From: Anaerobacillus sp. CMMVII
GTDB lineage: Bacteria; Bacillota; Bacilli; Bacillales; Anaerobacillaceae
Assembly (NCBI RefSeq): GCF_025377685.1
Contig: NZ_JACEHK010000002.1
Span: forward strand, 434,001 to 498,000
Reading direction: 5' to 3'
Length of the DNA stretch: 64,000 bases
Below, piece by piece: positions 1-64,000 of this stretch. A program made the position numbers and the translations under genes. The notes beneath the pieces are model-generated. The model was not told the origin of the DNA and did no database searches. It worked only from the letters and a program-made list of their open reading frames with translations. Position 1 is the first letter of the stretch, and the number at the start of each line of letters is the position of its first letter.

Positions 1-102
1 TTTAGAATCTGTAAAAAAATAGATTTTTATAGTAAAAATTGACTAGTTAAAATATAATGAAAACAAAGTGAAATGATTGTGAAATGATGGGTGGTGAGCT
101 TA

Positions 103-2427
103 ATGATAAAAGGATATCAAAGTAATATTAATTTTTCCAAGTTATTCCATGTGACATTTGACCTAGATTTACAAATGGAAGAAAGATTTTCATCTGCTAT
201 TTTCTTTTTAGCCAATATTGATGGTCAATTAATTACGATGCGCGAAGTAGGTGGGTACGCCTCTGGAGTAATCGAGGTCATCTATGGTTTAGGTAGCAAA
301 TTAATTACGGAGCAACTACCTTTTGAAACGAATAATTATCTTATTGATGCAGTTCCAATTACACTTCAACAAAACGGTGAAAGCTGGACTGGTTATTTTG
401 GACTGGTTTTATCCAAAGATGAGGGCAATACTGAAATTGTTCGTTCATTATTATTAGGCTTTAAGCAATCCCTTATCATGACTACTAGTTACCTTGAAAT
501 TAAACAGGACTTAGATGTTCTGCAGAAAAAAGAAAATATCGATCAAATGCTTGCTAAGTTATTAAAGGAAACTAAATATACAGACAGTCTCGAGATTTTT
601 GTATATGCGTTACTAGAGAAATTGAAAAAAATAGTTACTATTGGTGACTTTGCACTATTGCTTCCAAACCGGAATGAAGATTTGCTTATCCCGAGATTTG
701 CTACGCATTCAAGCATACTCGATAATAAACAAGATTATATCCTTCCATATAATGAGATCATTGAAGCTGTAAATCGACTTGAAAATGATGAGGTTCGGGT
801 ACTGACGAATACATCGGGTATTAAATTAGCCGCTTTAAAAGATAAGTTTGAAAATTTTGAAGTAGTTCCTCTTGAGAAAAACGGAAAACTATTTGGGGTG
901 CTAATTTATCATAATTGTGTTCAACAAGGAAAGAATTATGGTCAGTTGAAAAGTTGTGTACTAGATTTGATTTACGAGTCAGCTAGTCTTATCTATAAGT
1001 TACTAACGTTTGAGAATGTATTGAAGGAACAAAAGCGAAGGGAACTTTTGCTTCAGGTAACAAAAAAATTTCATTCATCCATGGATGTTAGTGCCATTTT
1101 AAGAGAAATCATTGAAGCTTTAAACGAAGTGTTTCCCTCTTTCGACATTCATCTATTGCTATCTCATGAATGGGAGGTCAGTGATGATTTACCAATTATG
1201 CAATTGAGTTATAGCAAGGATCAGGAAAATGAGGTAGCAACGAATGCGTACCTAACCGGAAAAATTCAAATTGAGGATAGCATAATAAAACGGAGATCAA
1301 TTGTTTATGCGCCGTTGCGTGGAAAACAAGGTGTTTACGGTATTTTGAAAATAATAGCCAGTGATTCCTTTGTTTTTCCTGAGCATGAAATCGATTTTAT
1401 TGAAGTGTTAGCGGATACTGGTGGTAACGCCATTGAAAATGCGGAACTTTACCAACAATCTAGACAGCTGGTTGAAGACCTTCAGTTAATAAATAAGACA
1501 TCGCATCAAATAAATTCTAATTTGCGGTTATCAGATACTATTAGCTTTATGACAAAGCAAATTAAATCATCATTTCATGCACAAGAGATTGGATTTTTCA
1601 TGTTCCGACCAAATGGTGATATTGAAGTAATAGATGGTAGCACAAACTATTTCCTAAAGGAAACAAGTCTAAATGAGATCAACGCATTTTGTGATCAAAT
1701 AAAGAGAGACAAAGATGCACTATTTATCGGTGATCTTACAGCTCAAGTACCTTACCTATTGAGACCTTTTCGCTCGTTTCTAGCTGTGCCAATGGTACAA
1801 AGTGGTGAACTAAAAGGTGCTGTTTTTATTGTTCACGAACATGCTTATCATTTTTCTTTTAATAAATTTAAATTATTGCAGTCGCTTATTCACCACTCTA
1901 CGCTCGCTTTCACAAATTCAATGTTACACGAAGAGTTGGAGAAATTAGTGATTACTGACCATCTAACTAGACTTTATGCTAGAAATTTTTTGGATGAAAA
2001 AATTGAGGTTTTTATGGAACAAGATGCATATGGGTGCTTCGTTTTATTTGACATTGATAACTTTAAACAAATAAATGATCTATACGGTCACCAAGTGGGT
2101 GATGACATTATTATTCAAGTAGCAAATATTATAAAGAGGAATATTAAAAGTACCGACATAGCTGCAAGATGGGGAGGCGAAGAACTGGCAGTTTATCTCC
2201 CAAAAGTAGACCATAAAGTAGGGAAAGTTGTAGCAGAAAGAATCCGTCGTAAGGTGGCTGAAGAGACAAGTCCGTCAGTCACAATATCCTGTGGCATATC
2301 CGACTGGAGGCAGGTTCATAATGAGAAATCATTGAAATCTTTGTTCAATCAGGCTGATAAAGCTTTATATATGGCTAAACGTTCAGGTAAAAACCTGGTG
2401 GTCATTCATGATGAGAAAGTGGACTAG
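103..2427 (+). CDS. dgcP: GAF-GGDEF diguanylate cyclase (DgcP/YtrP type)
   Basis: Predicted cytosolic enzyme making cyclic di-GMP from two GTP. The last 150 residues form a GGDEF domain: DHLTRLYARNF, then DIDNFKQINDLYGH and the active-site GGEEL at about residue 691. The allosteric RxxD site five residues before it reads KSTD, so product inhibition may be weak. The first 600 residues look like about three GAF-type sensor domains; no membrane segment is seen. The ATG at 103 is chosen over the in-frame GTGs at 91 and 94 because GGTGGTGAG (90-98) then sits at SD distance. At 774 aa it is, as far as I recall, longer than B. subtilis DgcP. The neighbouring refZ and ezrA match the B. subtilis order, which supports the name. 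Confidence 0.88.
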   Translation: MIKGYQSNINFSKLFHVTFDLDLQMEERFSSAIFFLANIDGQLITMREVGGYASGVIEVIYGLGSKLITEQLPFETNNYLIDAVPITLQQNGESWTGYFGLVLSKDEGNTEIVRSLLLGFKQSLIMTTSYLEIKQDLDVLQKKENIDQMLAKLLKETKYTDSLEIFVYALLEKLKKIVTIGDFALLLPNRNEDLLIPRFATHSSILDNKQDYILPYNEIIEAVNRLENDEVRVLTNTSGIKLAALKDKFENFEVVPLEKNGKLFGVLIYHNCVQQGKNYGQLKSCVLDLIYESASLIYKLLTFENVLKEQKRRELLLQVTKKFHSSMDVSAILREIIEALNEVFPSFDIHLLLSHEWEVSDDLPIMQLSYSKDQENEVATNAYLTGKIQIEDSIIKRRSIVYAPLRGKQGVYGILKIIASDSFVFPEHEIDFIEVLADTGGNAIENAELYQQSRQLVEDLQLINKTSHQINSNLRLSDTISFMTKQIKSSFHAQEIGFFMFRPNGDIEVIDGSTNYFLKETSLNEINAFCDQIKRDKDALFIGDLTAQVPYLLRPFRSFLAVPMVQSGELKGAVFIVHEHAYHFSFNKFKLLQSLIHHSTLAFTNSMLHEELEKLVITDHLTRLYARNFLDEKIEVFMEQDAYGCFVLFDIDNFKQINDLYGHQVGDDIIIQVANIIKRNIKSTDIAARWGGEELAVYLPKVDHKVGKVVAERIRRKVAEETSPSVTISCGISDWRQVHNEKSLKSLFNQADKALYMAKRSGKNLVVIHDEKVD

Positions 2428-2438
2428 GGTTATTTCAT

Positions 2439-2597
2439 AAGGCTGTTTTTTCAAAGATTGTAGCTTTTTGATTAAGGAGTTTTGCACCTGAAACGCTAAG
2501 GTCCGGGAAATCTTTTCCCTACTTCTGACTTGTAAGGGAAAGTAAATCTGAATATGCAACTAACGCTTTAATTAGACACAATAATGAAAAGAGCCTT
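2439..2597 (+). repeat. MITE-like element, family 1, divergent copy
   Basis: About 159 bp between dgcP and refZ. It begins AAGGCTGTTTTTTCAAAG and ends AATGAAAAGAGCCTT, the same inverted termini as the other family 1 copies, but the interior differs. TTCAT occurs directly before it and overlaps its right end, a possible target duplication. No coding potential is seen. Confidence 0.6.
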
Positions 2598-2602
2598 CAT
2601 AG

Positions 2603-2646
2603 GGACAATGTTGTATGGTAGAAAGCATTCAACATTGTTCTTTTTT
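2603..2646 (+). terminator. intrinsic terminator after dgcP
   Basis: The stem GGACAATGTTG pairs with CAACATTGTTC (one mismatch) around a 16-base loop and is followed by six T. It lies between dgcP and refZ, downstream of a family 1 repeat. Confidence 0.65.
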
Positions 2647-2846
2647 CGTCTTTTTTCGACGTTAGATTAGTGGATACCAGTTTTATTTGCAGAAAGTCCG
2701 TAAAAATAGCACTAATTGTAGAAATATCTTTTGTGACTGTCGAGAAAAAATAGCAGGATATAACGATTATTTTTTGAAAATTAATAGGTAGGTAAACACG
2801 GCAGCGAAAAACATACAGGAATAAAAAATAAGGTAGGTGAATGATT

Positions 2847-3497
2847 ATGGAAAAAGGCGAAATTACGAAACGTAAAGTGATGGAAGCAGCGGTATCCTTA
2901 TTTAATGTTAAGGGGTACAGTGGAACGTCGATAAGGGCCATCGCAGAAAAAGCGGGGGTAAATGTAGCGTTAATTTCCTATTATTTTGGAAACAAACAAG
3001 GACTTATGGAAAAATTGATGATCGAGTTTTTGGAAGGCTATACGATGAATATCGAAAAAGAATATCAAAATCTGAATTCTTCCTCTGCGAAGCAATGTTT
3101 GAACGTTATTGTAGAAAATCTCCTGAAATATCAACAGCAAAATCATCACCTGGCGAGGTTTGTTCACCGTGAAGTAACGTTAGATTCCACCTTGGTTAGA
3201 GAACTGATGATGACCTACTTTATGAGAGAAAAACATTATCTTAAAGCAGTAATTGAAACTGGTATAAAACGAAAAGAATTTAACCACATTTCTAGTGATT
3301 TCGTAGCTATACAAATAAGAGCGTTAGTAACAATGCCTTTTTCTCAACCTCAATACATTCGCGAGATCTACCATTTAAGTCCAAATGAAAATTACTTTGT
3401 TCAAAAGTATTTACAGCATATTGAAAAATGGTTAAATGAGTTTTTATATAAGGAAACACTTTATAAAAAACAACTTAATATTGTTTCGGCGAAATAA
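2847..3497 (+). CDS. refZ: TetR-family regulator RefZ (YttP), division site positioning
   Basis: A TetR-type DNA-binding protein of 216 aa. Residues 8-55 form the helix-turn-helix (TKRKVMEAAVSLFNVKGYSG, then AIAEKAGVNVALISYYFGNK), followed by an all-helical C-terminal domain without an obvious ligand signature. In B. subtilis the protein at this position, RefZ, binds sites near the origin and helps position the FtsZ ring at the start of sporulation. Its place directly before ezrA, another FtsZ regulator, supports the name. The ATG at 2847 is preferred to 2841 because AGGTGA at 2834-2839 gives normal spacing only for the former. Identification rests on family and synteny. Confidence 0.8.
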   Translation: MEKGEITKRKVMEAAVSLFNVKGYSGTSIRAIAEKAGVNVALISYYFGNKQGLMEKLMIEFLEGYTMNIEKEYQNLNSSSAKQCLNVIVENLLKYQQQNHHLARFVHREVTLDSTLVRELMMTYFMREKHYLKAVIETGIKRKEFNHISSDFVAIQIRALVTMPFSQPQYIREIYHLSPNENYFVQKYLQHIEKWLNEFLYKETLYKKQLNIVSAK

Positions 3498-3907
3498 CGC
3501 AAAGGATTCCTTACAATCTATAGAGGTAAGTATAGATATGGTAAGCTAAATTCCTTTGTCTTTTTTTGTTTGAATAACGCTCTCTTCTAAAAGATTGTTG
3601 CTATAAGCTTTATTTGTTTTCACTATTATTTTCTATGTTAACTTGATTTAGTTTAATGTAATTCAATCAAATTGGTAGAGAAATAAAAATTTTAAACTAA
3701 TTAAATGATGTAAAAGTAAGCGATATACAAAAATTACAAAAACATTTTAAAAAAATAAGTCAAAATTTGTTTATTCGTGGTATCATGTTATTATCGAAAA
3801 TTATCGATTTATATACCATCATAAATAAATACATAGAATTTTGGATGAAACTAGTAAACTCGGTTTTTAAATAATAGATAAACAATGATATAGATGGAGG
3901 CTTAATC
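3498..3907. other. refZ-ezrA intergenic region
   Basis: A 410 bp AT-rich gap. Positions 3576-3612 carry a one-ended remnant of the family 1 repeat (CTTCTAAAAGATTGTTGCTA, as at the ends near 26690 and 47440). A plausible sigma-A promoter for ezrA is TTGTTT (3767-3772), 16 bp, TATTAT (3789-3794). Nothing else coding is visible. Confidence 0.5.
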
Positions 3908-5605
3908 ATGCTGCAATATTTTATTTACGCAATTTTGATAGTGATTTTAGCTATTATTATATATGGCGCAATTTCAAGAAAAAAAGTATATAGTGATGTC
4001 GATCGGCTTGAGGCCTGGAAAATTCAGATCATGAATAAACCTGTCACAGATGAAATTGCCAAAATAAAGGGCTTGAACATGTCGGGTGAGACAGAAGAGA
4101 AGTTTGAAACCTGGCGCAACAAGTGGGATGAAATTCTAACCTTAAAATTACCTGACCTAGAAGAAAGACTTTTTGATGTAGAAGAAGCAGCCAATAAATA
4201 TCGCTTTGTCAAAGCGAAAAATATGTTAAGAAACATTACTGATGAGTTAAGTAATATTGAAGAAGGACTACAAGAAATGTTAGCTGATGTCAATCACTTA
4301 ATTAATAGTGAAGAAGACAATCGTCAACAAATTGATGATATTCGAAAAGTCTACAAGGAACTAAAAAAATATTTTAATCAGAATAAAAATCTTCTAGGGT
4401 CAACAGCTTATGCATTTGAAAATAGGCTTGGAGAGATTGAAAAGTCATTTACTGATTTTGAATCGGCAACGAAAGAAGGGAACTATTTTGAGGCTCGAGA
4501 AATACTGCTGATGATGAAAGAGCAAATTACTCTCGAAAAGTCGAAAATCGATGAAGTTCCTAAAATCCTTGTGCAAATTGAAACAGAAGTACCTTCACAA
4601 TTAGAGGAACTATCTCAAGGTATAATTGAAATGGAAAATGAAGGCTATATTATTGAACATTTTACTTTCAAGAGTGACATAAGGGAAATGCAAAGCCAAT
4701 TATATAAGCTTCTACCCGTACTAGAAAAAGGTAACACGGAAGATGCTGGTCAAGTAATTCAAGAGATGTATAAAGAAATTGATCATATCTACGATGTCCT
4801 TGAGCAAGAGGTCTTGGCGAAACAATTTGTTAATTACGAAATTGTAACCTTGAGGGAAGCTGCGGAAGCTTTAAGAGTGGAATTCTATGAGTTAAAGGCC
4901 GATGTTGAGACGATTAAACAAAGCTATCGAATTCCAGAGGAAGAATTGAAAACTCATTTAAAGCTAGAAAAGCAAATAAAAGAATTGCTAAATAAGCTAT
5001 GTGTTATTGAAGATACAGCAGCTAACAATAAACAATCAAATATTACGATTAAAAGATCAATTGAGGAACTTAACCTCGAACTAGAAGAGCGCCAAGCTAC
5101 GCTTGAAGAGTGTAACGAAGCACTGACGTCTTTGCGAAGTGATGAACTTAAAGCACAAGAAATGTTAAAAGAATTAAAAGGTAAAATTCGCCAGGGGCAA
5201 CGCTTAATTAAAAAAAGCAATATCCCAGGTCTACCCGAAGTGATTTTAGAGAAATTGGATGAAGCTCAGACGAGTTTACTTACTGCTACTGAAAAACTAG
5301 AAAAAATCCCTCTGGTTATGAGTGATGTGAGTGATTCGATGGAAGAGGTTCTAGAAACAGTAAATGAAGTTTACGACTTAATCTCAAAAACAATTGAACA
5401 AGCCCTTTCGGCAGAACGGGTCATTCAATACGGAAATCGATTTAGAAGTCATAATACCTATATCCACGTAGAACTTCTAAGGGCTGAGGAAGCTTTTAGA
5501 TTTTATCAATATGAAGAAGCGTTGGAAATTGCTTTAAGAGCGATTAAGGAAATTGACCCACAAGTTCTAGCAAGGATAAATTCATACACATTGGAAAAGG
5601 TTTAG
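3908..5605 (+). CDS. ezrA: septation ring formation regulator EzrA
   Basis: A 565 aa negative regulator of FtsZ ring assembly. It has one N-terminal membrane segment (residues about 3-24, YFIYAILIVILAIIIYGAIS) followed by a long, almost wholly helical, Glu/Lys-rich cytoplasmic part with spectrin-like coiled coils. This topology and the length are typical of EzrA. The family binds FtsZ and limits Z rings to midcell. The start follows GGAGG at normal spacing. It is followed by a strong terminator, so it is probably transcribed alone. No anomalies are seen. Confidence 0.95.
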   Translation: MLQYFIYAILIVILAIIIYGAISRKKVYSDVDRLEAWKIQIMNKPVTDEIAKIKGLNMSGETEEKFETWRNKWDEILTLKLPDLEERLFDVEEAANKYRFVKAKNMLRNITDELSNIEEGLQEMLADVNHLINSEEDNRQQIDDIRKVYKELKKYFNQNKNLLGSTAYAFENRLGEIEKSFTDFESATKEGNYFEAREILLMMKEQITLEKSKIDEVPKILVQIETEVPSQLEELSQGIIEMENEGYIIEHFTFKSDIREMQSQLYKLLPVLEKGNTEDAGQVIQEMYKEIDHIYDVLEQEVLAKQFVNYEIVTLREAAEALRVEFYELKADVETIKQSYRIPEEELKTHLKLEKQIKELLNKLCVIEDTAANNKQSNITIKRSIEELNLELEERQATLEECNEALTSLRSDELKAQEMLKELKGKIRQGQRLIKKSNIPGLPEVILEKLDEAQTSLLTATEKLEKIPLVMSDVSDSMEEVLETVNEVYDLISKTIEQALSAERVIQYGNRFRSHNTYIHVELLRAEEAFRFYQYEEALEIALRAIKEIDPQVLARINSYTLEKV

Positions 5606-5613
5606 CCCCAGGA

Positions 5614-5680
5614 AGAGTCCTGAAAAAGTCAGCGTTTAAGAAGGACTTTTATCAGGACTCTCATAGGCTAGCCTTTTTTT
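5614..5680 (+). terminator. terminator hairpins after ezrA
   Basis: AGAGTCCTGAAAAAGTC pairs with GACTTTTATCAGGACTCT (5614-5661, one bulged base). A second short dyad AGGCTAGCCT runs into T7. Together they make a strong stop for ezrA. Confidence 0.75.
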
Positions 5681-5762
5681 ATATAGAATATCTCCTCAAT
5701 TGGTTTTTCCATATAATTATTGTTTTTAAAAACCAACGAAATCTTAAGCTTTCTCTTTACAT

Positions 5763-5959
5763 AAGGCTGTTTTCACAAAGTTTATTGCTTTCGTAAAAAT
5801 CCCAAAAGCCGGATTTTTACACGTTAATACTAAGAATTAACTACTTGTTTAGTCAGTAGTGCTCTTTTCTTACTAAATTTATTGGGTGATATCGTCATCT
5901 AAGAGATTTTTTCAATTATTTTTAGGTTAAAAAACAACAATGTTTTAGAAAAGAGCTTT
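5763..5959 (+). repeat. MITE-like element, family 1, copy A
   Basis: About 197 bp with imperfect terminal inverted repeats: left AAGGCTGTTTTCACAAAG..ATTGCTTT, right AACAACAATGTTTTAGAAAAGAGCTT. It is flanked on both sides by TACAT, which looks like a 5-bp target duplication. It is near-identical in reverse orientation to the copy at 8431-8627. The interior has a second short dyad (AAAAATCC..GGATTTTT) and no ORF. Confidence 0.75.
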
Positions 5960-6082
5960 ACATATTGAGTTCACGCTTAATGAGAAAACATTGTTTTTCT
6001 CATATACAAGTTTTATTTTAATCGCGATTTAGTTATGATATTATAATTAAATGCAATGGAAGTTTAAAGGAGTTTAATTATA

Positions 6083-7222
6083 ATGATATACTTTGACAAC
6101 AGTGCAACAACAAAGCCTTATAAAGAGGTGCTCGAAACATATAGCAAAGTGTCAGAAGTTTATTTTGGTAATCCCTCTTCTCTACATACTCTCGGAAAAG
6201 AGGCTGAAATGCTGTTGGATCAAGGAAGAGATCAAATAGCCAAGCTTCTTAAAGTGAATAAAAAGGAGATTGTCTTTACTTCTGGTGGAACAGAGGGAAA
6301 TAACCTAGCAATCAAAGGAATAGCTCTTGAGCATAAAAATCGTGGGAAGCATTTAATTACGACTCACGTCGAACATGCTTCTAATTATGAAGCGTTCGCT
6401 CAATTGGAAAAACTAGGTTATGAGGTAACTTATTTACACGTAAATGAATCAGGAGAAATTTCAATAGATGAATTAAAAAATGCACTAAGGGACGATACAA
6501 TTCTTGTTTCAATGATCCATGTGAACAATGAACTTGGATCAATCCAACCTATAAAAGAAGTTGGTGAATTATTAACAGCGTATCCTAAAGTATATTTCCA
6601 TGTTGATCACGTACAAGGAATGGCAAAAGTACCTCTATTCTTTAAAGATTGCCATATTGACTTATGTACGATTTCAGGGCATAAATTTCATGGGCCAAAA
6701 GGAACTGGTGTACTATACATTCGTCAAGGTATTAAATTATTTTCATTATTTACCGGTGGCGTACAAGAGCATAACTTCCGTGCGGGAACAGAAAATATAC
6801 CTGGTTACGTTGCTATGGCCAAAGCGCTTAGAATTTCAATGGAAAAATATGTTGAAAAAAAGCTCCATTTAGTCCAACTTCGCCAACAATTAGTTGACTC
6901 TCTTAATGAGATAGAGGGTGTTGTCGTCAATAGTCCAACAAATGGCGCCCCACATATTGTTAATTTTTCATTGCCTGGAATTAAGCCAGAGGTTGTCATT
7001 CAAGCTTTAGGAGAACGAAAAATGTATGTGTCAACGAAATCCGCCTGTTCTTCTAAATTGTCTGAACCAAGTCGCATCTTAATGGTCACTGGAGTAGGAG
7101 AAGCACGAGCAATAAGTGCCATTAGAGCAAGTTTTTCATTTGAAAATACAGTAGAAGAAGTAACAGAATTTGTTGAAGCATTAAAAATTATTTATTCACA
7201 ATTAAAAGAAGTAATGAGGTAA
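6083..7222 (+). CDS. cysteine desulfurase (IscS/NifZ type)
   Basis: PLP enzyme that removes sulfur from cysteine as a protein persulfide. 379 aa. Visible features: N-terminal [26 protein letters not shown] (cofactor phosphate binding), [12 protein letters not shown] with the PLP lysine, and the mobile-loop cysteine in [13 protein letters not shown]. In B. subtilis the gene in this position (nifZ) passes sulfur to ThiI, its downstream neighbour, for 4-thiouridine in tRNA. Here thiI starts 4 bases after the stop, indicating co-transcription. AAAGGAG precedes the ATG. The pair is bracketed by two inverted copies of repeat family 1. Confidence 0.92.
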
Positions 7223-7226
7223 TCAA

Positions 7227-8432
7227 ATGAACTATAATCATATTGTGATTCGCTATGCAGAACTAGCTCTAAAAGGAAAAAACAGGTCTCAATTCGAGAG
7301 AAGACTTCAAGAGAATATTAAAATTGCGTTAAAGCCATTTCCGAATGCAAAAATTGAACGAACATACGGAAGAATGTTTATTCATTTGAATGGTGAAAAC
7401 CACGAACTGATAGCTGAAAAACTCTCTAAAGTCTTTGGTATTCATTCGTTTAGTATTGCAGTGAAAGTTGAAAACACGTTAGAAAAGATTCAGGACGGTG
7501 CTCTTAGGGCCCTCACAGAAGTATTATCTGGAAAGAAAACGTTTAAAGTTTCTGCTAAACGTGCAAATAAAGGATTTCCAATAAATTCTCAAAAGTTAAA
7601 TTTTGAAGTAGGTGGCTATCTATTAGAACATACAGAAGGACTTACTGTAGATGTTCATAATCCAGATATAGAAGTTAAGGTTGAAGTTCGTGAAACAGCC
7701 ACGTACATCTCTTGTGGTGTTTATAAAGGGTCCGGTGGTTTACCAGTTGGTACAGGTGGAAAAGTCGTGTTAATGCTATCAGGTGGAATTGATAGTCCTG
7801 TTGCTGGTTATTTAGCGATGAAACGTGGCGTAAAAATTGAAGCGATCCATTTCCATAGTCCACCATATACAAATGAACGTGCAAAACAAAAGGTTATTGA
7901 CTTAACAAAGGTATTAACTGAATATGGCGGAAAAATCCGCCTTCATGTAGTTCCTTTTACAAAAACACAAATGGAAATTCATAAAGTTGTACCAGGTAAC
8001 TATACAATGACAGTTATGCGAAGAATGATGCTAAGAATTAGCGAAAGAATTGCTATGCAACAAAAGGCATTTGCAATTACAACTGGAGAAAGTCTTGGAC
8101 AAGTAGCTAGCCAAACATTGCATAGTATGCATACAATAAACGAAGTGACAAACATGCCTGTTCTTCGTCCGTTAGTTACGATGGACAAGTTAGAGGTCAT
8201 TGATGTGGCTCAGAAAATTGGGACATTTGATTTATCAATTCTTCCTTATGAAGATTGTTGTACGATTTTCTTACCGCCTGAGACCAGTACAAAACCATTG
8301 AGGGATAAAGCTAATAGGTATGAAGAGAAATTAGATATTGAAGGACTAATTGAGGAAGCTATAGCTAATCTAGATAGCTTTGACATATCTCCTGGAGTCG
8401 AACTAAGTAAGCAATTTGAAGACTTATTATAA
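7227..8432 (+). CDS. thiI: tRNA 4-thiouridine synthetase ThiI
   Basis: ATP-dependent sulfurtransferase that activates U8 of tRNA and, in many bacteria, serves thiamine thiazole synthesis. 401 aa. It has an N-terminal ferredoxin-like and THUMP region (residues about 1-165) and a PP-loop ATPase signature [15 protein letters not shown] near residue 185. No C-terminal rhodanese domain is present, as expected for the short Bacillus form, so sulfur should come directly from the cysteine desulfurase upstream. GAGGTAATCAA precedes the ATG. The stop codon overlaps the edge of the repeat at 8431. Confidence 0.95.
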
Positions 8433-8627
8433 AGGCTCTTTTCTAAAACAGTGTTGCTTTTTAACCTAAATTTATTGGAAAAATTCTTTATATGGAGATA
8501 TCATCCAATAAATTTAGTGAGAACAGAGCAATACTTACTAGATAAGTAGTGAAATTTAAGTGTGTATGTGTAAAAATCCGGCTTTTGGGATTTTTACGAA
8601 AGCAACAAACTTTGCGAAAAGAGCTTA
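8431..8627 (-). repeat. MITE-like element, family 1, copy B (inverted relative to A)
   Basis: About 197 bp. The reverse complement of this stretch closely follows copy A over its full length, including the interior TTTATTGG and GTAAAAATCC..GGATTTTTAC parts. It begins within the thiI stop codon and ends AAAGAGCTT before the sspA promoter. Confidence 0.75.
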
Positions 8628-8662
8628 TATAATAACTTGAAACAATTACCAACAAAAAAGAA

Positions 8663-8692
8663 GTATTGATTTGCCTTCTTGTACACATCATA
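8663..8692 (+). promoter_or_regulatory. sigma-G-type promoter for the SASP gene
   Basis: GTATT (8663-8667), 18 bp, CATCATA (8686-8692). This fits the sigma-G pattern GHATR - 18 - CATnnTA with one mismatch, just upstream of a SASP gene, where forespore control is expected. Confidence 0.6.
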
Positions 8693-8716
8693 TGTTTACA
8701 AGGGAGGTGAGATACA

Positions 8717-8926
8717 ATGGCAACTAACAACAATAGTTCAAACCAACTTTTAGTACCTGGAGTTCAACAAGCTCTAGATCAAATGAAGTATGAAATTGCT
8801 TCTGAATTTGGTGTTCAATTAGGACCAGATGCAACTTCTCGCGCTAACGGTTCAGTTGGTGGGGAAATTACGAAGCGTTTAGTTCAAATGGCTGAGCAAC
8901 AATTAGGCGGCGGTTACCAACAATAA
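8717..8926 (+). CDS. sspA: small acid-soluble spore protein, alpha/beta type
   Basis: A 69 aa DNA-binding protein that coats and protects spore DNA. It contains the family signature: [11 protein letters not shown], which includes the GPR protease cleavage site, followed by [31 protein letters not shown] precedes the ATG, and a sigma-G-like promoter lies upstream. Placement after thiI matches B. subtilis sspA; the exact paralogue name is by synteny. Confidence 0.93.
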
Positions 8927-8942
8927 TTAAATAAATGGCTGT

Positions 8943-8974
8943 GAGAGATGACCAATGGTCATCTCTCTTTTTTT
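8943..8974 (+). terminator. terminator after SASP gene
   Basis: GAGAGATGACCA and TGGTCATCTCTC form a perfect 12-bp stem followed by T7. Confidence 0.85.
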
Positions 8975-8985
8975 GTGAAAATGAA

Positions 8986-9720
8986 AACCCTAGGCTCGGC
9001 CTAGGGTTCCAAAAAGCTTCCAGCGAGGTATTAAAAAAACTCCACCGTGGTGCTAAAATATATTTGGTTCGCCAACCAATATATCAAGCAAACGGGGGAG
9101 TTTTATGTCAAAAGACATTAACAGTTTAGCACATACAAAATGGAATTGTAAGTATCACATTGTATTTGCACCAAAGTATAGAAGACAAGTAATATACGGA
9201 AAATTAAAGAAAGATATAGGAGAAATATTAAGAACATTATGCGAAAGAAAAGGAGTTGAAATAATCGAAGCAACCGCATGTAAGGATCATGTACATATGC
9301 TAGTAAGTATTCCACCCAAAATAAGTGTGTCCTCATTTGTTGGGTATTTAAAAGGAAAAAGTAGTTTGATGATCTTTGATAGGCACGCAAATTTGAAGTA
9401 TAGATATGGAAATCGGAAATTTTGGTGTACTGGCTTTTATGTAGATACGGTAGGAAGAAATAAGAAAGTCATTTAAGAATACATTAAAAATCAAATACAA
9501 GATGATATAGTCGCAGAACAGTTAAGTTTATTAGAGTACGTTGATCCATTTACAGGAGAAGAAGTGAACAAAGGAAAGAAGAGGATAAAATAGGCCTTTG
9601 AGGTCTGGCCAGTAGAAGTAGTACAAATGGCGAACCGTTCAGTAGCCCTTTAGGGCCTGGTCAGTAACAAAGGCTTTCAGCCGCAGAACAAACCACCCGT
9701 TGTCACGGGTGGTTTTGATT
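8986..9720 (+). mobile_element. IS200-type insertion sequence, probably inactive
   Basis: One single-domain tnpA and no tnpB. The ends carry hairpins rather than inverted repeats: AACCCTAGGC/GCCTAGGGTT at 8986-9008 (possibly outside the element) and AACCACCCGT/ACGGGTGGTT at 9691-9714. The leader has AAAAAACTCC (from about 9036) complementary to GGGGGAGTTTT just before the tnpA start, with a nested hairpin ATATATTTGGTT..AACCAATATAT (9056-9082). Such SD-sequestering leaders are known in IS200. Exact boundaries are uncertain. Confidence 0.75.
9105..9593 (+). pseudogene. tnpA: IS200/IS605 Y1 transposase TnpA with premature stop
   Basis: HUH single-strand transposase fold: residues 1-123 include KYHIVFAPKYRR and the metal-binding HVH in KDHVHMLV. 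An in-frame TAA at 9474-9476 interrupts the frame, which then continues E-Y-I-K-N-Q to a natural stop at 9591-9593. In IS608 TnpA the catalytic tyrosine lies in the matching QYIENQ segment, so the stop removes it and the last helix. The truncated product should not cut DNA. It looks like a single nonsense change, since the family usually has Lys or Glu at this position. Confidence 0.85.
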
Positions 9721-9756
9721 GAAAGATAAGAATGTATAAAATTTCAACGTAATAAC

Positions 9757-9880
9757 TGTCTAGCTCCACCGCCCAGCCCCTCGAGGTCAAATAACCTTCG
9801 AGAATAAAAGTGAAAGAGCACACTTTTTTTCTCGAAGAACATTTGCTAGTCGGGGCTTAACAGGGCGCTTGCGCTTTTCT
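9757..9880 (+). repeat. CTAGCTCC/CTCGAGGTC repeat, family 3, copy 1
   Basis: Begins TGTCTAGCTCCACCGCCCAG and ends GGGCGCTTGCGCTTTTCT. The outer GCGCC/GGGCG parts and the inner CTTCGAGAA..TTCTCGAAG parts can fold into a branched hairpin. Related copies are at 9918, 15527 and, partially, 31410 and 33765. Confidence 0.6.
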
Positions 9881-9917
9881 TAAAAGATAAGAAAGTATAT
9901 GCGTTTTTAGTACTTGG

Positions 9918-10041
9918 TGTCTAGCTTCAGGCGCCATCGGCTCGAGGTCAAATAACCTGCCAGATATAAAAGTGAAAAGCGCACTTTTAATCTGACAGAA
10001 CATTTGCTTGTCGCCGATAGGCGGGCGCCTTGCGCTTTTCT
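9918..10041 (+). repeat. CTAGCTCC/CTCGAGGTC repeat, family 3, copy 2
   Basis: Same layout as the copy 37 bp upstream: TGTCTAGCTTCAGGCGCC, CTCGAGGTCAAATAACC, then an inner dyad, CATTTGCT, and a GCGCCTTGCGCTTTTC end. Interiors differ (CTGACAG against TTCGAG), while base pairing within each copy is kept. Confidence 0.6.
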
Positions 10042-10101
10042 TACTTTGCTGTCCTAATTTTTCTTATAAAGGAAAAAAATTTAAATTTATAAAAAATAAT
10101 A

Positions 10102-10130
10102 TTCAAAAAAATCATTATATTCTGTATAAT
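10102..10130 (+). promoter_or_regulatory. sigma-A promoter of acyl-CoA synthetase gene
   Basis: TTCAAA (10102-10107), 17 bp, TATAAT (10125-10130), 33 bp upstream of the start codon. Confidence 0.55.
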
Positions 10131-10163
10131 AAAGGGGAGTGTTAATCTAAGGGGGAGAATTAT

Positions 10164-11744
10164 ATGGAACGAAAACAGTTAATTGCTCCAGAGACATACA
10201 ATATATCACAAGAATTTGAGAAGTTTAAAGTTGTTGACCGGCTTGCTGTAAAATGTATAGCTGAGGACGGAGAGGTTAAAACAATCTCCTATGCAGAACT
10301 AACTGAAAAAGCGAACCAATTTGCAAACGCTTTAATTAATCAAGGCATTGAGAAAGGTGAGCGAGTGCTCGTTCTGCTTCCAAGAAGTATTGATGCATAT
10401 ATTACCTATTTCGCTTGTTTAAAAGCTGGTATTGTTGTTATCCCTTGTTCTGAAATGTTAAGAGCGAAAGATTTAACTTATCGTATTAATCATGGTGAAG
10501 CAAAAGCAGTTATCTCTTATCATTTATATGTTGACGAAGTTGATAAGATTGATGAGGCAATACCAAGTTTGGCTTATAAGTTTGTGGTTGGAAATGATGT
10601 AGAAGGTTGGTTAAGGTTAGATCAACTTGCAAGTAATGAGAGCCTGGAATTTGAATGCGCTAAGACTAGTCGCGATGATATGGCATTTCTATCGTACACA
10701 TCTGGAACAACAGGCAATCCTAAAGGGGTTGTACATACACATGGATGGGGATTTGCTCATATCGAAGTTGCATCAAAAATGTGGCTAGATGTTAAAGAAG
10801 GAGAAACTGTTTGGGCTACTGCAGGTCCTGGGTGGCAAAAATGGATTTGGAGTCCTTTCCTTTCTACGCTTGGTTTAGGCGCTACTGCTTTGGTCTATCA
10901 AGGGAAGTTTGACCCCAATAAGTATCTCCAAACTCTTCAAGAAAACGAAGTTAACGTAATGTGTTGTACTCCAACAGAATATCGATTAATGGCTAAGGTT
11001 GATAACATTAGTGATTATAAACTAGATAACTTAAGAAGCTCTGTATCTGCTGGGGAACCGCTAAACAGAGAGGTAATAGATACGTTTAAACGAGAGTTCA
11101 ATGTTGATGTCCGTGATGGTTATGGGCAAACGGAAAATACTTTATTAGTTGGAACGTTATTAGGAATGGAAATTAAGGCTGGTTCAATGGGAAAACCGAC
11201 ACCTGGTAATCAAGTGGAGATTATTAACGAAGATGGTGTACCTGTTGCCATTGGCGAAGTTGGAGATATTGCAGTTCATAAAGATGCACCTGCTTTATTT
11301 AAGCAGTATTACAAGGATCCTGAAAGAACTGCCATGGCGTATCGCGGGGATTATTATGTTACTGGTGACCAAGCGAGAATGGATGAGGATGGCTACTTCT
11401 GGTTTGAAGGGCGAAATGATGACATTATTATTAGTTCTGGATATACAATTGGCCCATTTGAAGTTGAAGACGCTCTTACAAAGCATCCTGCAGTTAAGGA
11501 ATGTGCGGTTGTTGCAAGTCCTGATGAAGTTCGTGGAAATGTCGTAAAAGCGTTTATTGTTCTTAGGAATCCTGATCTTGCCGGTGATACTCTAGTAAAA
11601 GAACTGCAAGAACATGTTAAAACTCTAACGGCTCCTTATAAATATCCAAGAAAAGTTGAATTTGTTAGCGACCTTCCAAAAACAATCTCGGGGAAAATCC
11701 GTCGTGTGGAGTTAAGGAAACAAGAACAGGCATTGAAAAAATAA
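10164..11744 (+). CDS. ytcI: acyl-CoA synthetase, AMP-forming (YtcI type)
   Basis: ANL-superfamily ligase that activates a carboxylate through an acyl-adenylate to its CoA thioester. 526 aa. Motifs: YTSGTTGNPKGVVHTH (P-loop, about residue 177), DGYGQTE, YVTGDQARMDEDGYFWFEGR (hinge), and PKTISGKIRR with the catalytic lysine of the C-terminal lid. The substrate cannot be read from sequence; relatives act on medium-chain or branched short-chain acids. GGGGGAG precedes the ATG. It is converging with the NAD kinase gene, with a shared bidirectional terminator. The symbol is by synteny with B. subtilis. Confidence 0.85.
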   Translation: MERKQLIAPETYNISQEFEKFKVVDRLAVKCIAEDGEVKTISYAELTEKANQFANALINQGIEKGERVLVLLPRSIDAYITYFACLKAGIVVIPCSEMLRAKDLTYRINHGEAKAVISYHLYVDEVDKIDEAIPSLAYKFVVGNDVEGWLRLDQLASNESLEFECAKTSRDDMAFLSYTSGTTGNPKGVVHTHGWGFAHIEVASKMWLDVKEGETVWATAGPGWQKWIWSPFLSTLGLGATALVYQGKFDPNKYLQTLQENEVNVMCCTPTEYRLMAKVDNISDYKLDNLRSSVSAGEPLNREVIDTFKREFNVDVRDGYGQTENTLLVGTLLGMEIKAGSMGKPTPGNQVEIINEDGVPVAIGEVGDIAVHKDAPALFKQYYKDPERTAMAYRGDYYVTGDQARMDEDGYFWFEGRNDDIIISSGYTIGPFEVEDALTKHPAVKECAVVASPDEVRGNVVKAFIVLRNPDLAGDTLVKELQEHVKTLTAPYKYPRKVEFVSDLPKTISGKIRRVELRKQEQALKK

Positions 11745-11784
11745 ATAACAAGAGCAGGTAGCTGGCTACCTGCTCTTGTTATTT
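11744..11784. terminator. bidirectional terminator between ytcI and nadK
   Basis: AATAACAAGAGCAGGTAGC pairs perfectly with its complement across a one- to two-base loop, with A-rich and T-rich flanks. It can stop both converging genes. Confidence 0.85.
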
Positions 11785-11809
11785 ATTTTCGTTTTTGAAG
11801 TATTAGGGA

Positions 11810-12613
11810 TCATTTCAAGAAAGTCTTTTGAACTCTTTGGAAAAATGAATTATTTTTAAGCTTTAACATTTTAATTTGTTTTTCAGCCAATGAAATTTTA
11901 ATATCATGACAATGCCTGATACTTAATGCTTCATTATCTGCTCCGATAATCGGATGATCATTACCGTCTTGAACGACTTTTAATGTCAATGAGCTTTCGC
12001 CACTCAAAATTAAAGGTGAACCTAATGTACGGAATTCATTGTTATTGAGGGATGCAATTTCTGTAAGTTGTAATGCTTTAATTCTAGGGTCGACAATTGC
12101 CCCACCTAAAGATTTATTGTATGCTGTACTTCCGGTTGGGGTGGATACAACTAGGCCATCGCCACGGAATGTTTCTAAATAAACATCATCAATGAAAACA
12201 TCTATTACAAAAGTACGAATAACATTTGAGCGAATTGAACATTCGTTGAAACAGTAAAAAGGATTTTCACCGTTAACGCTTACTTCAATTGTTGGATTTT
12301 TTCGAACTTCAACTTGTTCATTCTCCATAGCCTCAATTATTGACTGTATGTCATTAAGTGAAAAGTCTGTATAGAAGCCTAGATGATCACCGGTATTAAT
12401 TCCTAAATAAAGGCAGTCCTCTTGGAACTCAGTTTTTCTTAGGGCTTGTAAAAATGCACCATCCCCACCTATGCTGACGATAATGTTAGCTTGCCGATAA
12501 TCAGAAACAATTGTGAAATTATATTGTTTGGCAATCTCCTTTAATGGAGCGATCTTTTCTTCTACTTCTTTTGTAGGTTTGTAAAACAAATAGACGTTTC
12601 TGCGTGTAGGCAT
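11810..12613 (-). CDS. nadK: NAD kinase
   Basis: Phosphorylates NAD to NADP in the cytosol. 267 aa. Signatures: SIGGDGAFLQALR with the catalytic GGDG, NTGDHLGFYTD, and GDGLVVSTPTGSTAYNKSLGG. The start is supported by AAAGGAGAG upstream. Position before sppA matches the second B. subtilis NAD kinase (YtdI). It is divergent from sppA, with about 120 bp between for both promoters. Confidence 0.93.
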   Translation of the reverse strand: MPTRRNVYLFYKPTKEVEEKIAPLKEIAKQYNFTIVSDYRQANIIVSIGGDGAFLQALRKTEFQEDCLYLGINTGDHLGFYTDFSLNDIQSIIEAMENEQVEVRKNPTIEVSVNGENPFYCFNECSIRSNVIRTFVIDVFIDDVYLETFRGDGLVVSTPTGSTAYNKSLGGAIVDPRIKALQLTEIASLNNNEFRTLGSPLILSGESSLTLKVVQDGNDHPIIGADNEALSIRHCHDIKISLAEKQIKMLKLKNNSFFQRVQKTFLK

Positions 12614-12733
12614 TTCATTCTCTCCTTTTTCTTCGGTTGCACGTTTTGATATAGTAACACTAACACTATTATTTCTTTATTTTTTAGGAAAATCCTGCTT
12701 TATTTAATAAAATTATGACAAGGGGTTGTTAAA

Positions 12734-13738
12734 ATGAGTAGTAAACGCTGGATTGCATTGGGGTTAGCCTTTTCACTTTTTTTTCTTTCAATTGGAATTC
12801 GTTCATTGACTTCAGGATTAACTAGCGATTGGACAGGTTTATTTGGTGCTGAAACGGAAGAAATTTGGGTTGAAAAAACAATTGAAAAGGGTAATGGTAA
12901 TGGGAAGATTGCTGTTTTATATGTAAATGGAGTCATTGAAGAAGGTTCAGGAGCTCCTTCTATTTTTGATTCCGCTACCTATAATCACCGCCACTTTATG
13001 GCAATGTTACGTCATGCAAGTCAAGATCCGCAGGTTGATGGCATAATCATTCGTGTTAATTCACCAGGCGGAGGAGTAGTAGAGAGCGCTGAAATTCATG
13101 ATCTAATTTTAGAAGTACAAGAAGAATACCGCAAACCAGTTTACATTTCTATGGCTAGTATAGCAGCTTCAGGTGGTTATTATATTGCAGCCCCTGCTGA
13201 TAAAATTTTCGCAAATGAAGCTACAATTACAGGTTCATTAGGTGTTATTATGCAAACGATAAATATCAGTGAATTAGCAGAAAATCATGGAGTTCGCATG
13301 GATACAATCAAAAGTGGTATCTATAAAGACATTATGTCACCGTTACGAGAAATGACTGATAGTGAAAGAGCAATTCTTCAATCAATTATCGATGATTCTT
13401 ACGAAAAATTTGTTGAAGTCATTGCAAATGGTCGTAATATGGATCGAAACCAAGTGCTTAAACTTGCTGATGGTAGAATTTATTCAGGTAGGCAAGCATT
13501 AGAAGTAGGTTTAGTAGATGACCTTGGAAATCTTGACCATGTTATTGAGGTTTTAAGAGATGATATTGGAAGAGGGGAGATAGATGTAATTAGATATGAA
13601 GCTCCGTTTAGTTTCCCAGGGTTTTTAACCATGACAACTCAAAAACTTGTTTTAAAACAACAAGACCCATTGGGTTTGAAACAACTTTTAGAATACTCTA
13701 ATTCACCAAGCTTAATGTATATGTACAATATGGAATAG
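12734..13738 (+). CDS. sppA: signal peptide peptidase SppA
   Basis: Membrane-anchored serine protease (S49) that degrades cleaved signal peptides. 334 aa. A membrane helix covers residues about 5-25 (WIALGLAFSLFFLSIGI). The nucleophile serine is in SMASIAASGGYYIA and the base lysine in MDTIKSGIYKD, giving a Ser-Lys dyad; VNSPGGGVVESAEI is also typical. In B. subtilis SppA forms a complex with the next gene product, YteJ/SppI, which inhibits it and affects lantibiotic resistance. Here yteJ follows with its SD overlapping the sppA stop, so the two are co-transcribed. Confidence 0.93.
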   Translation: MSSKRWIALGLAFSLFFLSIGIRSLTSGLTSDWTGLFGAETEEIWVEKTIEKGNGNGKIAVLYVNGVIEEGSGAPSIFDSATYNHRHFMAMLRHASQDPQVDGIIIRVNSPGGGVVESAEIHDLILEVQEEYRKPVYISMASIAASGGYYIAAPADKIFANEATITGSLGVIMQTINISELAENHGVRMDTIKSGIYKDIMSPLREMTDSERAILQSIIDDSYEKFVEVIANGRNMDRNQVLKLADGRIYSGRQALEVGLVDDLGNLDHVIEVLRDDIGRGEIDVIRYEAPFSFPGFLTMTTQKLVLKQQDPLGLKQLLEYSNSPSLMYMYNME

Positions 13739-13750
13739 GTGGTGTTGATC

Positions 13751-14233
13751 ATGGATAAGTTTAGTTCAGAAGATGAAAGAAAGTTAAAAGAACATAGTAT
13801 TTCATATCGATATGCAGGGTTCTGGATGAGATTTTGGGCATATTTATTGGACCTAGTAGTAGTAGCCAGTATCAACCGAATTTTAATTGCTCCATTTCTT
13901 GTCTTCGCAAATATTCAAGGGATAGAAATAGGCTTCATTTCTCTAGAGATGTTGATAATGTCGATAGTCACTTTTTTATACTTTCTAGTGTTAACAAAGA
14001 ATTGGGGACAGACTATTGGAAAGCGAGTGTTTGGTTTAAAGGTTATTAGCAATACGGCACAACCATTAACTTGGTCAGCAGTGCTTTTCCGTGAAGTTAT
14101 TGGAAGGTATATTTTACAGGCATTTACACTTACATATATTCTCTATATAATTGTGCCATTTCAGAAGAAAAAACAAGGATTGCACGACATGATTGGTGAT
14201 ACATACGTTGTTCATGAGGAAATCATTATGTAG
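13751..14233 (+). CDS. yteJ: RDD-family membrane protein YteJ (SppA partner)
   Basis: A 160 aa protein with an RDD domain: YAGFWMRFWAYLLDLVVVASINR opens the first membrane helix with the conserved Arg and Asp, and GKRVFGLKVISN is typical of the loop between helices. Three membrane segments are likely. The ATG at 13751 is preferred to GTG 13739 because AGGTGGTG overlaps that GTG as the SD. Given the B. subtilis work naming YteJ as SppI, an inhibitor of SppA, the same role is inferred here. Confidence 0.82.
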   Translation: MDKFSSEDERKLKEHSISYRYAGFWMRFWAYLLDLVVVASINRILIAPFLVFANIQGIEIGFISLEMLIMSIVTFLYFLVLTKNWGQTIGKRVFGLKVISNTAQPLTWSAVLFREVIGRYILQAFTLTYILYIIVPFQKKKQGLHDMIGDTYVVHEEIIM

Positions 14234-14312
14234 CATGTTTGAAAAAATCCACTTTTTTTGTTTATTTTCAATTCGACAAGGTGATAATGAATGGAAGAAG
14301 GAGGAATTTGCC

Positions 14313-14990
14313 ATGCATTGGATTTGGTGGGTAGTAATTTCGATTTTGCTTTTTATCATTTTACTCCCTTTTGCAAAAATAACTGTAAATCTTACCTATT
14401 ATCATGAACAAGATAATGATGAACTGAAGGTAAAAATATCTACTTTCTTCGGCTTAGCCTCCTATAGAATCAATGTTCCAGTGTTGAAAATTGATGAAGA
14501 TTCACCTTCGATCATTGTAAAAGAAGAACAGCATTCTGCAATTGGTGATAAAGAAAAAATAGAAAAATTTACCCCAGAAAGAATTATTAATGATATTCGT
14601 AAAGTGAAAGATTTCCTAAGGCATGTTATTGGCTTTCATAAAATTGTTAAAAGGTTTCTCAGGAAAATGTCAATAACAAAATTTAGTTGGAAAAGCATCG
14701 TTGGATTAGGAGATGCAGCGTTAACGGGTACGTTGGTTGGTGGTGTTTGGGCAGTAAAAGGAAGTACTCTTGGAATTATAGCTCATTATATGAAACTAAA
14801 AGTTGTACCTACAATTGAGGTTCATCCAAATTTTCAAAAGTTAACTTCACACACCGAGCTAACATGTATTATTTCTTTTCGGCTAGGGTATGCTATAATC
14901 GCAGGTTTACAAATCATTAAACATTGGAAAAAGAGGCCAATGTTTACAAGTGATGAAAATCTCTACGAGCAGAACGGTATATCAGGTTAG
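14313..14990 (+). CDS. ytfI: YtfI-like protein (DUF2953)
   Basis: A 225 aa protein with one N-terminal membrane helix (HWIWWVVISILLFIILLPF) and a soluble part of unknown function, as in the DUF2953/YtfI family. The ATG at 14313 follows AAGGAGG at good spacing; upstream in-frame ATGs lack an SD. It sits directly before ytfJ with 12 bases between, as in B. subtilis, and is thought to belong with sporulation functions. No catalytic motif is visible. Confidence 0.78.
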   Translation: MHWIWWVVISILLFIILLPFAKITVNLTYYHEQDNDELKVKISTFFGLASYRINVPVLKIDEDSPSIIVKEEQHSAIGDKEKIEKFTPERIINDIRKVKDFLRHVIGFHKIVKRFLRKMSITKFSWKSIVGLGDAALTGTLVGGVWAVKGSTLGIIAHYMKLKVVPTIEVHPNFQKLTSHTELTCIISFRLGYAIIAGLQIIKHWKKRPMFTSDENLYEQNGISG

Positions 14991-15002
14991 GAGGAGACAA
15001 TA

Positions 15003-15449
15003 ATGTCAGAACATCCAATTCAAGGCTTAATGAAAACGGCTATGGAAAACATCAAGGAAATGGTTGATGTAAACACAATCGTAGGAGATCCAGTTGAGAC
15101 TCCGGATGGAAGTGTCATCATTCCAGTGTCAAAGGTTGGGTTTGGTTTCGCTGCTGGAGGTAGTCAGTTTGTAATTGATAAAACAACTACAGGCACCGAT
15201 GACAAACAGCATCCGTTTGGCGGAGGTAGTGGTGGTGGTGTTTCAATCACACCAATTGCGTTCTTAATTGTTAGTGCTTCAGGTGTAAAGATGGTTCATT
15301 TAGATGAAAATACCCATCTTTATGAAAAATTAATGGATTTTGCACCACAGGTAGTTGAAAAAATTCAACAGATGATGAATGGTAATGGGAAGCAAAATCA
15401 AACTCCAACAACTGAAGTAAATATTTCAGCTGATAAATTAGATCTTTAA
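15003..15449 (+). CDS. ytfJ: spore protein YtfJ (GerW family)
   Basis: A 148 aa protein of the GerW family needed for a germination response in some Bacillus. It shows MSEHPIQGLMKTAMENIKEMVDVNT, the family start, and the conserved glycine-rich GGGSGGGVSITPIAFLIV. AGGAGGAG precedes the ATG. It probably forms an operon with ytfI and ends at a terminator 5 bases downstream. Confidence 0.92.
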   Translation: MSEHPIQGLMKTAMENIKEMVDVNTIVGDPVETPDGSVIIPVSKVGFGFAAGGSQFVIDKTTTGTDDKQHPFGGGSGGGVSITPIAFLIVSASGVKMVHLDENTHLYEKLMDFAPQVVEKIQQMMNGNGKQNQTPTTEVNISADKLDL

Positions 15450-15453
15450 AAAG

Positions 15454-15494
15454 TTAAGGCTAACGCTCTCCAGGCGATTAGCCTTAGTTTTTTT
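15454..15494 (+). terminator. terminator after ytfJ
   Basis: TTAAGGCTAA and TTAGCCTTA bracket a short loop and are followed by T8. Confidence 0.8.
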
Positions 15495-15526
15495 TAGTTA
15501 AAAAAATATTTACGTTTTCAGTAGAT

Positions 15527-15700
15527 AATGCCTAGCTCCACCGCCCAGCCCCCCCGAGGTCAAAAACACGTGTTGTTCACTTAAATCCTGCCTTGTTGCC
15601 CAGTAGGTCCGCGAGGCAAAGCTGTATGGAGAAACTCTAGAAGTAACACATGTTGTGAATGAGGTTAGCCTGACTTAATAGGAGCTTGCGCCTTTCTCTT
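15527..15700 (+). repeat. CTAGCTCC/GAGGTC repeat, family 3, copy 3 (longer)
   Basis: Begins CCTAGCTCCACCGCCCAGCC, contains CCGAGGTC, and ends GGAGCTTGCGCCTTTCTCTT. The interior is longer than in the copies near 9.8 kb and holds AACACGTGTTGTTCAC and a complementary AACACATGTTGTGAA-like stretch. No ORF. Confidence 0.55.
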
Positions 15701-15825
15701 ATCAGATTAGCCCACCACTTTCAATTTGGCAGAACTGAATTTCTCCTTAAAGTCTACGTCTTCCATTTTTCTTAATGAAACTTCTTCCTTTGTTTGTACC
15801 AAAAAAGTGCTTAAAAGCATATTTC

Positions 15826-15854
15826 TTGAATATTTTTAAATTTGCTACTATATT
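15826..15854 (+). promoter_or_regulatory. sigma-A promoter of tpx
   Basis: TTGAAT (15826-15831), 17 bp, TATATT (15849-15854), 40 bp before the tpx start codon. Confidence 0.55.
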
Positions 15855-15894
15855 TAACAATGAGATATGTTAATTTATGAGGAGGAACATAAAA

Positions 15895-16395
15895 ATGGCA
15901 AATGTTACATTTAAAGGAAATCCAATTACACTATTAGGAAATGAAGTAAAGGTAGGGGACGTTGCTCCTAATTTCACAGTTTTGGCAAATGACTTAACAC
16001 CAGTCACTTTAGAGAGTTTGAAGGGAAATGTAACTGTTATTAGTGTTGTTCCATCAATTGATACGGGAGTTTGTGATGCGCAAACTCGTCGTTTTAACGA
16101 AGAGGCTGCAAACCTTGAAGGGGTAAATATCATAACAATAAGTGTAGATTTACCTTTCGCTCAGAAGCGTTGGTGCGGTGCTGCTGGAATTGATAAAGTT
16201 CAAACCTTATCTGACCACCGTGAACTTTCTTTTGGAAAAGCGTTCGGGGTAGCTATTGAAGAATTACGTTTATTGACTAGATCTGTCTTTGTTTTAAATA
16301 AAGAGGGTGAGGTTGCTTATGCAGAATACGTACCAGAAGCAACAGATCATCCAAACTACGAAGCACCAATTCTCGCTGCAAAAGCTTTATTGTAG
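15895..16395 (+). CDS. tpx: thiol peroxidase Tpx
   Basis: Atypical 2-Cys peroxiredoxin reducing hydrogen and organic peroxides with thioredoxin. 166 aa. Peroxidatic cysteine in [15 protein letters not shown] (about residue 60), resolving cysteine in KRWCGAAG (about residue 94). The ATG at 15895 is chosen because GAGGAGG at 15880 is its SD; the upstream ATG at 15877 would have none. A strong terminator follows, so it is monocistronic. Confidence 0.95.
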
Positions 16396-16403
16396 TATTA
16401 GTA

Positions 16404-16434
16404 AAAAAACAGACGCCTAGGTGTCTGTTTTTTT
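16404..16434 (+). terminator. terminator after tpx
   Basis: AAAAACAGACGCC TAGGTGTCTGTTTTTT: a 10-11 bp stem with T8. Confidence 0.85.
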
Positions 16435-16625
16435 TAGATAGATCAGGTGTTTTTTGGGATTTCCAAAGGTGTTAATGCAGAGGTATGTGCTTTTAATTGA
16501 ATTAATTTATATAAATTTACGAAAAGAGCCCTATATAAAGTCTTTTTAATAAAAAAATGTATATCCTTCTTCTCTTGTTGGAATAAAAGAGGTAGAATGG
16601 AGAAATTGAGAAAGGAGTGAAGAAG

Positions 16626-17569
16626 TTGATTCGAAATTTAGATCTTGAAACTTTTTTATGAAATTAGATGAGAATACTGAAAAAATTCAAAATGATCGTG
16701 ATCTTACATATTTAGAAGCTCTTATACATACTGGAGAAATGTTATTTCAAGAAAATAAACAGTCTTTAGATTTTGATTTTGAGGAATTAACAAAAGAACA
16801 AATCCGTAAATCCTTGCAATTGGCGATATTAAAAGGAATGAAAGAAGCTATTCAACCGAATCATGTTATGACACCTGATGCTGTTTCCTTATTTATGGGT
16901 TATCTGGTGAATAAACTAACAGAAAAAAATGAGGTTATTCGGATATTAGACCCTGCAGTAGGTTCTGGAAATTTATTAACAGCCATTTTAAATCATACTA
17001 CAAAACCAGTCTATAGCTTTGGTGTGGAACCTGATGAAACTTTACTAAAGCTTGCTTACGTTAGTGCTAATTTGCAACAGCATAAGATTGAACTTTTTCA
17101 CCAAGATAGTTTAATGGATATCTTAGTTGATCCTGTGGATATAGTTGTAGGAGACTTGCCAATTGGGTATTACCCAAATGAAGAGGTAGCTAATCGTTAT
17201 CAGTTAAAATCAAAAGAAGGTATGTCATACACTCATCATTTAATGATCGAACAATCATTAAATTATGCAAAGGAAGGCGGTTTTTTAGTATTTTTAATAC
17301 CGAATTTCATATTTGAATCTGATCAAGCAAAGCAATTGCATAGTTTTATTAAGGAGCATGCACATATCTATTCATTACTACAATTGCCAACATCCATGTT
17401 TAAAGAGAAAAAACACGAGAAAAGTATCTTTATACTAAGGAAAAAAGGTGAAGGAATTAAAGCGCCTAGCCAGGCCTTATTAGCGGAATTACCAACATTC
17501 TCAAATAAACAAGCTTTAGGAGAAATGGTAACCAGTATAAATAATTGGATTGAACTAAATATAAAGTGA
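16626..17569 (+). CDS. ytxK: YtxK-like methyltransferase, N-terminus probably frameshifted
   Basis: SAM-dependent methyltransferase fold of the N6-adenine type, substrate unknown. DPAVGSGNLLTAIL is the SAM-binding motif. The catalytic NPPY site reads GDLPIGYY, so activity on DNA is uncertain. The clear frame runs from the ATG at 16658, but that codon has no SD. A strong AAAGGAGTGA instead serves the TTG at 16626, whose frame encodes M-I-R-N-L-D-L-E-T-F before stopping at 16659. One extra T in the run 16652-16657 would join the two. The N-terminus is therefore likely damaged by a one-base error. Neighbouring tpx and ackA match B. subtilis. Confidence 0.8.
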
Positions 17570-18258
17570 AAATAGTGAGAAAGTACCTCTCTGTGTGAAG
17601 CTCATTTATTTATGCTTTTTGGATCTTAGCCAAGCCTATGCTTGGCTTTTTACGTTTCCATGAAAAATTGATAAGCTGAATGATCCTAAGTTAATTGTTT
17701 GGTTTTGCCAATCAATACATAGATTTACTCGCTATACCATTATTTAGAAAAATAAAAATAAGCACGAAAGGTAAGCTAATAAAAGCTACTAGTAATGTCA
17801 AAAGCTATTATGTCCTTATTAGTAACATTAGTCTGGGCTGTTAAGAAATCTGATTTCACTAATTCACTTTCCTTCATCAAATATATTTACATCAAGTGTT
17901 GTTAATATTAACTTTATGTTGTCTGAGCAGTAAATTGAAGGCTCTTTTCTAAAAAGATTTTCTTTAGATTGTTCGTTTAGAAAGTAAACATTTACTGTTT
18001 CCACTGTCTAAAGGTTGGTAATACAGAAAGTATGAGAGTTATACAACAGGTTACTATGTTTTTCGTTTCAAATCCCGATTTAACAATACATCGATAATGG
18101 TAATGATAAACTGTACTAATTAAAAAATGAACATTTTTAAGAAATTTCATGAGAAAGTATTGAATTCTTATGATAACAGTGTTTAAATAAAATAGGTAAT
18201 AAGATTAAATCGACAAAATTCGAAGTTAGCAATTTTTTAATTGAAGGAGATGTAGTAA
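17570..18258. other. ytxK-ackA intergenic region
   Basis: A 689 bp gap. It holds the ytxK terminator (17628-17652), a one-ended remnant of repeat family 1 near 17938-17960 (AAGGCTCTTTTCTAAAAAG), and a possible ackA promoter TTGAAT (18160-18165), 17 bp, TTAAAT (18183-18188). I could not find a convincing cre box, which is usual before ackA. No ORF is supported. Confidence 0.45.
17628..17652 (+). terminator. terminator after ytxK
   Basis: AGCCAAGC CTAT GCTTGGCT followed by T5. Confidence 0.75.
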
Positions 18259-19446
18259 ATGGCAAAGATTATGGCGATTAACGCTGGTAGCTCGTCATTA
18301 AAGTTTCAACTTTTAGACATGCCAACGGAAGCTGTTGTTACAAAAGGTATCGTAGAGAGAATCGGCTTAGAAGATTCTGTTTTTCAAATAGATGTAAATG
18401 GTGAAAAGCAAAAAGAAGTTCGCGATATTCCAGATCATTCACAAGCCGTAAAAATTTTATTGGATAAGTTAACAGGGTTAGGGATCCTTCAATCTCTAGA
18501 TGAAATTGAGGGAATTGGTCACCGTGTTGTTCACGGGGGAGAAAAATTTAATGACTCTGTACTTATTACAGATGAGGTTTTAAACGGTATTGAAGAAGTT
18601 TCGGAACTTGCTCCACTGCACAATCCAGCAAATATTGTTGGTATTAAGTCATTTATGGAAGTACTTCCAAATGTTCCTGCAGTTGCTGTATTTGATACGG
18701 CTTTCCATCAAACGATGCCAGAACAATCGTTCTTATATAGTCTTCCATACGAATATTATGAGGATTATGGTATTCGTAAATATGGTTTCCATGGTACATC
18801 TCATAAATATGTTACTGAACGAGCAGCTGAATTATTAGGGAGACCAGTTGAACAATTACGTTTAATCTCTTGTCACTTAGGAAATGGCGCATCAATTGCT
18901 GCAATTGAAGGTGGGAAATCAATTGATACGTCAATGGGCTTCACTCCACTAGCAGGGGTAACTATGGGTACTCGTTCTGGAAATATTGATCCAGCATTAA
19001 TTCCGTTTATTATGGATAAAACAGATCAAACTGCTACGGAAGTACTTGATGTTTTAAATAAAAAGAGTGGTATGTTAGCTTTATCTGGATTCTCGAGTGA
19101 CTTACGCGATATCGAGCAACAAGCTGAAGAAGGAAACGAAAGAGCGGAACTAGCACTAGAAGTATTCACTTCTCGAATTCATAAATATATTGGTTCATAT
19201 GCAGCTCGTATGCATGGCGTTGATGCGGTTATCTTCACAGCTGGTATTGGTGAAAACAGTGATGTTATCCGTGCTCGTGTATTAAAAGGACTTGAATTCA
19301 TGGGGATTTATTGGGATCCATCTTTAAATCAAGTACGTGGGAAAGAGGCATTTTTAAACTATCCTCATTCTCCAGTTAAAGTAATGATCATTCCAACGAA
19401 CGAAGAGGTAATGATTGCTAGAGATACAGTTCGATTAACAAAATAA
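18259..19446 (+). CDS. ackA: acetate kinase
   Basis: Interconverts acetyl phosphate and acetate with ATP synthesis, for overflow metabolism. 395 aa. Signatures: [14 protein letters not shown] at the N-terminus, [22 protein letters not shown], and [15 protein letters not shown]. Full family length. GAAGGAGATG precedes the ATG. It follows ytxK as in B. subtilis and ends at a terminator. Confidence 0.97.
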
Positions 19447-19457
19447 TGACAATTTAG

Positions 19458-19490
19458 AGCACCTACTAATTTTTTAGTTGGTGCTTTTTT
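19458..19490 (+). terminator. terminator after ackA
   Basis: AGCACCTACTAA pairs with TTAGTTGGTGCT and is followed by T6. Confidence 0.8.
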
Positions 19491-19569
19491 CAATTTCTAT
19501 AATTAATATTTCAGTTCATGTAATAAGTTTAGTAAAATAAATATAGTAAGTTTCCGTGGAGTGATCATA

Positions 19570-20517
19570 ATGAAATTAATTACAGAAGCATTTGAAGGAG
19601 ATCGGCTCATAGGCTTTTTTCTCATTAAAGATTTACAGCAAAAGGTAGCTACAAACGGTAGTGAATATTTTGATTTTGTTCTTGGAGATCGTTCCGGAAC
19701 AATTACAGCTAAACTGTGGGACATAACAGAAGAACAAAAAGGGTCATTTACAGTAAAAAAAATAGTGAAAGTCGATGGGTTAGTAACTTTATTTCGTAAC
19801 CAAAAACAGTTGCAAATACAAAGAATTCGTTTATCGCTGCCAGAAGATGACATTGATATACAAACTCTTGTGCAAAAATCCGAAATTCCAAGAGAAGAAC
19901 TTTGGCAGGAATTAAGAATGGTGATTGAAGAAATTCAATCGCCAACGTTAAGTAAGCTAGTCAAAACAATTTTGCTGTCAAAGGAAACTAGAGATGCACT
20001 AACCACAATACCCGCAGGAGTGAAGATGCATCATTCTTATTATGCAGGGTTATTGGAGCACATTGTCACACTTCTGCATAGCGCTACTCAGTTATTTCCA
20101 ATATACCCACAACTAAATAAAGATATAGTCATTACTACTTGCCTCTTGCATGATATAGGCAAAACAAAGGAACTATCCGACCCTATTGCACCTGAATATA
20201 CGACAGAAGGAGAATTGGTAGGGCATATAGTATTAGGGATTGAGTTAATTAACGATGCTGCAAGAGAAGCTGGGATTTCGTCTCGAGACGAAGAACTTCT
20301 CTTAGTAAAGCATTGTATTTTAAGCCATCACGGTGACGTAGATTTAGGTTATGGGAGTGCAGTTTCAGGGAAAGTTCCTGAGGCTATCTTTTTTCATTAT
20401 CTAGATCAAATTGATGCAAAATTAAATTCGATGAAGCAGTTATTTAAGGGAGAAAACGAAGAATGGGTTTATTCTCCTATGTTAAGGAGAAAAATTCGAA
20501 ATCTGAATAAAGGGTGA
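19570..20517 (+). CDS. YhaM-like 3'-5' exoribonuclease (OB + HD domains)
   Basis: A 315 aa protein with an N-terminal OB-fold (residues about 15-95, with FVLGDRSGTITAKLWDIT) and a C-terminal HD phosphohydrolase domain: metal ligands in HHSYYAGLLEHIV, CLLHDIGKTKEL and HCILSHHG. This is the layout of YhaM, a 3'-5' exonuclease on RNA and single-stranded DNA. Because the B. subtilis yhaM lies elsewhere, this may be a second copy. The ATG at 19570 uses GGAGTGAT as SD, over GTG 19561. The next gene's SD overlaps its stop, so the two form an operon. Confidence 0.8.
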   Translation: MKLITEAFEGDRLIGFFLIKDLQQKVATNGSEYFDFVLGDRSGTITAKLWDITEEQKGSFTVKKIVKVDGLVTLFRNQKQLQIQRIRLSLPEDDIDIQTLVQKSEIPREELWQELRMVIEEIQSPTLSKLVKTILLSKETRDALTTIPAGVKMHHSYYAGLLEHIVTLLHSATQLFPIYPQLNKDIVITTCLLHDIGKTKELSDPIAPEYTTEGELVGHIVLGIELINDAAREAGISSRDEELLLVKHCILSHHGDVDLGYGSAVSGKVPEAIFFHYLDQIDAKLNSMKQLFKGENEEWVYSPMLRRKIRNLNKG

Positions 20518-20522
20518 TTGAT

Positions 20523-21356
20523 ATGGTATTGACCATTCGAGAAAAAGCAGTTTTGGAATCGATTGAAAACTGGGAACAGTCCTACTTTGTAGAAGTAGAT
20601 CAAAACAGCTATTACACACTTGAAACGAATTTAAATGAAGCGATTGAAAATTGGCGGCCAGATCTCCAAAAAAAGTTGTTAAAAACCATCGATAGCATCA
20701 TTTTTCATACCCATGCGATTGCTCAAAACAGTAGGTATGATAAGGAGACGACAGCTAAAGTCTTAGACTTTGGTAGAGTGTTTAATGAAAATATAAACGA
20801 AGTTTCAGATATGAGGTGCTTAACAATTGATCAACTCCGTTTTATCACAAACCAACACTTGGCTAAACAAAGGCTCGTCTCCTTAATGCAAGGTGGGTTT
20901 GCTGGCTTAGGCGGTTTCTTTACAGTCGCATTAGACTTACCCATGATGTTAATCATCAATTTACGATCAATCCAATTAACTGCTATGACATATGGATATG
21001 ATTTAAATAAACCATTTGAATTAATGTTAGCATTGAAAGTGTTTCACGTCGCTACCTTACCAAGGACATTGCAAAAAGAGGGATGGGAGCACTTATTAGT
21101 TGAGCTCAATCATATCGAAGATGAGTGGCTGTTATTTGATGACCCAAATAGTCAAAATACAACTGTTTGGCTTCAACAACCGATCAAGCAAATCGGTAAG
21201 GGAATGGTTTTATTTCTCCTCCGTAAAAAACTAATCCAGGGAGTCCCACTATTAGGGATAACGGTAGGTGCCTCTGCAAATTATTTTTTAGCAAAACAGG
21301 TTTCTGAAATCGCTCATTACTTTTATCAAAAACGCTTTTTGTTAGAGAATAAATAA
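20523..21356 (+). CDS. EcsC-family protein
   Basis: A 277 aa protein. The GGFAGLGGFFTVALDLPMML stretch and the C-terminal GVPLLGITVGASANYFLAKQ are characteristic of the EcsC family, which was named for a protein encoded with the Ecs ABC transporter. Its biochemical role is unknown. It may associate with membranes through the glycine-rich helices. The ATG at 20523 is preferred because AAGGGTGAT, overlapping the stop of the previous gene, is its SD. Confidence 0.75.
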   Translation: MVLTIREKAVLESIENWEQSYFVEVDQNSYYTLETNLNEAIENWRPDLQKKLLKTIDSIIFHTHAIAQNSRYDKETTAKVLDFGRVFNENINEVSDMRCLTIDQLRFITNQHLAKQRLVSLMQGGFAGLGGFFTVALDLPMMLIINLRSIQLTAMTYGYDLNKPFELMLALKVFHVATLPRTLQKEGWEHLLVELNHIEDEWLLFDDPNSQNTTVWLQQPIKQIGKGMVLFLLRKKLIQGVPLLGITVGASANYFLAKQVSEIAHYFYQKRFLLENK

Positions 21357-21435
21357 TTTTTAAAATTCCCAGCATATTTCTTCAATACAAAATCAAGTTG
21401 TTGTAGAATGAAGATACATAATGGGGGTGTACACG

Positions 21436-21747
21436 TTGTATCGTTTTGAATATGACCAGCGTCTAGGGATTGCTTTACCAGACTTAACGAAGGATTGGAA
21501 TTGTCTTGATAAAGCAACACAAGAAGAAATATTAGTTCAGTGGGAACAAATAAGAGGAGATATTCCTGACCGAGTAAAAGAACTTGAGAACCAAATAAAT
21601 GCAAAACAAGCAGCACTTTTTAATGAAGAGAACTTTAAAAGGTCTTGTGAAATTAATACCGAAATTTCCGAACTAGCTTCAACAATTAATGATTTGTGGC
21701 TTTGGTTTAGGTCCCAAGGTGAAATTACAGGGAAAAGCCACCACTAA
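21436..21747 (+). CDS. hypothetical protein, coiled-coil
   Basis: 103 aa, not recognised. It is rich in Glu, Gln and Asn, with a likely helical pair (residues about 30-90) containing RVKELENQINAKQAALFNEE and a tryptophan-rich end NDLWLWFRSQGE. The TTG at 21436 is preferred because GGGGGTG at 21423-21429 then lies at SD distance; the in-frame ATG at 21421 overlaps that SD. Its short size and the repeat after it suggest a stand-alone gene. Confidence 0.6.
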   Translation: MYRFEYDQRLGIALPDLTKDWNCLDKATQEEILVQWEQIRGDIPDRVKELENQINAKQAALFNEENFKRSCEINTEISELASTINDLWLWFRSQGEITGKSHH

Positions 21748-21750
21748 TAG

Positions 21751-21841
21751 ATTAGAGTGAAGAGTGTAAAGTGAAGAGTTTTTTTGAGATATTGCTTCGG
21801 AGTATTACTCTCATAACTCTAGACTCTAAACTTTAAACTAA
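21751..21841 (+). repeat. TAGAGT palindromic repeat, family 2, copy 1
   Basis: The left arm has AGAGTGAAGAGTGTAAAGTG, the centre TTGCTTCGGAGTA, the right arm AACTCTAGACTCTAAACTTT. The arms are heptad-periodic and mutually complementary, so the transcript can fold into one long hairpin. It starts 3 bases after the hypothetical gene's stop. Confidence 0.65.
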
Positions 21842-21849
21842 CATAGAAG

Positions 21850-21899
21850 CTCCTTCATTTGCTCATTCTAAGATTAAGAAGACAATGAAGGAGTTTTTT
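21850..21899 (+). promoter_or_regulatory. hairpin containing the SD of the alpha/beta hydrolase gene
   Basis: CTCCTTCATT (21850-21859) is perfectly complementary to AATGAAGGAG (21884-21893), which holds the SD of the next gene, and T6 follows. It could be a terminator for upstream transcription, an SD-hiding element, or both. Confidence 0.5.
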
Positions 21900-22733
21900 A
21901 TGGGCTATATTAATATTGAAGGATCGGATATCTATTATGAAGATAGCTTGTATGGTGAAGAAATCCTTGTTTGTATTCATGGATTTATCAGTTCATCCAT
22001 CTGTTGGCACCCATTGGTTGAGCACTTGTCGAAACAATTTCGAGTTGTAGCAGTTGATTTACCTGGCTTTGGTCAAACTGTTGCTAGTAGAGATTATGAA
22101 TTTACGTTATCTAACTATGGAAAAACAATCAATCGTTTTGTCCAGGAACTAGGTTTTCGCAAAGTTCATATCGTTGGCCATTCCCTCGGTGGACAAATTG
22201 CTTTGCAAGCTGTAAAGCAAAAACCTGAGCTCTATCAGAAGCTATTTTTAATTGCAGCTTCAGCAGTAAGAAAGCGCCCACCGTGGTTAGCTAGGCTTTT
22301 TTGTTATTTTCCTTATGTAGACGAGGTCGCTTACCGTTTTTTCTTTCAGGACGAATTCGTGAATATTGGTATTTCAAAAGTTTTAGCAGGTGGTGTGGGC
22401 CTAGAACAGGAAATATTACGTCCATATATTGATATCTGTAAGCGAAAAGAGGTTGTGCAGGCAGTTTTAAAGCTTGGGAAAATGAGAGAAGATGACATGA
22501 GCAAACAAGATTTAAATGATATCTTTCAACCAGCATACTTACTATGGGGCAGAGAGGATCAAGTTGTAATCCTAGAGGAGGGGGAGTTTTTACATAAACA
22601 TTTAAAAAACTCAACTTTAGCTATTATTGAACATTGTGGTCACCTTCCGATGGAAGAATATCCAACAACGGTGTTACACCATCTTTATTCATTTCTTTGC
22701 CCCAATTTCAATAATATACAAGAAAATAACTAA
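21900..22733 (+). CDS. alpha/beta-fold hydrolase
   Basis: A 277 aa hydrolase with a complete catalytic triad: nucleophile in GHSLGGQIAL, acid in LLWGREDQVV, and histidine in EHCGHLPMEEYP. The oxyanion region is CIHGFISSSICW. No signal peptide. The substrate cannot be predicted; family members include esterases, haloperoxidases and MenH-like enzymes. The ATG at 21900 is chosen because AAGGAG at 21888-21893 is its SD, and that SD lies in a 10-bp stem. Confidence 0.82.
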   Translation: MGYINIEGSDIYYEDSLYGEEILVCIHGFISSSICWHPLVEHLSKQFRVVAVDLPGFGQTVASRDYEFTLSNYGKTINRFVQELGFRKVHIVGHSLGGQIALQAVKQKPELYQKLFLIAASAVRKRPPWLARLFCYFPYVDEVAYRFFFQDEFVNIGISKVLAGGVGLEQEILRPYIDICKRKEVVQAVLKLGKMREDDMSKQDLNDIFQPAYLLWGREDQVVILEEGEFLHKHLKNSTLAIIEHCGHLPMEEYPTTVLHHLYSFLCPNFNNIQENN

Positions 22734-22868
22734 TAAATATTTATACTTTTTAATAATTATGTATTGCAAATTCAAAAAAAAGTTGTTAAAGTAATGATTA
22801 ACAACAAAATTATATTTCAAGGTGAGAGTAGAGCGCTTATATAAAGCCTCTTTTCTTTTGAAAATAAG

Positions 22869-22904
22869 TGTATAAATATTATAAAACAAGTATTAATATT
22901 CATG
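22869..22904 (+). promoter_or_regulatory. tandem ARG-box-like sites before argG
   Basis: TGTATAAATATTAT (22869-22882) and, on the other strand, CATGAATATTAATA (22891-22904) resemble the ArgR/AhrC box TGAATwwwwATTCA. They are about two helical turns apart and just before the argG SD. ArgR/AhrC control of argGH is inferred. Confidence 0.45.
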
Positions 22905-22920
22905 TATGGAGGAATGGGAA

Positions 22921-24129
22921 ATGAGTAAAAAGAAAGTTGTATTAGCATATTCTGGTGGTTTAGATACATCAGTGGCTATTAAATGGTTAGGAGATCAAGG
23001 TTATGATGTAATTGCTGTTTGTTTAGATGTCGGTGAAGGAAAAGACCTTCAGTTTGTAAAAGAAAAAGCATTAACAGTGGGGGCAATTCAATCTTATACT
23101 GTTGATGCTACAAAAGAGTATGCAGAGGAGTTCGTATTAACAGCCTTACAAAGTCATGCAATGTACGAAGGAAAATATCCGCTCGTATCTGCGCTTTCTC
23201 GCCCGCTTATTTCAAAGAAACTAGTAGAAATTGCTAACCAGGTTGGCGCTGACGCAGTCGCACATGGTTGTACGGGGAAAGGTAATGACCAAGTACGTTT
23301 TGAAGTTTCGATTCAAGCCTTAAATCCCAACCTTGAAGTGCTAGCACCTGTTCGTGAGTGGGGTTGGAGCCGTGATGAGGAAATTGAGTATGCAAAAACT
23401 CATAATATTCCAATACCGGTGAACTTAGATAACCCTTATTCTGTTGACCAAAATTTATGGGGAAGAAGCTGTGAATGTGGAGTTCTAGAAGATCCTTGGG
23501 CAACACCTCCTGAAGGAGCTTATGAACTAACGGTAGCTTTAGAGCATACTCCGAATGAGCCAGAGTACGTTGAAATTGGGTTTCAGCAGGGGATTCCTAA
23601 AACGTTAAACGGCAAAGTGTTTAATCTTGATTCCCTAATTTTAGAGCTTAACAGTATTGCGGGGAAGCATGGGGTTGGACGAATTGACCATGTTGAAAAT
23701 AGATTGGTAGGTATTAAATCTCGTGAAGTTTATGAGTGTCCAGGAGCAATGACTCTTCTAAAAGCACATAAAGAATTAGAAGACTTGACGCTTACAAAAG
23801 AGGTTGCTCACTATAAACCAGTCATTGAAAAGAAAATTACTGAAATGATTTATGATGGTTTATGGTTCTCTCCATTGATGCCTGCTTTGCAAGCGTTTTT
23901 GAAGGAAACGCAAAAAACAGTAACAGGTACGGTACGTGTAAAGCTATTCAAAGGTCATGCTATTGTTGAAGGACGTAAGTCAGAGTTTTCATTATACGAC
24001 GAAAAGCTTGCAACATACTCAACAGAAGATGAGTTTGACCACAGTGCAGCTGTTGGATTTATTAAGCTGTGGGGCTTGCCAACAAAAGTTCATAGCATGG
24101 TGGCAAAGAAGGGAGTAAATCAACTGTGA
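22921..24129 (+). CDS. argG: argininosuccinate synthase
   Basis: Joins citrulline and aspartate using ATP in arginine synthesis. 402 aa, full length. [15 protein letters not shown] is the PP-loop; [14 protein letters not shown] and [14 protein letters not shown] are family motifs. The ATG at 22921 follows GGAGG at 22908. The stop overlaps the argH start (GTGA), so translation is coupled. Two ARG-like boxes and a dyad GTTGTTAA..TTAACAAC lie upstream. Confidence 0.97.
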
Positions 24130-25507
24130 CAGCTAAGCTTTGGGGTGGAAGGTTTACAAAAAAAGCAGCAAGCTGGGTGGATGCCTTTGGGGCATCCATT
24201 GGCTTTGATAAAGAATTGGTGAAAGAAGATATTCAGGGGAGCATTGCCCATGTTAAGATGTTGGGTAAATGTGGGATTGTCCCTGAGGCAGAAGTCGAGA
24301 AAATTCTTGCGGGTTTAGAGGTTATTCAAGAAAAAGCTAAAAAAGGTCAACTTGAATATAGTGTGGAAAATGAGGATATCCATTTAAACATTGAGAAGTT
24401 TTTAATCGATGAAATTGGTGAGGTCGGTGGTAAGCTCCATACAGGTAGAAGCCGTAATGACCAAGTCGCAACCGATATGCATCTTTATTTACGTACGCAA
24501 GTAACGGAAATTATGGAATCAGTTAAGCATCTTCAAGAAGCTATCCTCGATCAAGCAAAATTTCATGTTGAAACCATCATTCCAGGCTATACTCATTTGC
24601 AAAGAGCTCAACCAGTTTCATTTGCCCACCATTTAATGACCTATTTTTGGATGTTGGAGCGTGATTATGAGCGATATCAGGATAGCATGAAACGGATTAA
24701 TATCTCTCCGTTAGGAGCAGGAGCATTGGCTGGAACAACATTCCCGATTGATCGTGAGTATTCAGCAGAGCTCTTAGGCTTTGAGTCTATCTATGAAAAT
24801 AGTATGGACGCCGTAAGTGATCGCGACTTTATTGTTGAGTTCTTAAGCAACTCCTCAATGGTAATGATGCATCTGTCGCGTTTTGTGAAGAGTTAATTTT
24901 ATGGTCGAGCCAAGAATTCCAATTTATCGAAATGGACGATACGTTTGCAACTGGTAGTAGTATAATGCCACAAAAGAAAAATCCAGATATGGCAGAGTTA
25001 ATTCGTGGTAAAACGGGGCGAGTATACGGAAATCTTTTTTCCTTGTTAACCGTTTTAAAAGGTTTACCGTTAGCCTATAACAAAGATATGCAAGAAGATA
25101 AAGAAGGTATGTTTGATACAGTTCATACAGTTAAAGGTAGCTTGCAAATTTTTGCTGGAATGATTGAAACAATGAAAGTATTAGGTGCGAATATGGAGAA
25201 AGCAACGAATGAGGATTTTTCCAATGCTACTGAGCTAGCAGATTACTTAGCTACTAAGGGGATGCCATTTCGAGCAGCTCATGAGGTTGTCGGTAAACTT
25301 GTTCTTTATTGCATTCAAAACAAAAAATACCTATTAAACTTAACAATTGATGAATTTAAAGAAGCTAGTCCTTTATTTGAAGACGATATCTTTCACGTGC
25401 TCGAACCCAAAACGGTTGTTGCCAGACGTAATAGTGCAGGTGGAACAGGCTTTGATCAAGTGAGACTAGCGATTAAAAAAGCTGAATTTGTAATATCTAA
25501 CAAATAA
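24126..25507 (+). CDS. argH: argininosuccinate lyase, frameshifted in this sequence
   Basis: Splits argininosuccinate into arginine and fumarate. The frame starts at GTG 24126, overlapping the argG stop. It breaks after MVMMHLSRF: the base sequence reads CGTTTTGTGAAGAG where CGTTTTTGTGAAGAG would restore R-F-C-E-E-L-I-L-W and the second part. So one T is missing from the run at 24881-24884. The rest is intact, including the signature [12 protein letters not shown] in the second frame and [13 protein letters not shown] in the first. Restored length is about 460 aa, normal for ArgH. The break is probably a sequencing error. Confidence 0.93.
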
Positions 25508-25508
25508 T

Positions 25509-25631
25509 AGTTCCTTTCGTAAACGTTGCTTTTGGGGCCGTCTTTTGAGAATGAGAGAGCCGTTGAGACGAATGAATTTGTCTCAACGGCTCATTTTTTC
25601 TCAAATGCTTCATGCAAAGCGTGATAATTAA
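25509..25631 (+). repeat. truncated family 1 element serving as argH terminator
   Basis: TTCGTAAACGTTGCTTTTGG, GTCTTTTGAGAAT, an inner hairpin, CTCAAATGCTTCATGCAAAGCGTG: the same order as the first two thirds of the copy at 26526. The right end is absent. Confidence 0.5.
25557..25598. terminator. bidirectional terminator between argH and uspA
   Basis: GAGCCGTTGAGAC pairs perfectly with GTCTCAACGGCTC around a 10-base loop and is followed by AT6. It lies inside the truncated repeat and between converging genes. Confidence 0.8.
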
Positions 25632-26062
25632 TTTCGTACAATTAACACATCGCATTTCGCAGTTCGTGCAATATATTCTGACACGCTACCAATAAGGAGT
25701 CGTTCAACTGCATTTAGCCCCGTTGCCCCTGTAATAATCAAATCCACTTCGTATTTCTTAGCTATATCTTTAGACACTTTTACTTTTGGTGATCCAAAAT
25801 CTAATACACATACAGCTGCAACCCCGGCTTTTTCCACCTCTTGTTTATACTCAGATAGCATGTCCTTTGCGTATTCTTCTGCTCTAGTCACAATAGCGCG
25901 GTCATATTGTTCAACTGTTGCAAATGTTCTAGTATCAACAACATGTGTAATAATAATTTTTGCCTGCTCTTTTTTAGCAACATCAATAGCTTTTAATAAT
26001 GCTTTTTTTGCTTCATTTGATCCGTCAACAGCAACTAAAATATTCGAGTAGTTTTTTTCCAT
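25628..26062 (-). CDS. universal stress protein (UspA family)
   Basis: A 144 aa cytosolic protein of the Usp fold. It has ILVAVDGSNEAKKAL at the start and the ATP-binding GATGLNAVERLLIGSVSEYI near the end, so it is of the nucleotide-binding type. Role in stress survival is a family property; the trigger is unknown. The ATG at 26062 is chosen because AGGGGTGG precedes it at normal spacing; the upstream GTG at 26071 overlaps that SD. Confidence 0.9.
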   Translation of the reverse strand: MEKNYSNILVAVDGSNEAKKALLKAIDVAKKEQAKIIITHVVDTRTFATVEQYDRAIVTRAEEYAKDMLSEYKQEVEKAGVAAVCVLDFGSPKVKVSKDIAKKYEVDLIITGATGLNAVERLLIGSVSEYIARTAKCDVLIVRN

Positions 26063-26201
26063 ATTTTCCACCCCTAATATTATAAAATGTAAATCTTTAC
26101 AATTTAATTATACCATGAACAAACTCCTAGTTTTTGGTGAAACTGTCATAAATGGTGAATGATTGATGAATAATATTAAAGAGGAAAAGGGGGTGTGGTG
26201 A

Positions 26202-26342
26202 ATGAAGGACTCGAAGTTTCAAAGCACAATTTTTGATGAGGAAGGAGATGCGATCGTCAGGCAACAATTGTTAGATTCTTATTACGAAGGTACGGCAGAT
26301 ACAAAAAAGCGAGATGACATTGATCAGCAAGAGAACCAATAA
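26202..26342 (+). CDS. small hypothetical protein (46 aa)
   Basis: An ATG with AGGGGGTG upstream opens a 46-residue acidic frame (MKDSKFQSTIFDEEG .. LLDSYYEGTADTKKRDDID), followed directly by a terminator. The SYYEGTAD segment is reminiscent of the short YozQ/DUF4025 proteins, but I am not sure of that link. SD, length and terminator support a real gene. Confidence 0.6.
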   Translation: MKDSKFQSTIFDEEGDAIVRQQLLDSYYEGTADTKKRDDIDQQENQ

Positions 26343-26352
26343 AACTGGAAGT

Positions 26353-26381
26353 ACCTTGGTATAGTTTTTTACCAAGGTTTT
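26353..26381 (+). terminator. terminator after the 46-aa gene
   Basis: ACCTTGGTA pairs with TACCAAGGT around an 8-base loop and is followed by T5. Confidence 0.75.
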
Positions 26382-26525
26382 TATTTTACATAACCAAAAT
26401 TCTGAAGCATTCTTTTTTACTTTACTATTACATAACACTATAATAATGGGGAAAACAAAGTGACATATTTGTGCAATGTAACCGTAAGTGTTAATTATAA
26501 TTTTTTAATGGATTGATTTTTTTAA

Positions 26526-26712
26526 AAGGCTGTTTTCGTAAACTTTGTTGCTTTAAGGTCGTCTTTTGAGAATAAATCAGCTTTTTGGGACAAATTTATT
26601 TGGCCCAATGGCTTATTTATTCTCAAAAGCTTCACGCAAAGCGTGAAGAACCAAGTATTCGCTTGGTTACGACCTAAAGTTAATAGCAACAATCTTTTAG
26701 AAAAAAGCGTTT
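26526..26712 (+). repeat. MITE-like element, family 1, copy D
   Basis: Left end AAGGCTGTTTTCGTAAAC TTTGTTGCT, right end AGCAACAATCTTTTAGAAAA AAGCG. The interior has two hairpins: AGCTTTTTGGGACAAAT paired with a GGCCCAATGGCTT side, and GCTTCACGC/GCGTGAAG followed by AACCAAG/CTTGGTT. Its sister copy at 47426 is inverted and has the same interior. Confidence 0.75.
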
Positions 26713-26874
26713 AAAAACAATGGTGCGCTTTTGAACTACCAAGTCATTACTTTGCTCAGGTTCAAAAGCTAGATTGTCACAGAATGCAAAGCTAATAAAA
26801 TTAAGCAACTGCAAAAAATACATCATCGCCGTAAAACGACTTGTACGTTTAAATATAGGGAGGGGGAGAAAATA

Positions 26875-27633
26875 ATGCGACATGCTCTGATCACAGCTGG
26901 AACGAAGGGTTTAGGAAAAAAAGTAACGGAAACATTACTCGAAGATGGCTATAGGGTGTCTATTAGTTACCGTAGTGACGAGGAAGCACTAGAACGGTTG
27001 GCCCTGGAATGGGAGAGGTTTCAAGGGCGTTTTCAGTTTATTCGAGCTGATGTCACAAATAAAAATGACTTGTCTCTGCTGGTTGACCATGCTGTAAGCT
27101 CCTTCGGAAATATTCATATTCTAATAAATAATGCAGGACCTTATGTATTTGAAAGAAAGAAGCTTATAGAGTATAACGAGGATGAATGGTACGAAATGCT
27201 AGAAGGTAATTTAAGTAGTGTTTTTCATTTGTTGAAAAAAATAATTCCAATGATGCAAAAGGAAAAATTTGGACGAATTATTTCTTATGGTTTTCAAGGT
27301 GCAGAAGGCACACCAGGTTGGCTATACCGCTCTGCTTTTGCAGCAGCAAAGGTTGGATTAGTCTCTCTCACAAAGACTCTAGCAATTGAGGAAGCTGAAA
27401 ATGGTATAACGGCTAACATAGTTTGTCCGGGGAACATTGTTGGAGAGATGAAAGAGTCTTCAATCGCCGAATCGAGGAAGCTTCCAGATGAAAATACACC
27501 TATTGGTAGATCTGGAACAGGTGAGGATATTGGTCGTGTTATTTCGTTTCTCTGTCACGAAAATTCAGATATGATAACTGGAACAGTAATTGAAGTAACA
27601 GGTGGTGTAGATGTACTGCATCGTTTCCGGTAA
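26875..27633 (+). CDS. ytkK: short-chain dehydrogenase/reductase-like protein (YtkK type)
   Basis: A 252 aa Rossmann-fold protein of the SDR family with ALITAGTKGLG (cofactor binding), NNAGP, the conserved Asn in LEGNLSSVF, and CPGNIVGEM. Compared with FabG, the catalytic Ser and Tyr positions both read Phe (ISYGFQG and SAFAAAK), while the Lys is kept. It may be a non-classical SDR or may have lost redox activity. GGGAGGGGGAG precedes the ATG. A gene of this type (ytkK) lies near ytkL in B. subtilis, which is the basis for the symbol. Substrate unknown. Confidence 0.78.
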   Translation: MRHALITAGTKGLGKKVTETLLEDGYRVSISYRSDEEALERLALEWERFQGRFQFIRADVTNKNDLSLLVDHAVSSFGNIHILINNAGPYVFERKKLIEYNEDEWYEMLEGNLSSVFHLLKKIIPMMQKEKFGRIISYGFQGAEGTPGWLYRSAFAAAKVGLVSLTKTLAIEEAENGITANIVCPGNIVGEMKESSIAESRKLPDENTPIGRSGTGEDIGRVISFLCHENSDMITGTVIEVTGGVDVLHRFR

Positions 27634-27639
27634 TAACTT

Positions 27640-27720
27640 AAGTGTAGAATGTAGAGTTATAGGCAAACCTTTAAAGCAAAATGGCCACTAACTTAAACTC
27701 TGAGGTCTACATTTTAAACT
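27640..27720 (+). repeat. TAGAGT palindromic repeat, family 2, copy 2
   Basis: AGTGTAGAATGTAGAGTTAT, a short centre, then AACTCTGAGGTCTACATTTT. It is 7 bases after the SDR stop. The arms are complementary with mismatches. Confidence 0.6.
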
Positions 27721-27768
27721 AGTATAAAACATCCAATATTTACTAATAGTAGTAATGAGGTGATATCC

Positions 27769-28149
27769 ATGAAAAGAAGGTTTCTGACGCCAATTTTACT
27801 ACTATGCTGTTTAACAATTTTTCCTGCCCAAAGTAACGCTCTAAATTTGATGGAAAGTTTCTTCTTGAAGATTACTGTTATTGAAAATGGAATTGAGCAT
27901 CAATGGGAATATACAAGTCCAGGGAAGTATGAGTATGAAAAAGGGGAAAAAGTGATAAAAACGAAAGAAGCAAAAGACGAATTACTTAAAATTGTAAAAG
28001 AAATTAATCTATCCGAAGAAGCAAAAATTGAGAAAATGGTAGAAATATTAAAACAAAATCGTTTCCCAGAAATAGAACATCTTGATATTCGTTGGATGAC
28101 TGGTGACAATAAATTGTATACGTGGGTTTGGGATCATAAAAACAGTTGA
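27769..28149 (+). CDS. hypothetical secreted protein
   Basis: A 126 aa protein with a signal peptide: MKRR, a hydrophobic run FLTPILLLCCLTIF, and a probable cut after QSNA. The mature part is charged (KYEYEKGEKVIKTKEAKDEL) and ends IRWMTGDNKLYTWVWDHKNS. No family recognised. The ATG at 27769 has GAGGTGAT as SD. Its stop codon lies at the start of a family 2 repeat, so the last residues may derive from the insertion. Confidence 0.65.
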   Translation: MKRRFLTPILLLCCLTIFPAQSNALNLMESFFLKITVIENGIEHQWEYTSPGKYEYEKGEKVIKTKEAKDELLKIVKEINLSEEAKIEKMVEILKQNRFPEIEHLDIRWMTGDNKLYTWVWDHKNS

Positions 28150-28250
28150 GAGTGTAGAGTTTTGAGTTTAGAGTTATTTGCAAGTAGTGCTTCGAAGCAT
28201 TACTTTCACTTACTCAAAACTCAAAACTCAAAACTCAAAACTTTAAACTA
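28147..28250 (+). repeat. TAGAGT palindromic repeat, family 2, copy 3
   Basis: GAGAGTGTAGAGTTTTGAGT, centre AGTGCTTCGAAGCATTACTT, then four ACTCAAA units. It spans the stop codons of both the secreted protein gene and the converging peptidase gene. Confidence 0.75.
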
Positions 28251-29337
28251 TAATAAGGTCCTTCGGATACTTTGTCAGGCTCTCAAATCCATCCTTTGTT
28301 ATCACGATATCGTCTTCGATACGAACTCCGCCAATACTAGGTACATAGATACCTGGTTCAACAGTAAACACAGCGCCCTCTTGAAGTAAATCATTATTGT
28401 TTTCACTCATAGAAGGAAATTCATGAACTTCGATCCCAAGTCCGTGGCCAATGCGGTGTGGGAAATACTCTCCAAAACCTGCGTTTGTAATATAGTTTCG
28501 CGCCGCCAAATCTATGTCACCAATTCTTGTACCAATTTTACAAGCAGCCAACGCCTGTAGTTGTGCCCCTAATACAGTCTCGTAAATTTCCTGTTGTTTT
28601 TCACTAGCCTCTTGAAAGACCACTGTTCTGGTAATGTCAGAACAATAACCATCTAACACGACACCGAGGTCAAATAAGACGAAGTCACCACCAGTAATTT
28701 CAGTAAGTCCTGGATTTCCATGAGGGTCTGCTGTTTTCCTACCGGTTAAAACCATTGTCGAAAATGACATTTCCCGAATGCCTTTCCTTTTTAGTTCATA
28801 TTCAATTAGCGCTAATACATCCATTTCTGTTTTCCCAGATTTAAGTGCATGAACCCCTACCTCAACTCCAAAATCTGCAAGCTTTGCTGCCTGCTTTAAA
28901 ATTTCTAATTCGGAGGGTTCTTTTATCAATCTTAATGAATAAAGCTTTTCTTCTACAGAAACTAATTGTCCTTGAGGAAACATATTTAATAATGCAGTAG
29001 CTCTTGTATATGAGATATGCTCTTTTTCTATAGCGATCACACTAGCAGTTGGCACTAGCCCTTTTATACGTTTTTCTAATAAATCCCAAGGGTTTTCTGA
29101 GTCACTATAGCTAATGATTTCATGTTCCCAACCGGCAGCCTTAGCCTGTGGCTTTTCCATATTAGGACAAATTAGAATAGGCTCTTCTGTTGGAAAAATA
29201 ACAATACCTACGAGGCGTTCATGTGGTTCTGTATAAAATTGGGATAAATAAAATACATTTGCTTTCGTTTGGACAAAAGCAAAATCGACATTTTTTTCTG
29301 CTAACCAGTCCATAACTCTAGTTAAGCGCTTATTCAT
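28243..29337 (-). CDS. M24 Xaa-Pro aminopeptidase/dipeptidase
   Basis: A 364 aa two-domain metallopeptidase removing residues N-terminal to proline. The N-terminal creatinase-like part is followed by the pita-bread domain, with metal ligands Asp in FDLGVVLDGYCSDITRTV, His in HRIGHGLGIEVHEFPS, and two Glu in FTVEPGIYVPSIGGVRIEDD. Length and sequence style resemble B. subtilis YkvY/PapB. AAGGAAGTGA precedes the ATG. Its stop TAA is supplied by the family 2 repeat. Confidence 0.88.
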   Translation of the reverse strand: MNKRLTRVMDWLAEKNVDFAFVQTKANVFYLSQFYTEPHERLVGIVIFPTEEPILICPNMEKPQAKAAGWEHEIISYSDSENPWDLLEKRIKGLVPTASVIAIEKEHISYTRATALLNMFPQGQLVSVEEKLYSLRLIKEPSELEILKQAAKLADFGVEVGVHALKSGKTEMDVLALIEYELKRKGIREMSFSTMVLTGRKTADPHGNPGLTEITGGDFVLFDLGVVLDGYCSDITRTVVFQEASEKQQEIYETVLGAQLQALAACKIGTRIGDIDLAARNYITNAGFGEYFPHRIGHGLGIEVHEFPSMSENNNDLLQEGAVFTVEPGIYVPSIGGVRIEDDIVITKDGFESLTKYPKDLIIV

Positions 29338-29362
29338 AATTTCACTTCCTTATTTTTAAAAT

Positions 29363-29487
29363 TTGATATATCAATGAATTTCATAATTCATTATTTACGC
29401 TACTAAGTTCTAAGTGTAGTTGCGTAGAAACCATTCGCAACTACACTTAGATTGATATAGCTCGATTAGGGTGATTATGAAATTCAC
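29363..29487. promoter_or_regulatory. nested inverted repeats between divergent peptidase and yitT genes
   Basis: Perfect 15-bp arms CTAAGTGTAGTTGCG (29410-29424) and CGCAACTACACTTAG (29436-29450) are enclosed by TGAATTTCATAATTCA (29375-29390) and its near-complement at 29472-29486. TTGATATATCAA (29363-29374) adjoins. There is no T run, so it is not a simple terminator. Confidence 0.55.
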
Positions 29488-29623
29488 TCATATGTAATCT
29501 GTGTTCACTTTACCATTTTCCACACCATTTGTTAAATAAACTTTATGAGAATTAATATATTATTAAGAAAATTAGTAAATATGATAAGATTACTATATTG
29601 ATTATTTTCTTGGGGAGTGGAAC

Positions 29624-30463
29624 ATGAAGAAATTTTTTGATTATATTATGTTAACGATTGGCTCAATTGTAGTTGCAGTTGGGCTAGAATTAATTTTGGC
29701 TCCAAATGGACTTGTTGATGGTGGGGTAACAGCTTTATCAATTATGGCAAATCGAGTTTGGGATGTCCCTATTTGGTCCATATTTATCTTATTGAACCTT
29801 CCAACACTTTTATTCTCCGCAAAATACATGGGGAAAAAGTTTGTGTTTAGAACGATCTATGCAAATATTATTACTTCTATAGCGCTAATTCTGCTCGCTC
29901 CGATGCCTGCAATTACTTCCTCTGAAGTACTTATTGTTCTCTATGGTGGCCTATTACTAGGTACAGGTGTTGGTCTTGTTGTGAAAGCTGGAGGAGCAGT
30001 AGATGGAACTGAGATGCTGGCGATTTTTATTAATAAAAAGTACAACATTTCTATAAGTACTTTTCTATTAGCAATTAATGCAATTATTTTAGTAGGTGCA
30101 GCATTTGTCTTTACTTTGGAAAAAGCGATGTTTTCCATTGCTATCTTTTATATCGTTTCAAAGCTTATTGATTTCATTCTAGACGGGGTCAATCAAGGGA
30201 AATCAGTCATGATTATTTCTGAAATTCCAGATGAAGTTGCCTATAGTTTAATGAAAGATCTTGATGCTCAAATCACGTTTTTATATGGACAAGGTGGATT
30301 TACGAAAGAGGAGAGAAAGATTATCTATTGTATCACAAACCGATTTATGTACCCAAAACTAAAAGACGTGGTATTGACCATTGATCCTGGTGCAGTTCTT
30401 GAAGCTTCGTATGTTTCCGAAACGGCTGGAGTGAAAAAATCTTCATTTTTTCCAAAAACATAG
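29624..30463 (+). CDS. YitT-family membrane protein
   Basis: A 279 aa protein with about five membrane helices (starting FFDYIMLTIGSIVVAVGLEL and NGLVDGGVTALSIMANR) and a soluble C-terminal DUF2179 domain (VMIISEIPDEVAYSLM .. YCITNRFMYPKLKDVV). This is the YitT/YqfU layout. Transport function has been suggested for the family but substrates are not known. GGGGAGTGG precedes the ATG. Confidence 0.85.
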   Translation: MKKFFDYIMLTIGSIVVAVGLELILAPNGLVDGGVTALSIMANRVWDVPIWSIFILLNLPTLLFSAKYMGKKFVFRTIYANIITSIALILLAPMPAITSSEVLIVLYGGLLLGTGVGLVVKAGGAVDGTEMLAIFINKKYNISISTFLLAINAIILVGAAFVFTLEKAMFSIAIFYIVSKLIDFILDGVNQGKSVMIISEIPDEVAYSLMKDLDAQITFLYGQGGFTKEERKIIYCITNRFMYPKLKDVVLTIDPGAVLEASYVSETAGVKKSSFFPKT

Positions 30464-30562
30464 GGAAGGCATAGCAGGATTTTCAATGTATAAGGAGAAC
30501 GTAAATAGGTATGTGGGTTAAAGTTAGTGAAATGAAATAAAAAATGTGTAGAGGTGATGATC

Positions 30563-31249
30563 TTGAAAGTAACATATCACGGACATTCAGTAGTTTTGAT
30601 TGAAACGAACGAGAAAAAAATAATTATTGATCCATTTATTAATGGAAACGGTCAAACTACTCTTAGTGTAAGTGAGTTGGAAGTAGATTACATTCTTTTG
30701 TCACACGGACATAATGATCATGTTGGAGATACGGTAGAGTTAGCAAAACAAAACAATGCGCTTGTAGTAGCACCGTTTGAGCTTGCTACATATTTAAGTT
30801 GGCAGGGAGTTAACACCCACGCAATGCATATTGGTGGGGCCCATCAGTTTGACTTTGGGGTAGTAAAACTAACACAAGCATTTCATGGATCAGCGTATGT
30901 CGAGGAAGAGACAAAGAAAATAGTGTATACTGGCATGCCGGCAGGTCTTCTTATCTCTCTAGAAGGTAAGACGATCTATCACGCCGGTGACACTGCGCTT
31001 TTTTCAGACATGAAAGTAATCGGAGATAGAAATAGAATTGATTTGGCCTTCCTCCCAATTGGTGATAATTTCACAATGGGCCCAACTGATGCAGCATTAG
31101 CTGCCACATGGTTGAAGGCAAAACAGGTAGTACCAATTCATTACAATACTTTCCCAGTTATTGAGCAAGATCCCAAAGTCTTTTGTTCATTGCTAGAGGA
31201 TGGAATTGAAGGGAAAGTTCTTGTGTCAGGGGAAACAATTGAGTTATAA
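30563..31249 (+). CDS. ytkL: UPF0173 metal-dependent hydrolase YtkL
   Basis: A 228 aa metallo-beta-lactamase-fold protein starting [14 protein letters not shown], typical of YtkL. The metal site is [10 protein letters not shown], with further ligands in [20 protein letters not shown] and VPIHYNTF. The substrate is unknown. The TTG at 30563 is chosen because AGAGGTGAT, which includes an in-frame GTG and ATG, is its SD and the N-terminus then matches the family. A strong terminator follows. Confidence 0.92.
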
Positions 31250-31322
31250 GTTTCTTTGTTGTTAAAGATATCACTTTTTTATAAGCATCACATTAGCAAC
31301 ATTTAATCCTATAAAAAAAACT

Positions 31323-31372
31323 AATAAAGGGCTATTAAGGTGTGATCTTCGACCTTAATAGCCCTTTATTTT
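31323..31372 (+). terminator. terminator after ytkL
   Basis: AATAAAGGGCTATTAAGGT pairs perfectly with ACCTTAATAGCCCTTTATT across a 10-base loop, with T-rich tail. Confidence 0.88.
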
Positions 31373-31380
31373 ATAAGATA

Positions 31381-31560
31381 CGAAAGTAAAAGCGTTTTTA
31401 GTACTTAATGTCTAGCATCGGACGCGATCTGCTCCTGCGGTTACTCGTCGCAACTTTGCAAAGGAGCTGACTCAAGGAAGCTCTGGTGCTCCTGCGGTTA
31501 CTCGTCGCAACTTTGCAAAGGGGTTGACTCAAGTGTGACTTTGCTCGAGGTCAGAAGCAT
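31381..31560 (+). repeat. mosaic repeat with internal tandem duplication
   Basis: Starts like family 3 (GCGTTTTTAGTACTTAATGT CTAGC) and ends CTCGAGGTC. Between them a segment of about 46 bp beginning GCTCCTGCGGTTACTCGTCG occurs twice, at 31431 and 31498 (period 67). A 23-bp piece of it also lies, inverted, inside the family 1 copy near 35119. Confidence 0.6.
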
Positions 31561-31669
31561 GTGCTAATCAATGACTAGACTTACAGTAAGACAAACTAAA
31601 AAACATAGTATCAATACTGATTTTGAGGCATATACTGCATTGAGACAACCTATCTAAAGGGGGATTACG

Positions 31670-31918
31670 ATGCGGAGAAATCGTTTGCTACTATGTTTTT
31701 TACTTGGAATAGCTATTGTATTTTATGGTGTGCCTTATCTAAATTTTCAGGGAGATTTAAAAGAGGTTATTTTTTCTGGAGCTTGGCTTTTATTCGCTCT
31801 CTTGGCTATCAGTGGTAACATGATTGCGTTACTGTACGGAAAAAAAGTAGACAGAGGTGGGACAATTAGCAAAAGAATAACGACGCAAGTGAAACAAAAA
31901 GTTCGTCAATATAGTTAA
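31670..31918 (+). CDS. small hypothetical membrane protein
   Basis: An 82 aa protein with two predicted membrane helices (LLLCFLLGIAIVFYGVPYL and VIFSGAWLLFALLAISGNMI) and a basic C-terminal tail (GKKVDRGGTISKRITTQVKQ). No family recognised. AAGGGGG precedes the ATG. It lies 90 bp before ytoI in the same direction. Confidence 0.65.
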   Translation: MRRNRLLLCFLLGIAIVFYGVPYLNFQGDLKEVIFSGAWLLFALLAISGNMIALLYGKKVDRGGTISKRITTQVKQKVRQYS

Positions 31919-32008
31919 TTGCCTTGAAAACAAGCTCTCTCATCTATATACTTGTATTAGTACAGAAAAGATAAATTATGAATACAGGGTGGAAAGTGGG
32001 GGAGCTTG

Positions 32009-33314
32009 ATGACTAAACACGAACAAATTTTGCAATATATTCAATCTCTTGAGATTGGTCACAAAATTTCAGTTAGACAAATTGCAAAAGCATTGACTGT
32101 TAGTGAGGGGACAGCTTACCGAGCGATTAAAGATGCTGAAAATCAGGGTTTAGTAAGCACAATTGAGCGTGTTGGAACAATACGTATTGAAAAGAAGCAG
32201 AAAGAAAACTTTGAAAAGCTAACGTTTGCCGAGGTTGTAAATATCGTTGATGGACAAGTTCTCGGCGGGAGAGATGGTTTACATAAAACGCTAAATAAAT
32301 TTGTGATTGGCGCCATGAAAGCTGAAGCGATGATGCGTTACGTTGAGGCTGGCAATTTATTGATCGTAGGTAATCGAGATCAGGTACATAAATTAGCGCT
32401 ACAAGCTGGTGCTGCAGTGCTACTTACTGGTGGTTTTGATACCTCAGAGGAGGTTAAAAAGCTAGCAGACGATTTAAACTTACCAATTATATCTACGTCT
32501 TATGATACTTTTACAGTTGCGACGATGATCAACAGGGCAATCTATGATCAATTGATAAAAAAGAAATTATCCTTGTTGAGGATATTTATATTAAATTAGA
32601 GAAGACCTATTATTTAAAGACAACAGATAAGATTGAAAAATGGTTTAATTTTAACGATGAAACAGGCCATAGCCGTTATCCAGTAGTTGATGAAAATATG
32701 AAAATTCAAGGAATGGTTACATCTAAAGATGTCATGGGGATTGATAAAAACTTAGAAATAGAAAAAGTTATGACGAAAAGTCCACTTTCAGTAAATGGGC
32801 AGACATCAGTTGCTTCTGCTGCACACTTGATGGTTTGGGAAGGTATTGAACAACTCCCGGTAGTGGATAATTATAAAAAACTTATTGGAGTGATAAGTCG
32901 CCAGGATGTTCTAAAAGCACTTCAAATGAATCAACGCCAGCCACACGTTGGTGAAACGATTGAAGATCTAGTAACGAGTCGTTTTCAAGACGCTTCAATT
33001 GGAAATGAAATCTGTTATAGGTGTGAGGTTACCCCACAAATGACTAACCATCTAGGGACAATTTCATATGGAGTTTTTACAACAATTGTTACTGAAGCTG
33101 GAAGCAGAGCTTTAAGGGTTCATAAAAAGGTGATTTAGTTGTTGAAAATATTACTCTCTACTTTATTAAACCGGTGCAGATTGAGAGTATGATTGAAATC
33201 TTTCCAAGAGTTTTAGAAATTGGCCGTAAGTTTGGAAAAGTTGATGTAGAGATTTTCCATGAAGGTACAATCGTTGGCAAAGCCTTATTAATGGCACAAA
33301 TTATTGATCGATAA
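32009..33314 (+). CDS. ytoI: CBS-hotdog regulator YtoI/SpxR-like, two frameshifts
   Basis: Order of domains: winged helix (residues 1-65, SVRQIAKALTVSEGTAYRAI), DRTGG domain (about 70-185), a pair of CBS domains, and a C-terminal hotdog domain. Relatives include SpxR of streptococci. The frame breaks at 32557-32562, where ATAAAAAAG needs one more A to give L-I-K-K-E-I-I-L-V-E, and again at 33124-33128, where one more A gives H-K-K-G-D-L-V-V-E-N. The final stop would be 33312-33314. Restored length is about 435 aa. Both are homopolymer deletions, probably sequencing errors. GGGGGAG supports ATG 32009. Confidence 0.85.
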
Positions 33315-33342
33315 TATTCAGATTTTTCTTTAGCCTCAAAAA

Positions 33343-33413
33343 AAAGAATGTTGTTCTTAAGTTTAGTCGGAGTCGGATACTCACTTCTAAACTTCAAAGC
33401 AACATTCTTTCTT
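33343..33413. terminator. long bidirectional hairpin between ytoI and ytpI
   Basis: AAAGAATGTTG and CAACATTCTTT form the base, with AAGTTTAG/CTAAACTT further in. It lies between converging genes and has A- and T-rich flanks. Confidence 0.75.
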
Positions 33414-33415
33414 AC

Positions 33416-33709
33416 TTAATTTTTACTATTTGCCTCTTGGATTACGAAAGGAACGTAATGTTTGTAGGCTTTGTAACCAAAATAGACATTTGCTGTCCCA
33501 AGTAGAATGAAAATAGTTCCAATAATAAGGGCTACTGTTGTTGTAATAACAATTTGGTTTAGACCAAAGGAGATTAGGAATATGCCGATTGCAATGTTTC
33601 CTTTAGTAGAGATCCATTTTTTCTCTATAGGGGACTTTGTTTGAAAATATTTTACTTTATAGAACAAGTAAAAGACTGCGGAAACGACAATTAAGAAAGT
33701 TGTAATCAC
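33416..33709 (-). CDS. ytpI: YtpI-like membrane protein
   Basis: A 97 aa protein with three likely membrane helices (TTFLIVVSAVFYLFYKV, IAIGIFLISFGLNQIVIT, TVALIIGTIFILLGTANVYF). Length and position, beside ytoI and nrnA, match YtpI of B. subtilis; its role is unknown. The GTG at 33709 is chosen because AGAGGTG lies 6 bases upstream; the GTG at 33718 overlaps it. Confidence 0.78.
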   Translation of the reverse strand: MITTFLIVVSAVFYLFYKVKYFQTKSPIEKKWISTKGNIAIGIFLISFGLNQIVITTTVALIIGTIFILLGTANVYFGYKAYKHYVPFVIQEANSKN

Positions 33710-33764
33710 TGATAACACCTCTGCTGATTTTTTAATTAAAAAAGAATATCCGTTCCTATAAATA

Positions 33765-33842
33765 AATGCTTGCTTCAGCCCTAGTTAGTCGGGCTTAATA
33801 GGGGGAAAAGCAGACTATACTTTTTCCTAGGGAGCTTGAGTT
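33765..33842 (+). repeat. family 3 fragment
   Basis: CTTCAGCCCTAGTTAGTCGG, GCTTAATAGGG, then GGGAGCTTGAGTTTTTC: parts of the family 3 right half. It is degraded, and the match is by eye. Confidence 0.35.
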
Positions 33843-33915
33843 TTTCTGTTCACATAGTGATATTGTACCGTGATTGTTGTAAAAAAGCTAATAATATAAG
33901 TAAAGGAGACTTCGT

Positions 33916-34860
33916 ATGAAGGCACAAATTATTGAGACTGTTGAGCAATACGACAAAATTATTATCCATCGTCATGTTCGCCCTGATCCTGATGCTTTAG
34001 GTTCACAGGGGGGATTAGCTTATTTACTTAAGGAACGTTATCCAACTAAAAATATTTATGTGGTTGGTGATGAAGAGCCATCATTAACATTTATATTAGA
34101 AATGGACGATGTTAAGGAAGAAGATTATAATGGTGCTTTAATTATTATTTGCGATACAGCTAATGTTGAACGGATAAGTGATGAGAGGTATACACTAGGA
34201 GAAAAAATCATAAAAATTGATCACCACCCTAACGAAGATCCATATGGGGATATTATTTGGGTAGATACTACTGCAAGTTCAGTAAGCGAAATGATTTATG
34301 AACTTTTTGAAGAATGGCACGTACAAAAAGGTATGGAAATGACAGTAAACGCGGCGAGGTGTTTATTTGCAGGAATAGTTGGGGATACAGGGCGATTTCG
34401 TTATCCTAATACAACCGAACGAACATTTCGATATGCTAGTGAGCTTATTAAACAACCCTTTCTACCAACGGAACTATACGAACCCCTAGAACGAAAAAGC
34501 CTACAAGATGCAAGACTTGAGGGTTATATCTTAAATAATTTTAAATTCCTCGAAAATGGAGTGGGAGTAGTTAACTTAACACAATCTATACTCCAGGAAT
34601 ATGGAGTTACACCAAGTGATGCTTCAAGACTAGTAAATACCTTTGCCAATGTAGAGGGATTAAAGGCATGGGTTTTCTTCGTTGAGGAGCCGGATTTACT
34701 TATTCGAGTACGGTTGAGATCTAAAGGACCAACAATTAATGGATTAGCTCAAAAGTTTAATGGTGGTGGTCACCCATTGGCTGCAGGTGCTTCAATTCAT
34801 TCCTGGGAGGAAGCAGAAGTGATTTTAGCAGGGTTGCAAGAGATTTGTCAGAACTATTAA
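33916..34860 (+). CDS. nrnA: bifunctional oligoribonuclease/pAp phosphatase NrnA
   Basis: DHH/DHHA1 phosphoesterase that degrades very short RNAs and converts pAp to AMP. 314 aa. Motifs: HRHVRPDPDALGSQGGL, ICDTANVERI, IKIDHHPNED (the DHH motif) and, in the C-terminal substrate domain, FNGGGHPLAAGA. AAAGGAGA precedes the ATG. The position between ytpI and ytrHI agrees with B. subtilis ytqI/nrnA. Confidence 0.95.
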   Translation: MKAQIIETVEQYDKIIIHRHVRPDPDALGSQGGLAYLLKERYPTKNIYVVGDEEPSLTFILEMDDVKEEDYNGALIIICDTANVERISDERYTLGEKIIKIDHHPNEDPYGDIIWVDTTASSVSEMIYELFEEWHVQKGMEMTVNAARCLFAGIVGDTGRFRYPNTTERTFRYASELIKQPFLPTELYEPLERKSLQDARLEGYILNNFKFLENGVGVVNLTQSILQEYGVTPSDASRLVNTFANVEGLKAWVFFVEEPDLLIRVRLRSKGPTINGLAQKFNGGGHPLAAGASIHSWEEAEVILAGLQEICQNY

Positions 34861-34961
34861 GTGCTCTTAAATACCGTGATTACCAGAATGCTACAAGAAT
34901 TTTGAACTCCAGGTTTAGAAGACTATTCCTTACAACAACCTATGCGAAAAATTCAATTAAA

Positions 34962-35160
34962 AAGGCTGTTTTCGCAAAGGTTGTTGCTTAAGAAAATACT
35001 AAGATTGCACTACTTATTTAGTAAGTAGTGCTCTTTTCTTGATTAATTTATTGGGTGATATCTTCATCTAAGGTATTTTTCCAATTATTTTAGAGTAAAA
35101 AAGCAACAAGCTTTTTTGTGCGACGAGTAACCGCAGGAGCAATGTTTACGAAAAGAGCTT
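34962..35160 (+). repeat. MITE-like element, family 1, copy C
   Basis: Left end AAGGCTGTTTTCGCAAAGG TTGTTGCTT; the middle resembles copy A (AGTAGTGCTCTTTTCTTG, TTTATTGGGTGATATC); right end TTTACGAAAAGAGCTT. Positions 35119-35141 are a 23-bp insertion, inverted, of the sequence duplicated near 31430. Flanks TTAAA and TTAGA are possible decayed target copies. Confidence 0.7.
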
Positions 35161-35187
35161 TTAGAAAAGGGCCATTAAAAAAGAAAA

Positions 35188-35221
35188 GTAATGCAAGCGA
35201 TCAGCTACATTACTTTTTTTT
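35188..35221. terminator. bidirectional terminator between nrnA and a 62-aa gene
   Basis: AGTAATG/CATTACT with an inner AGC/GCT pair, preceded by A-rich sequence and followed by T8. It overlaps the last codons of the minus-strand gene. Confidence 0.65.
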
Positions 35222-35393
35222 GTGGGGTGAACCAATACCCAACATCTGTGGCATCTTCGTGGACTGGAATACCTAATTTCTCTAATTCTTTTTTCATGTA
35301 CGATGCAACTTCTTTTGACTCAGTGTAAGCAGAGTATCCAGCTTTGATTTGCTCAATTTTTGACCTTGCTAACTTTTTACGACTAATGATCAA
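35205..35393 (-). CDS. small conserved protein (YtzJ-like)
   Basis: A 62 aa basic N-terminus (MIISRKKLARSKIEQIKAGY) followed by a helical stretch and GYWFTPQKK. No known motif. The TTG start has GAGGAGGG at good spacing. A small gene lies in the same place between nrnA and ytrHI in B. subtilis (I believe ytzJ), but I could not confirm the homology. Confidence 0.65.
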   Translation of the reverse strand: MIISRKKLARSKIEQIKAGYSAYTESKEVASYMKKELEKLGIPVHEDATDVGYWFTPQKKVM

Positions 35394-35538
35394 CGGAAAC
35401 CCTCCTCTGAATGTTATTGTACATATCTAATTGTACATATCCATTATACAATAAATTTCCAGAAAAAGTGTTTGTCTGTGACTAAATTCAGAAAATTTTA
35501 TTAAATCAGTTAAAGGGGTCTAGTCAGTATGGTGAGGG

Positions 35539-36042
35539 TTAATTTGCTAAACGAATTTCTACAAACAGCTCCAATGTTGTATACAAATGTAATTCTCTAA
35601 TGATTACATGATATTTTTTTTCATTAACAGTAAAGGTTTTATTTTGAATAGTTTGCTGAAGAAGTTCACTAGTATTTGATACAGTTTCTATGTTTTTATT
35701 GATAACTGGAGTAAGCTCATTTTCGATTTGACTCCGTAGTTCGTAAATAGATAATTCACTTAGCTTTAATGCTTTATCATTTTTAAAATAGACTTTGACT
35801 TCTTGCACCGTTAACTTTTTTTGGTTTTCTTTATTTAATTCATCTTTGTCGCTTCTTAAAATTTCAATGTTTCTTTTTTGGTCATCGATGATTGCCTCTT
35901 GCACTTTAATTTCTGTGACTAGTTTTTCTTGTATATTTCCGAATTGATAGATGAAAAAAAACCAACCGATTATTATACCGATGATTAACCCCGCAAAAAA
36001 ACGCTGCCAACTAGGCTTTCTATAGTAGGGAGGAATCCGCAT
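35539..36042 (-). CDS. ytrI: sporulation membrane protein YtrI
   Basis: A 167 aa protein with one membrane helix (FFAGLIIGIIIGWFFFIYQFG, residues about 15-35) then a coiled-coil (VQEAIIDDQKRNIEILRSDK) and an extracytoplasmic domain. It follows ytrH by 3 bases with AGGAGG inside the ytrH end, so the two form an operon. In B. subtilis ytrH-ytrI is a mother-cell (sigma-E) operon needed for normal sporulation. Identified by topology and synteny. Confidence 0.83.
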   Translation of the reverse strand: MRIPPYYRKPSWQRFFAGLIIGIIIGWFFFIYQFGNIQEKLVTEIKVQEAIIDDQKRNIEILRSDKDELNKENQKKLTVQEVKVYFKNDKALKLSELSIYELRSQIENELTPVINKNIETVSNTSELLQQTIQNKTFTVNEKKYHVIIRELHLYTTLELFVEIRLAN

Positions 36043-36045
36043 TGA

Positions 36046-36372
36046 TTACGCCTCCTGGGTAATTAATTGAATCACTACTCCACCAGAGTGGGCACCTGAT
36101 AGTGCTGCAAATATCATAAATAATGTCTTGGCAATGTCAATGTGCGAGCCATCATAAATTCCTCTTTCAATACTGTAAATAGCATCAAACGTTCCACCAA
36201 TAGCTGCTACCATTGCCCAAATTTTTAATCCTGCGGCAAGGTCATTTATTGTAGATAAAGGTGGTTTTCCTATTAAGAAAGCACCAATCCCACCAACAAG
36301 TGCACCACCTATAACAACTCCAAATGCAACGAAGAAATCCATAATCATTGTCCCTAGAAAAGTTTTATCCAT
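36046..36372 (-). CDS. ytrH: sporulation membrane protein YtrH
   Basis: A 108 aa protein with about three hydrophobic segments, including FFVAFGVVIGGALVGGIGAF. It retains the FLGTMIMDFFVAFGV and GGTFDAIYSIERGIYDG stretches expected of YtrH. Promoter for the ytrH-ytrI operon should lie in the gap that also holds a family 2 repeat; I could not fix a sigma-E site with confidence. AAGGAAG lies 9 bases before the ATG. Confidence 0.88.
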   Translation of the reverse strand: MDKTFLGTMIMDFFVAFGVVIGGALVGGIGAFLIGKPPLSTINDLAAGLKIWAMVAAIGGTFDAIYSIERGIYDGSHIDIAKTLFMIFAALSGAHSGGVVIQLITQEA

Positions 36373-36391
36373 ATGCTAGCATCTTCCTTCT

Positions 36392-36452
36392 TAATGTAGA
36401 ATGTAAAATGTAGGATGTAGAATTTCGGAATTCAACATCATACACTTTAAAT
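36392..36452 (+). repeat. TAGAGT palindromic repeat, family 2, copy 4 (diverged)
   Basis: TAATGTAGAATGTAAAATGT, centre GAATTTCGGAATTC, then ATCATACACTTTAAATT. A weaker palindrome than the other copies. Confidence 0.5.
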
Positions 36453-36618
36453 TGATCTCTACTAATAGTTATGGGACAAAGTAAATTATTATTCTATCTA
36501 ATCTCCTCTTTTTAAACGATTGTCCAATGATATCTCATACAGCTAAGTTATGATTTCATTTGTAGTTCAATGCGTGTCATAATATAATTAGAGAAACGGA
36601 GCGTATGTTCTATGTGTA

Positions 36619-36700
36619 TGAGTGTTGAGTTATGAGTAGACAAAGTATGGCTTCGAAGCAAATGCATAAAAACATTCAACACTCAAAACTCAAAACTTTA
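36619..36700 (+). repeat. TAGAGT palindromic repeat, family 2, copy 5
   Basis: TGAGTGTTGAGTTATGAGTA, centre GGCTTCGAAGCA, then CATTCAACACTCAAAACTCA. It ends 5 bases before the dnaE SD, so it lies in the dnaE leader. Confidence 0.65.
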
Positions 36701-36715
36701 TAAGGGGGGAAACGT

Positions 36716-39700
36716 GTGGATTTTGTTCATTTACATATAAATACAGAGTTTAGCCTTTTGAAAAGCTCCGCTAAGATTGAAACAGTTGTTAAGCGTGCAA
36801 AGGAATTAGATTATTCAGCACTTGCAATAACAGATCAGAATGTAATGTATGGGGTCGTCCCATTTTATAAAATGTGTTTAAAAGAAGGCATAAAACCTAT
36901 TATTGGCTTAGAACTGTCTGTTGCGGGTGATCAAGAACTTGAGACACGGTTAATTCTATTAGCCAAAAACGTTACAGGTTACCAAAATTTAATGAAGCTT
37001 TGTAGCATTGCGCAAGTATTTGGAAAAAATCAGCAAAAACAGGTTGATAAAAAACATCTATTTTCGTATTGTAACGGACTAATCGCGATTAGTTCGCCAT
37101 ATCAAGGTGAAATTCAACAGCTTTTCAATGATGGAGCAAATGAGCTTGCCCTCAGTAAAATCCAAGAGTATAAGAAATATTTTGGGGAAGATTTCTACAT
37201 AGGAATTCATGATCACTTCTTAGCTACAGAAAAACAGTTGAATTTACAATTAATCCAGTTTTCAAAAAAGGGACTCATAAATCTTGTTGCTACAAATCAA
37301 GTAATGTATGTACAAAAAGAAGATGCATTAGCCCACAAATGTTTATTGGCTATTGACCAGGGAACGACTTTGCAGGAACTTAAGCATGATTTTAGGGTAG
37401 ATGAGTATTATTTAAAATCAAAAGCTGATATGAAACAATTATTTCTCCAAGTTCCTGAGGCGTTATCAAATGCGATGGTAATTGCTGAAAGATGTAATGT
37501 TGAACTTAGTTTTGGAGAGCAAGCATTACCTGAATATCCAATAGCTTCTGGAGAGAATGCCAAAGACTACTTAGCAAAGCTTTGTTATGAAGGGTTAAAT
37601 AGTCGTTATCAACAAATAAATGAAGAACATGAAAAACGTTTGGCGTATGAACTTAAAATTATTGATCAAATGCAGTTCAATGATTACTTTTTAATCGTGT
37701 GGGATTTCATGAAATTTGCACATGATAGTGGTATGATCACAGGCCCAGGTCGAGGATCGGCGGCGGGTTCTTTAGTTGCTTATGTTTTAAATATTACGAA
37801 CGTAGATCCAATTAAATATGATCTACTTTTTGAACGGTTCCTTAACCCAGAGCGTGTTACTATGCCAGATATAGATATTGATTTTCCTGACACGAGACGT
37901 GAAGAAGTTATTGACTACGTATATCAAAAATATGGAAAAAATCATGTGGCGCAGATTATTACATTTGGAACATTAGCAGCGAAGGCAGCACTTAGAGATA
38001 TTGGAAAAGTTATTGGAATTCCATTGAAAGAAATTGATACTATTGCAAAGCAAATATCTTCGAGACCAAATCTAACGATTGATGAAGCTATTAAGGAAAC
38101 ACCGACATTGCAAAAGCAGTTGATTGAAAATCAGCATTACCAGGAGTGGTTTGAGCTAGCCAAAAGAGTAGAAGGCATTCCACGTCATGCCTCAACCCAT
38201 GCAGCAGGCATCGTGATTAGTAAAGATCCCCTAACTGATAAAGTTCCATTACAGAAAGGTCACTATGATGTATTAGTAACTCAATACCCAATGACGATCC
38301 TAGAAGAAGTGGGTCTTTTAAAAATGGATTTTCTCGGGTTGAGAAACCTATCTTTTATGGAGGAAATAGTTACTCACATTTTTCAATTGGATAAGACAAA
38401 AATTGATCTGAATAACATTCCATTCACTGACGAAAAAACGTTTTGGCTTTTAGGGAAAGGTGATACAACGGGTGTTTTCCAGCTAGAATCACCAGGAATG
38501 AGGCGAGTATTAGCTAATTTAAAACCAACTGAGTTTGAGGATATCGTGGCTGTTAATGCTCTATATCGTCCAGGACCAATGGAAAATATCCCAGTCTTCA
38601 TTGCTGGTAAGCAGAAAAAACACCAAGTTTCATACCCTCACCATGACTTAAAGCCAATTCTAGAAAAAACCTATGGAGTCATTGTATATCAAGAACAGAT
38701 CATGCAGATAGCCTCGAAACTGGCAGGTTTTTCGCTAGGAGAAGCAGATATTTTGAGAAGAGCTGTCAGTAAGAAAAAATTGGAAACTCTTGAAAAGCAG
38801 CGGGAGCGATTTGTGGCTGGCTCAACAGCTCGTGGCTATGATGCTAAAGTAGGAAATGAAGTATATGATTTAATTGTTAGATTTGCTAATTATGGATTTA
38901 ATAGAAGCCATTCAGTAGCTTACAGTATTATTTCATATCAGTTAGCTTATTTAAAAGCTAACTATCCGTCTGCGTTTTTTGCTGCTTTACTTACAAGCGC
39001 TATTGGACAGCATGAAAAAATGAGTCAATATATTGTTGATGCGAAATCGAAAGGGCTTCAAATTAGCTCACCTTCAATAAATATAAGTAGTGCAGGTTTT
39101 ACAATTAGTAATAACAAACAGCTTCAGTTTGGTCTTACTGCGATAAAAAATGTAGGGATAAGAGCGATAGAGGAAATTGTGATGGAAAGAAATCTGGGAG
39201 GCTTGTACGAAGATATTTTTGATTTTTGTGCGAGATTATCTTCAAGGTTTATTAATAGAAGGACCTTAGAATCATTAGTGGCTGCTGGATGTTTCGACGA
39301 GTTTGGTCAACACCGTGCTAGCCTTTTAGCAAGCTTAGACGATGCGATTGAATATGGCGAGCAAGTTAAAAAGCAGGGGGCAGATGGTCAAACGCCATTG
39401 TTTATAGAGAATATTAAAAAGCCAGAAATCGTTCAGGTACCTCCATTTAAAGGCACAGAAAAGCTTCATTTTGAAAAAGAAGTTCTCGGTTTTTATTTGT
39501 CTAGTCATCCAATTGAGTCGTATCATGATATTGTAAATTCACATCAACGTCATTCGATTGCTGAGGCATTAATAATGATTGAAAAGAATGTCCTTAGGGT
39601 TGCGGGACTTATTGAGGGCATTAGAATCATTAAGACGAAAAAAGGTGAGCAAATGGCCTTCCTGAAGGTGAGTGATGAAAGTGGAGAACTTGAGGTGACT

Positions 39701-40081
39701 GTTTTTCCAAGACAATTTCGAGAGTTTTTTTCTATTTTAAAAACTGGGAATTTAGTTTTTCTAGAAGGGAAATTAGAAGTTGGAACAGATCGAACTCAAT
39801 TAATTGTTTCAAAGGCACTGGATGTAAAAGACCTTCAGAAGAGGGTAGTTGATAACATCGTTTATTTGAAAATAGATCAAGAGCGCTCGACTCAAACACA
39901 CCTTGTAAAATTAAAAGAAACGTTAAAAAAATACCCTGGTAAAGTAAAGGTCATCCTTTATTACGAAAATAAAAAACAGTCGGTAGAATTATCGGATGAT
40001 TTTACCATTTCTGCATCTGATCAATGTATAGATGAACTTTCTCAAATGTTAGGAAAAGCAAATGTTGTGAGAAAGGGATAA
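36716..40081 (+). CDS. dnaE: DNA polymerase III alpha subunit DnaE
   Basis: A replicative C-family polymerase of 1121 aa. In Gram-positives DnaE extends RNA primers, mainly on the lagging strand, before PolC takes over. Domains: N-terminal PHP (FVHLHINTEFSLL .. ALAITDQN), catalytic palm with GPGRGSAAGSLVAYVL and PDIDIDFPD (residues about 345-395), fingers with VYQEQIMQIA and NRSHSVAYSIISYQLA, and a C-terminal OB domain near residue 965 (RVAGLIEGIRIIKTKKGEQM). GGGGGGA precedes the GTG start. Full length. Confidence 0.96.
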   Translation: MDFVHLHINTEFSLLKSSAKIETVVKRAKELDYSALAITDQNVMYGVVPFYKMCLKEGIKPIIGLELSVAGDQELETRLILLAKNVTGYQNLMKLCSIAQVFGKNQQKQVDKKHLFSYCNGLIAISSPYQGEIQQLFNDGANELALSKIQEYKKYFGEDFYIGIHDHFLATEKQLNLQLIQFSKKGLINLVATNQVMYVQKEDALAHKCLLAIDQGTTLQELKHDFRVDEYYLKSKADMKQLFLQVPEALSNAMVIAERCNVELSFGEQALPEYPIASGENAKDYLAKLCYEGLNSRYQQINEEHEKRLAYELKIIDQMQFNDYFLIVWDFMKFAHDSGMITGPGRGSAAGSLVAYVLNITNVDPIKYDLLFERFLNPERVTMPDIDIDFPDTRREEVIDYVYQKYGKNHVAQIITFGTLAAKAALRDIGKVIGIPLKEIDTIAKQISSRPNLTIDEAIKETPTLQKQLIENQHYQEWFELAKRVEGIPRHASTHAAGIVISKDPLTDKVPLQKGHYDVLVTQYPMTILEEVGLLKMDFLGLRNLSFMEEIVTHIFQLDKTKIDLNNIPFTDEKTFWLLGKGDTTGVFQLESPGMRRVLANLKPTEFEDIVAVNALYRPGPMENIPVFIAGKQKKHQVSYPHHDLKPILEKTYGVIVYQEQIMQIASKLAGFSLGEADILRRAVSKKKLETLEKQRERFVAGSTARGYDAKVGNEVYDLIVRFANYGFNRSHSVAYSIISYQLAYLKANYPSAFFAALLTSAIGQHEKMSQYIVDAKSKGLQISSPSINISSAGFTISNNKQLQFGLTAIKNVGIRAIEEIVMERNLGGLYEDIFDFCARLSSRFINRRTLESLVAAGCFDEFGQHRASLLASLDDAIEYGEQVKKQGADGQTPLFIENIKKPEIVQVPPFKGTEKLHFEKEVLGFYLSSHPIESYHDIVNSHQRHSIAEALIMIEKNVLRVAGLIEGIRIIKTKKGEQMAFLKVSDESGELEVTVFPRQFREFFSILKTGNLVFLEGKLEVGTDRTQLIVSKALDVKDLQKRVVDNIVYLKIDQERSTQTHLVKLKETLKKYPGKVKVILYYENKKQSVELSDDFTISASDQCIDELSQMLGKANVVRKG

Positions 40082-40106
40082 GGGGTATGTACAGAAGAAG
40101 ATCATC

Positions 40107-40144
40107 TGTTATAATATAAAAGGGGAGAAGTGGTCAGACCACTT
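40107..40144 (+). promoter_or_regulatory. extended -10 promoter and GntR-type dyad before ytsJ
   Basis: TGTTATAAT (40107-40115) is an extended -10. AAGTGGTCAGACCACTT (40128-40144) is a perfect dyad whose core TGGTCAGACCA resembles FadR-family GntR operators (TGGTnnGACCA). A GntR gene of that type lies downstream of ytsJ. Confidence 0.5.
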
Positions 40145-40186
40145 TTATACCTGGTTCTAAATGACTATTAGGGGAGAGTGAAGTTT

Positions 40187-41419
40187 GTGGCAACATTAAG
40201 AGAAGAAGCACTACATATGCATCGAGTAAATAAAGGGAAATTAGAGACGGTTTCTAAGATACCAGTTCGTAATGCAAAGGACTTAAGTTTGGCCTATTCA
40301 CCGGGAGTAGCAGAGCCATGTAAGGAAATCCATAATGATGTAAGCAATGTTTATGAGTATACAATGAAAGGCAACATGGTAGCCGTGGTTTCAGATGGTA
40401 CTGCAGTATTAGGCCTGGGAAATATTGGTCCAGAGGCAGCTCTACCTGTAATGGAAGGGAAAGCTCTTCTTTTTAAATCATTTGCAGGTGTAGATGCTTT
40501 TCCAATTTGTTTAGCGACAACAGATGTTGAGAAAATTATTGAAACAGTAAAGCTACTTGAGCCAACTTTTGGTGGTGTAAACCTTGAAGATATAGCAGCT
40601 CCTAACTGCTTTGTCATTGAAGAGCGTTTGAAAAAAGAATGTAACATTCCAATTTTTCATGATGATCAACACGGTACAGCTATCGTTACAGCTGCTGGAT
40701 TATTAAATGCTTTAAAACTAACAGGGAAGTCTATCTCTGAAGTAAAAGTAGTTGCGAATGGTGCTGGTGCAGCTGGTATCGCATGTGTGAAATTAATGCA
40801 ACGTATGGGTGTAAAAGATGTAATTCTATGTGATACAAAAGGTGCGATTTACGAAGGCCGTGCGGTTGGCATGAACCCAGTAAAAGATGAAATTGCAAAA
40901 GTAACAAATCGTGAGAGACTTCAAGGTTCTTTAGAGGATGTTATTAAAGGAACAGATGTTTTTGTAGGGGTTTCTGTAGAAGGAGCTTTAACAAAGGAAA
41001 TGGTTCAAAGTATGAACCCAGACCCAATTATATTCCCGATGGCTAATCCAGTTCCAGAAATTATGCCCGAAGACGCTAAAGCGGCTGGTGCAAGTGTTAT
41101 TGGAACAGGACGTTCTGATTTTCCAAACCAAATTAATAATGTTCTTGCATTCCCTGGAATCTTCCGTGGTGCATTAGATGTTCATGCTACAAATATTAAC
41201 GAGGAAATGAAAATTGCTGCTGTTAAAGCAATTGCAAGTTTAGTATCAGATGAAGAACTTCATGCTGATTATGTAGTTCCAGCACCATTTGATCCTCGTG
41301 TTGCTCCAGCAGTTGCCAAAGCAGTTGCGATTGCAGCGATGGAGACAGGTGTGGCAAGAAGGAAAGTGAACCCGGATGAAGTAGAAGCTAAAACGAAAAA
41401 ACTTGCAACTATTGAGTAG
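40187..41419 (+). CDS. ytsJ: malate dehydrogenase (decarboxylating), YtsJ type
   Basis: Malic enzyme converting malate to pyruvate and CO2 with NADP as the likely cofactor. 410 aa. Features: SLAYSPGVAEPC, the catalytic lysine region GKALLFKSFAGVDAFPIC, metal-site EDIAAPNCFVIEERL, FHDDQHGTAIV, and the nucleotide-binding GAGAAGIACVKLM. GTG 40187 is preferred: GGGGAG lies 10 bases before it, and the family begins near LREEALH. Position after dnaE matches B. subtilis. Two family 2 repeats follow. Confidence 0.93.
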   Translation: MATLREEALHMHRVNKGKLETVSKIPVRNAKDLSLAYSPGVAEPCKEIHNDVSNVYEYTMKGNMVAVVSDGTAVLGLGNIGPEAALPVMEGKALLFKSFAGVDAFPICLATTDVEKIIETVKLLEPTFGGVNLEDIAAPNCFVIEERLKKECNIPIFHDDQHGTAIVTAAGLLNALKLTGKSISEVKVVANGAGAAGIACVKLMQRMGVKDVILCDTKGAIYEGRAVGMNPVKDEIAKVTNRERLQGSLEDVIKGTDVFVGVSVEGALTKEMVQSMNPDPIIFPMANPVPEIMPEDAKAAGASVIGTGRSDFPNQINNVLAFPGIFRGALDVHATNINEEMKIAAVKAIASLVSDEELHADYVVPAPFDPRVAPAVAKAVAIAAMETGVARRKVNPDEVEAKTKKLATIE

Positions 41420-41523
41420 TATAGTTGAGAGTGTACAGGGTATAGTTTATAGTTGCATCTATGTTTTGCCATCGAAGCTCTACAAACAAAGACTCTACAT
41501 TTTAAACTTTAAACTCTAAACTA
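41420..41523 (+). repeat. TAGAGT palindromic repeat, family 2, copy 6
   Basis: Starts at the ytsJ stop codon: GTTGAGAGTGTACAGGGTAT, centre CCATCGAAGCTC, then GACTCTACATTTTAAACTTT and ACTCTAAACT. Confidence 0.65.
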
Positions 41524-41528
41524 AAAAA

Positions 41529-41600
41529 GAGTTCGGAGCGGAGAGTTCCTAAACGACGGTTTGCATGTAAATTTTGAAACTCTAATCTCTGAACTCTAAT
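41529..41600 (+). repeat. TAGAGT palindromic repeat, family 2, copy 7
   Basis: AGTTCGGAGCGGAGAGTTCC, short centre, then GAAACTCTAATCTCTGAACTC. It is immediately adjacent to copy 6, separated by an A-rich linker. Confidence 0.5.
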
Positions 41601-41708
41601 TCAATTTAACGAAAGTCGTCTGCATTTTCTCTATGCATGTACGTATTGCTATTCTTGAAAGCAAAACTTTTTGGGAATTGCCAAACTATAAAAAGGTGGT
41701 GATAACTA

Positions 41709-42374
41709 ATGTCATCACAACAAGATAAGGTTTATATCGAAATTATTCGAGAATTAAACCACATTATTCAAGAAGATCAATTGATAGCTGGGGACAAGCT
41801 TCCATCTGAAAGAGAGTTGAGTGAACGATTAAATGTCGGTCGTTCTTCTGTGCGCGAGGCACTTAGATCACTAGAGCTCCTAGACTTAATTGAAACACGT
41901 CGTGGCGAAGGAACGTTTATTAAAAGCATTGGTGGTCATCGTCTAGTAGAAGTACTAGCGAGTTTTTTTTTACGAGAGAAAAAAGCAAGAAGTGATTTAG
42001 CTGAAACGAGAAAAATTGTTGAAGTAGAAGGATTACGGCTAGCTTGTGAAAGAATAGATGATAGTCAATTAGAAATCTTAGAAAAACTAATTGTTCAGTC
42101 TAAAAACAGCTGGCAAAATGGAAAATTTCCGGTGGAAGAAGACTATCTATTTCATAAAACAATTGTAGAAGCTTGTCATAATAGATTACTGCTTAACATA
42201 TGGATTTCACTTGTGGAGTATAGTAAGGTCGCTTTGCGGGAATCCTTGTCTAGGGAAGGACGACCGGAGCAATCCATCATGGAGCATGAAAAAATTCTAA
42301 CTGCATTAAAAAATAGAGACGTAGATCAGGGTATTCTTGCATTAAAAAATCATCTCGAAAACAGTCGTTTCTAG
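41709..42374 (+). CDS. GntR-family regulator, FadR subfamily
   Basis: A 221 aa protein. The winged helix is at residues about 8-75 ([43 protein letters not shown]), followed by an FCD ligand domain with metal-binding histidines ([14 protein letters not shown]). FadR-type regulators sense organic acids or acyl compounds. It lies between the malic enzyme and accDA. Dyads upstream of both (40128 and 42456) are candidate operators, so control of the malate/acetyl-CoA branch is a reasonable inference but untested. AAGGTGGTGA precedes the ATG. Confidence 0.83.
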
Positions 42375-42408
42375 AGAGAATTTAGGGTTATTCGTTGGAT
42401 TGTTTGCC

Positions 42409-42438
42409 TTGAAACTATTGATTTTTATATGGTATGAT
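42409..42438 (+). promoter_or_regulatory. sigma-A promoter of accDA
   Basis: TTGAAA (42409-42414), 18 bp, TATGAT (42433-42438). Confidence 0.6.
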
Positions 42439-42455
42439 TATGAAAATTTTAATGA

Positions 42456-42469
42456 TCTTGTCCACAAGA
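42456..42469 (+). promoter_or_regulatory. dyad downstream of the accD promoter
   Basis: TCTTGT CC ACAAGA is a perfect dyad, 17 bp after the -10 and before the SD. It resembles GntR-type operators (TTGTnnACAA). Confidence 0.4.
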
Positions 42470-42480
42470 GAGGTGTAACT

Positions 42481-43335
42481 GTGTTAAGGGACTTATTTTC
42501 TAAGAAAAAGAAATACGCTACAATTCCTTCAGACCAAGTAAAAATGGATATTCCAGAAGGACTAATGACAAAATGTCCAAAGTGTAAGACGATTATGTAC
42601 ACCAAGGAATTGAAAAAAAATCTCTATGTATGTGATTCTTGTGGCTATCACCATCGTATGACAGCTTATGATAGGATTGCTAGCTTAGTTGACGAAGGTA
42701 CTTTCATTGAGTTTGACCAACATATGATATCTAAAGATCCATTAGCTTTTCCTACTTATACAGAGAAGACTAATGCTGACCGAAATAAAACGGGTCTAAA
42801 CGAAGCTATCGTAACAGGTCAAGGTAAAATGTCAGAAATGAATATTGTCATTGCCGTTATGGATGCAAGATTCCGTATGGGCAGTATGGGTTCAGTCGTT
42901 GGCGAAAAAATAACTAGAGCTATTGAAAAAGCAATAGAACTAAAAGCACCTTTTATTCTTTTCTCTGCGTCAGGTGGAGCTAGAATGCAAGAAGGTGTAC
43001 TAAGCCTTATGCAAATGGCTAAGACAAGTGCAGCTTTGAAAAAGCTTGATAACCAGGGTGGGCTTTTCATCTCAATTATGACTCATCCTACAACAGGAGG
43101 AGTCTCTGCTAGCTTCGCTTCGCTAGGAGATTATAATTTCGCTGAACCAGGAGCATTGATTGGGTTTGCAGGACGAAGGATTATTGAACAAACCATTCGT
43201 CAAGAATTACCTGATGACTTTCAAACAGCTGAGTTTCTATTAAAACATGGGCAGCTAGATCGAGTTGTGTCGCGATTGGAAATGAAGCAAATGTTAACAA
43301 CGATAATCGACATTCATAGTGATGTATTAACATAA
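42481..43335 (+). CDS. accD: acetyl-CoA carboxylase carboxyltransferase beta subunit
   Basis: Carboxyl transfer from biotin to acetyl-CoA, the first step of fatty acid synthesis; works with AccA. 284 aa. N-terminal zinc ribbon CPKCKTIM .. [10 protein letters not shown], then the crotonase-like core with [20 protein letters not shown] and [18 protein letters not shown]. The GTG at 42481 follows AGAGGTG and gives an N-terminus ([12 protein letters not shown]) matching the family. accA follows 16 bases after the stop. Confidence 0.96.
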
Positions 43336-43351
43336 AAGGAGGTGTAGACAC

Positions 43352-44329
43352 ATGGCTAATGAACTACCTTTTGAAAGACCAATTACTGAATTAAAGTTAA
43401 AAATTGAAGAATTAAAAAAGTTTACTGTAGATAAGGGAATTGATTTGTCGAGCGAAATAATCAAGCTTGAAGAACGCTTAGAACAATTAGAAAACGACAT
43501 TTATGGAAACATGAAGCCTTGGGATCGTGTACAAATCGCTCGTCATAGTGAAAGGCCCACGACTTTGGATTACTTATCTTATATGTTTACAGATTTTATT
43601 GAGCTACACGGAGACCGATTATATGGTGACGATGAAGCGATTGTAGCAGGTGTTGCAAAATTTCATGGGAAACCTGTAACTGTAATCGGACATCAACGTG
43701 GGAAAGACACAAAGGAAAATTTACGTCGAAACTTTGGAATGCCGCATCCAGAAGGGTACCGAAAGGCCCTAAGGTTAATGAAACAAGCAATAAGTTTAAA
43801 CGACCGATTATTTGTTTCATTGATACAAAAGGGGCGTATCCTGGAATTGCCGCTGAGGAGCGAGGCCAAAGTGAGGCGATAGCAAGAAATTTATTAGAAA
43901 TGGCAGGACTAACCGTTCCAATCATTTGTATCGTGATCGGAGAAGGTGGTAGTGGTGGAGCTTTGGCGTTAGGTGTAGGAAACCACGTTCATATGCTAGA
44001 AAAACTCTACATACTCTGTGATTTCTCCAGAAGGGGCAGCCGCTCTCCTATGGAAAGACGCCGGTCTTGCTCAAAGAGCTGCAGAAACGATGAGAATTAC
44101 TGCTCCTGACTTAAAGGATCTTAATGTTATTGATGAAATCATCCCTGAAGTTAGAGGTGGCGCTCATCGAAATGTTAAAGTACAAGCAAGTGCCATCGAA
44201 AAAGTAATAGCAAATTCATTGGCCGAATTAGCTAACTTTTCTGAAAATGAGCTAGTAGAGCATCGTTACGAAAAATTTAACAAAATAGGTGAGTATGGCA
44301 TTGTAAACGATGTCATTAGCGTGAAATAA
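43352..44329 (+). CDS. accA: acetyl-CoA carboxylase carboxyltransferase alpha subunit, two compensating frameshifts
   Basis: Partner of AccD. The frame breaks near 43789: CAAGCAATAAGTTTAAACGACC needs one more A to give [15 protein letters not shown]. It is restored at 44000-44004, where GAAAAACTCT has one A too many for [12 protein letters not shown]. The net length is unchanged, 325 aa, the family size. Motifs outside and between the shifts are intact ([21 protein letters not shown]). AccA is essential in bacteria using this pathway, so the two errors are best explained by sequencing. AAGGAGGTG precedes the ATG. Confidence 0.93.
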
Positions 44330-44336
44330 GGGTTGG

Positions 44337-44368
44337 GCTTTCTCTAAGATTAGAGAAGGCTTTTTTTT
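44337..44368 (+). terminator. terminator after accA
   Basis: GCTTTCTCTA and TAGAGAAGGC form a stem with one mismatch, followed by T8. Confidence 0.75.
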
Positions 44369-44524
44369 GTCCTCTGAAGTCTATTGTCAATTAGAATTAG
44401 AAGTGTTATTTTTATACTCGTACAGAAAATACTATTGAAAAACTATTTGCTTTTTCAATGAATGGTTTAAGTGATTTTAGTACATAAACTAATACTAGGA
44501 TTTTTTTAAATTGTAGAGAGGTGA

Positions 44525-45490
<966 letters not shown>

Positions 45491-45610
45491 TTAGGATTTT
45501 ACAATTTAATTATGACATACTTTATAGTCGTAAGCAACCATAAAGTGTATAACACTTTTCCAAAAAAAGAACTTTATGATGTTATTTAGGAAAGTAGGAG
45601 GTTTTTCATA

Positions 45611-47365
45611 ATGAGAAAAACAAAAATAGTATGTACAATTGGTCCGGCAAGTGAGAGTTTAGAAAAGTTAACACAACTAATAAATGCAGGTATGAATGTG
45701 GCGCGTTTAAACTTTTCCCATGGTGATTACGAAGAGCATGGAGCTAGAATTAAGTCCATCCGTGAAGCAGCAGCAGCTACAGGAAAACACGTAGCGATTT
45801 TACTTGATACAAAAGGTCCTGAAATTCGTACAAATAATTTTGAAAATGGAGTTGCAGAGTTAGTAGCAGGAAATGAAGTTATTATTTCTATGGAAGAAGT
45901 TATGGGTACTGCTGAGAAATTTTCAATTTCGTACGAAGGTCTTGTTAATGATGTTAGTGTTGGTTCAAAAATTCTATTAGACGACGGGTTAATTGAACTT
46001 GAAGTCATTGAGGTTGGAACTACTGAATTAAAAACAAAGATTTTAAATAGTGGGACGATCAAAAATAAAAAAGGTGTTAATGTACCGAATGTAAGCGTAA
46101 ATTTACCTGGTATTACTGAAAAGGATGCCAATGATATTCGCTTTGGGATCGAACAAAAAGTTGACTTTATTGCGGCATCATTTGTACGTCGTGCAACAGA
46201 CGTATTGGAAATTCGTGAGCTTTTGGAAACGAATGGAGCAAGTGGTATTCACATCATTCCTAAAATTGAAAATCAAGAAGGTGTGGACAACATTGACGAA
46301 ATCTTAGAGGTTTCGGATGGATTAATGGTTGCACGTGGTGACCTTGGTGTAGAAATACCAGCAGAAGAAGTGCCATTAGTGCAAAAGAACTTAATCAAAA
46401 AATGTAACTCACTAGGAAAACCAGTAATTACAGCAACACAAATGTTAGACTCTATGCAAAGAAACCCTCGTCCGACTCGCGCTGAAGCAAGTGATGTTGC
46501 GAACGCCATTTTTGATGGTACAGATGCAATCATGCTATCTGGAGAAACTGCTGCTGGTACGTACCCTGTCGAGTCTGTGCAAACTATGAATAAAATTGCC
46601 GTTCGAGCAGAATCTGCGTTAAAATATGAAGAAGTGTTAAAAAGAAAAGGACGAGAAAGTCAAAGAACAATCACGGATGCAATCAGTCAATCGGTTGCTC
46701 ATACTGCTCTTAACTTAGACGCTGCAGCCGTGGTTACAGCTACTGAGAGTGGTCATACAGCAAGAATGATCTCAAAATATCGTCCAAAATCACCGATCGT
46801 CGCTGTAACACATTCAGAAGAAGTTTGCCGTAAGTTAGCATTAGCTTGGGGTGTTTATCCGCAGTTGGGTACAAAGGCTACCTCAACTGATGAGATGCTT
46901 GAAATTGCCGTTCAAGAAGCAGTAAAAACTGATTTTATTGATCATGGAGACTTAATTGTGATTTCAGCTGGTGTGCCAGTTGGTGAAACAGGTACAACGA
47001 ACCTAATGAAAGTTCATGTAGTTGGCGAAGTTGTTGCTAAAGGACAAGGCATCGGGCGCAAGACAGCGACTGGTACAGTTGTTGTTGCAAAAACGGCTAG
47101 TGATGCTATCGCTAAAATGAAGGACGGAGCTATTCTTGTAACTGTTGCTACAGACAAAGACATGATGGAAGCCTTTGAAAAAGCAGGAGCGGTAATTACC
47201 GAAGAAGGTGGTTTAACGAGCCATGCAGCTGTTGTTGGTTTAACCCTTGGTATTCCTGTCATTGTTGGAGTAAACCATGCTACAGACCAATTTGAAGACG
47301 GTGATGAGATTACCGTAGACAGTACTAGAGGCAATATCTACAAAGGTCATGCCAGTATTTTATAA
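45611..47365 (+). CDS. pyk: pyruvate kinase with C-terminal PEP-utilizer domain
   Basis: Converts PEP and ADP to pyruvate and ATP. 584 aa: barrel and lid ([55 protein letters not shown]), then the C domain, then an extra PEP-utilizer-like domain (residues about 480-584: [20 protein letters not shown]) typical of Bacillus-type enzymes. AGTAGGAGG precedes the ATG. Confidence 0.97.
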
Positions 47366-47376
47366 GTGATGTAACT

Positions 47377-47411
47377 AGGAGCGCTGAGATTAAATATCTT
47401 AGCGTTTTTTT
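47377..47411 (+). terminator. terminator after pyk
   Basis: CGCTGAGAT pairs with ATCTTAGCG and is followed by T7. Confidence 0.8.
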
Positions 47412-47425
47412 GATATAAGAAATAT

Positions 47426-47610
47426 AACCGCTTTTTAGTATTTGTTGCTATTAGCTTTTAGGTAGTACCCAAGCGAATGCTTGGTTCTTCACGCTTTGCG
47501 TGAAGCTTTTGAGAATAAATAAGCCATTGGGACAAATAAATTTGTCCCAAAAAGCTTATTTATTCTAAAAAGACGACCTAAGAAGCAACAAAGTTTACGA
47601 AAACAGCATT
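47426..47610 (-). repeat. MITE-like element, family 1, copy E
   Basis: Inverted relative to copy D (26526-26712), with the same interior hairpins (CTTCACGC/GCGTGAAG and GGGACAAATAAATTTGTCCC). Ends ACCGCTTTTTAGTATTTGTTG and AACAAAGTTTACGAAAACAGC. Confidence 0.7.
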
Positions 47611-47751
47611 CAATAAATAGCATAATAGCCCTGACTAGCATATAATATATAGACAAGTTATATCTTAGCATGTTATTTATTTAATAGAGTTCTTTCAATG
47701 ATCTATTCGACATTCTTACAACATTAGTTTTATTTGAAGAGGAGTACTGTT

Positions 47752-48144
47752 ATGTTAAGAATTTTTATTTTACTATTAATCGTCGTTCCAGCCCTAGAAA
47801 TAGGTGTTCTCGTTCTTTCGGGTAATACAATCGGTATACCATGGACAATTCTATTAGTGATTTTTACAGGTGTATTAGGAGCCTGGTTAGCAAAAAAGGA
47901 AGGGTTACAAACAATTCGGTTAGCACAGCTCCAATTACAGCAAGGGCAAATTCCTAGTGGAATTATCTTAGATGGATTATGTATTTTAGTAGGAGGAGTG
48001 GTTCTCCTCACCCCAGGGTTTATAACAGACTTAATTGGCTTTTTTCTATTAATACCGAGCACGAGAACAATTGCAAAAGGATTTTTCCAAAAAGTATTTG
48101 ATAGAATGTTAAAAAATGGATCAATTATTATTAACCGAAGATAG
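47752..48144 (+). CDS. fxsA: FxsA-family membrane protein
   Basis: A 130 aa protein with an N-terminal membrane pair (LRIFILLLIVVPALEIGVLVL, GIPWTILLVIFTGVLGAWLA) and a third segment ending GFFLLIPSTR. The E-x-x-x-x-x topology and LLLTPGFITDLIGFFLLIP stretch match FxsA, which in E. coli relieves F exclusion of phage T7. Function in Bacillus is unknown. ATG 47752 has AGAGGAG as SD. Confidence 0.9.
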   Translation: MLRIFILLLIVVPALEIGVLVLSGNTIGIPWTILLVIFTGVLGAWLAKKEGLQTIRLAQLQLQQGQIPSGIILDGLCILVGGVVLLTPGFITDLIGFFLLIPSTRTIAKGFFQKVFDRMLKNGSIIINRR

Positions 48145-48149
48145 AATGT

Positions 48150-48186
48150 AAAAAGGTTGAGGGACATTGTCTCTCAACCTTTTTTT
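48150..48186. terminator. bidirectional terminator between fxsA and ytvI
   Basis: AAAAGGTTGAG and CTCAACCTTTT with an inner GAC/GTC pair, followed by T-rich sequence; the A-rich left side serves ytvI. Confidence 0.82.
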
Positions 48187-49286
48187 AATATATAATTACG
48201 CAAATCTCGAAAAACGTGTGCATTATGCAATGTTTGGATAAAGACCAGGAGAACCGGTCCAATGATTAACCCTAAAAAACCAAAAAGCTTGTACCCAATA
48301 AATAACGAAACTAAAGTAGCTAAAGGATCAACGCCGATACTAGAGGAGAGAATTTTGGGCTCCATGATCTGCCGTTGGATAACAACCACCCCATAAAGAA
48401 CAGATAATCCAATGGTCAATGGTAATTGTCCTGAAAAAAAACTATAAAAAATCCAAGGGAGAAATATTAATCCTGTTCCTAAATAGGGGAGCAGGTCAAC
48501 GACCGCAATAATAAGAGCAATTGTTATAGGGTATTCAACTTTTAAAACGAGTAAGCCAATCAACACGATACAACAAGTAATGGAGATCAAAGTTAGTTGG
48601 GCAAACAGAAATCCAAAGAACGCTTTCTTTAAACTAATCATCACATCTTTTGTTCTATCAACGATAACATCCGGAATCCATTTTCTAAAAATAAAAACAA
48701 GTTTATACCAATCTTTACTAATGAAAAACGTTGCCAATAAAGAAAAAATGATTACAGATGCTAAATTAGGTAATCCTAACAGAAAGTCAGAAATACCAGT
48801 TAATAAGGATTGAATAGTTAAACTAGCGGTAGATGTAATCTGTACAGTAATTGTTTCAATATATGCTAGGATTGTTGCTTGATGATCACTCTCTAAGGAA
48901 TAGAATAAAGTAGAAATCTGTTCATAAATAGGAATGATTCTACTAGTGAACATATCCTGAAAACTATAGATCAGTGTTTGAAAATGGAATGGGACAGATT
49001 GTGATAAGTAATTTGTTCCCATGATAATTTCTGATAGCAAAAAAGTTATTGAAGCAATGGTAGTTGCAAGTAAGCAAACAAGGACGATTGTAACAGAGAG
49101 CCATCTAGTTATCCTTGCTTTTTCTTGAAGAAAATTAACAAGAGGATTTAAGAAAAAGGCCAAAATAAGTCCGAATATAAAAGGATATGCTATCTTAAAT
49201 GCAAAAAATATAGTTAAGAAAATACCGACTATGATTACTAGAACGAAAATGAGTTTCAGTAGAATTTGAAAGTAGTTTGAATTCAA
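48174..49286 (-). CDS. ytvI: sporulation integral membrane protein YtvI (AI-2E family)
   Basis: A 370 aa protein with seven to eight membrane helices in the AI-2E/TqsA-type arrangement: two N-terminal helices, a central soluble loop (residues about 70-150), then four to five helices ending LGLIIGPVLLVFIQTLHNAH. Family members export small molecules or ions; YtvI is linked to sporulation in B. subtilis. TTG start with AAGGGGGTAG upstream. It converges with fxsA. Confidence 0.86.
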   Translation of the reverse strand: MNSNYFQILLKLIFVLVIIVGIFLTIFFAFKIAYPFIFGLILAFFLNPLVNFLQEKARITRWLSVTIVLVCLLATTIASITFLLSEIIMGTNYLSQSVPFHFQTLIYSFQDMFTSRIIPIYEQISTLFYSLESDHQATILAYIETITVQITSTASLTIQSLLTGISDFLLGLPNLASVIIFSLLATFFISKDWYKLVFIFRKWIPDVIVDRTKDVMISLKKAFFGFLFAQLTLISITCCIVLIGLLVLKVEYPITIALIIAVVDLLPYLGTGLIFLPWIFYSFFSGQLPLTIGLSVLYGVVVIQRQIMEPKILSSSIGVDPLATLVSLFIGYKLFGFLGLIIGPVLLVFIQTLHNAHVFRDLRNYILKKG

Positions 49287-49347
49287 CAGGTTTCTACCCC
49301 CTTTCTATAAATTTCTATTACCGTATATATATGGCTTGTATACATAA

Positions 49348-49370
49348 TTTAGAATGTAGAATTTGGGCTT
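49348..49370 (+). repeat. family 2 half-arm fragment
   Basis: AATTTAGAATGTAGAATTTG resembles the left arm of the diverged copy near 36400. No complementary right arm follows. Confidence 0.35.
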
Positions 49371-49537
49371 TAAAAAGCGATTATTTTTTAAGAAGAAACT
49401 AGTTAAAAGCGATAAAATATAATATTTGAAAAACTTTATTCGGAATTTGGACACAAAATAGTCTTGAATCTTGGCGAAAGATTTATTTCTATGTTAAGAT
49501 AAAAATGGTTAGGCCTACCAAGGAAGGATGCATACTT

Positions 49538-50011
49538 TTGATTTCACAAGCAACAACTTTTATGCTAATTCTATTAGTCATTGGTATTATTGCAAAAAAT
49601 CAATCATTAATGATTGCTGTTGTTTTTTTATTACTTGTAAAATTGATTGGTTTTGGTGACAAAGCTTTCCCTCTCATACAGCAAAAGGGGATACAAGCGG
49701 GTGTTACAATAATTACTATTGCGGTACTTGTACCGATTATTACTGGTCAAATAGGTTTTAAGGAACTCTTTGATTCAATGAAATCTATGTATGCTTGGAT
49801 TGCATTAGGTGCAGGAATATTTGTTGCTGTTATAGCTGCAAGTGGGATTGAATTATTGCAAACAGATCCCCATATAACCGCAGCCCTAGTACTCGGAACG
49901 ATTTTAGCAGTTGCACTTTTTAACGGTGTTGCAGTTGGTCCGTTAATAGGGGCGGGGATTGCCTATTTGGCAATGAGGGTTGTAAACTTTTTTAGTTCGA
50001 TTGGTCCTTAG
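49538..50011 (+). CDS. ytwI: DUF441 membrane protein YtwI
   Basis: A 157 aa protein with four or more membrane helices (ATTFMLILLVIGIIAKNQSL at the start, GVTIITIAVLVPIITGQIGF in the middle). The GIIAKNQSLMIAVVFLLL stretch is typical of the family. TTG 49538 is preferred: GGAAGGA lies 9 bases upstream and the N-terminus then matches other members; the ATG at 49505 has no SD. Function unknown. It lies before citZ as in B. subtilis. Confidence 0.83.
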   Translation: MISQATTFMLILLVIGIIAKNQSLMIAVVFLLLVKLIGFGDKAFPLIQQKGIQAGVTIITIAVLVPIITGQIGFKELFDSMKSMYAWIALGAGIFVAVIAASGIELLQTDPHITAALVLGTILAVALFNGVAVGPLIGAGIAYLAMRVVNFFSSIGP

Positions 50012-50020
50012 GACTAGTCT

Positions 50021-50038
50021 TCGTGAAAGTTTTCACAA
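50021..50038 (-). promoter_or_regulatory. Rex-like operator upstream of citZ
   Basis: Reads TTGTGAAAACTTTCACGA on the minus strand, one mismatch from the Rex consensus TTGTGAAnnnnTTCACAA. It is 36 bp before the citZ -35. Redox (NADH) control of the TCA genes is an inference. Confidence 0.5.
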
Positions 50039-50074
50039 GAATTAAAATAGTCGGAATTTATTTTAAAATTAAAG

Positions 50075-50103
50075 TTCACAAAACTGTGAAAAATGTTTAT
50101 AAT
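50075..50103 (+). promoter_or_regulatory. sigma-A promoter of citZ
   Basis: TTCACA (50075-50080), 17 bp, TATAAT (50098-50103). The -35 is part of a dyad TTCACAaaacTGTGAA. The start codon is about 280 nt downstream, giving a long leader that includes CATTACTTTAATAATG flanked by AAAAAGCC and GGCGTTTTT (50164-50211). Confidence 0.65.
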
Positions 50104-50389
50104 TAAATTTGTAAGAAAACTCTTTTTGTACATAAAGTGATCTTCCCAAAAAAGAGGATATTCAAAAAGCCCTAAATTCATTACTTTAATAATGCTGGCG
50201 TTTTTGGAACAATATGTTCAATAAGGAACAAAATAATATTTTACTATAGAACATTAAACCTATTGAATGAGAGATTAGTAGATTTAAAATCGTCGGCAAC
50301 ACTGCTTTAGGACTTTTTGGAAGGCTGTCTTTGTTTCACACGTGTAAGTAACGTACATTCTATTCTATTCGTAAAGGAGAGGTTGAGAA

Positions 50390-51505
50390 ATGAGTACAAC
50401 TCGTGGTCTTGAAGGTGTTGTTGCAACAACGTCGAGCGTAAGCTCAATTATTGATGGGGTTTTAACGTACCATGGTTTTGATATTGATGATTTAGCAAAT
50501 AATGCAAGCTTTGAGGAAGTAATTTTCCTTCTATGGAACGGTCGTCTTCCTAAGGAAGAGGAATTAGTTCAACTAACAGAGGAATTAGCTAGTTATGCAG
50601 AAGTTCCACAGGGTGTTATTGACCAAATGAAGATGTATCCAAATGAAGAGGTTCATCCAATGGCAGCATTACGAACAGCCATTTCAATCTTGGGATTGTA
50701 CGATACAGAAGCAGATGATCAATCTGAGGAAGCAAATAGAAGAAAAGCCCTAAAGCTGCAAGCGCAAGTGCAAACTGTCGTGACAGCGTTTTCACGTATT
50801 CGTGAAGGCAAAGAACCTGTAGCGCCTCGTAAAGATTTAGGTTTTGCTGCAAACTTCCTATACATGCTTACTGGAGAAGAGCCAGATGCAATCGCTGTAA
50901 ATGCTTTTAATAAAGCATTGGTCCTTCATGCCGATCATGAGTTAAACGCTTCAACATTCACAGCTCGTGTATGTGTTGCGACATTATCTGATATGTACTC
51001 TGGTGTTACTGCTGCAATTGGTGCTTTAAAAGGACCTTTACATGGCGGAGCAAACGAAAGAGTAATGGCAATGTTAATGGAGATAGAAGATGTTGACAAC
51101 GTAGAACCATATATCATGAATGCATTAAATAATAAGGTGAAAATCATGGGCTTCGGTCACCGTGTGTACAAAGATGGTGATCCTCGTGCTAAGCATTTAA
51201 AGGAAATGTCAAAACAGTTGACAGCGATTACTGGGGAAACGAAATGGTATGAAATGTCTATTAAAATTGATGAAATTGTAACTCGTGAAAAAGGTTTATT
51301 ACCAAATGTAGATTTCTACTCAGCTAGTGTATATCATAGCTTAGGAATTAAGCATGATTTGTTCACACCAATCTTTGCGATTAGTAGAATGTCAGGCTGG
51401 ATTGCACACATTTTAGAACAATTTAGTAATAATCGATTAATTCGTCCTCGCGCAGAGTACATTGGTCCTGACAAGCAAGTTTACATTCCAATCGACCAAC
51501 GTTAA
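50390..51505 (+). CDS. citZ: citrate synthase
   Basis: Condenses oxaloacetate and acetyl-CoA. 371 aa, the short Gram-positive type. Signatures: N-terminal STTRGLEGVVATTSSVSSI, catalytic His in LHADHELNASTFTARV, GPLHGGANERVM and GFGHRVYKDGDPR. AAAGGAGAGG precedes the ATG. First of the citZ-icd-mdh set, each with its own gap. Confidence 0.97.
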   Translation: MSTTRGLEGVVATTSSVSSIIDGVLTYHGFDIDDLANNASFEEVIFLLWNGRLPKEEELVQLTEELASYAEVPQGVIDQMKMYPNEEVHPMAALRTAISILGLYDTEADDQSEEANRRKALKLQAQVQTVVTAFSRIREGKEPVAPRKDLGFAANFLYMLTGEEPDAIAVNAFNKALVLHADHELNASTFTARVCVATLSDMYSGVTAAIGALKGPLHGGANERVMAMLMEIEDVDNVEPYIMNALNNKVKIMGFGHRVYKDGDPRAKHLKEMSKQLTAITGETKWYEMSIKIDEIVTREKGLLPNVDFYSASVYHSLGIKHDLFTPIFAISRMSGWIAHILEQFSNNRLIRPRAEYIGPDKQVYIPIDQR

Positions 51506-51596
51506 TTAAGTGTGTTCGGGAGTTCAGTCAATCTTTCATATAGATACAGAGATTGTACCGAGTGGAAATTTCATACATAAAATTGGAGGGGGACTC

Positions 51597-51665
51597 TTGT
51601 TGTACCACCAATCCTTGAAATTTTCATATCTCCCATTACATAATAATTCTAGAAAAAAGAACTAG
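51597..51665 (+). CDS. possible 22-residue leader peptide before icd
   Basis: GGAGGGGG (51585-51592) sits 5 bases before TTG TTG TAC CAC. The frame is 22 codons, M-L-Y-H-Q-S-L-K-F-S then a basic end, and stops at 51663-51665, touching the icd SD. It could be a coupling peptide or a chance frame. Confidence 0.3.
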   Translation: MLYHQSLKFSYLPLHNNSRKKN

Positions 51666-51680
51666 TAGGAGGTAATAGTA

Positions 51681-52952
51681 ATGGCAAATGGCGAAAGAAT
51701 TACTGTACAAGATGGGGTTTTAAATGTTCCTAATAATCCGGTAATCCCTTTTATTGAGGGGGATGGTATCGGTCCTGATATTTGGGCTGCTGCTTCTCGA
51801 GTATTGGATGCTGCTGTTGAGAAAGCATACAATGGTGAAAAGAAAATTGTTTGGAAAGAAATCCTAGCAGGTGAAAAAGCTTTTGAACAAACAGGAAACT
51901 GGTTACCAGAAGAAACACTTGATGCTGTTCGTGAATATATCATCGCAATCAAAGGTCCTTTAACAACTCCTATTGGTGGGGGGTTCCGTTCCCTTAACGT
52001 TGCTCTTCGTCAAGAATTAGATTTATATACTTGCTTACGTCCTGTTCGTTATTTCAATGGTGTTCCTTCTCCAGTTAAGCGCCCTGAAGACACAGATATG
52101 GTAATTTTCCGTGAAAACACTGAAGATATCTATGCTGGAATTGAGTGGCAAAAAGGTTCTCCAGAAGTTCAAAAAGTAATCGAATTTTTGCAGAATGAAA
52201 TGGGAGTTAAAAACATCCGTTTCCCTGAAACTTCTGGTATTGGGATTAAACCAGTATCTGAAGAAGGAACTCAACGTTTAGTACGTGGAGCAATTGAGTA
52301 TGCGATTAAACATGGTCGTAAGAGTGTTACTCTAGTTCATAAAGGAAATATCATGAAGTTCACAGAAGGAGCTTTCAAAAACTGGGGTTATGAGTTAGCT
52401 GAAAAAGAGTACGGTGATAAAGTCTTCACTTGGGCTCAGTATGATGAAATTGTTGAAAAAGAAGGTCAACAAGCAGCTAACCAAGCACAGGCAGAAGCTG
52501 AAGCAGAAGGTAAAATTATCGTTAAAGATACAATTGCTGATATTTTCCTACAACAAATCTTAACTCGCCCGAGAGAGTTTGATGTAGTTGCTACAATGAA
52601 CCTTAACGGGGATTACATTTCTGATGCTCTTGCTGCACAAGTTGGTGGAATTGGAATTGCTCCTGGTGCAAACATTAATTATGAAACAGGGCATGCGATC
52701 TTTGAAGCTACACATGGTACTGCTCCAAAATATGCTGGCTTAGATAAAGTTAATCCTTCATCAGTCCTATTATCTGGAGAATTAATGCTTCGTCACTTAG
52801 GATGGAATGAAGCCGCTGATTTAGTAATGGCTGCTATGGATTCGACTATTGCCTCAAAGGTAGTAACATATGATTTCGCTCGTTTAATGGAAGGTGCAAC
52901 TGAAGTAAAATGCTCTGAATTTGCTGATGCACTAATCAATAACATGAACTAA
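51681..52952 (+). CDS. icd: isocitrate dehydrogenase (NADP)
   Basis: Oxidative decarboxylation of isocitrate to 2-oxoglutarate. 423 aa. [14 protein letters not shown], the substrate site [23 protein letters not shown] (with the Ser that is phosphorylated in E. coli), and [25 protein letters not shown] precedes the ATG. Between citZ and mdh as in B. subtilis. Confidence 0.97.
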
Positions 52953-52966
52953 ATAATAGAGAGTTA

Positions 52967-53034
52967 GGTTGACTCATAAAGGATTTAGTTTTTTCTGAGA
53001 AACTAAGGGTTCCTTTATGAGTTACCTTTCTTTT
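52967..53034 (+). terminator. long hairpin after icd
   Basis: ACTCATAAAGGA and TCCTTTATGAGT form the outer stem, TTAGTTT and AAACTAA the inner. TTTCTTTT follows. Likely terminator or attenuator before mdh. Confidence 0.65.
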
Positions 53035-53144
53035 ATTTATTAACTACTATCAGAAGATTATAAATTAAATGTCAGACTGATAAAAGTTTAGAAAGCTACT
53101 AGTATTTGTTACTTGAAACTAATAAAAGTTGGGAGAGAAAACAA

Positions 53145-54064
<920 letters not shown>

Positions 54065-54091
54065 TGACAGTTCTTCAATAGAAACAAATTT

Positions 54092-54122
54092 AGAAATCCG
54101 GTTTTAATTAACCGGATTTCTA
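54092..54122 (+). terminator. terminator after mdh
   Basis: AGAAATCCGGTT pairs perfectly with AACCGGATTTCT. The T run is weak. Confidence 0.7.
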
Positions 54123-54250
54123 CTTATACTAATATGAAAGCGCTTTAAAATCGTATGTGGTTTTTAACTAAACAATTAAGATCATAAGATTTTAGAGAGT
54201 AAGATCTCATGTTTGTTGTTTAATCATATAGAAGAAAGTAGGGTTGCCAT

Positions 54251-54730
54251 TTGTTTAACAAAAAACGTAGATTAGGTAGAAAAATTCATTCTATGAAGGT
54301 TGGGGAAAAACTAGAGCTATCGAAAAAAATTGAGGATAAAGATATCCTATTATATTTAGGTTTAACAGATGATGCTAATCCAATTTTTATCCAACACGAT
54401 TATGCATCACAAACACCATTTCAAAAACCAATCGTACCACAAATAATGATAACAGGAATAATTTCATCCGCGATTTCAAAATACCTTCCTGGTCCTGGGA
54501 GTTCGATAGTAAATCAACATTTAAGCTTCCCTAAACCACTATATCATTATGGAACATTAACATTGCTACTTGAAACAACAGTAGTTAATGAAGATGAACA
54601 TTATATAGAATTAAGAATTGAAGGCAAAGATGAATTTGGATCGATCGTTGTAGAAGGTACGATGGGAATTTGTCCACCACACGAGCTAAAACCGATTGCA
54701 TACAATACCGGTACATTTGAGAATTTTTAG
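54251..54730 (+). CDS. MaoC-like hotdog-fold protein
   Basis: A 159 aa protein with a MaoC/R-hydratase style segment: FTSAxA-like region TDDANPIFIQHDYA, then PFQKPIVPQIMITGIISSAI and GPGSSIVNQHLSFPKPLYHY. Such proteins act as enoyl-CoA hydratases. The catalytic Asp-x-x-x-x-His is represented by DDANPIFIQH. TTG 54251 follows a weak GTAGGG. Between mdh and phoP it has no assigned partner. Confidence 0.65.
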   Translation: MFNKKRRLGRKIHSMKVGEKLELSKKIEDKDILLYLGLTDDANPIFIQHDYASQTPFQKPIVPQIMITGIISSAISKYLPGPGSSIVNQHLSFPKPLYHYGTLTLLLETTVVNEDEHYIELRIEGKDEFGSIVVEGTMGICPPHELKPIAYNTGTFENF

Positions 54731-54864
54731 TTTCAATTTTTTCTAGAAAGTTTGATTAGTTCTAATATTGGTTCAATCCGTTACGTTAACTCTATTTAAA
54801 TGGTTGTTTATATATGTTATTTTTAGCAGCTTTGCCATTCACGATGCGGCAAGCTTAAGAGTAT

Positions 54865-54908
54865 AAAAGAGCCTTTGAGACAAATGAAATTGTCTCAAAG
54901 GCTCTTTT
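54865..54908 (+). terminator. strong hairpin terminator related to family 1 interior
   Basis: AAAAGAGCCTTTGAGACAA pairs perfectly with TTGTCTCAAAGGCTCTTTT across ATGAAA. The GAGACAAATGAAATTGTCTC part resembles the inner hairpin after argH and in copies D and E. Confidence 0.85.
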
Positions 54909-54996
54909 ATTCTTAGTTTCTTTTTCATGAACAATTTGCCTTTATGATAATAATTACTTATAAATCCGTTCCCTAAGTACTCAATGTAAACGAAAC

Positions 54997-55019
54997 TTTA
55001 CAATATATTTACATTAACA
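54997..55019 (+). promoter_or_regulatory. PHO box repeats upstream of phoP
   Basis: TTTACA at 54997-55002 and again at 55008-55013 (11 bp apart, the PhoP spacing), then TTAACA at 55014-55019. Directly upstream of the -35, consistent with PhoP autoregulation. Confidence 0.6.
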
Positions 55020-55022
55020 GTT

Positions 55023-55051
55023 TTGAATAAAATATGAAAAGGTAGTACTAT
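55023..55051 (+). promoter_or_regulatory. phoP promoter
   Basis: TTGAAT (55023-55028), 17 bp, TACTAT (55046-55051). Confidence 0.55.
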
Positions 55052-55117
55052 TAAAGCAACTAAACTTTAGCAGATGAAAACAAATGCATTACCAATGTAC
55101 ATTTGGAGGTAAAGACA

Positions 55118-55849
55118 ATGGGTCAAAAACTATTAGTTGTCGACGATGAAGAATCGATTGTTACGCTGTTACAATTTAATTTAGAAAAAGCTGGTTATGA
55201 AGTTGAAACAGCAATGGATGGAAAAACAGCTTATGATAAAGCAAAAGAATTAACGTTCGATCTTATCATTTTAGATTTAATGATACCTGAAATGGATGGT
55301 TTAGAAGTTTGCAAACAGTTGAGGCAAAACAAAATTAGCACTCCAATTTTAATGCTTACAGCTAAAGACGATGAATTTGATAAAGTGTTAGGACTTGAAC
55401 TAGGGGCGGACGATTATATGACTAAACCATTTAGTCCAAGAGAGGTTGTAGCAAGAATTCGAGCAATTCTTCGTCGTGTTGGCCCAACCATCGAAGAAAA
55501 ACCAGTAGAGATAAAGACAGAAACATCTTTAAAAATTGGGGAAGTAGACATTTTACCAGAAAACTATGAAGTACTTTATAAAGGAAATCAACTTGAATTA
55601 ACCCCAAAAGAATTTGAACTATTGTTGTACTTAGCAACGAATAAAGGTCGAGTCTTAACCAGAGACCAACTTCTAAACGCTGTTTGGAATTATGAATTTG
55701 TTGGAGATACACGAATTGTAGACGTACATATAAGTCATCTAAGGGAAAAAATAGAACCAAATACGAAAAAACCGATTTATATAAAGACGATACGTGGGTT
55801 AGGTTACAAATTGGAGGAGCCAGTGTTCCATGAGCAAATACCGGATTAG
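55118..55849 (+). CDS. phoP: response regulator PhoP
   Basis: A 243 aa OmpR-type regulator. Receiver: acidic pocket VVDDEES, phosphoacceptor in LIILDLMIPEMDG, Thr in MLTAKDD, Lys in YMTKPFSPREVVAR. C-terminal winged helix with LELTPKEFELLLYLATNKGR and VDVHISHLREKIE. Name by synteny (mdh-phoPR-polA) and PHO boxes upstream. ATG 55118 follows GGAGG at 55106. Overlaps phoR by 20 bases. Confidence 0.93.
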   Translation: MGQKLLVVDDEESIVTLLQFNLEKAGYEVETAMDGKTAYDKAKELTFDLIILDLMIPEMDGLEVCKQLRQNKISTPILMLTAKDDEFDKVLGLELGADDYMTKPFSPREVVARIRAILRRVGPTIEEKPVEIKTETSLKIGEVDILPENYEVLYKGNQLELTPKEFELLLYLATNKGRVLTRDQLLNAVWNYEFVGDTRIVDVHISHLREKIEPNTKKPIYIKTIRGLGYKLEEPVFHEQIPD

Positions 55850-57601
55850 ATTAACCCTATCATTATTAATCGCCATTTTTTTCGTGCTTGCTGGCCTAGG
55901 ATTATTGTTGGGCCAGTTGTTTAAAGAATTTTACTTTGAGCAACTTAGTGAAAGAGTCTCAAAAGAAGCAAAAATTGTTGCTATCAGCATCCATGAAACA
56001 GGTATCAACCATCCTGAGCTCTCAGTGATTGTTAAGGAAATGGGTGAACAACTTGCTGCTAGAGTAACGGTCATCTCGGTTTCTGGAGAGGTTGTTGCAG
56101 AAACAAATACTGACCCAGAAAGAATGGAAAATCACCTACTAAGACCTGAGATCATTGAAGTAAGAGAAAAAGGTGAAGGTAGAGCAATTCGTTTTAGTGA
56201 TACCGTTGGTGCAGACCTACTCTTTTATGCAGTTCCCCTGATTGAAAATAATGTATTATCTGGTTATGTACGCCTAGGGCTTCCAATTAACGTGCTAGAT
56301 GAAGTCTATAAAAGAATATGGGCCTTACTTTTGATTAGTTTTTCAATTGCATTTCTTGTCATTATTATCCTTAGTTCTCGGATAACGAATGAGATGGCAA
56401 AGCCAATTGAAGACGCTACTATTGTAGCGAATCAGCTGGCAAAGGGAAATTTTAAAGCGAGAGCTTCTCGTGGGAAAAATGATGAAACTGGGCAACTTAG
56501 TAGATCTTTGAATGTACTTGCCCAAAACCTAGATGAGGTAACAAAAACGTATCAGGCTCAACAAGAACGGTTAGAAACGCTTATTGAAAATATGGGCAGT
56601 GGTTTAATTTTAATCAATTATAAAGGTGAAATTAGTATCGTTAATAAAACTTGTAGACCGATCTTTCAAGGGGAAATAGACGATTGCTTGCATAAGGTTT
56701 ACCATGATGTTATTCCACATAAGCAAATCATAAAAATTGTTCAAGAGATTTTCTTAACAGAAAAAGGACAGAGGAAACATATTGTCTTACCTATCCAATT
56801 GGAAATGCGTCACTTTGATGTCTATGGTGCACCAATTATTAGTAGTGGCGGTAAAGAGCGATTAAAAGGAATTGTTCTTGTTTTCCATGATATTACAGAA
56901 TTGAAACGACTCGAGCAAATGCGGAAAGATTTTGTAGCAAATGTTTCACATGAATTAAAGACACCAGTCACTTCGCTGAAAGGATTTACTGAAACGTTGT
57001 TAGATGGTGCTGCAAAAGATGAAGAAATCTTGTATCGATTTTTAAAGATTATTTGGGAAGAAAGCGAAAGGCTTCAAAGTTTAATTCAAGATCTATTAGA
57101 TCTCTCCAAAATTGAACAAAGTCAATTTCAGTTAAATTGGCAACCTGTTGATTTAAGCATTATGGCAGACGATTGTACTTTGATCTTAAGTAACAAGGCC
57201 GAAGAAAAGAAATATTCATTAGTAAAAATTGTAAAGGGTCTGGAGTCATTGAAGGAGATCCCTTACGTATTAAGCAAATTATGATAAATTTAATCAATAA
57301 TGCGATTATGTATACACCTAAAGGTGGAAATATCGATATTTCAATCTCCGAAAATATTGAAAATGTTATGTTTACAGTGAAAGATACGGGGATTGGGATA
57401 AACAAAGAAGAAATACCAAGAGTATTCGAGCGATTTTATCGAGTCGATCGAGCTAGGAGTCGCAATTCGGGTGGGACTGGATTAGGACTTGCCATTGTAA
57501 AACATTTAGTTGAAGCCCATCACGGTGAAATTAGCGTTGAAAGTGAAGTTGGCAGAGGAACTAACTTTACGATTCGATTTAAAAAGCGGGTTAACATGTA
57601 G
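55830..57601 (+). CDS. phoR: sensor histidine kinase PhoR, frameshifted
   Basis: Phosphate-sensing kinase. Membrane helices at residues about 8-28 and 165-185, extracytoplasmic sensor between, HAMP (about 190-240), PAS (about 245-350), HisKA with phosphoacceptor in [16 protein letters not shown], and HATPase with [15 protein letters not shown] and [16 protein letters not shown]. The frame breaks between 57190 and 57260; adding one G at 57236-57238 would read [17 protein letters not shown] and join both parts (about 590 aa). Probably a sequencing error. The SD GGAGGAG lies inside the end of phoP. Confidence 0.92.
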
Positions 57602-58007
57602 GGTTCGGTTTTAGGTACAATAATTTAATGGGCATCAGAAAAAGTAGAGGGAACTAGTAATTCCTTCTGCTTTTTTAATATCGTTTTCAACCTATAGACC
57701 CTAGAAAAGTATTCCGAACCTAAGCAAGCATTTTAGCTTCCCATTTTTTTATAAGGTTTTTAGCAAAGGTTATTGATATTCGTGAGGAGCCAAGCGAATG
57801 TTTGGCTCCTCACGCTTTTGTTTGAAGATTTTTAGATGGGGTATTATCCAATTTTTAGAAAGTTTAATAAAATGATGTTGTTTCCCTAGGTGCCAGTAGG
57901 CTTTTCAAATTTTCACCGTAAATATTAAAAGTTATGAAACTTTTATTTTACTCTATACGTAAGTATAATTGGTAGTGGAACAAAAAAAATAGAAAGTGGT
58001 GAACAAC
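57602..58007. other. phoR-hflK intergenic region
   Basis: 406 bp without a gene. It holds the phoR terminator and a 13-bp perfect hairpin CGTGAGGAGCCAA/TTGGCTCCTCACG (57781-57814) that resembles the CCAAG..CTTGG part of family 1 copies D and E. Confidence 0.5.
57638..57676 (+). terminator. terminator after phoR
   Basis: AGAAAAAGTAGAGGGAA pairs imperfectly with TTCCTTCTGCTTTTTT, ending in T6. Confidence 0.65.
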
Positions 58008-58988
58008 ATGGTAACAGTGAAGCAAATGATTGTCGGCTTCCTCTCACTCATCGGAATTGCAATTTTAGCGCTGTTTTTAACGACTGGCTGGTATATAGTT
58101 GATGAGTCTGAACAGGCTGCTTTAATTACTTTTGGTAAAGTAGATGAGCACATTACAGAGCCAGGTTTAAAGTTTAAAATGCCTTGGCCAATTCAAAAGG
58201 TCGAAATCTTATCAAGAGGTACGTTTACAACAACAGTAGGTTATGATGAGACCAATGGTCAAGTAGTCGAATACCGTGACGAAGCAAAAATGATCACAGG
58301 TGATGAAAATATCTTACTTGCTGATTTAGTTGTTCAATGGAGAATTACAAACCCAGAGAAGTTCTTATTTAATTCTAATGATCCTGAACAAATTTTATTC
58401 AGTGCAACATCAGCTTCTCTTCGTGGTGTAATTGGAAGTTCAAGGATAGACGATGCCCTAACGGATCAGCGTCCTGCCATTGAGGCTCAAGTTTGGGATT
58501 ACCTTGTTGCATTAATTGAAACCTATGACATTGGGATTTCGGTTATGGACGTAAAGCTCCAAGATGTTGAATTACCAAATGAAGATGTTAGACGTGCTTT
58601 CACAGAAGTTACTGATGCTAGAGAAGAAAGACTAACAAAAATTAATGAAGCTACGAAATATCGTAATCAAAAAATGAATGAAGCAAAAGGTGAGCAAGAT
58701 GCGATTATGTCAAGAGCTGAGGGGACGCGTACTGAGCGTTTAGAAAGAGCTCGTGGGGATGTCGCAAGATTCGATGCTTTATATGCTGAGTATTTAATAA
58801 ATCCAGAAGTTACAAGGTCACGCTTAGTACTCGAAACACTGGAAAAAGTGTTACCGAATACGGAAATATATATTATGGATAGCAGTAGTGATACGGTTAA
58901 GTATTTGCCGATTCGTTCTCTTGAAAGATCTGCGGAAGCAAGTCCACCTGCAACTACGACAAAGCCTAGTGAAGGGAGTGGAAACTAA
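58008..58988 (+). CDS. hflK: HflK, SPFH-domain modulator of FtsH
   Basis: A 326 aa protein: membrane helix at residues about 7-27 (MIVGFLSLIGIAILALFLT), then an SPFH/band-7 domain (YIVDESEQAALITFGKV, GLKFKMPWPIQKV, VVQWRITNPEKFL) and a long charged helix. HflK and HflC form a large membrane cage around the FtsH protease. The stop overlaps the hflC start (TAATG). B. subtilis, as far as I know, lacks hflKC at this place, so this pair is lineage-specific. ATG 58008 uses AAGTGGTGA as SD. Confidence 0.9.
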   Translation: MVTVKQMIVGFLSLIGIAILALFLTTGWYIVDESEQAALITFGKVDEHITEPGLKFKMPWPIQKVEILSRGTFTTTVGYDETNGQVVEYRDEAKMITGDENILLADLVVQWRITNPEKFLFNSNDPEQILFSATSASLRGVIGSSRIDDALTDQRPAIEAQVWDYLVALIETYDIGISVMDVKLQDVELPNEDVRRAFTEVTDAREERLTKINEATKYRNQKMNEAKGEQDAIMSRAEGTRTERLERARGDVARFDALYAEYLINPEVTRSRLVLETLEKVLPNTEIYIMDSSSDTVKYLPIRSLERSAEASPPATTTKPSEGSGN

Positions 58989-59917
58989 TGAGTGATAAAA
59001 TTATCGATTTTAGTGAACGTAAGCCAACAGATGAGTGGAAGAAGTATACGAAACTAGGAATAATTTTTGTCGTTTTACTAAGTTTGCTAATGATTCTACT
59101 CTCAAACTTGTTTATAGTGCAACAAGGTGAATTTAAAGTTGTTAGACAGTTTGGTGAAGTTGTCCGTGTGGAACAAGAACCTGGATTGAAGTTTAAGATA
59201 CCATTTATTCAATCAGTTTCAACTTTAACAAAAAAACAAATGATATTAGATGTTGAACCAACAGAAATTAATACACGTGATAAAAAGAGAATTCTTATCG
59301 ACAACTATGCAGTATGGCGCATTGATGACCCACAACAAATGATTTCTAGCGCACAAACAATTGACCGTGCAGAAACAATCATGATGAACTTTATTTATTC
59401 TGTTATCCGCGCTGAGTTAGGCCAATTAGATTTTGATCAAATCATTAATGAAGAAGACTCTTCTCGAGGAAGTTTTAATGATAGGATCTTAAACCGAGTA
59501 AACGAATTACTTGAAAGAGATAATTATGGAATTTCCGTAACAGACGTTCGAATGAAGCGTACGGATTTACCAGAAGAAAATGAGCAGGCAGTTTACCGTC
59601 GGATGATTTCCGAACGTAATTCAATTGCGCAAGATTATCTATCGCAAGGGGATGCTGAGGCAAATCGTATCCGGGCAAATACGGACCGCGAAGTAAAAGA
59701 AATTGTTGCTAAAGCGAATGCAGATGCAAATGAAATTATCGGTCAAGGGGAAGCTGGAGCTGCACAAATTTATAACCAATCATTTGGTCGAGATGTGGAA
59801 TTTTACAATCTTTATCGAACACTTTTAAGTTATGAAAAAACAATTGATGACCAAACTGTAATAGTTCTTCCTGCTGATTCACCTTATGCACGTATATTAA
59901 TGGGCTATACAGATTAA
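58988..59917 (+). CDS. hflC: HflC, SPFH-domain modulator of FtsH
   Basis: A 309 aa protein: membrane helix near residues 20-40 (LGIIFVVLLSLLMILLSNLF), SPFH domain (FIVQQGEFKVVRQFGEVVRV, YAVWRIDDPQQM), and the conserved MKRTDLPEENEQAVYRRMISER and GEAGAAQIYNQSFG of HflC. Translationally coupled to hflK by a one-base overlap. Ends at a terminator before polA. Confidence 0.92.
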   Translation: MSDKIIDFSERKPTDEWKKYTKLGIIFVVLLSLLMILLSNLFIVQQGEFKVVRQFGEVVRVEQEPGLKFKIPFIQSVSTLTKKQMILDVEPTEINTRDKKRILIDNYAVWRIDDPQQMISSAQTIDRAETIMMNFIYSVIRAELGQLDFDQIINEEDSSRGSFNDRILNRVNELLERDNYGISVTDVRMKRTDLPEENEQAVYRRMISERNSIAQDYLSQGDAEANRIRANTDREVKEIVAKANADANEIIGQGEAGAAQIYNQSFGRDVEFYNLYRTLLSYEKTIDDQTVIVLPADSPYARILMGYTD

Positions 59918-59924
59918 AACTGAT

Positions 59925-59953
59925 GGATGACTCATTTTAGGGTCATCCTTTTT
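59925..59953 (+). terminator. terminator after hflC
   Basis: GGATGAC pairs with GTCATCC across a 10-base loop, followed by T5. Confidence 0.75.
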
Positions 59954-60012
59954 ATATTCATCGGTAAACATGATAAAATAACTATAAATAAGAATTAGTC
60001 GAGGTGTGTTAC

Positions 60013-62646
60013 TTGAAAAATAAATTGGTAATGATTGATGGTAATAGTATTGCTTATCGAGCGTTTTTTGCACTTCCCCTTTTAAACAATGATAAAGGGG
60101 TATATACAAATGCAGTTTATGGTTTTACAACAATGCTATTAAAAGTAATTGAGGAAGAAAAGCCCACCCATATGTTAGTTGCTTTTGATGCTGGAAAAAC
60201 GACATTCCGACATAAAACATTTCAGGAATATAAGGGTGGTAGGCAAAAAACACCGCCAGAACTATCAGAGCAATTTCAACTTATTCGTGAACTTCTAGAT
60301 GCTTTCCGAATAAAACGCTATGAAATTGAAAACTATGAGGCAGACGATATCATCGGGACGCTTGCCAAACAAGTAAGTTCGCATGAGGATTGGGAAGTAA
60401 AAATCTATTCAGGCGATAAAGATTTACTTCAGCTTGTCTCGCCTAAAGTAACCGTTGCTTTAACCCGTAAAGGAATTTCAAATGTTGATACATATGACGA
60501 ACAATTTGTTAATGAAAAGTATGGGCTTACTCCTTCACAAATTATTGATATGAAAGGCCTCATGGGAGACCCATCTGATAACATTCCAGGTGTACCAGGA
60601 GTAGGTGAAAAAACAGCCATTAAGCTACTTAAAGAATTTGGCTCAGTTGAAAAAGTCCTTGAATCCATTGATGCAGTTTCAGGAAAAAAATTAAAAGAAA
60701 ATTTAACTGAGAATAAAGAAAAGGCCTTAATGAGTAAGGAACTTGCAACCATTTTTTGCGATGTTCCGGTTAGTATTCCAAAAGAAGAACTTCTCTTTGA
60801 AGGATACGACGAAAAGAAAATCGTGCCATTGTTTAAAGAACTCGATTTTCAATCTTTGTTAGATCGTTTTGGTACAGTGGAAGAGGAATTGGAAGAGGTA
60901 ACAGAAAAACTTGATTTTACGATTGCTGATAAAATCTCTAGTGACATGCTTACAGATCATTCTGCTCTCGTAGTGGAAGTATTGGATGACAATTATCACG
61001 AAGCAGATATCCTTGGTTTAGCTATTGTAAATGAAACTGGGCGTTATTTCATTTCAACTGAACTAGCTTTAGCAAGTGATGCTTTTAAAGCATGGGCAAA
61101 AAATAAAGAGGCTAAAAAAGCCATTTTTGATGCGAAACGAGCTGTTGTTGCTCTTGGATGGAAGGGAATAGAACTAGAAGGGATTAATTTTGATCTTTTA
61201 ATTGCCTCTTATATCCTAGATCCATCTGCTGCTTCCCATGAGGTAGCAGACATTGCAAATCGGAAAGGGAAGCGAGTAGTTTCTTCTGATGAAGCTATAT
61301 ATGGTAAGGGGGCGAAACGGAAAATTCCTGCCATAGAGGTTTTAGCAGAGCATCTCGTAAAAAAAGCAAATACCGTTTACACGTTAAGACAAGAAGTTCG
61401 CGAGGAACTTACAGCAAACCATTTAAAAGAACTCTTTTATGACTTAGAAATGCCTTTATCAATTATCCTAGGAAAAATGGAGATGACTGGGGTAAAAGTG
61501 GATGTAGAACAATTAAAGCTAATGGGAGAGGATTTAGGCAATCAGTTAAAAAACCTTGAAAAAGAAATTCATCAGCTTGCAGGAGTTGAATTTAATATCA
61601 ATTCACCTAAGCAACTTGGGGAAGTTTTGTTTGAGAAACTTAACCTCCCAGTAATTAAGAAAACCAAAACTGGAGCATCAACATCTGCAGAGGTGTTGGA
61701 AAAACTAGCAGACAAGCATGAGATCATTCCAAGTATCTTACACTATCGTCAATTAGGAAAATTAAATTCTACTTATATTGAGGGCTTATTAAAGGTTGTT
61801 CATTCGGATACCAATAAAATTCATACAATGTTTAACCAAGCATTGACGCAAACTGGAAGGTTAAGCTCGACGGAGCCAAACCTACAAAATATACCGATCA
61901 GATTAGAAGAAGGCCGGAAAATTCGAAAGGCTTTTGTGCCATCTAACCCAGATTGGATTATGTTTGCTGCCGATTATTCTCAAATTGAATTAAGAGTATT
62001 GGCTCATATTGCAAATGATAAGAACTTAATCGAGGCTTTTAATAAAGGTATGGACATTCATACCAGAACAGCTATGGATGTTTTCCATGTAGAAGCTCAG
62101 GCTGTTACAGATTTAATGCGACGTCATGCCAAAGCAGTTAACTTCGGAATTGTTTATGGAATTAGCGATTACGGTTTATCGCAAAGTTTAGGTATAACCC
62201 GTAAAGAAGCAGGTACGTTTATCGAAAAATACCTAGAAAGTTTCCCAGGTGTTCGAGATTATATGGAAGATATAGTTCAGGAAGCTAGGGAAAATGGTTA
62301 TGTAACAACGCTTTTAAATCGTCGTCGATTCCTTCCTGAAATTACGAGCCGTAATTTTAATTTACGAAGTTTTGCGGAACGAACAGCTATGAATACGCCA
62401 ATTCAAGGAACCGCAGCTGATATTATCAAAAAAGCAATGGTAAATATCAGTGAAAGAATTGCTCAAGATGGTTTAGAGGCTAAGCTACTGTTACAAGTAC
62501 ACGATGAACTCATCTTTGAAGCACCAAAACACGAATTAGAAAAGTTAAAAGTAATTGTTCCAGAAGTAATGGAATCTGCTGTGGAACTCAAGGTACCGAT
62601 AAAAGTTGAGTATGCATACGGCAGCTCATGGTATGACGCGAAGTAA
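60013..62646 (+). CDS. polA: DNA polymerase I
   Basis: 877 aa. The N-terminal 5'-3' exonuclease (residues 1-290: MIDGNSIAYRAFFALP, YEADDIIGTLA, SGDKDLLQL, GVPGVGEKTAIKLL) processes primers and flaps. The middle domain (about 300-470) lacks the acidic exonuclease residues (ALVVEVLDDNYHEA in place of an FDTET-type motif), so proofreading is probably absent, as in Bacillus stearothermophilus PolA. Polymerase motifs: DYSQIELRVLAHI (A), RRHAKAVNFGIVYG (B), LQVHDELIFEAP (C). TTG 60013 with GAGGTG upstream is preferred to GTG 60004. Confidence 0.95.
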   Translation: MKNKLVMIDGNSIAYRAFFALPLLNNDKGVYTNAVYGFTTMLLKVIEEEKPTHMLVAFDAGKTTFRHKTFQEYKGGRQKTPPELSEQFQLIRELLDAFRIKRYEIENYEADDIIGTLAKQVSSHEDWEVKIYSGDKDLLQLVSPKVTVALTRKGISNVDTYDEQFVNEKYGLTPSQIIDMKGLMGDPSDNIPGVPGVGEKTAIKLLKEFGSVEKVLESIDAVSGKKLKENLTENKEKALMSKELATIFCDVPVSIPKEELLFEGYDEKKIVPLFKELDFQSLLDRFGTVEEELEEVTEKLDFTIADKISSDMLTDHSALVVEVLDDNYHEADILGLAIVNETGRYFISTELALASDAFKAWAKNKEAKKAIFDAKRAVVALGWKGIELEGINFDLLIASYILDPSAASHEVADIANRKGKRVVSSDEAIYGKGAKRKIPAIEVLAEHLVKKANTVYTLRQEVREELTANHLKELFYDLEMPLSIILGKMEMTGVKVDVEQLKLMGEDLGNQLKNLEKEIHQLAGVEFNINSPKQLGEVLFEKLNLPVIKKTKTGASTSAEVLEKLADKHEIIPSILHYRQLGKLNSTYIEGLLKVVHSDTNKIHTMFNQALTQTGRLSSTEPNLQNIPIRLEEGRKIRKAFVPSNPDWIMFAADYSQIELRVLAHIANDKNLIEAFNKGMDIHTRTAMDVFHVEAQAVTDLMRRHAKAVNFGIVYGISDYGLSQSLGITRKEAGTFIEKYLESFPGVRDYMEDIVQEARENGYVTTLLNRRRFLPEITSRNFNLRSFAERTAMNTPIQGTAADIIKKAMVNISERIAQDGLEAKLLLQVHDELIFEAPKHELEKLKVIVPEVMESAVELKVPIKVEYAYGSSWYDAK

Positions 62647-62648
62647 TT

Positions 62649-62741
62649 TAAAGTGTAGAGTTGAGAGTTTAGAGTTAACTTTTGGAAAGCTTCGAAGCTT
62701 CTCCTTAACAACTCTACATTCTACACTATAGACTCTACACT
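62649..62741 (+). repeat. TAGAGT palindromic repeat, family 2, copy 8
   Basis: Starts 3 bases after the polA stop: AAAGTGTAGAGTTGAGAGTT, centre AAAGCTTCGAAGCTTCTCC, then ACAACTCTACATTCTACACT and GACTCTACACT. Among the most perfect copies. Confidence 0.75.
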
Positions 62742-62760
62742 AAAAAGAAAGGGTGTAGTT

Positions 62761-63591
62761 ATGCCAGAACTACCTGAAGTTGAGACGGTAAAGCGTACGT
62801 TACAACAGCTTGTTATTGGAAAAGAAATTAAGGAAGTAATTGTTCATTGGGGGAAAATCATTAAGAAGCCTGATGATGTAGCTGAATTTTGTCACTTGTT
62901 AATTGGTCAAACAATACACAATATTGAAAGACGGGCAAAATTTTTGAAGTTCATATTAGATGATTATGTGATTGTATCTCATCTCCGTATGGAAGGGAGG
63001 TACGGTTTACATCAAAACGATGAACCAATAGATAAACATACACATGTGATTTTTTCGTTTACCGATGGAACTGAGCTGAGATATCGGGATGTAAGAAAGT
63101 TTGGTACCATGCATCTGTTTCTAAAGGGGGAAGAGGACGCTAGTCTACCTTTGGCTCAGCTAGGAATTGAGCCTTTTGATGAGGCGTTTCAACCCAAAAC
63201 CCTTAAGGAATTATTGAAAGGGACTAACCGAAAGGTAAAAGTTTCCTTACTAGATCAGTCAAAATTAGTTGGTTTAGGTAATATTTATGTTGATGAGGCA
63301 CTTTTTCGCTCAGGAATTTACCCTGAGCGAATTGGTAAAGAGTTAACCACTAAAGAATTAAAAAAGCTTCATACTGAAATAAAAGCCACACTAAAAGAAG
63401 CGATCGATTTAGGGGGCAGTTCAGTCAAGTCTTACGTTGACGGACAAGGAGAAATGGGGATGTTTCAACAACAGCTGTTCGTTTACGGAAGAAAAGGAGA
63501 ACCGTGTAAAGTGTGTTCAACTCCGATTGAAAAGACCGTTGTCGGAGGTAGAGGTACCCATTATTGTCCGAAATGCCAGTTAAGAGTGTAG
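62761..63591 (+). CDS. mutM: formamidopyrimidine-DNA glycosylase MutM
   Basis: Removes 8-oxoguanine and other oxidised bases and nicks the DNA. 276 aa. N-terminal PELPEVETVKRTL with the catalytic Pro and Glu, helix-two-turn-helix with GLGNIYVDEALFRSGI, and a zinc finger CKVCSTPIEKT .. CPKCQ. The last four residues and the stop overlap the next family 2 repeat; MutM normally ends soon after CPKCQ. It follows polA as in B. subtilis. AAGGGTG precedes the ATG. Confidence 0.95.
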   Translation: MPELPEVETVKRTLQQLVIGKEIKEVIVHWGKIIKKPDDVAEFCHLLIGQTIHNIERRAKFLKFILDDYVIVSHLRMEGRYGLHQNDEPIDKHTHVIFSFTDGTELRYRDVRKFGTMHLFLKGEEDASLPLAQLGIEPFDEAFQPKTLKELLKGTNRKVKVSLLDQSKLVGLGNIYVDEALFRSGIYPERIGKELTTKELKKLHTEIKATLKEAIDLGGSSVKSYVDGQGEMGMFQQQLFVYGRKGEPCKVCSTPIEKTVVGGRGTHYCPKCQLRV

Positions 63592-63690
63592 AGTTCAGAG
63601 TGTAGAGTTTAGAGTTTAGAGTTGGGTCAGTTACGCTTCGAAGCAAAAGCTTTCGAAAACTCTACACTCTACACTTTAAACTTTCACACT
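63582..63690 (+). repeat. TAGAGT palindromic repeat, family 2, copy 9
   Basis: Left arm AGAGTGTAGAGTTCAGAGTG and two AGAGTTT units, centre TACGCTTCGAAGC, right arm ACTCTACACTCTACACTTTA. Overlaps the mutM stop codon. Confidence 0.75.
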
Positions 63691-63713
63691 AAAAAAAGTA
63701 AGTACATTGGATG

Positions 63714-63768
63714 GGCTCCTGCCATATACTATCCTATCAGTGGTTGGAAGGAGCTTTTGTATATGGTA
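63714..63768 (+). promoter_or_regulatory. two interleaved pairings over the ytaF ribosome binding site
   Basis: GCTCCT (63715-63720) is complementary to AGGAGC (63749-63754, the SD), and CCATATAC (63722-63729) to GTATATGG (63759-63766, containing the ATG). The order A-B-A'-B' allows a pseudoknot or two alternative folds. Confidence 0.45.
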
Positions 63769-64000
63769 GAAATTCTTTCCTTACTCTTATTAGCGTTGGC
63801 AGTAAGTCTAGATAGCTTTGGAGTTGGATTAACATATGGTTTAAGGAAAATGAAACTTCCTGTTAAATCATTACTATTTATTGCTTCATGCTCAGCGATT
63901 TCGATTCTCATAGCGATGTCTATCGGAAATCTAATCATGAAGTATTTATCTCCAAGTGTAGCTGAAACAATTGGTGGTAGTATTTTAATCATGATCGGTG
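63763..64000 (+). CDS. ytaF: sporulation membrane protein YtaF, partial
   Basis: The first 79 codons are in the window; the gene continues beyond the right edge. The protein begins MVEILSLLLLALAVSLDSFG with GVGLTYGLRKMKLP and SIGNLI, the MntP/YtaF pattern (an Asp in the first helix, a basic loop, then further helices). YtaF is made during sporulation in B. subtilis and sits after mutM there too. ATG 63763 is used; TTG 63757 is possible but only 3 bases from AAGGAG. Confidence 0.85.
   Translation, partial: MVEILSLLLLALAVSLDSFGVGLTYGLRKMKLPVKSLLFIASCSAISILIAMSIGNLIMKYLSPSVAETIGGSILIMIG

Follow-up and report, generated by a model that had tools for sequence, protein, structure and literature searches.

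The citZ locus

The window (the whole 64-kb stretch of DNA analysed here) comes from a genome of 4.87 Mb and contains the gene order DUF441 gene-citZ-icd-mdh. Anaerobacillus species are alkali-loving, mostly anaerobic bacilli that are known for anaerobic respiration. Citrate synthase, the product of citZ, sets the entry of carbon into the TCA cycle and hence the yield of NADH. Among named relatives, the closest CitZ proteins are those of Anaerobacillus arseniciselenatis (93% identity) and A. alkalilacustris (91%). The locus was compared across seven Anaerobacillus genomes, which are the window's own (G000) and six further members, and with citZ loci from outside the genus. Some species occur twice in the locus set (e.g., L004/L046 and L006/L047), so that counts of loci are not counts of species. 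The features of the locus are as follows.

50021..50038, + strand: Rex-operator-like 18-bp dyad TCGTGAAAGTTTTCACAA (reverse strand TTGTGAAAACTTTCACGA), 1 mismatch to TTGTGAAN4TTCACAA
50039..50074, + strand: A/T-rich block from the dyad to the -35, possibly an UP element or the site of another regulator; genus mean identity 0.89
50075..50103, + strand: citZ core promoter TTCACA-17-TATAAT, 11/12 consensus bases
50075..50090, no strand assigned: dyad TTCACAAAACTGTGAA over the -35, the left arm being the widely kept -35 itself
50110..50389, + strand: predicted citZ 5' leader of about 280 nt, placed by the -10 position
50161..50176, + strand: 5' arm of P1, the outer long-range helix (UUCAAAAAG.CCUAAA); duplex -10.3 to -15.1 kcal/mol in 7/7 members
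50193..50200, + strand: 5' arm of P2, the inner long-range helix (UGCUGGCG); duplex -7.5 to -15.0 kcal/mol in 7/7 members
50215..50230, + strand: inner hairpin UGUUC-N6-GAACA, 93.5% of cells paired
50260..50281, + strand: inner hairpin CUAUUGA-N8-UUAGUAG, 87.8% of cells paired
50291..50298, + strand: 3' arm of P2 (CGUCGGCA), pairing with 50193-50200
50306..50322, + strand: 3' arm of P1 (UUUAGGACUUUUUGGAA), pairing with 50161-50176
50373..50382, + strand: Shine-Dalgarno sequence AAAGGAGAGG; its predicted pairing near 50324-50332 does no better than in shuffled alignments
50390..51505, + strand: citZ, citrate synthase, 371 aa (PF00285, E 1.2e-137)

The promoter and the transcript start

The exact promoter form TTCACAAA-N15-TATAAT is present at all seven genus loci and, beyond the genus, at 71 of 101 loci. 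Because the form is kept so widely, there is good support for a predicted transcript start near 50110 and for a leader of about 280 nt. A leader of this length had been proposed in the initial annotation, and the position of the -10 agrees with it. Nothing in the comparison points to a start downstream of 50211, which by the initial annotation would have counted against its reading. Promoter positions put the leaders of the seven members at about 280-375 nt.

A second dyad had been described on the -35 itself. It is there and in the window it is perfect (TTCACA-AAAC-TGTGAA). However, half of it is promoter, and at up to two mismatches the window has 5 such patterns against 5.34 expected, hence no enrichment. 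The right arm reads TGTGAA exactly in five genus members and TGTGGA in the other two, and at this position ACTGTTAA, AGTGTAAA or something similar stands in several sister genera. It was set aside as a separate operator because one arm is the widely kept -35. As a regulatory element this dyad is unproven.

A Rex-like dyad upstream of the promoter

The initial annotation also pointed to a Rex-like site one base off the consensus, and this is what lies at 50021-50038. Within the window it is the sole match to TTGTGAAN4TTCACAA at up to two mismatches. However, 0.90 such matches are expected per window and 60 of 100 shuffles contain at least one, so a single match is unremarkable by itself. Since one such match alone is weak, the case for a Rex site is carried by conservation at citZ.

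Six of the seven genus genomes have the dyad at citZ, with one mismatch in G000 and G002, two in three members and three in one (L005); a perfect Rex dyad at citZ is found in none of the seven. In all six carriers the outer bases are T and A, as fits Rex, and the left arm reads CGTGA or AGTGA, so that TGTGA is never intact. The genome without a dyad is that of A. alkalilacustris (L006), where the full stretch upstream of citZ was inspected and the A/T-rich block and the promoter are kept.

What if the dyad has no regulator at all? The conserved block might then be no more than promoter upstream DNA, such as an UP element, and the likeness to a Rex site a coincidence. Pairwise identities within the A/T-rich block are 0.67-0.97, and in five of six comparisons the conservation of these 36 bp roughly matches or exceeds that of the dyad beside them. 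A. alkalilacustris, in keeping the block and promoter without the dyad, fits this explanation, as does the finding that control motifs also have matches in the genus genomes (see below). However, G002 is the most diverged carrier and yet has a dyad identical at all 18 positions, the next 36 bp being only 67% and the leader 62% identical. In addition, conservation begins at the left edge of the dyad. Among the six members other than L006, identity jumps from 0.54 in the 12 bases before the site to 0.92 within it. Coincidence is a serious but rather unlikely explanation. A conserved Rex-type operator at an unusual position upstream of citZ is, from sequence, plausible and unproven.

The position is unusual for Rex, which is mostly known for repressing promoters that it covers. 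With the start placed near 50110 by the promoter TTCACA-17-TATAAT, the dyad is centred near -80. Compared with the Rex operators of B. subtilis and S. aureus (TTGTGAAW4TTCACAA), the 18-bp inverted repeat is the same but for one mismatch, and the DNA-binding domain of Rex is nearly identical. The differences are the target, citrate synthase, the centre about 80 bp upstream of the start, and the spacer. The latter is AGTT, with three A/T bases of four, where the consensus has a purely A/T spacer of 4 bp.

Outside the genus, Rex sites (up to two mismatches, 500 bp) stand before citZ at 4 of 101 loci (L055, L056, L064, and L068). The L064 sequence, from Halalkalibacter wakoensis, is TTGAGAAAACGTTCACAA. 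It lies 149 bp upstream of citZ, differs from the Rex motif at one position and overlaps the -35 with its right arm; in L055 there is a version with two mismatches. The promoter fixes the right arm of the L064 match, which may therefore be due to chance.

Rex and its candidate targets in the genus

The Rex DNA-binding domain (PF06971) is encoded in all seven genus genomes. The Rex of the window's genome matches B. subtilis Rex 2VT2 over its length (E 1.9e-109), and the winged helices of the two are nearly identical. The initial annotation had made its Rex reading depend on a rex gene, and the genome has one. With the domain in 7/7 genomes, a near-identical Rex and the site in 6/7, a Rex (redox) input at citZ is plausible. 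Rex binds DNA at high NAD+ and releases it when NADH rises.

How well does a match to the motif predict a Rex site? At up to one mismatch there are 12 sites in G000 against 3 for a reversed-motif control. In the seven genus genomes together there are 47, of which 17 are perfect, against 18 for the control, so that up to about 38% of the genus sites may be chance. At up to two mismatches the G000 count of 64 compares with 48 for the reversed control, which makes two-mismatch sites mostly noise. S. aureus Rex is reported to bind sites with one and three mismatches with a Kd of 0.12 and 0.27 uM, respectively, compared with 0.057 uM, which is about 2-fold and 5-fold weaker (PMC2883068).

Ten of the 12 G000 sites with up to one mismatch stand before a gene or before a candidate roxS. 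In the genus, the target survey covered 46 of the 47 sites, the 47th being the G002 citZ site itself. For genes that recur, one or two representatives per kind were searched against families and the other copies were assigned by eye. NADH-dehydrogenase-like flavoprotein genes have five sites in four genomes; NCBIfam places these proteins only among pyridine nucleotide-disulfide oxidoreductases, below the cut-off. Other sites of up to one mismatch precede genes for DcuA/B (two genomes), a carrier of the sodium-symporter family (two), pyruvate formate-lyase (one), and a second pckA (one).

Two small genes recur. In four genomes (L034:1501-1797, L134, L136, and L141) a perfect Rex motif lies 22-36 bp before the start of an 85-aa protein resembling those of Fe-S biogenesis; tested for L034, it matches PF01521 with 22 bits, just below the cut-off of 26.3. 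From its sequence context this gene is likely to be a Rex target. In five genomes (L033:1501-1874, L135, L143, L171, and L177) a site of up to one mismatch lies 107-123 bp upstream of a membrane-protein-like ORF of 76-80 aa, for which no Pfam or NCBIfam match was found (tested for L033).

Two further observations concern single loci. At L032:1501-3018 a perfect Rex motif precedes a TatA-like ORF (assigned by eye) and the gene of a molybdopterin oxidoreductase. Residues 1-408 of the oxidoreductase best fit the respiratory arsenate reductase ArrA (416 bits; the full-length cut-off is 1600). This suggests that arsenate respiration might be under redox control. Second copies of pckA have a strong upstream dyad in two of three cases (L234 and L232), reading TTGTGAAACGATTCACAA in G004 and ATGTGAAACACTTCACAT in G000, the latter with FNR-like outer bases. 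The third copy (L233) has a 3-mismatch match only.

The initial annotation had suggested a search for other Rex sites, at ldh, cyd, and ndh. The result is mixed. NADH-dehydrogenase-like genes and a candidate roxS do have them. However, within 500 bp upstream of the family match and at up to three mismatches, no site was found for ldh (0/7), and cydA has one 3-mismatch match among eight loci. By the same measure aconitase has none (0/6), nor has the main pckA within 600 bp upstream (0/7). Upstream of rex itself there are 2-mismatch sites in two of the seven genomes, G000 and G003.

A possible RoxS route

In B. subtilis, Rex is reported to reach citZ indirectly, via the small RNA RoxS (PMC5419742, PMC10433868). 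RoxS is repressed by Rex and lowers citZ mRNA and protein (PMC5419742, PMC10433868, PMC8216469). The initial annotation had described redox control as an input different from those of B. subtilis citZ. This stands in so far as a direct Rex input is plausible here, and falls in so far as the RoxS route had already been reported there.

Perhaps, then, the sole redox input to Anaerobacillus citZ is indirect, with Rex repressing roxS and RoxS pairing with citZ mRNA. A candidate exists in G000 (L042:1327-1518). It is RsaE/RoxS-like, although a weak match to the model (25 bits, E 0.99, below the Rfam cut-off of 79). The candidate lies in the gap between a yjbH-like gene, so assigned by eye and given no name by NCBIfam, and pepF, and this gap has three Rex-like sites in L042. 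In S. aureus, RsaE lies between these two genes. G004 and G002 (L170 and L185) have this gap too, again with Rex-like sites, which brings the locus to three genomes. In two of them, G000 and G004, gap sites have the same T-to-C departure as the citZ site; the G002 gap has a different 1-mismatch site.

The B. subtilis precedent and these gaps favour a RoxS-only explanation, which is compatible with a dyad that has no regulator. However, it leaves the conserved dyad upstream of citZ unexplained, and a duplex between the candidate RoxS and the leader was rejected because it is no better than shuffles (131/200 as low). As the sole redox input, RoxS is unlikely. Like the RoxS/RsaE circuit, a direct Rex input would join NADH sensing by Rex to citZ, and the genus has a candidate roxS with Rex-like sites; the difference is that RoxS/RsaE acts on mRNA and here a direct site at the citZ promoter is possible in addition.

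A possible CRP/FNR-family site

Another way to read the upstream dyad is as a site for a regulator of the CRP/FNR family, acting as a class I activator at about -80 under anaerobic or respiratory conditions. Candidate regulators of this kind are encoded, since G000 has eight HTH_Crp_2 matches that pass the family cut-off and each genus genome has 6 to 8. The distance from the start suits an activator. In Bacillus the core of Fnr/CRP sites is TGTGA-N6-TCACA, and Fnr sites prefer outer A and T. The core of the dyad, CGTGA-N6-TCACA, is one base off this, and the second pckA copy of G000 provides an A/T-flanked dyad (ATGTGA...TCACAT) elsewhere in the genome. However, the arm and outer bases conserved at citZ do not favour this reading. 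The left arm is never an intact TGTGA in the carriers, and the outer bases are those of Rex sites in 6/6. A CRP/FNR site, though unlikely, is a serious competitor of the preferred reading of the dyad as a Rex operator.

CcpC, CcpA, and aconitase

B. subtilis citZ is reported to be under the control of CcpC, CcpA and aconitase (PMC8514465, PMC13288900, PMC7430163), the latter by binding to the citZ leader (PMC7430163). The details of the CcpC box given there concern citB. Anaerobacillus shares with B. subtilis the presence of icd and mdh after citZ, the core promoter type of most relatives and a long leader. In contrast, the known regulatory sites are hard to find. An exact CcpC box (ATAA-N7-TTAT) is present at citZ in one of seven members (L005), where it is inside the leader, downstream of the promoter, and within 500 bp upstream of aconitase in none of six. 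A candidate CcpC box at 50047-50061 (ATAG-N7-TTAT) is one base off, and is not claimed because its spacing shifts in several genus members.

Matches to cre are similarly weak. From the promoter to the start codon, the best match to TGWAANCGNTNWCA has three mismatches in six genus members and two in one. Of the outside loci with a recognised promoter, 58 of 76 have a match at up to two mismatches; these are raw counts, and the comparison left out the 25 loci where no promoter was recognised. Thus, by these simple patterns, good CcpA sites are rarer at Anaerobacillus citZ than in relatives. A loss of CcpA control is not certain because another cre consensus has a 1-mismatch match in the L002 leader and one that overlaps the L004 dyad; there is none in the window species.

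A folded leader

A further difference from B. subtilis citZ is that, among the genomes searched, the sequence and fold of the leader are found in this genus alone. A domain of about 160 nt, enclosed by P1 and P2 and containing two inner hairpins, is common to all seven species. For the hairpin at 50215-50230, part of the aligned stretch is absent in L006. In the leader of G003 (L003) about 80 nt are inserted inside the domain and both helices are intact.

The fold was assessed in a MAFFT alignment that was not fitted to the structure. In it, 91% of cells pair, a share that drops to 32-49% once partners are slid. For the domain, the consensus energy of -18.7 kcal/mol compares with -1.4 (sd 1.5) in column-shuffled alignments (0/200). 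For the whole leader plus the start of citZ it is -34.8 against -14.3 kcal/mol, with 0/200 shuffles as low. The effect is local. The 5' part of the leader contributes no consensus energy, the 3' part with the Shine-Dalgarno sequence is not significant (31/200 shuffles as low) and neither is a coding control alignment (54/200). An anti-Shine-Dalgarno helix, predicted in the alignment of this 3' part, was rejected accordingly. ORFs listed in the leader are not conserved in frame, as judged by eye, and an upstream ORF was likewise rejected.

Covariation is thin. There are two double-changed cells, a number reached by 90 of 500 shuffles, and P2 has one G-C to U-A double change plus several one-sided changes. 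The arms of P1 and P2 are nearly invariant, which leaves few compensatory changes, and the fold therefore rests on consensus energy. Folded as a single sequence, the window leader is no more stable than shuffles (z 0.17).

A covariance model built from the seven leaders (R1) scores 117-181 bits at citZ in all seven genus genomes and reaches at best E 0.15 in the rest of them. In a search of 390 other genomes from the order, made with stricter filters and six candidates scored per genome so that weak matches may be lost, it gave one 32-bit match (G351), by unrelated genes. The model was also run on 92 citZ sources, the window and 91 other loci, with L021-L030 left out. No upstream region of the 91 has a match with E <1, and the best match outside the window, of 26 bits (L051), is downstream of the gene. 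Rfam has no family at its cut-off for 49000-52000, where the weak matches (E 3.8-4.2) are to two snoRNA families and SECIS_4. The leader thus resembles the cis-regulatory leaders of Rfam in being a conserved folded 5' leader and differs in belonging to no family at its cut-off. The folded leader is well supported and, in the genomes compared, known so far from this genus only.

The initial annotation had read a nested terminator-like hairpin near 50164-50211, and this did not hold up. No terminator is called there and there is no U-run. Folded singly, the sequences do not differ from shuffles in stability (z 0.17 and -0.69). The local hairpin, in which UUCAAAAAGCC can pair with GGCGUUUUUGGAA, reaches -10.5 kcal/mol in the window species and only -2.2 to -5.3 in the other six, while a distal strand is the partner of its 5' arm in 7/7 species. 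With its arms belonging to the conserved helices P1 and P2, and the terminator reading rejected on the terminator scan and lack of conservation, a leader that works as a transcription attenuator is highly improbable.

A possible mechanism

The tentative reading preferred here, with a probability of about 0.42, is that the common Bacillales-type citZ promoter has been rewired in Anaerobacillus. In place of cre/CcpC sites there would be a moderate-affinity Rex operator, at 50021-50038, and a P1/P2 leader that controls the mRNA. The sequence of the dyad is observed and its binding by Rex is supposed. At -80, Rex would most likely not be a simple block to polymerase, because the dyad is centred outside the -35/-10. 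If Rex acts there, it might support transcription or displace another upstream regulator. There is a slight lean towards a supportive Rex because NADH build-up would then lower citZ transcription, the same direction as the release of the candidate RoxS and as the B. subtilis RoxS circuit. An activator role, for which no site is known, has been proposed for Rex in S. mutans (PMC3441419).

The second part of the reading concerns the RNA. A transcript from about 50110 would carry the domain of about 160 nt, whose fold comes from comparison and whose function is proposed. Most likely the domain would bind a protein or small RNA and thereby control how stable the mRNA is or how it is translated; it would not be a Rho-independent attenuator. 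By analogy with B. subtilis citZ, aconitase is the first candidate partner.

In other Bacillales the place of the dyad and leader is often taken by a cre-like CcpA site, and in some by a CcpC-like box. Have they taken over the same task? That a genus-restricted cis-regulatory RNA (P1/P2) and an upstream Rex operator have replaced CcpA/CcpC control at TCA entry is conceivable but improbable. In the open-licence literature searched, no description was found of a Rex site at citZ or of the Anaerobacillus citZ leader. This is weak evidence of novelty because the search was limited to open-licence papers.

Significance for Anaerobacillus

The P1/P2 domain is a concrete candidate RNA element. The dyad bears on whether Rex acts directly on the oxidative branch of the TCA cycle, and from which position. 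In the model Bacillus, citZ responds to citrate and sugar signals, and to NADH via a small RNA. Anaerobacillus appears to have altered both the DNA and the RNA parts of citZ control and to have kept the promoter, which suggests a different control over entry into the Krebs cycle in this genus. If the proposed rewiring is true, an anaerobic lineage would read redox and an RNA signal (aconitase, a small RNA or a metabolite) at this step, rather than sugar and citrate.
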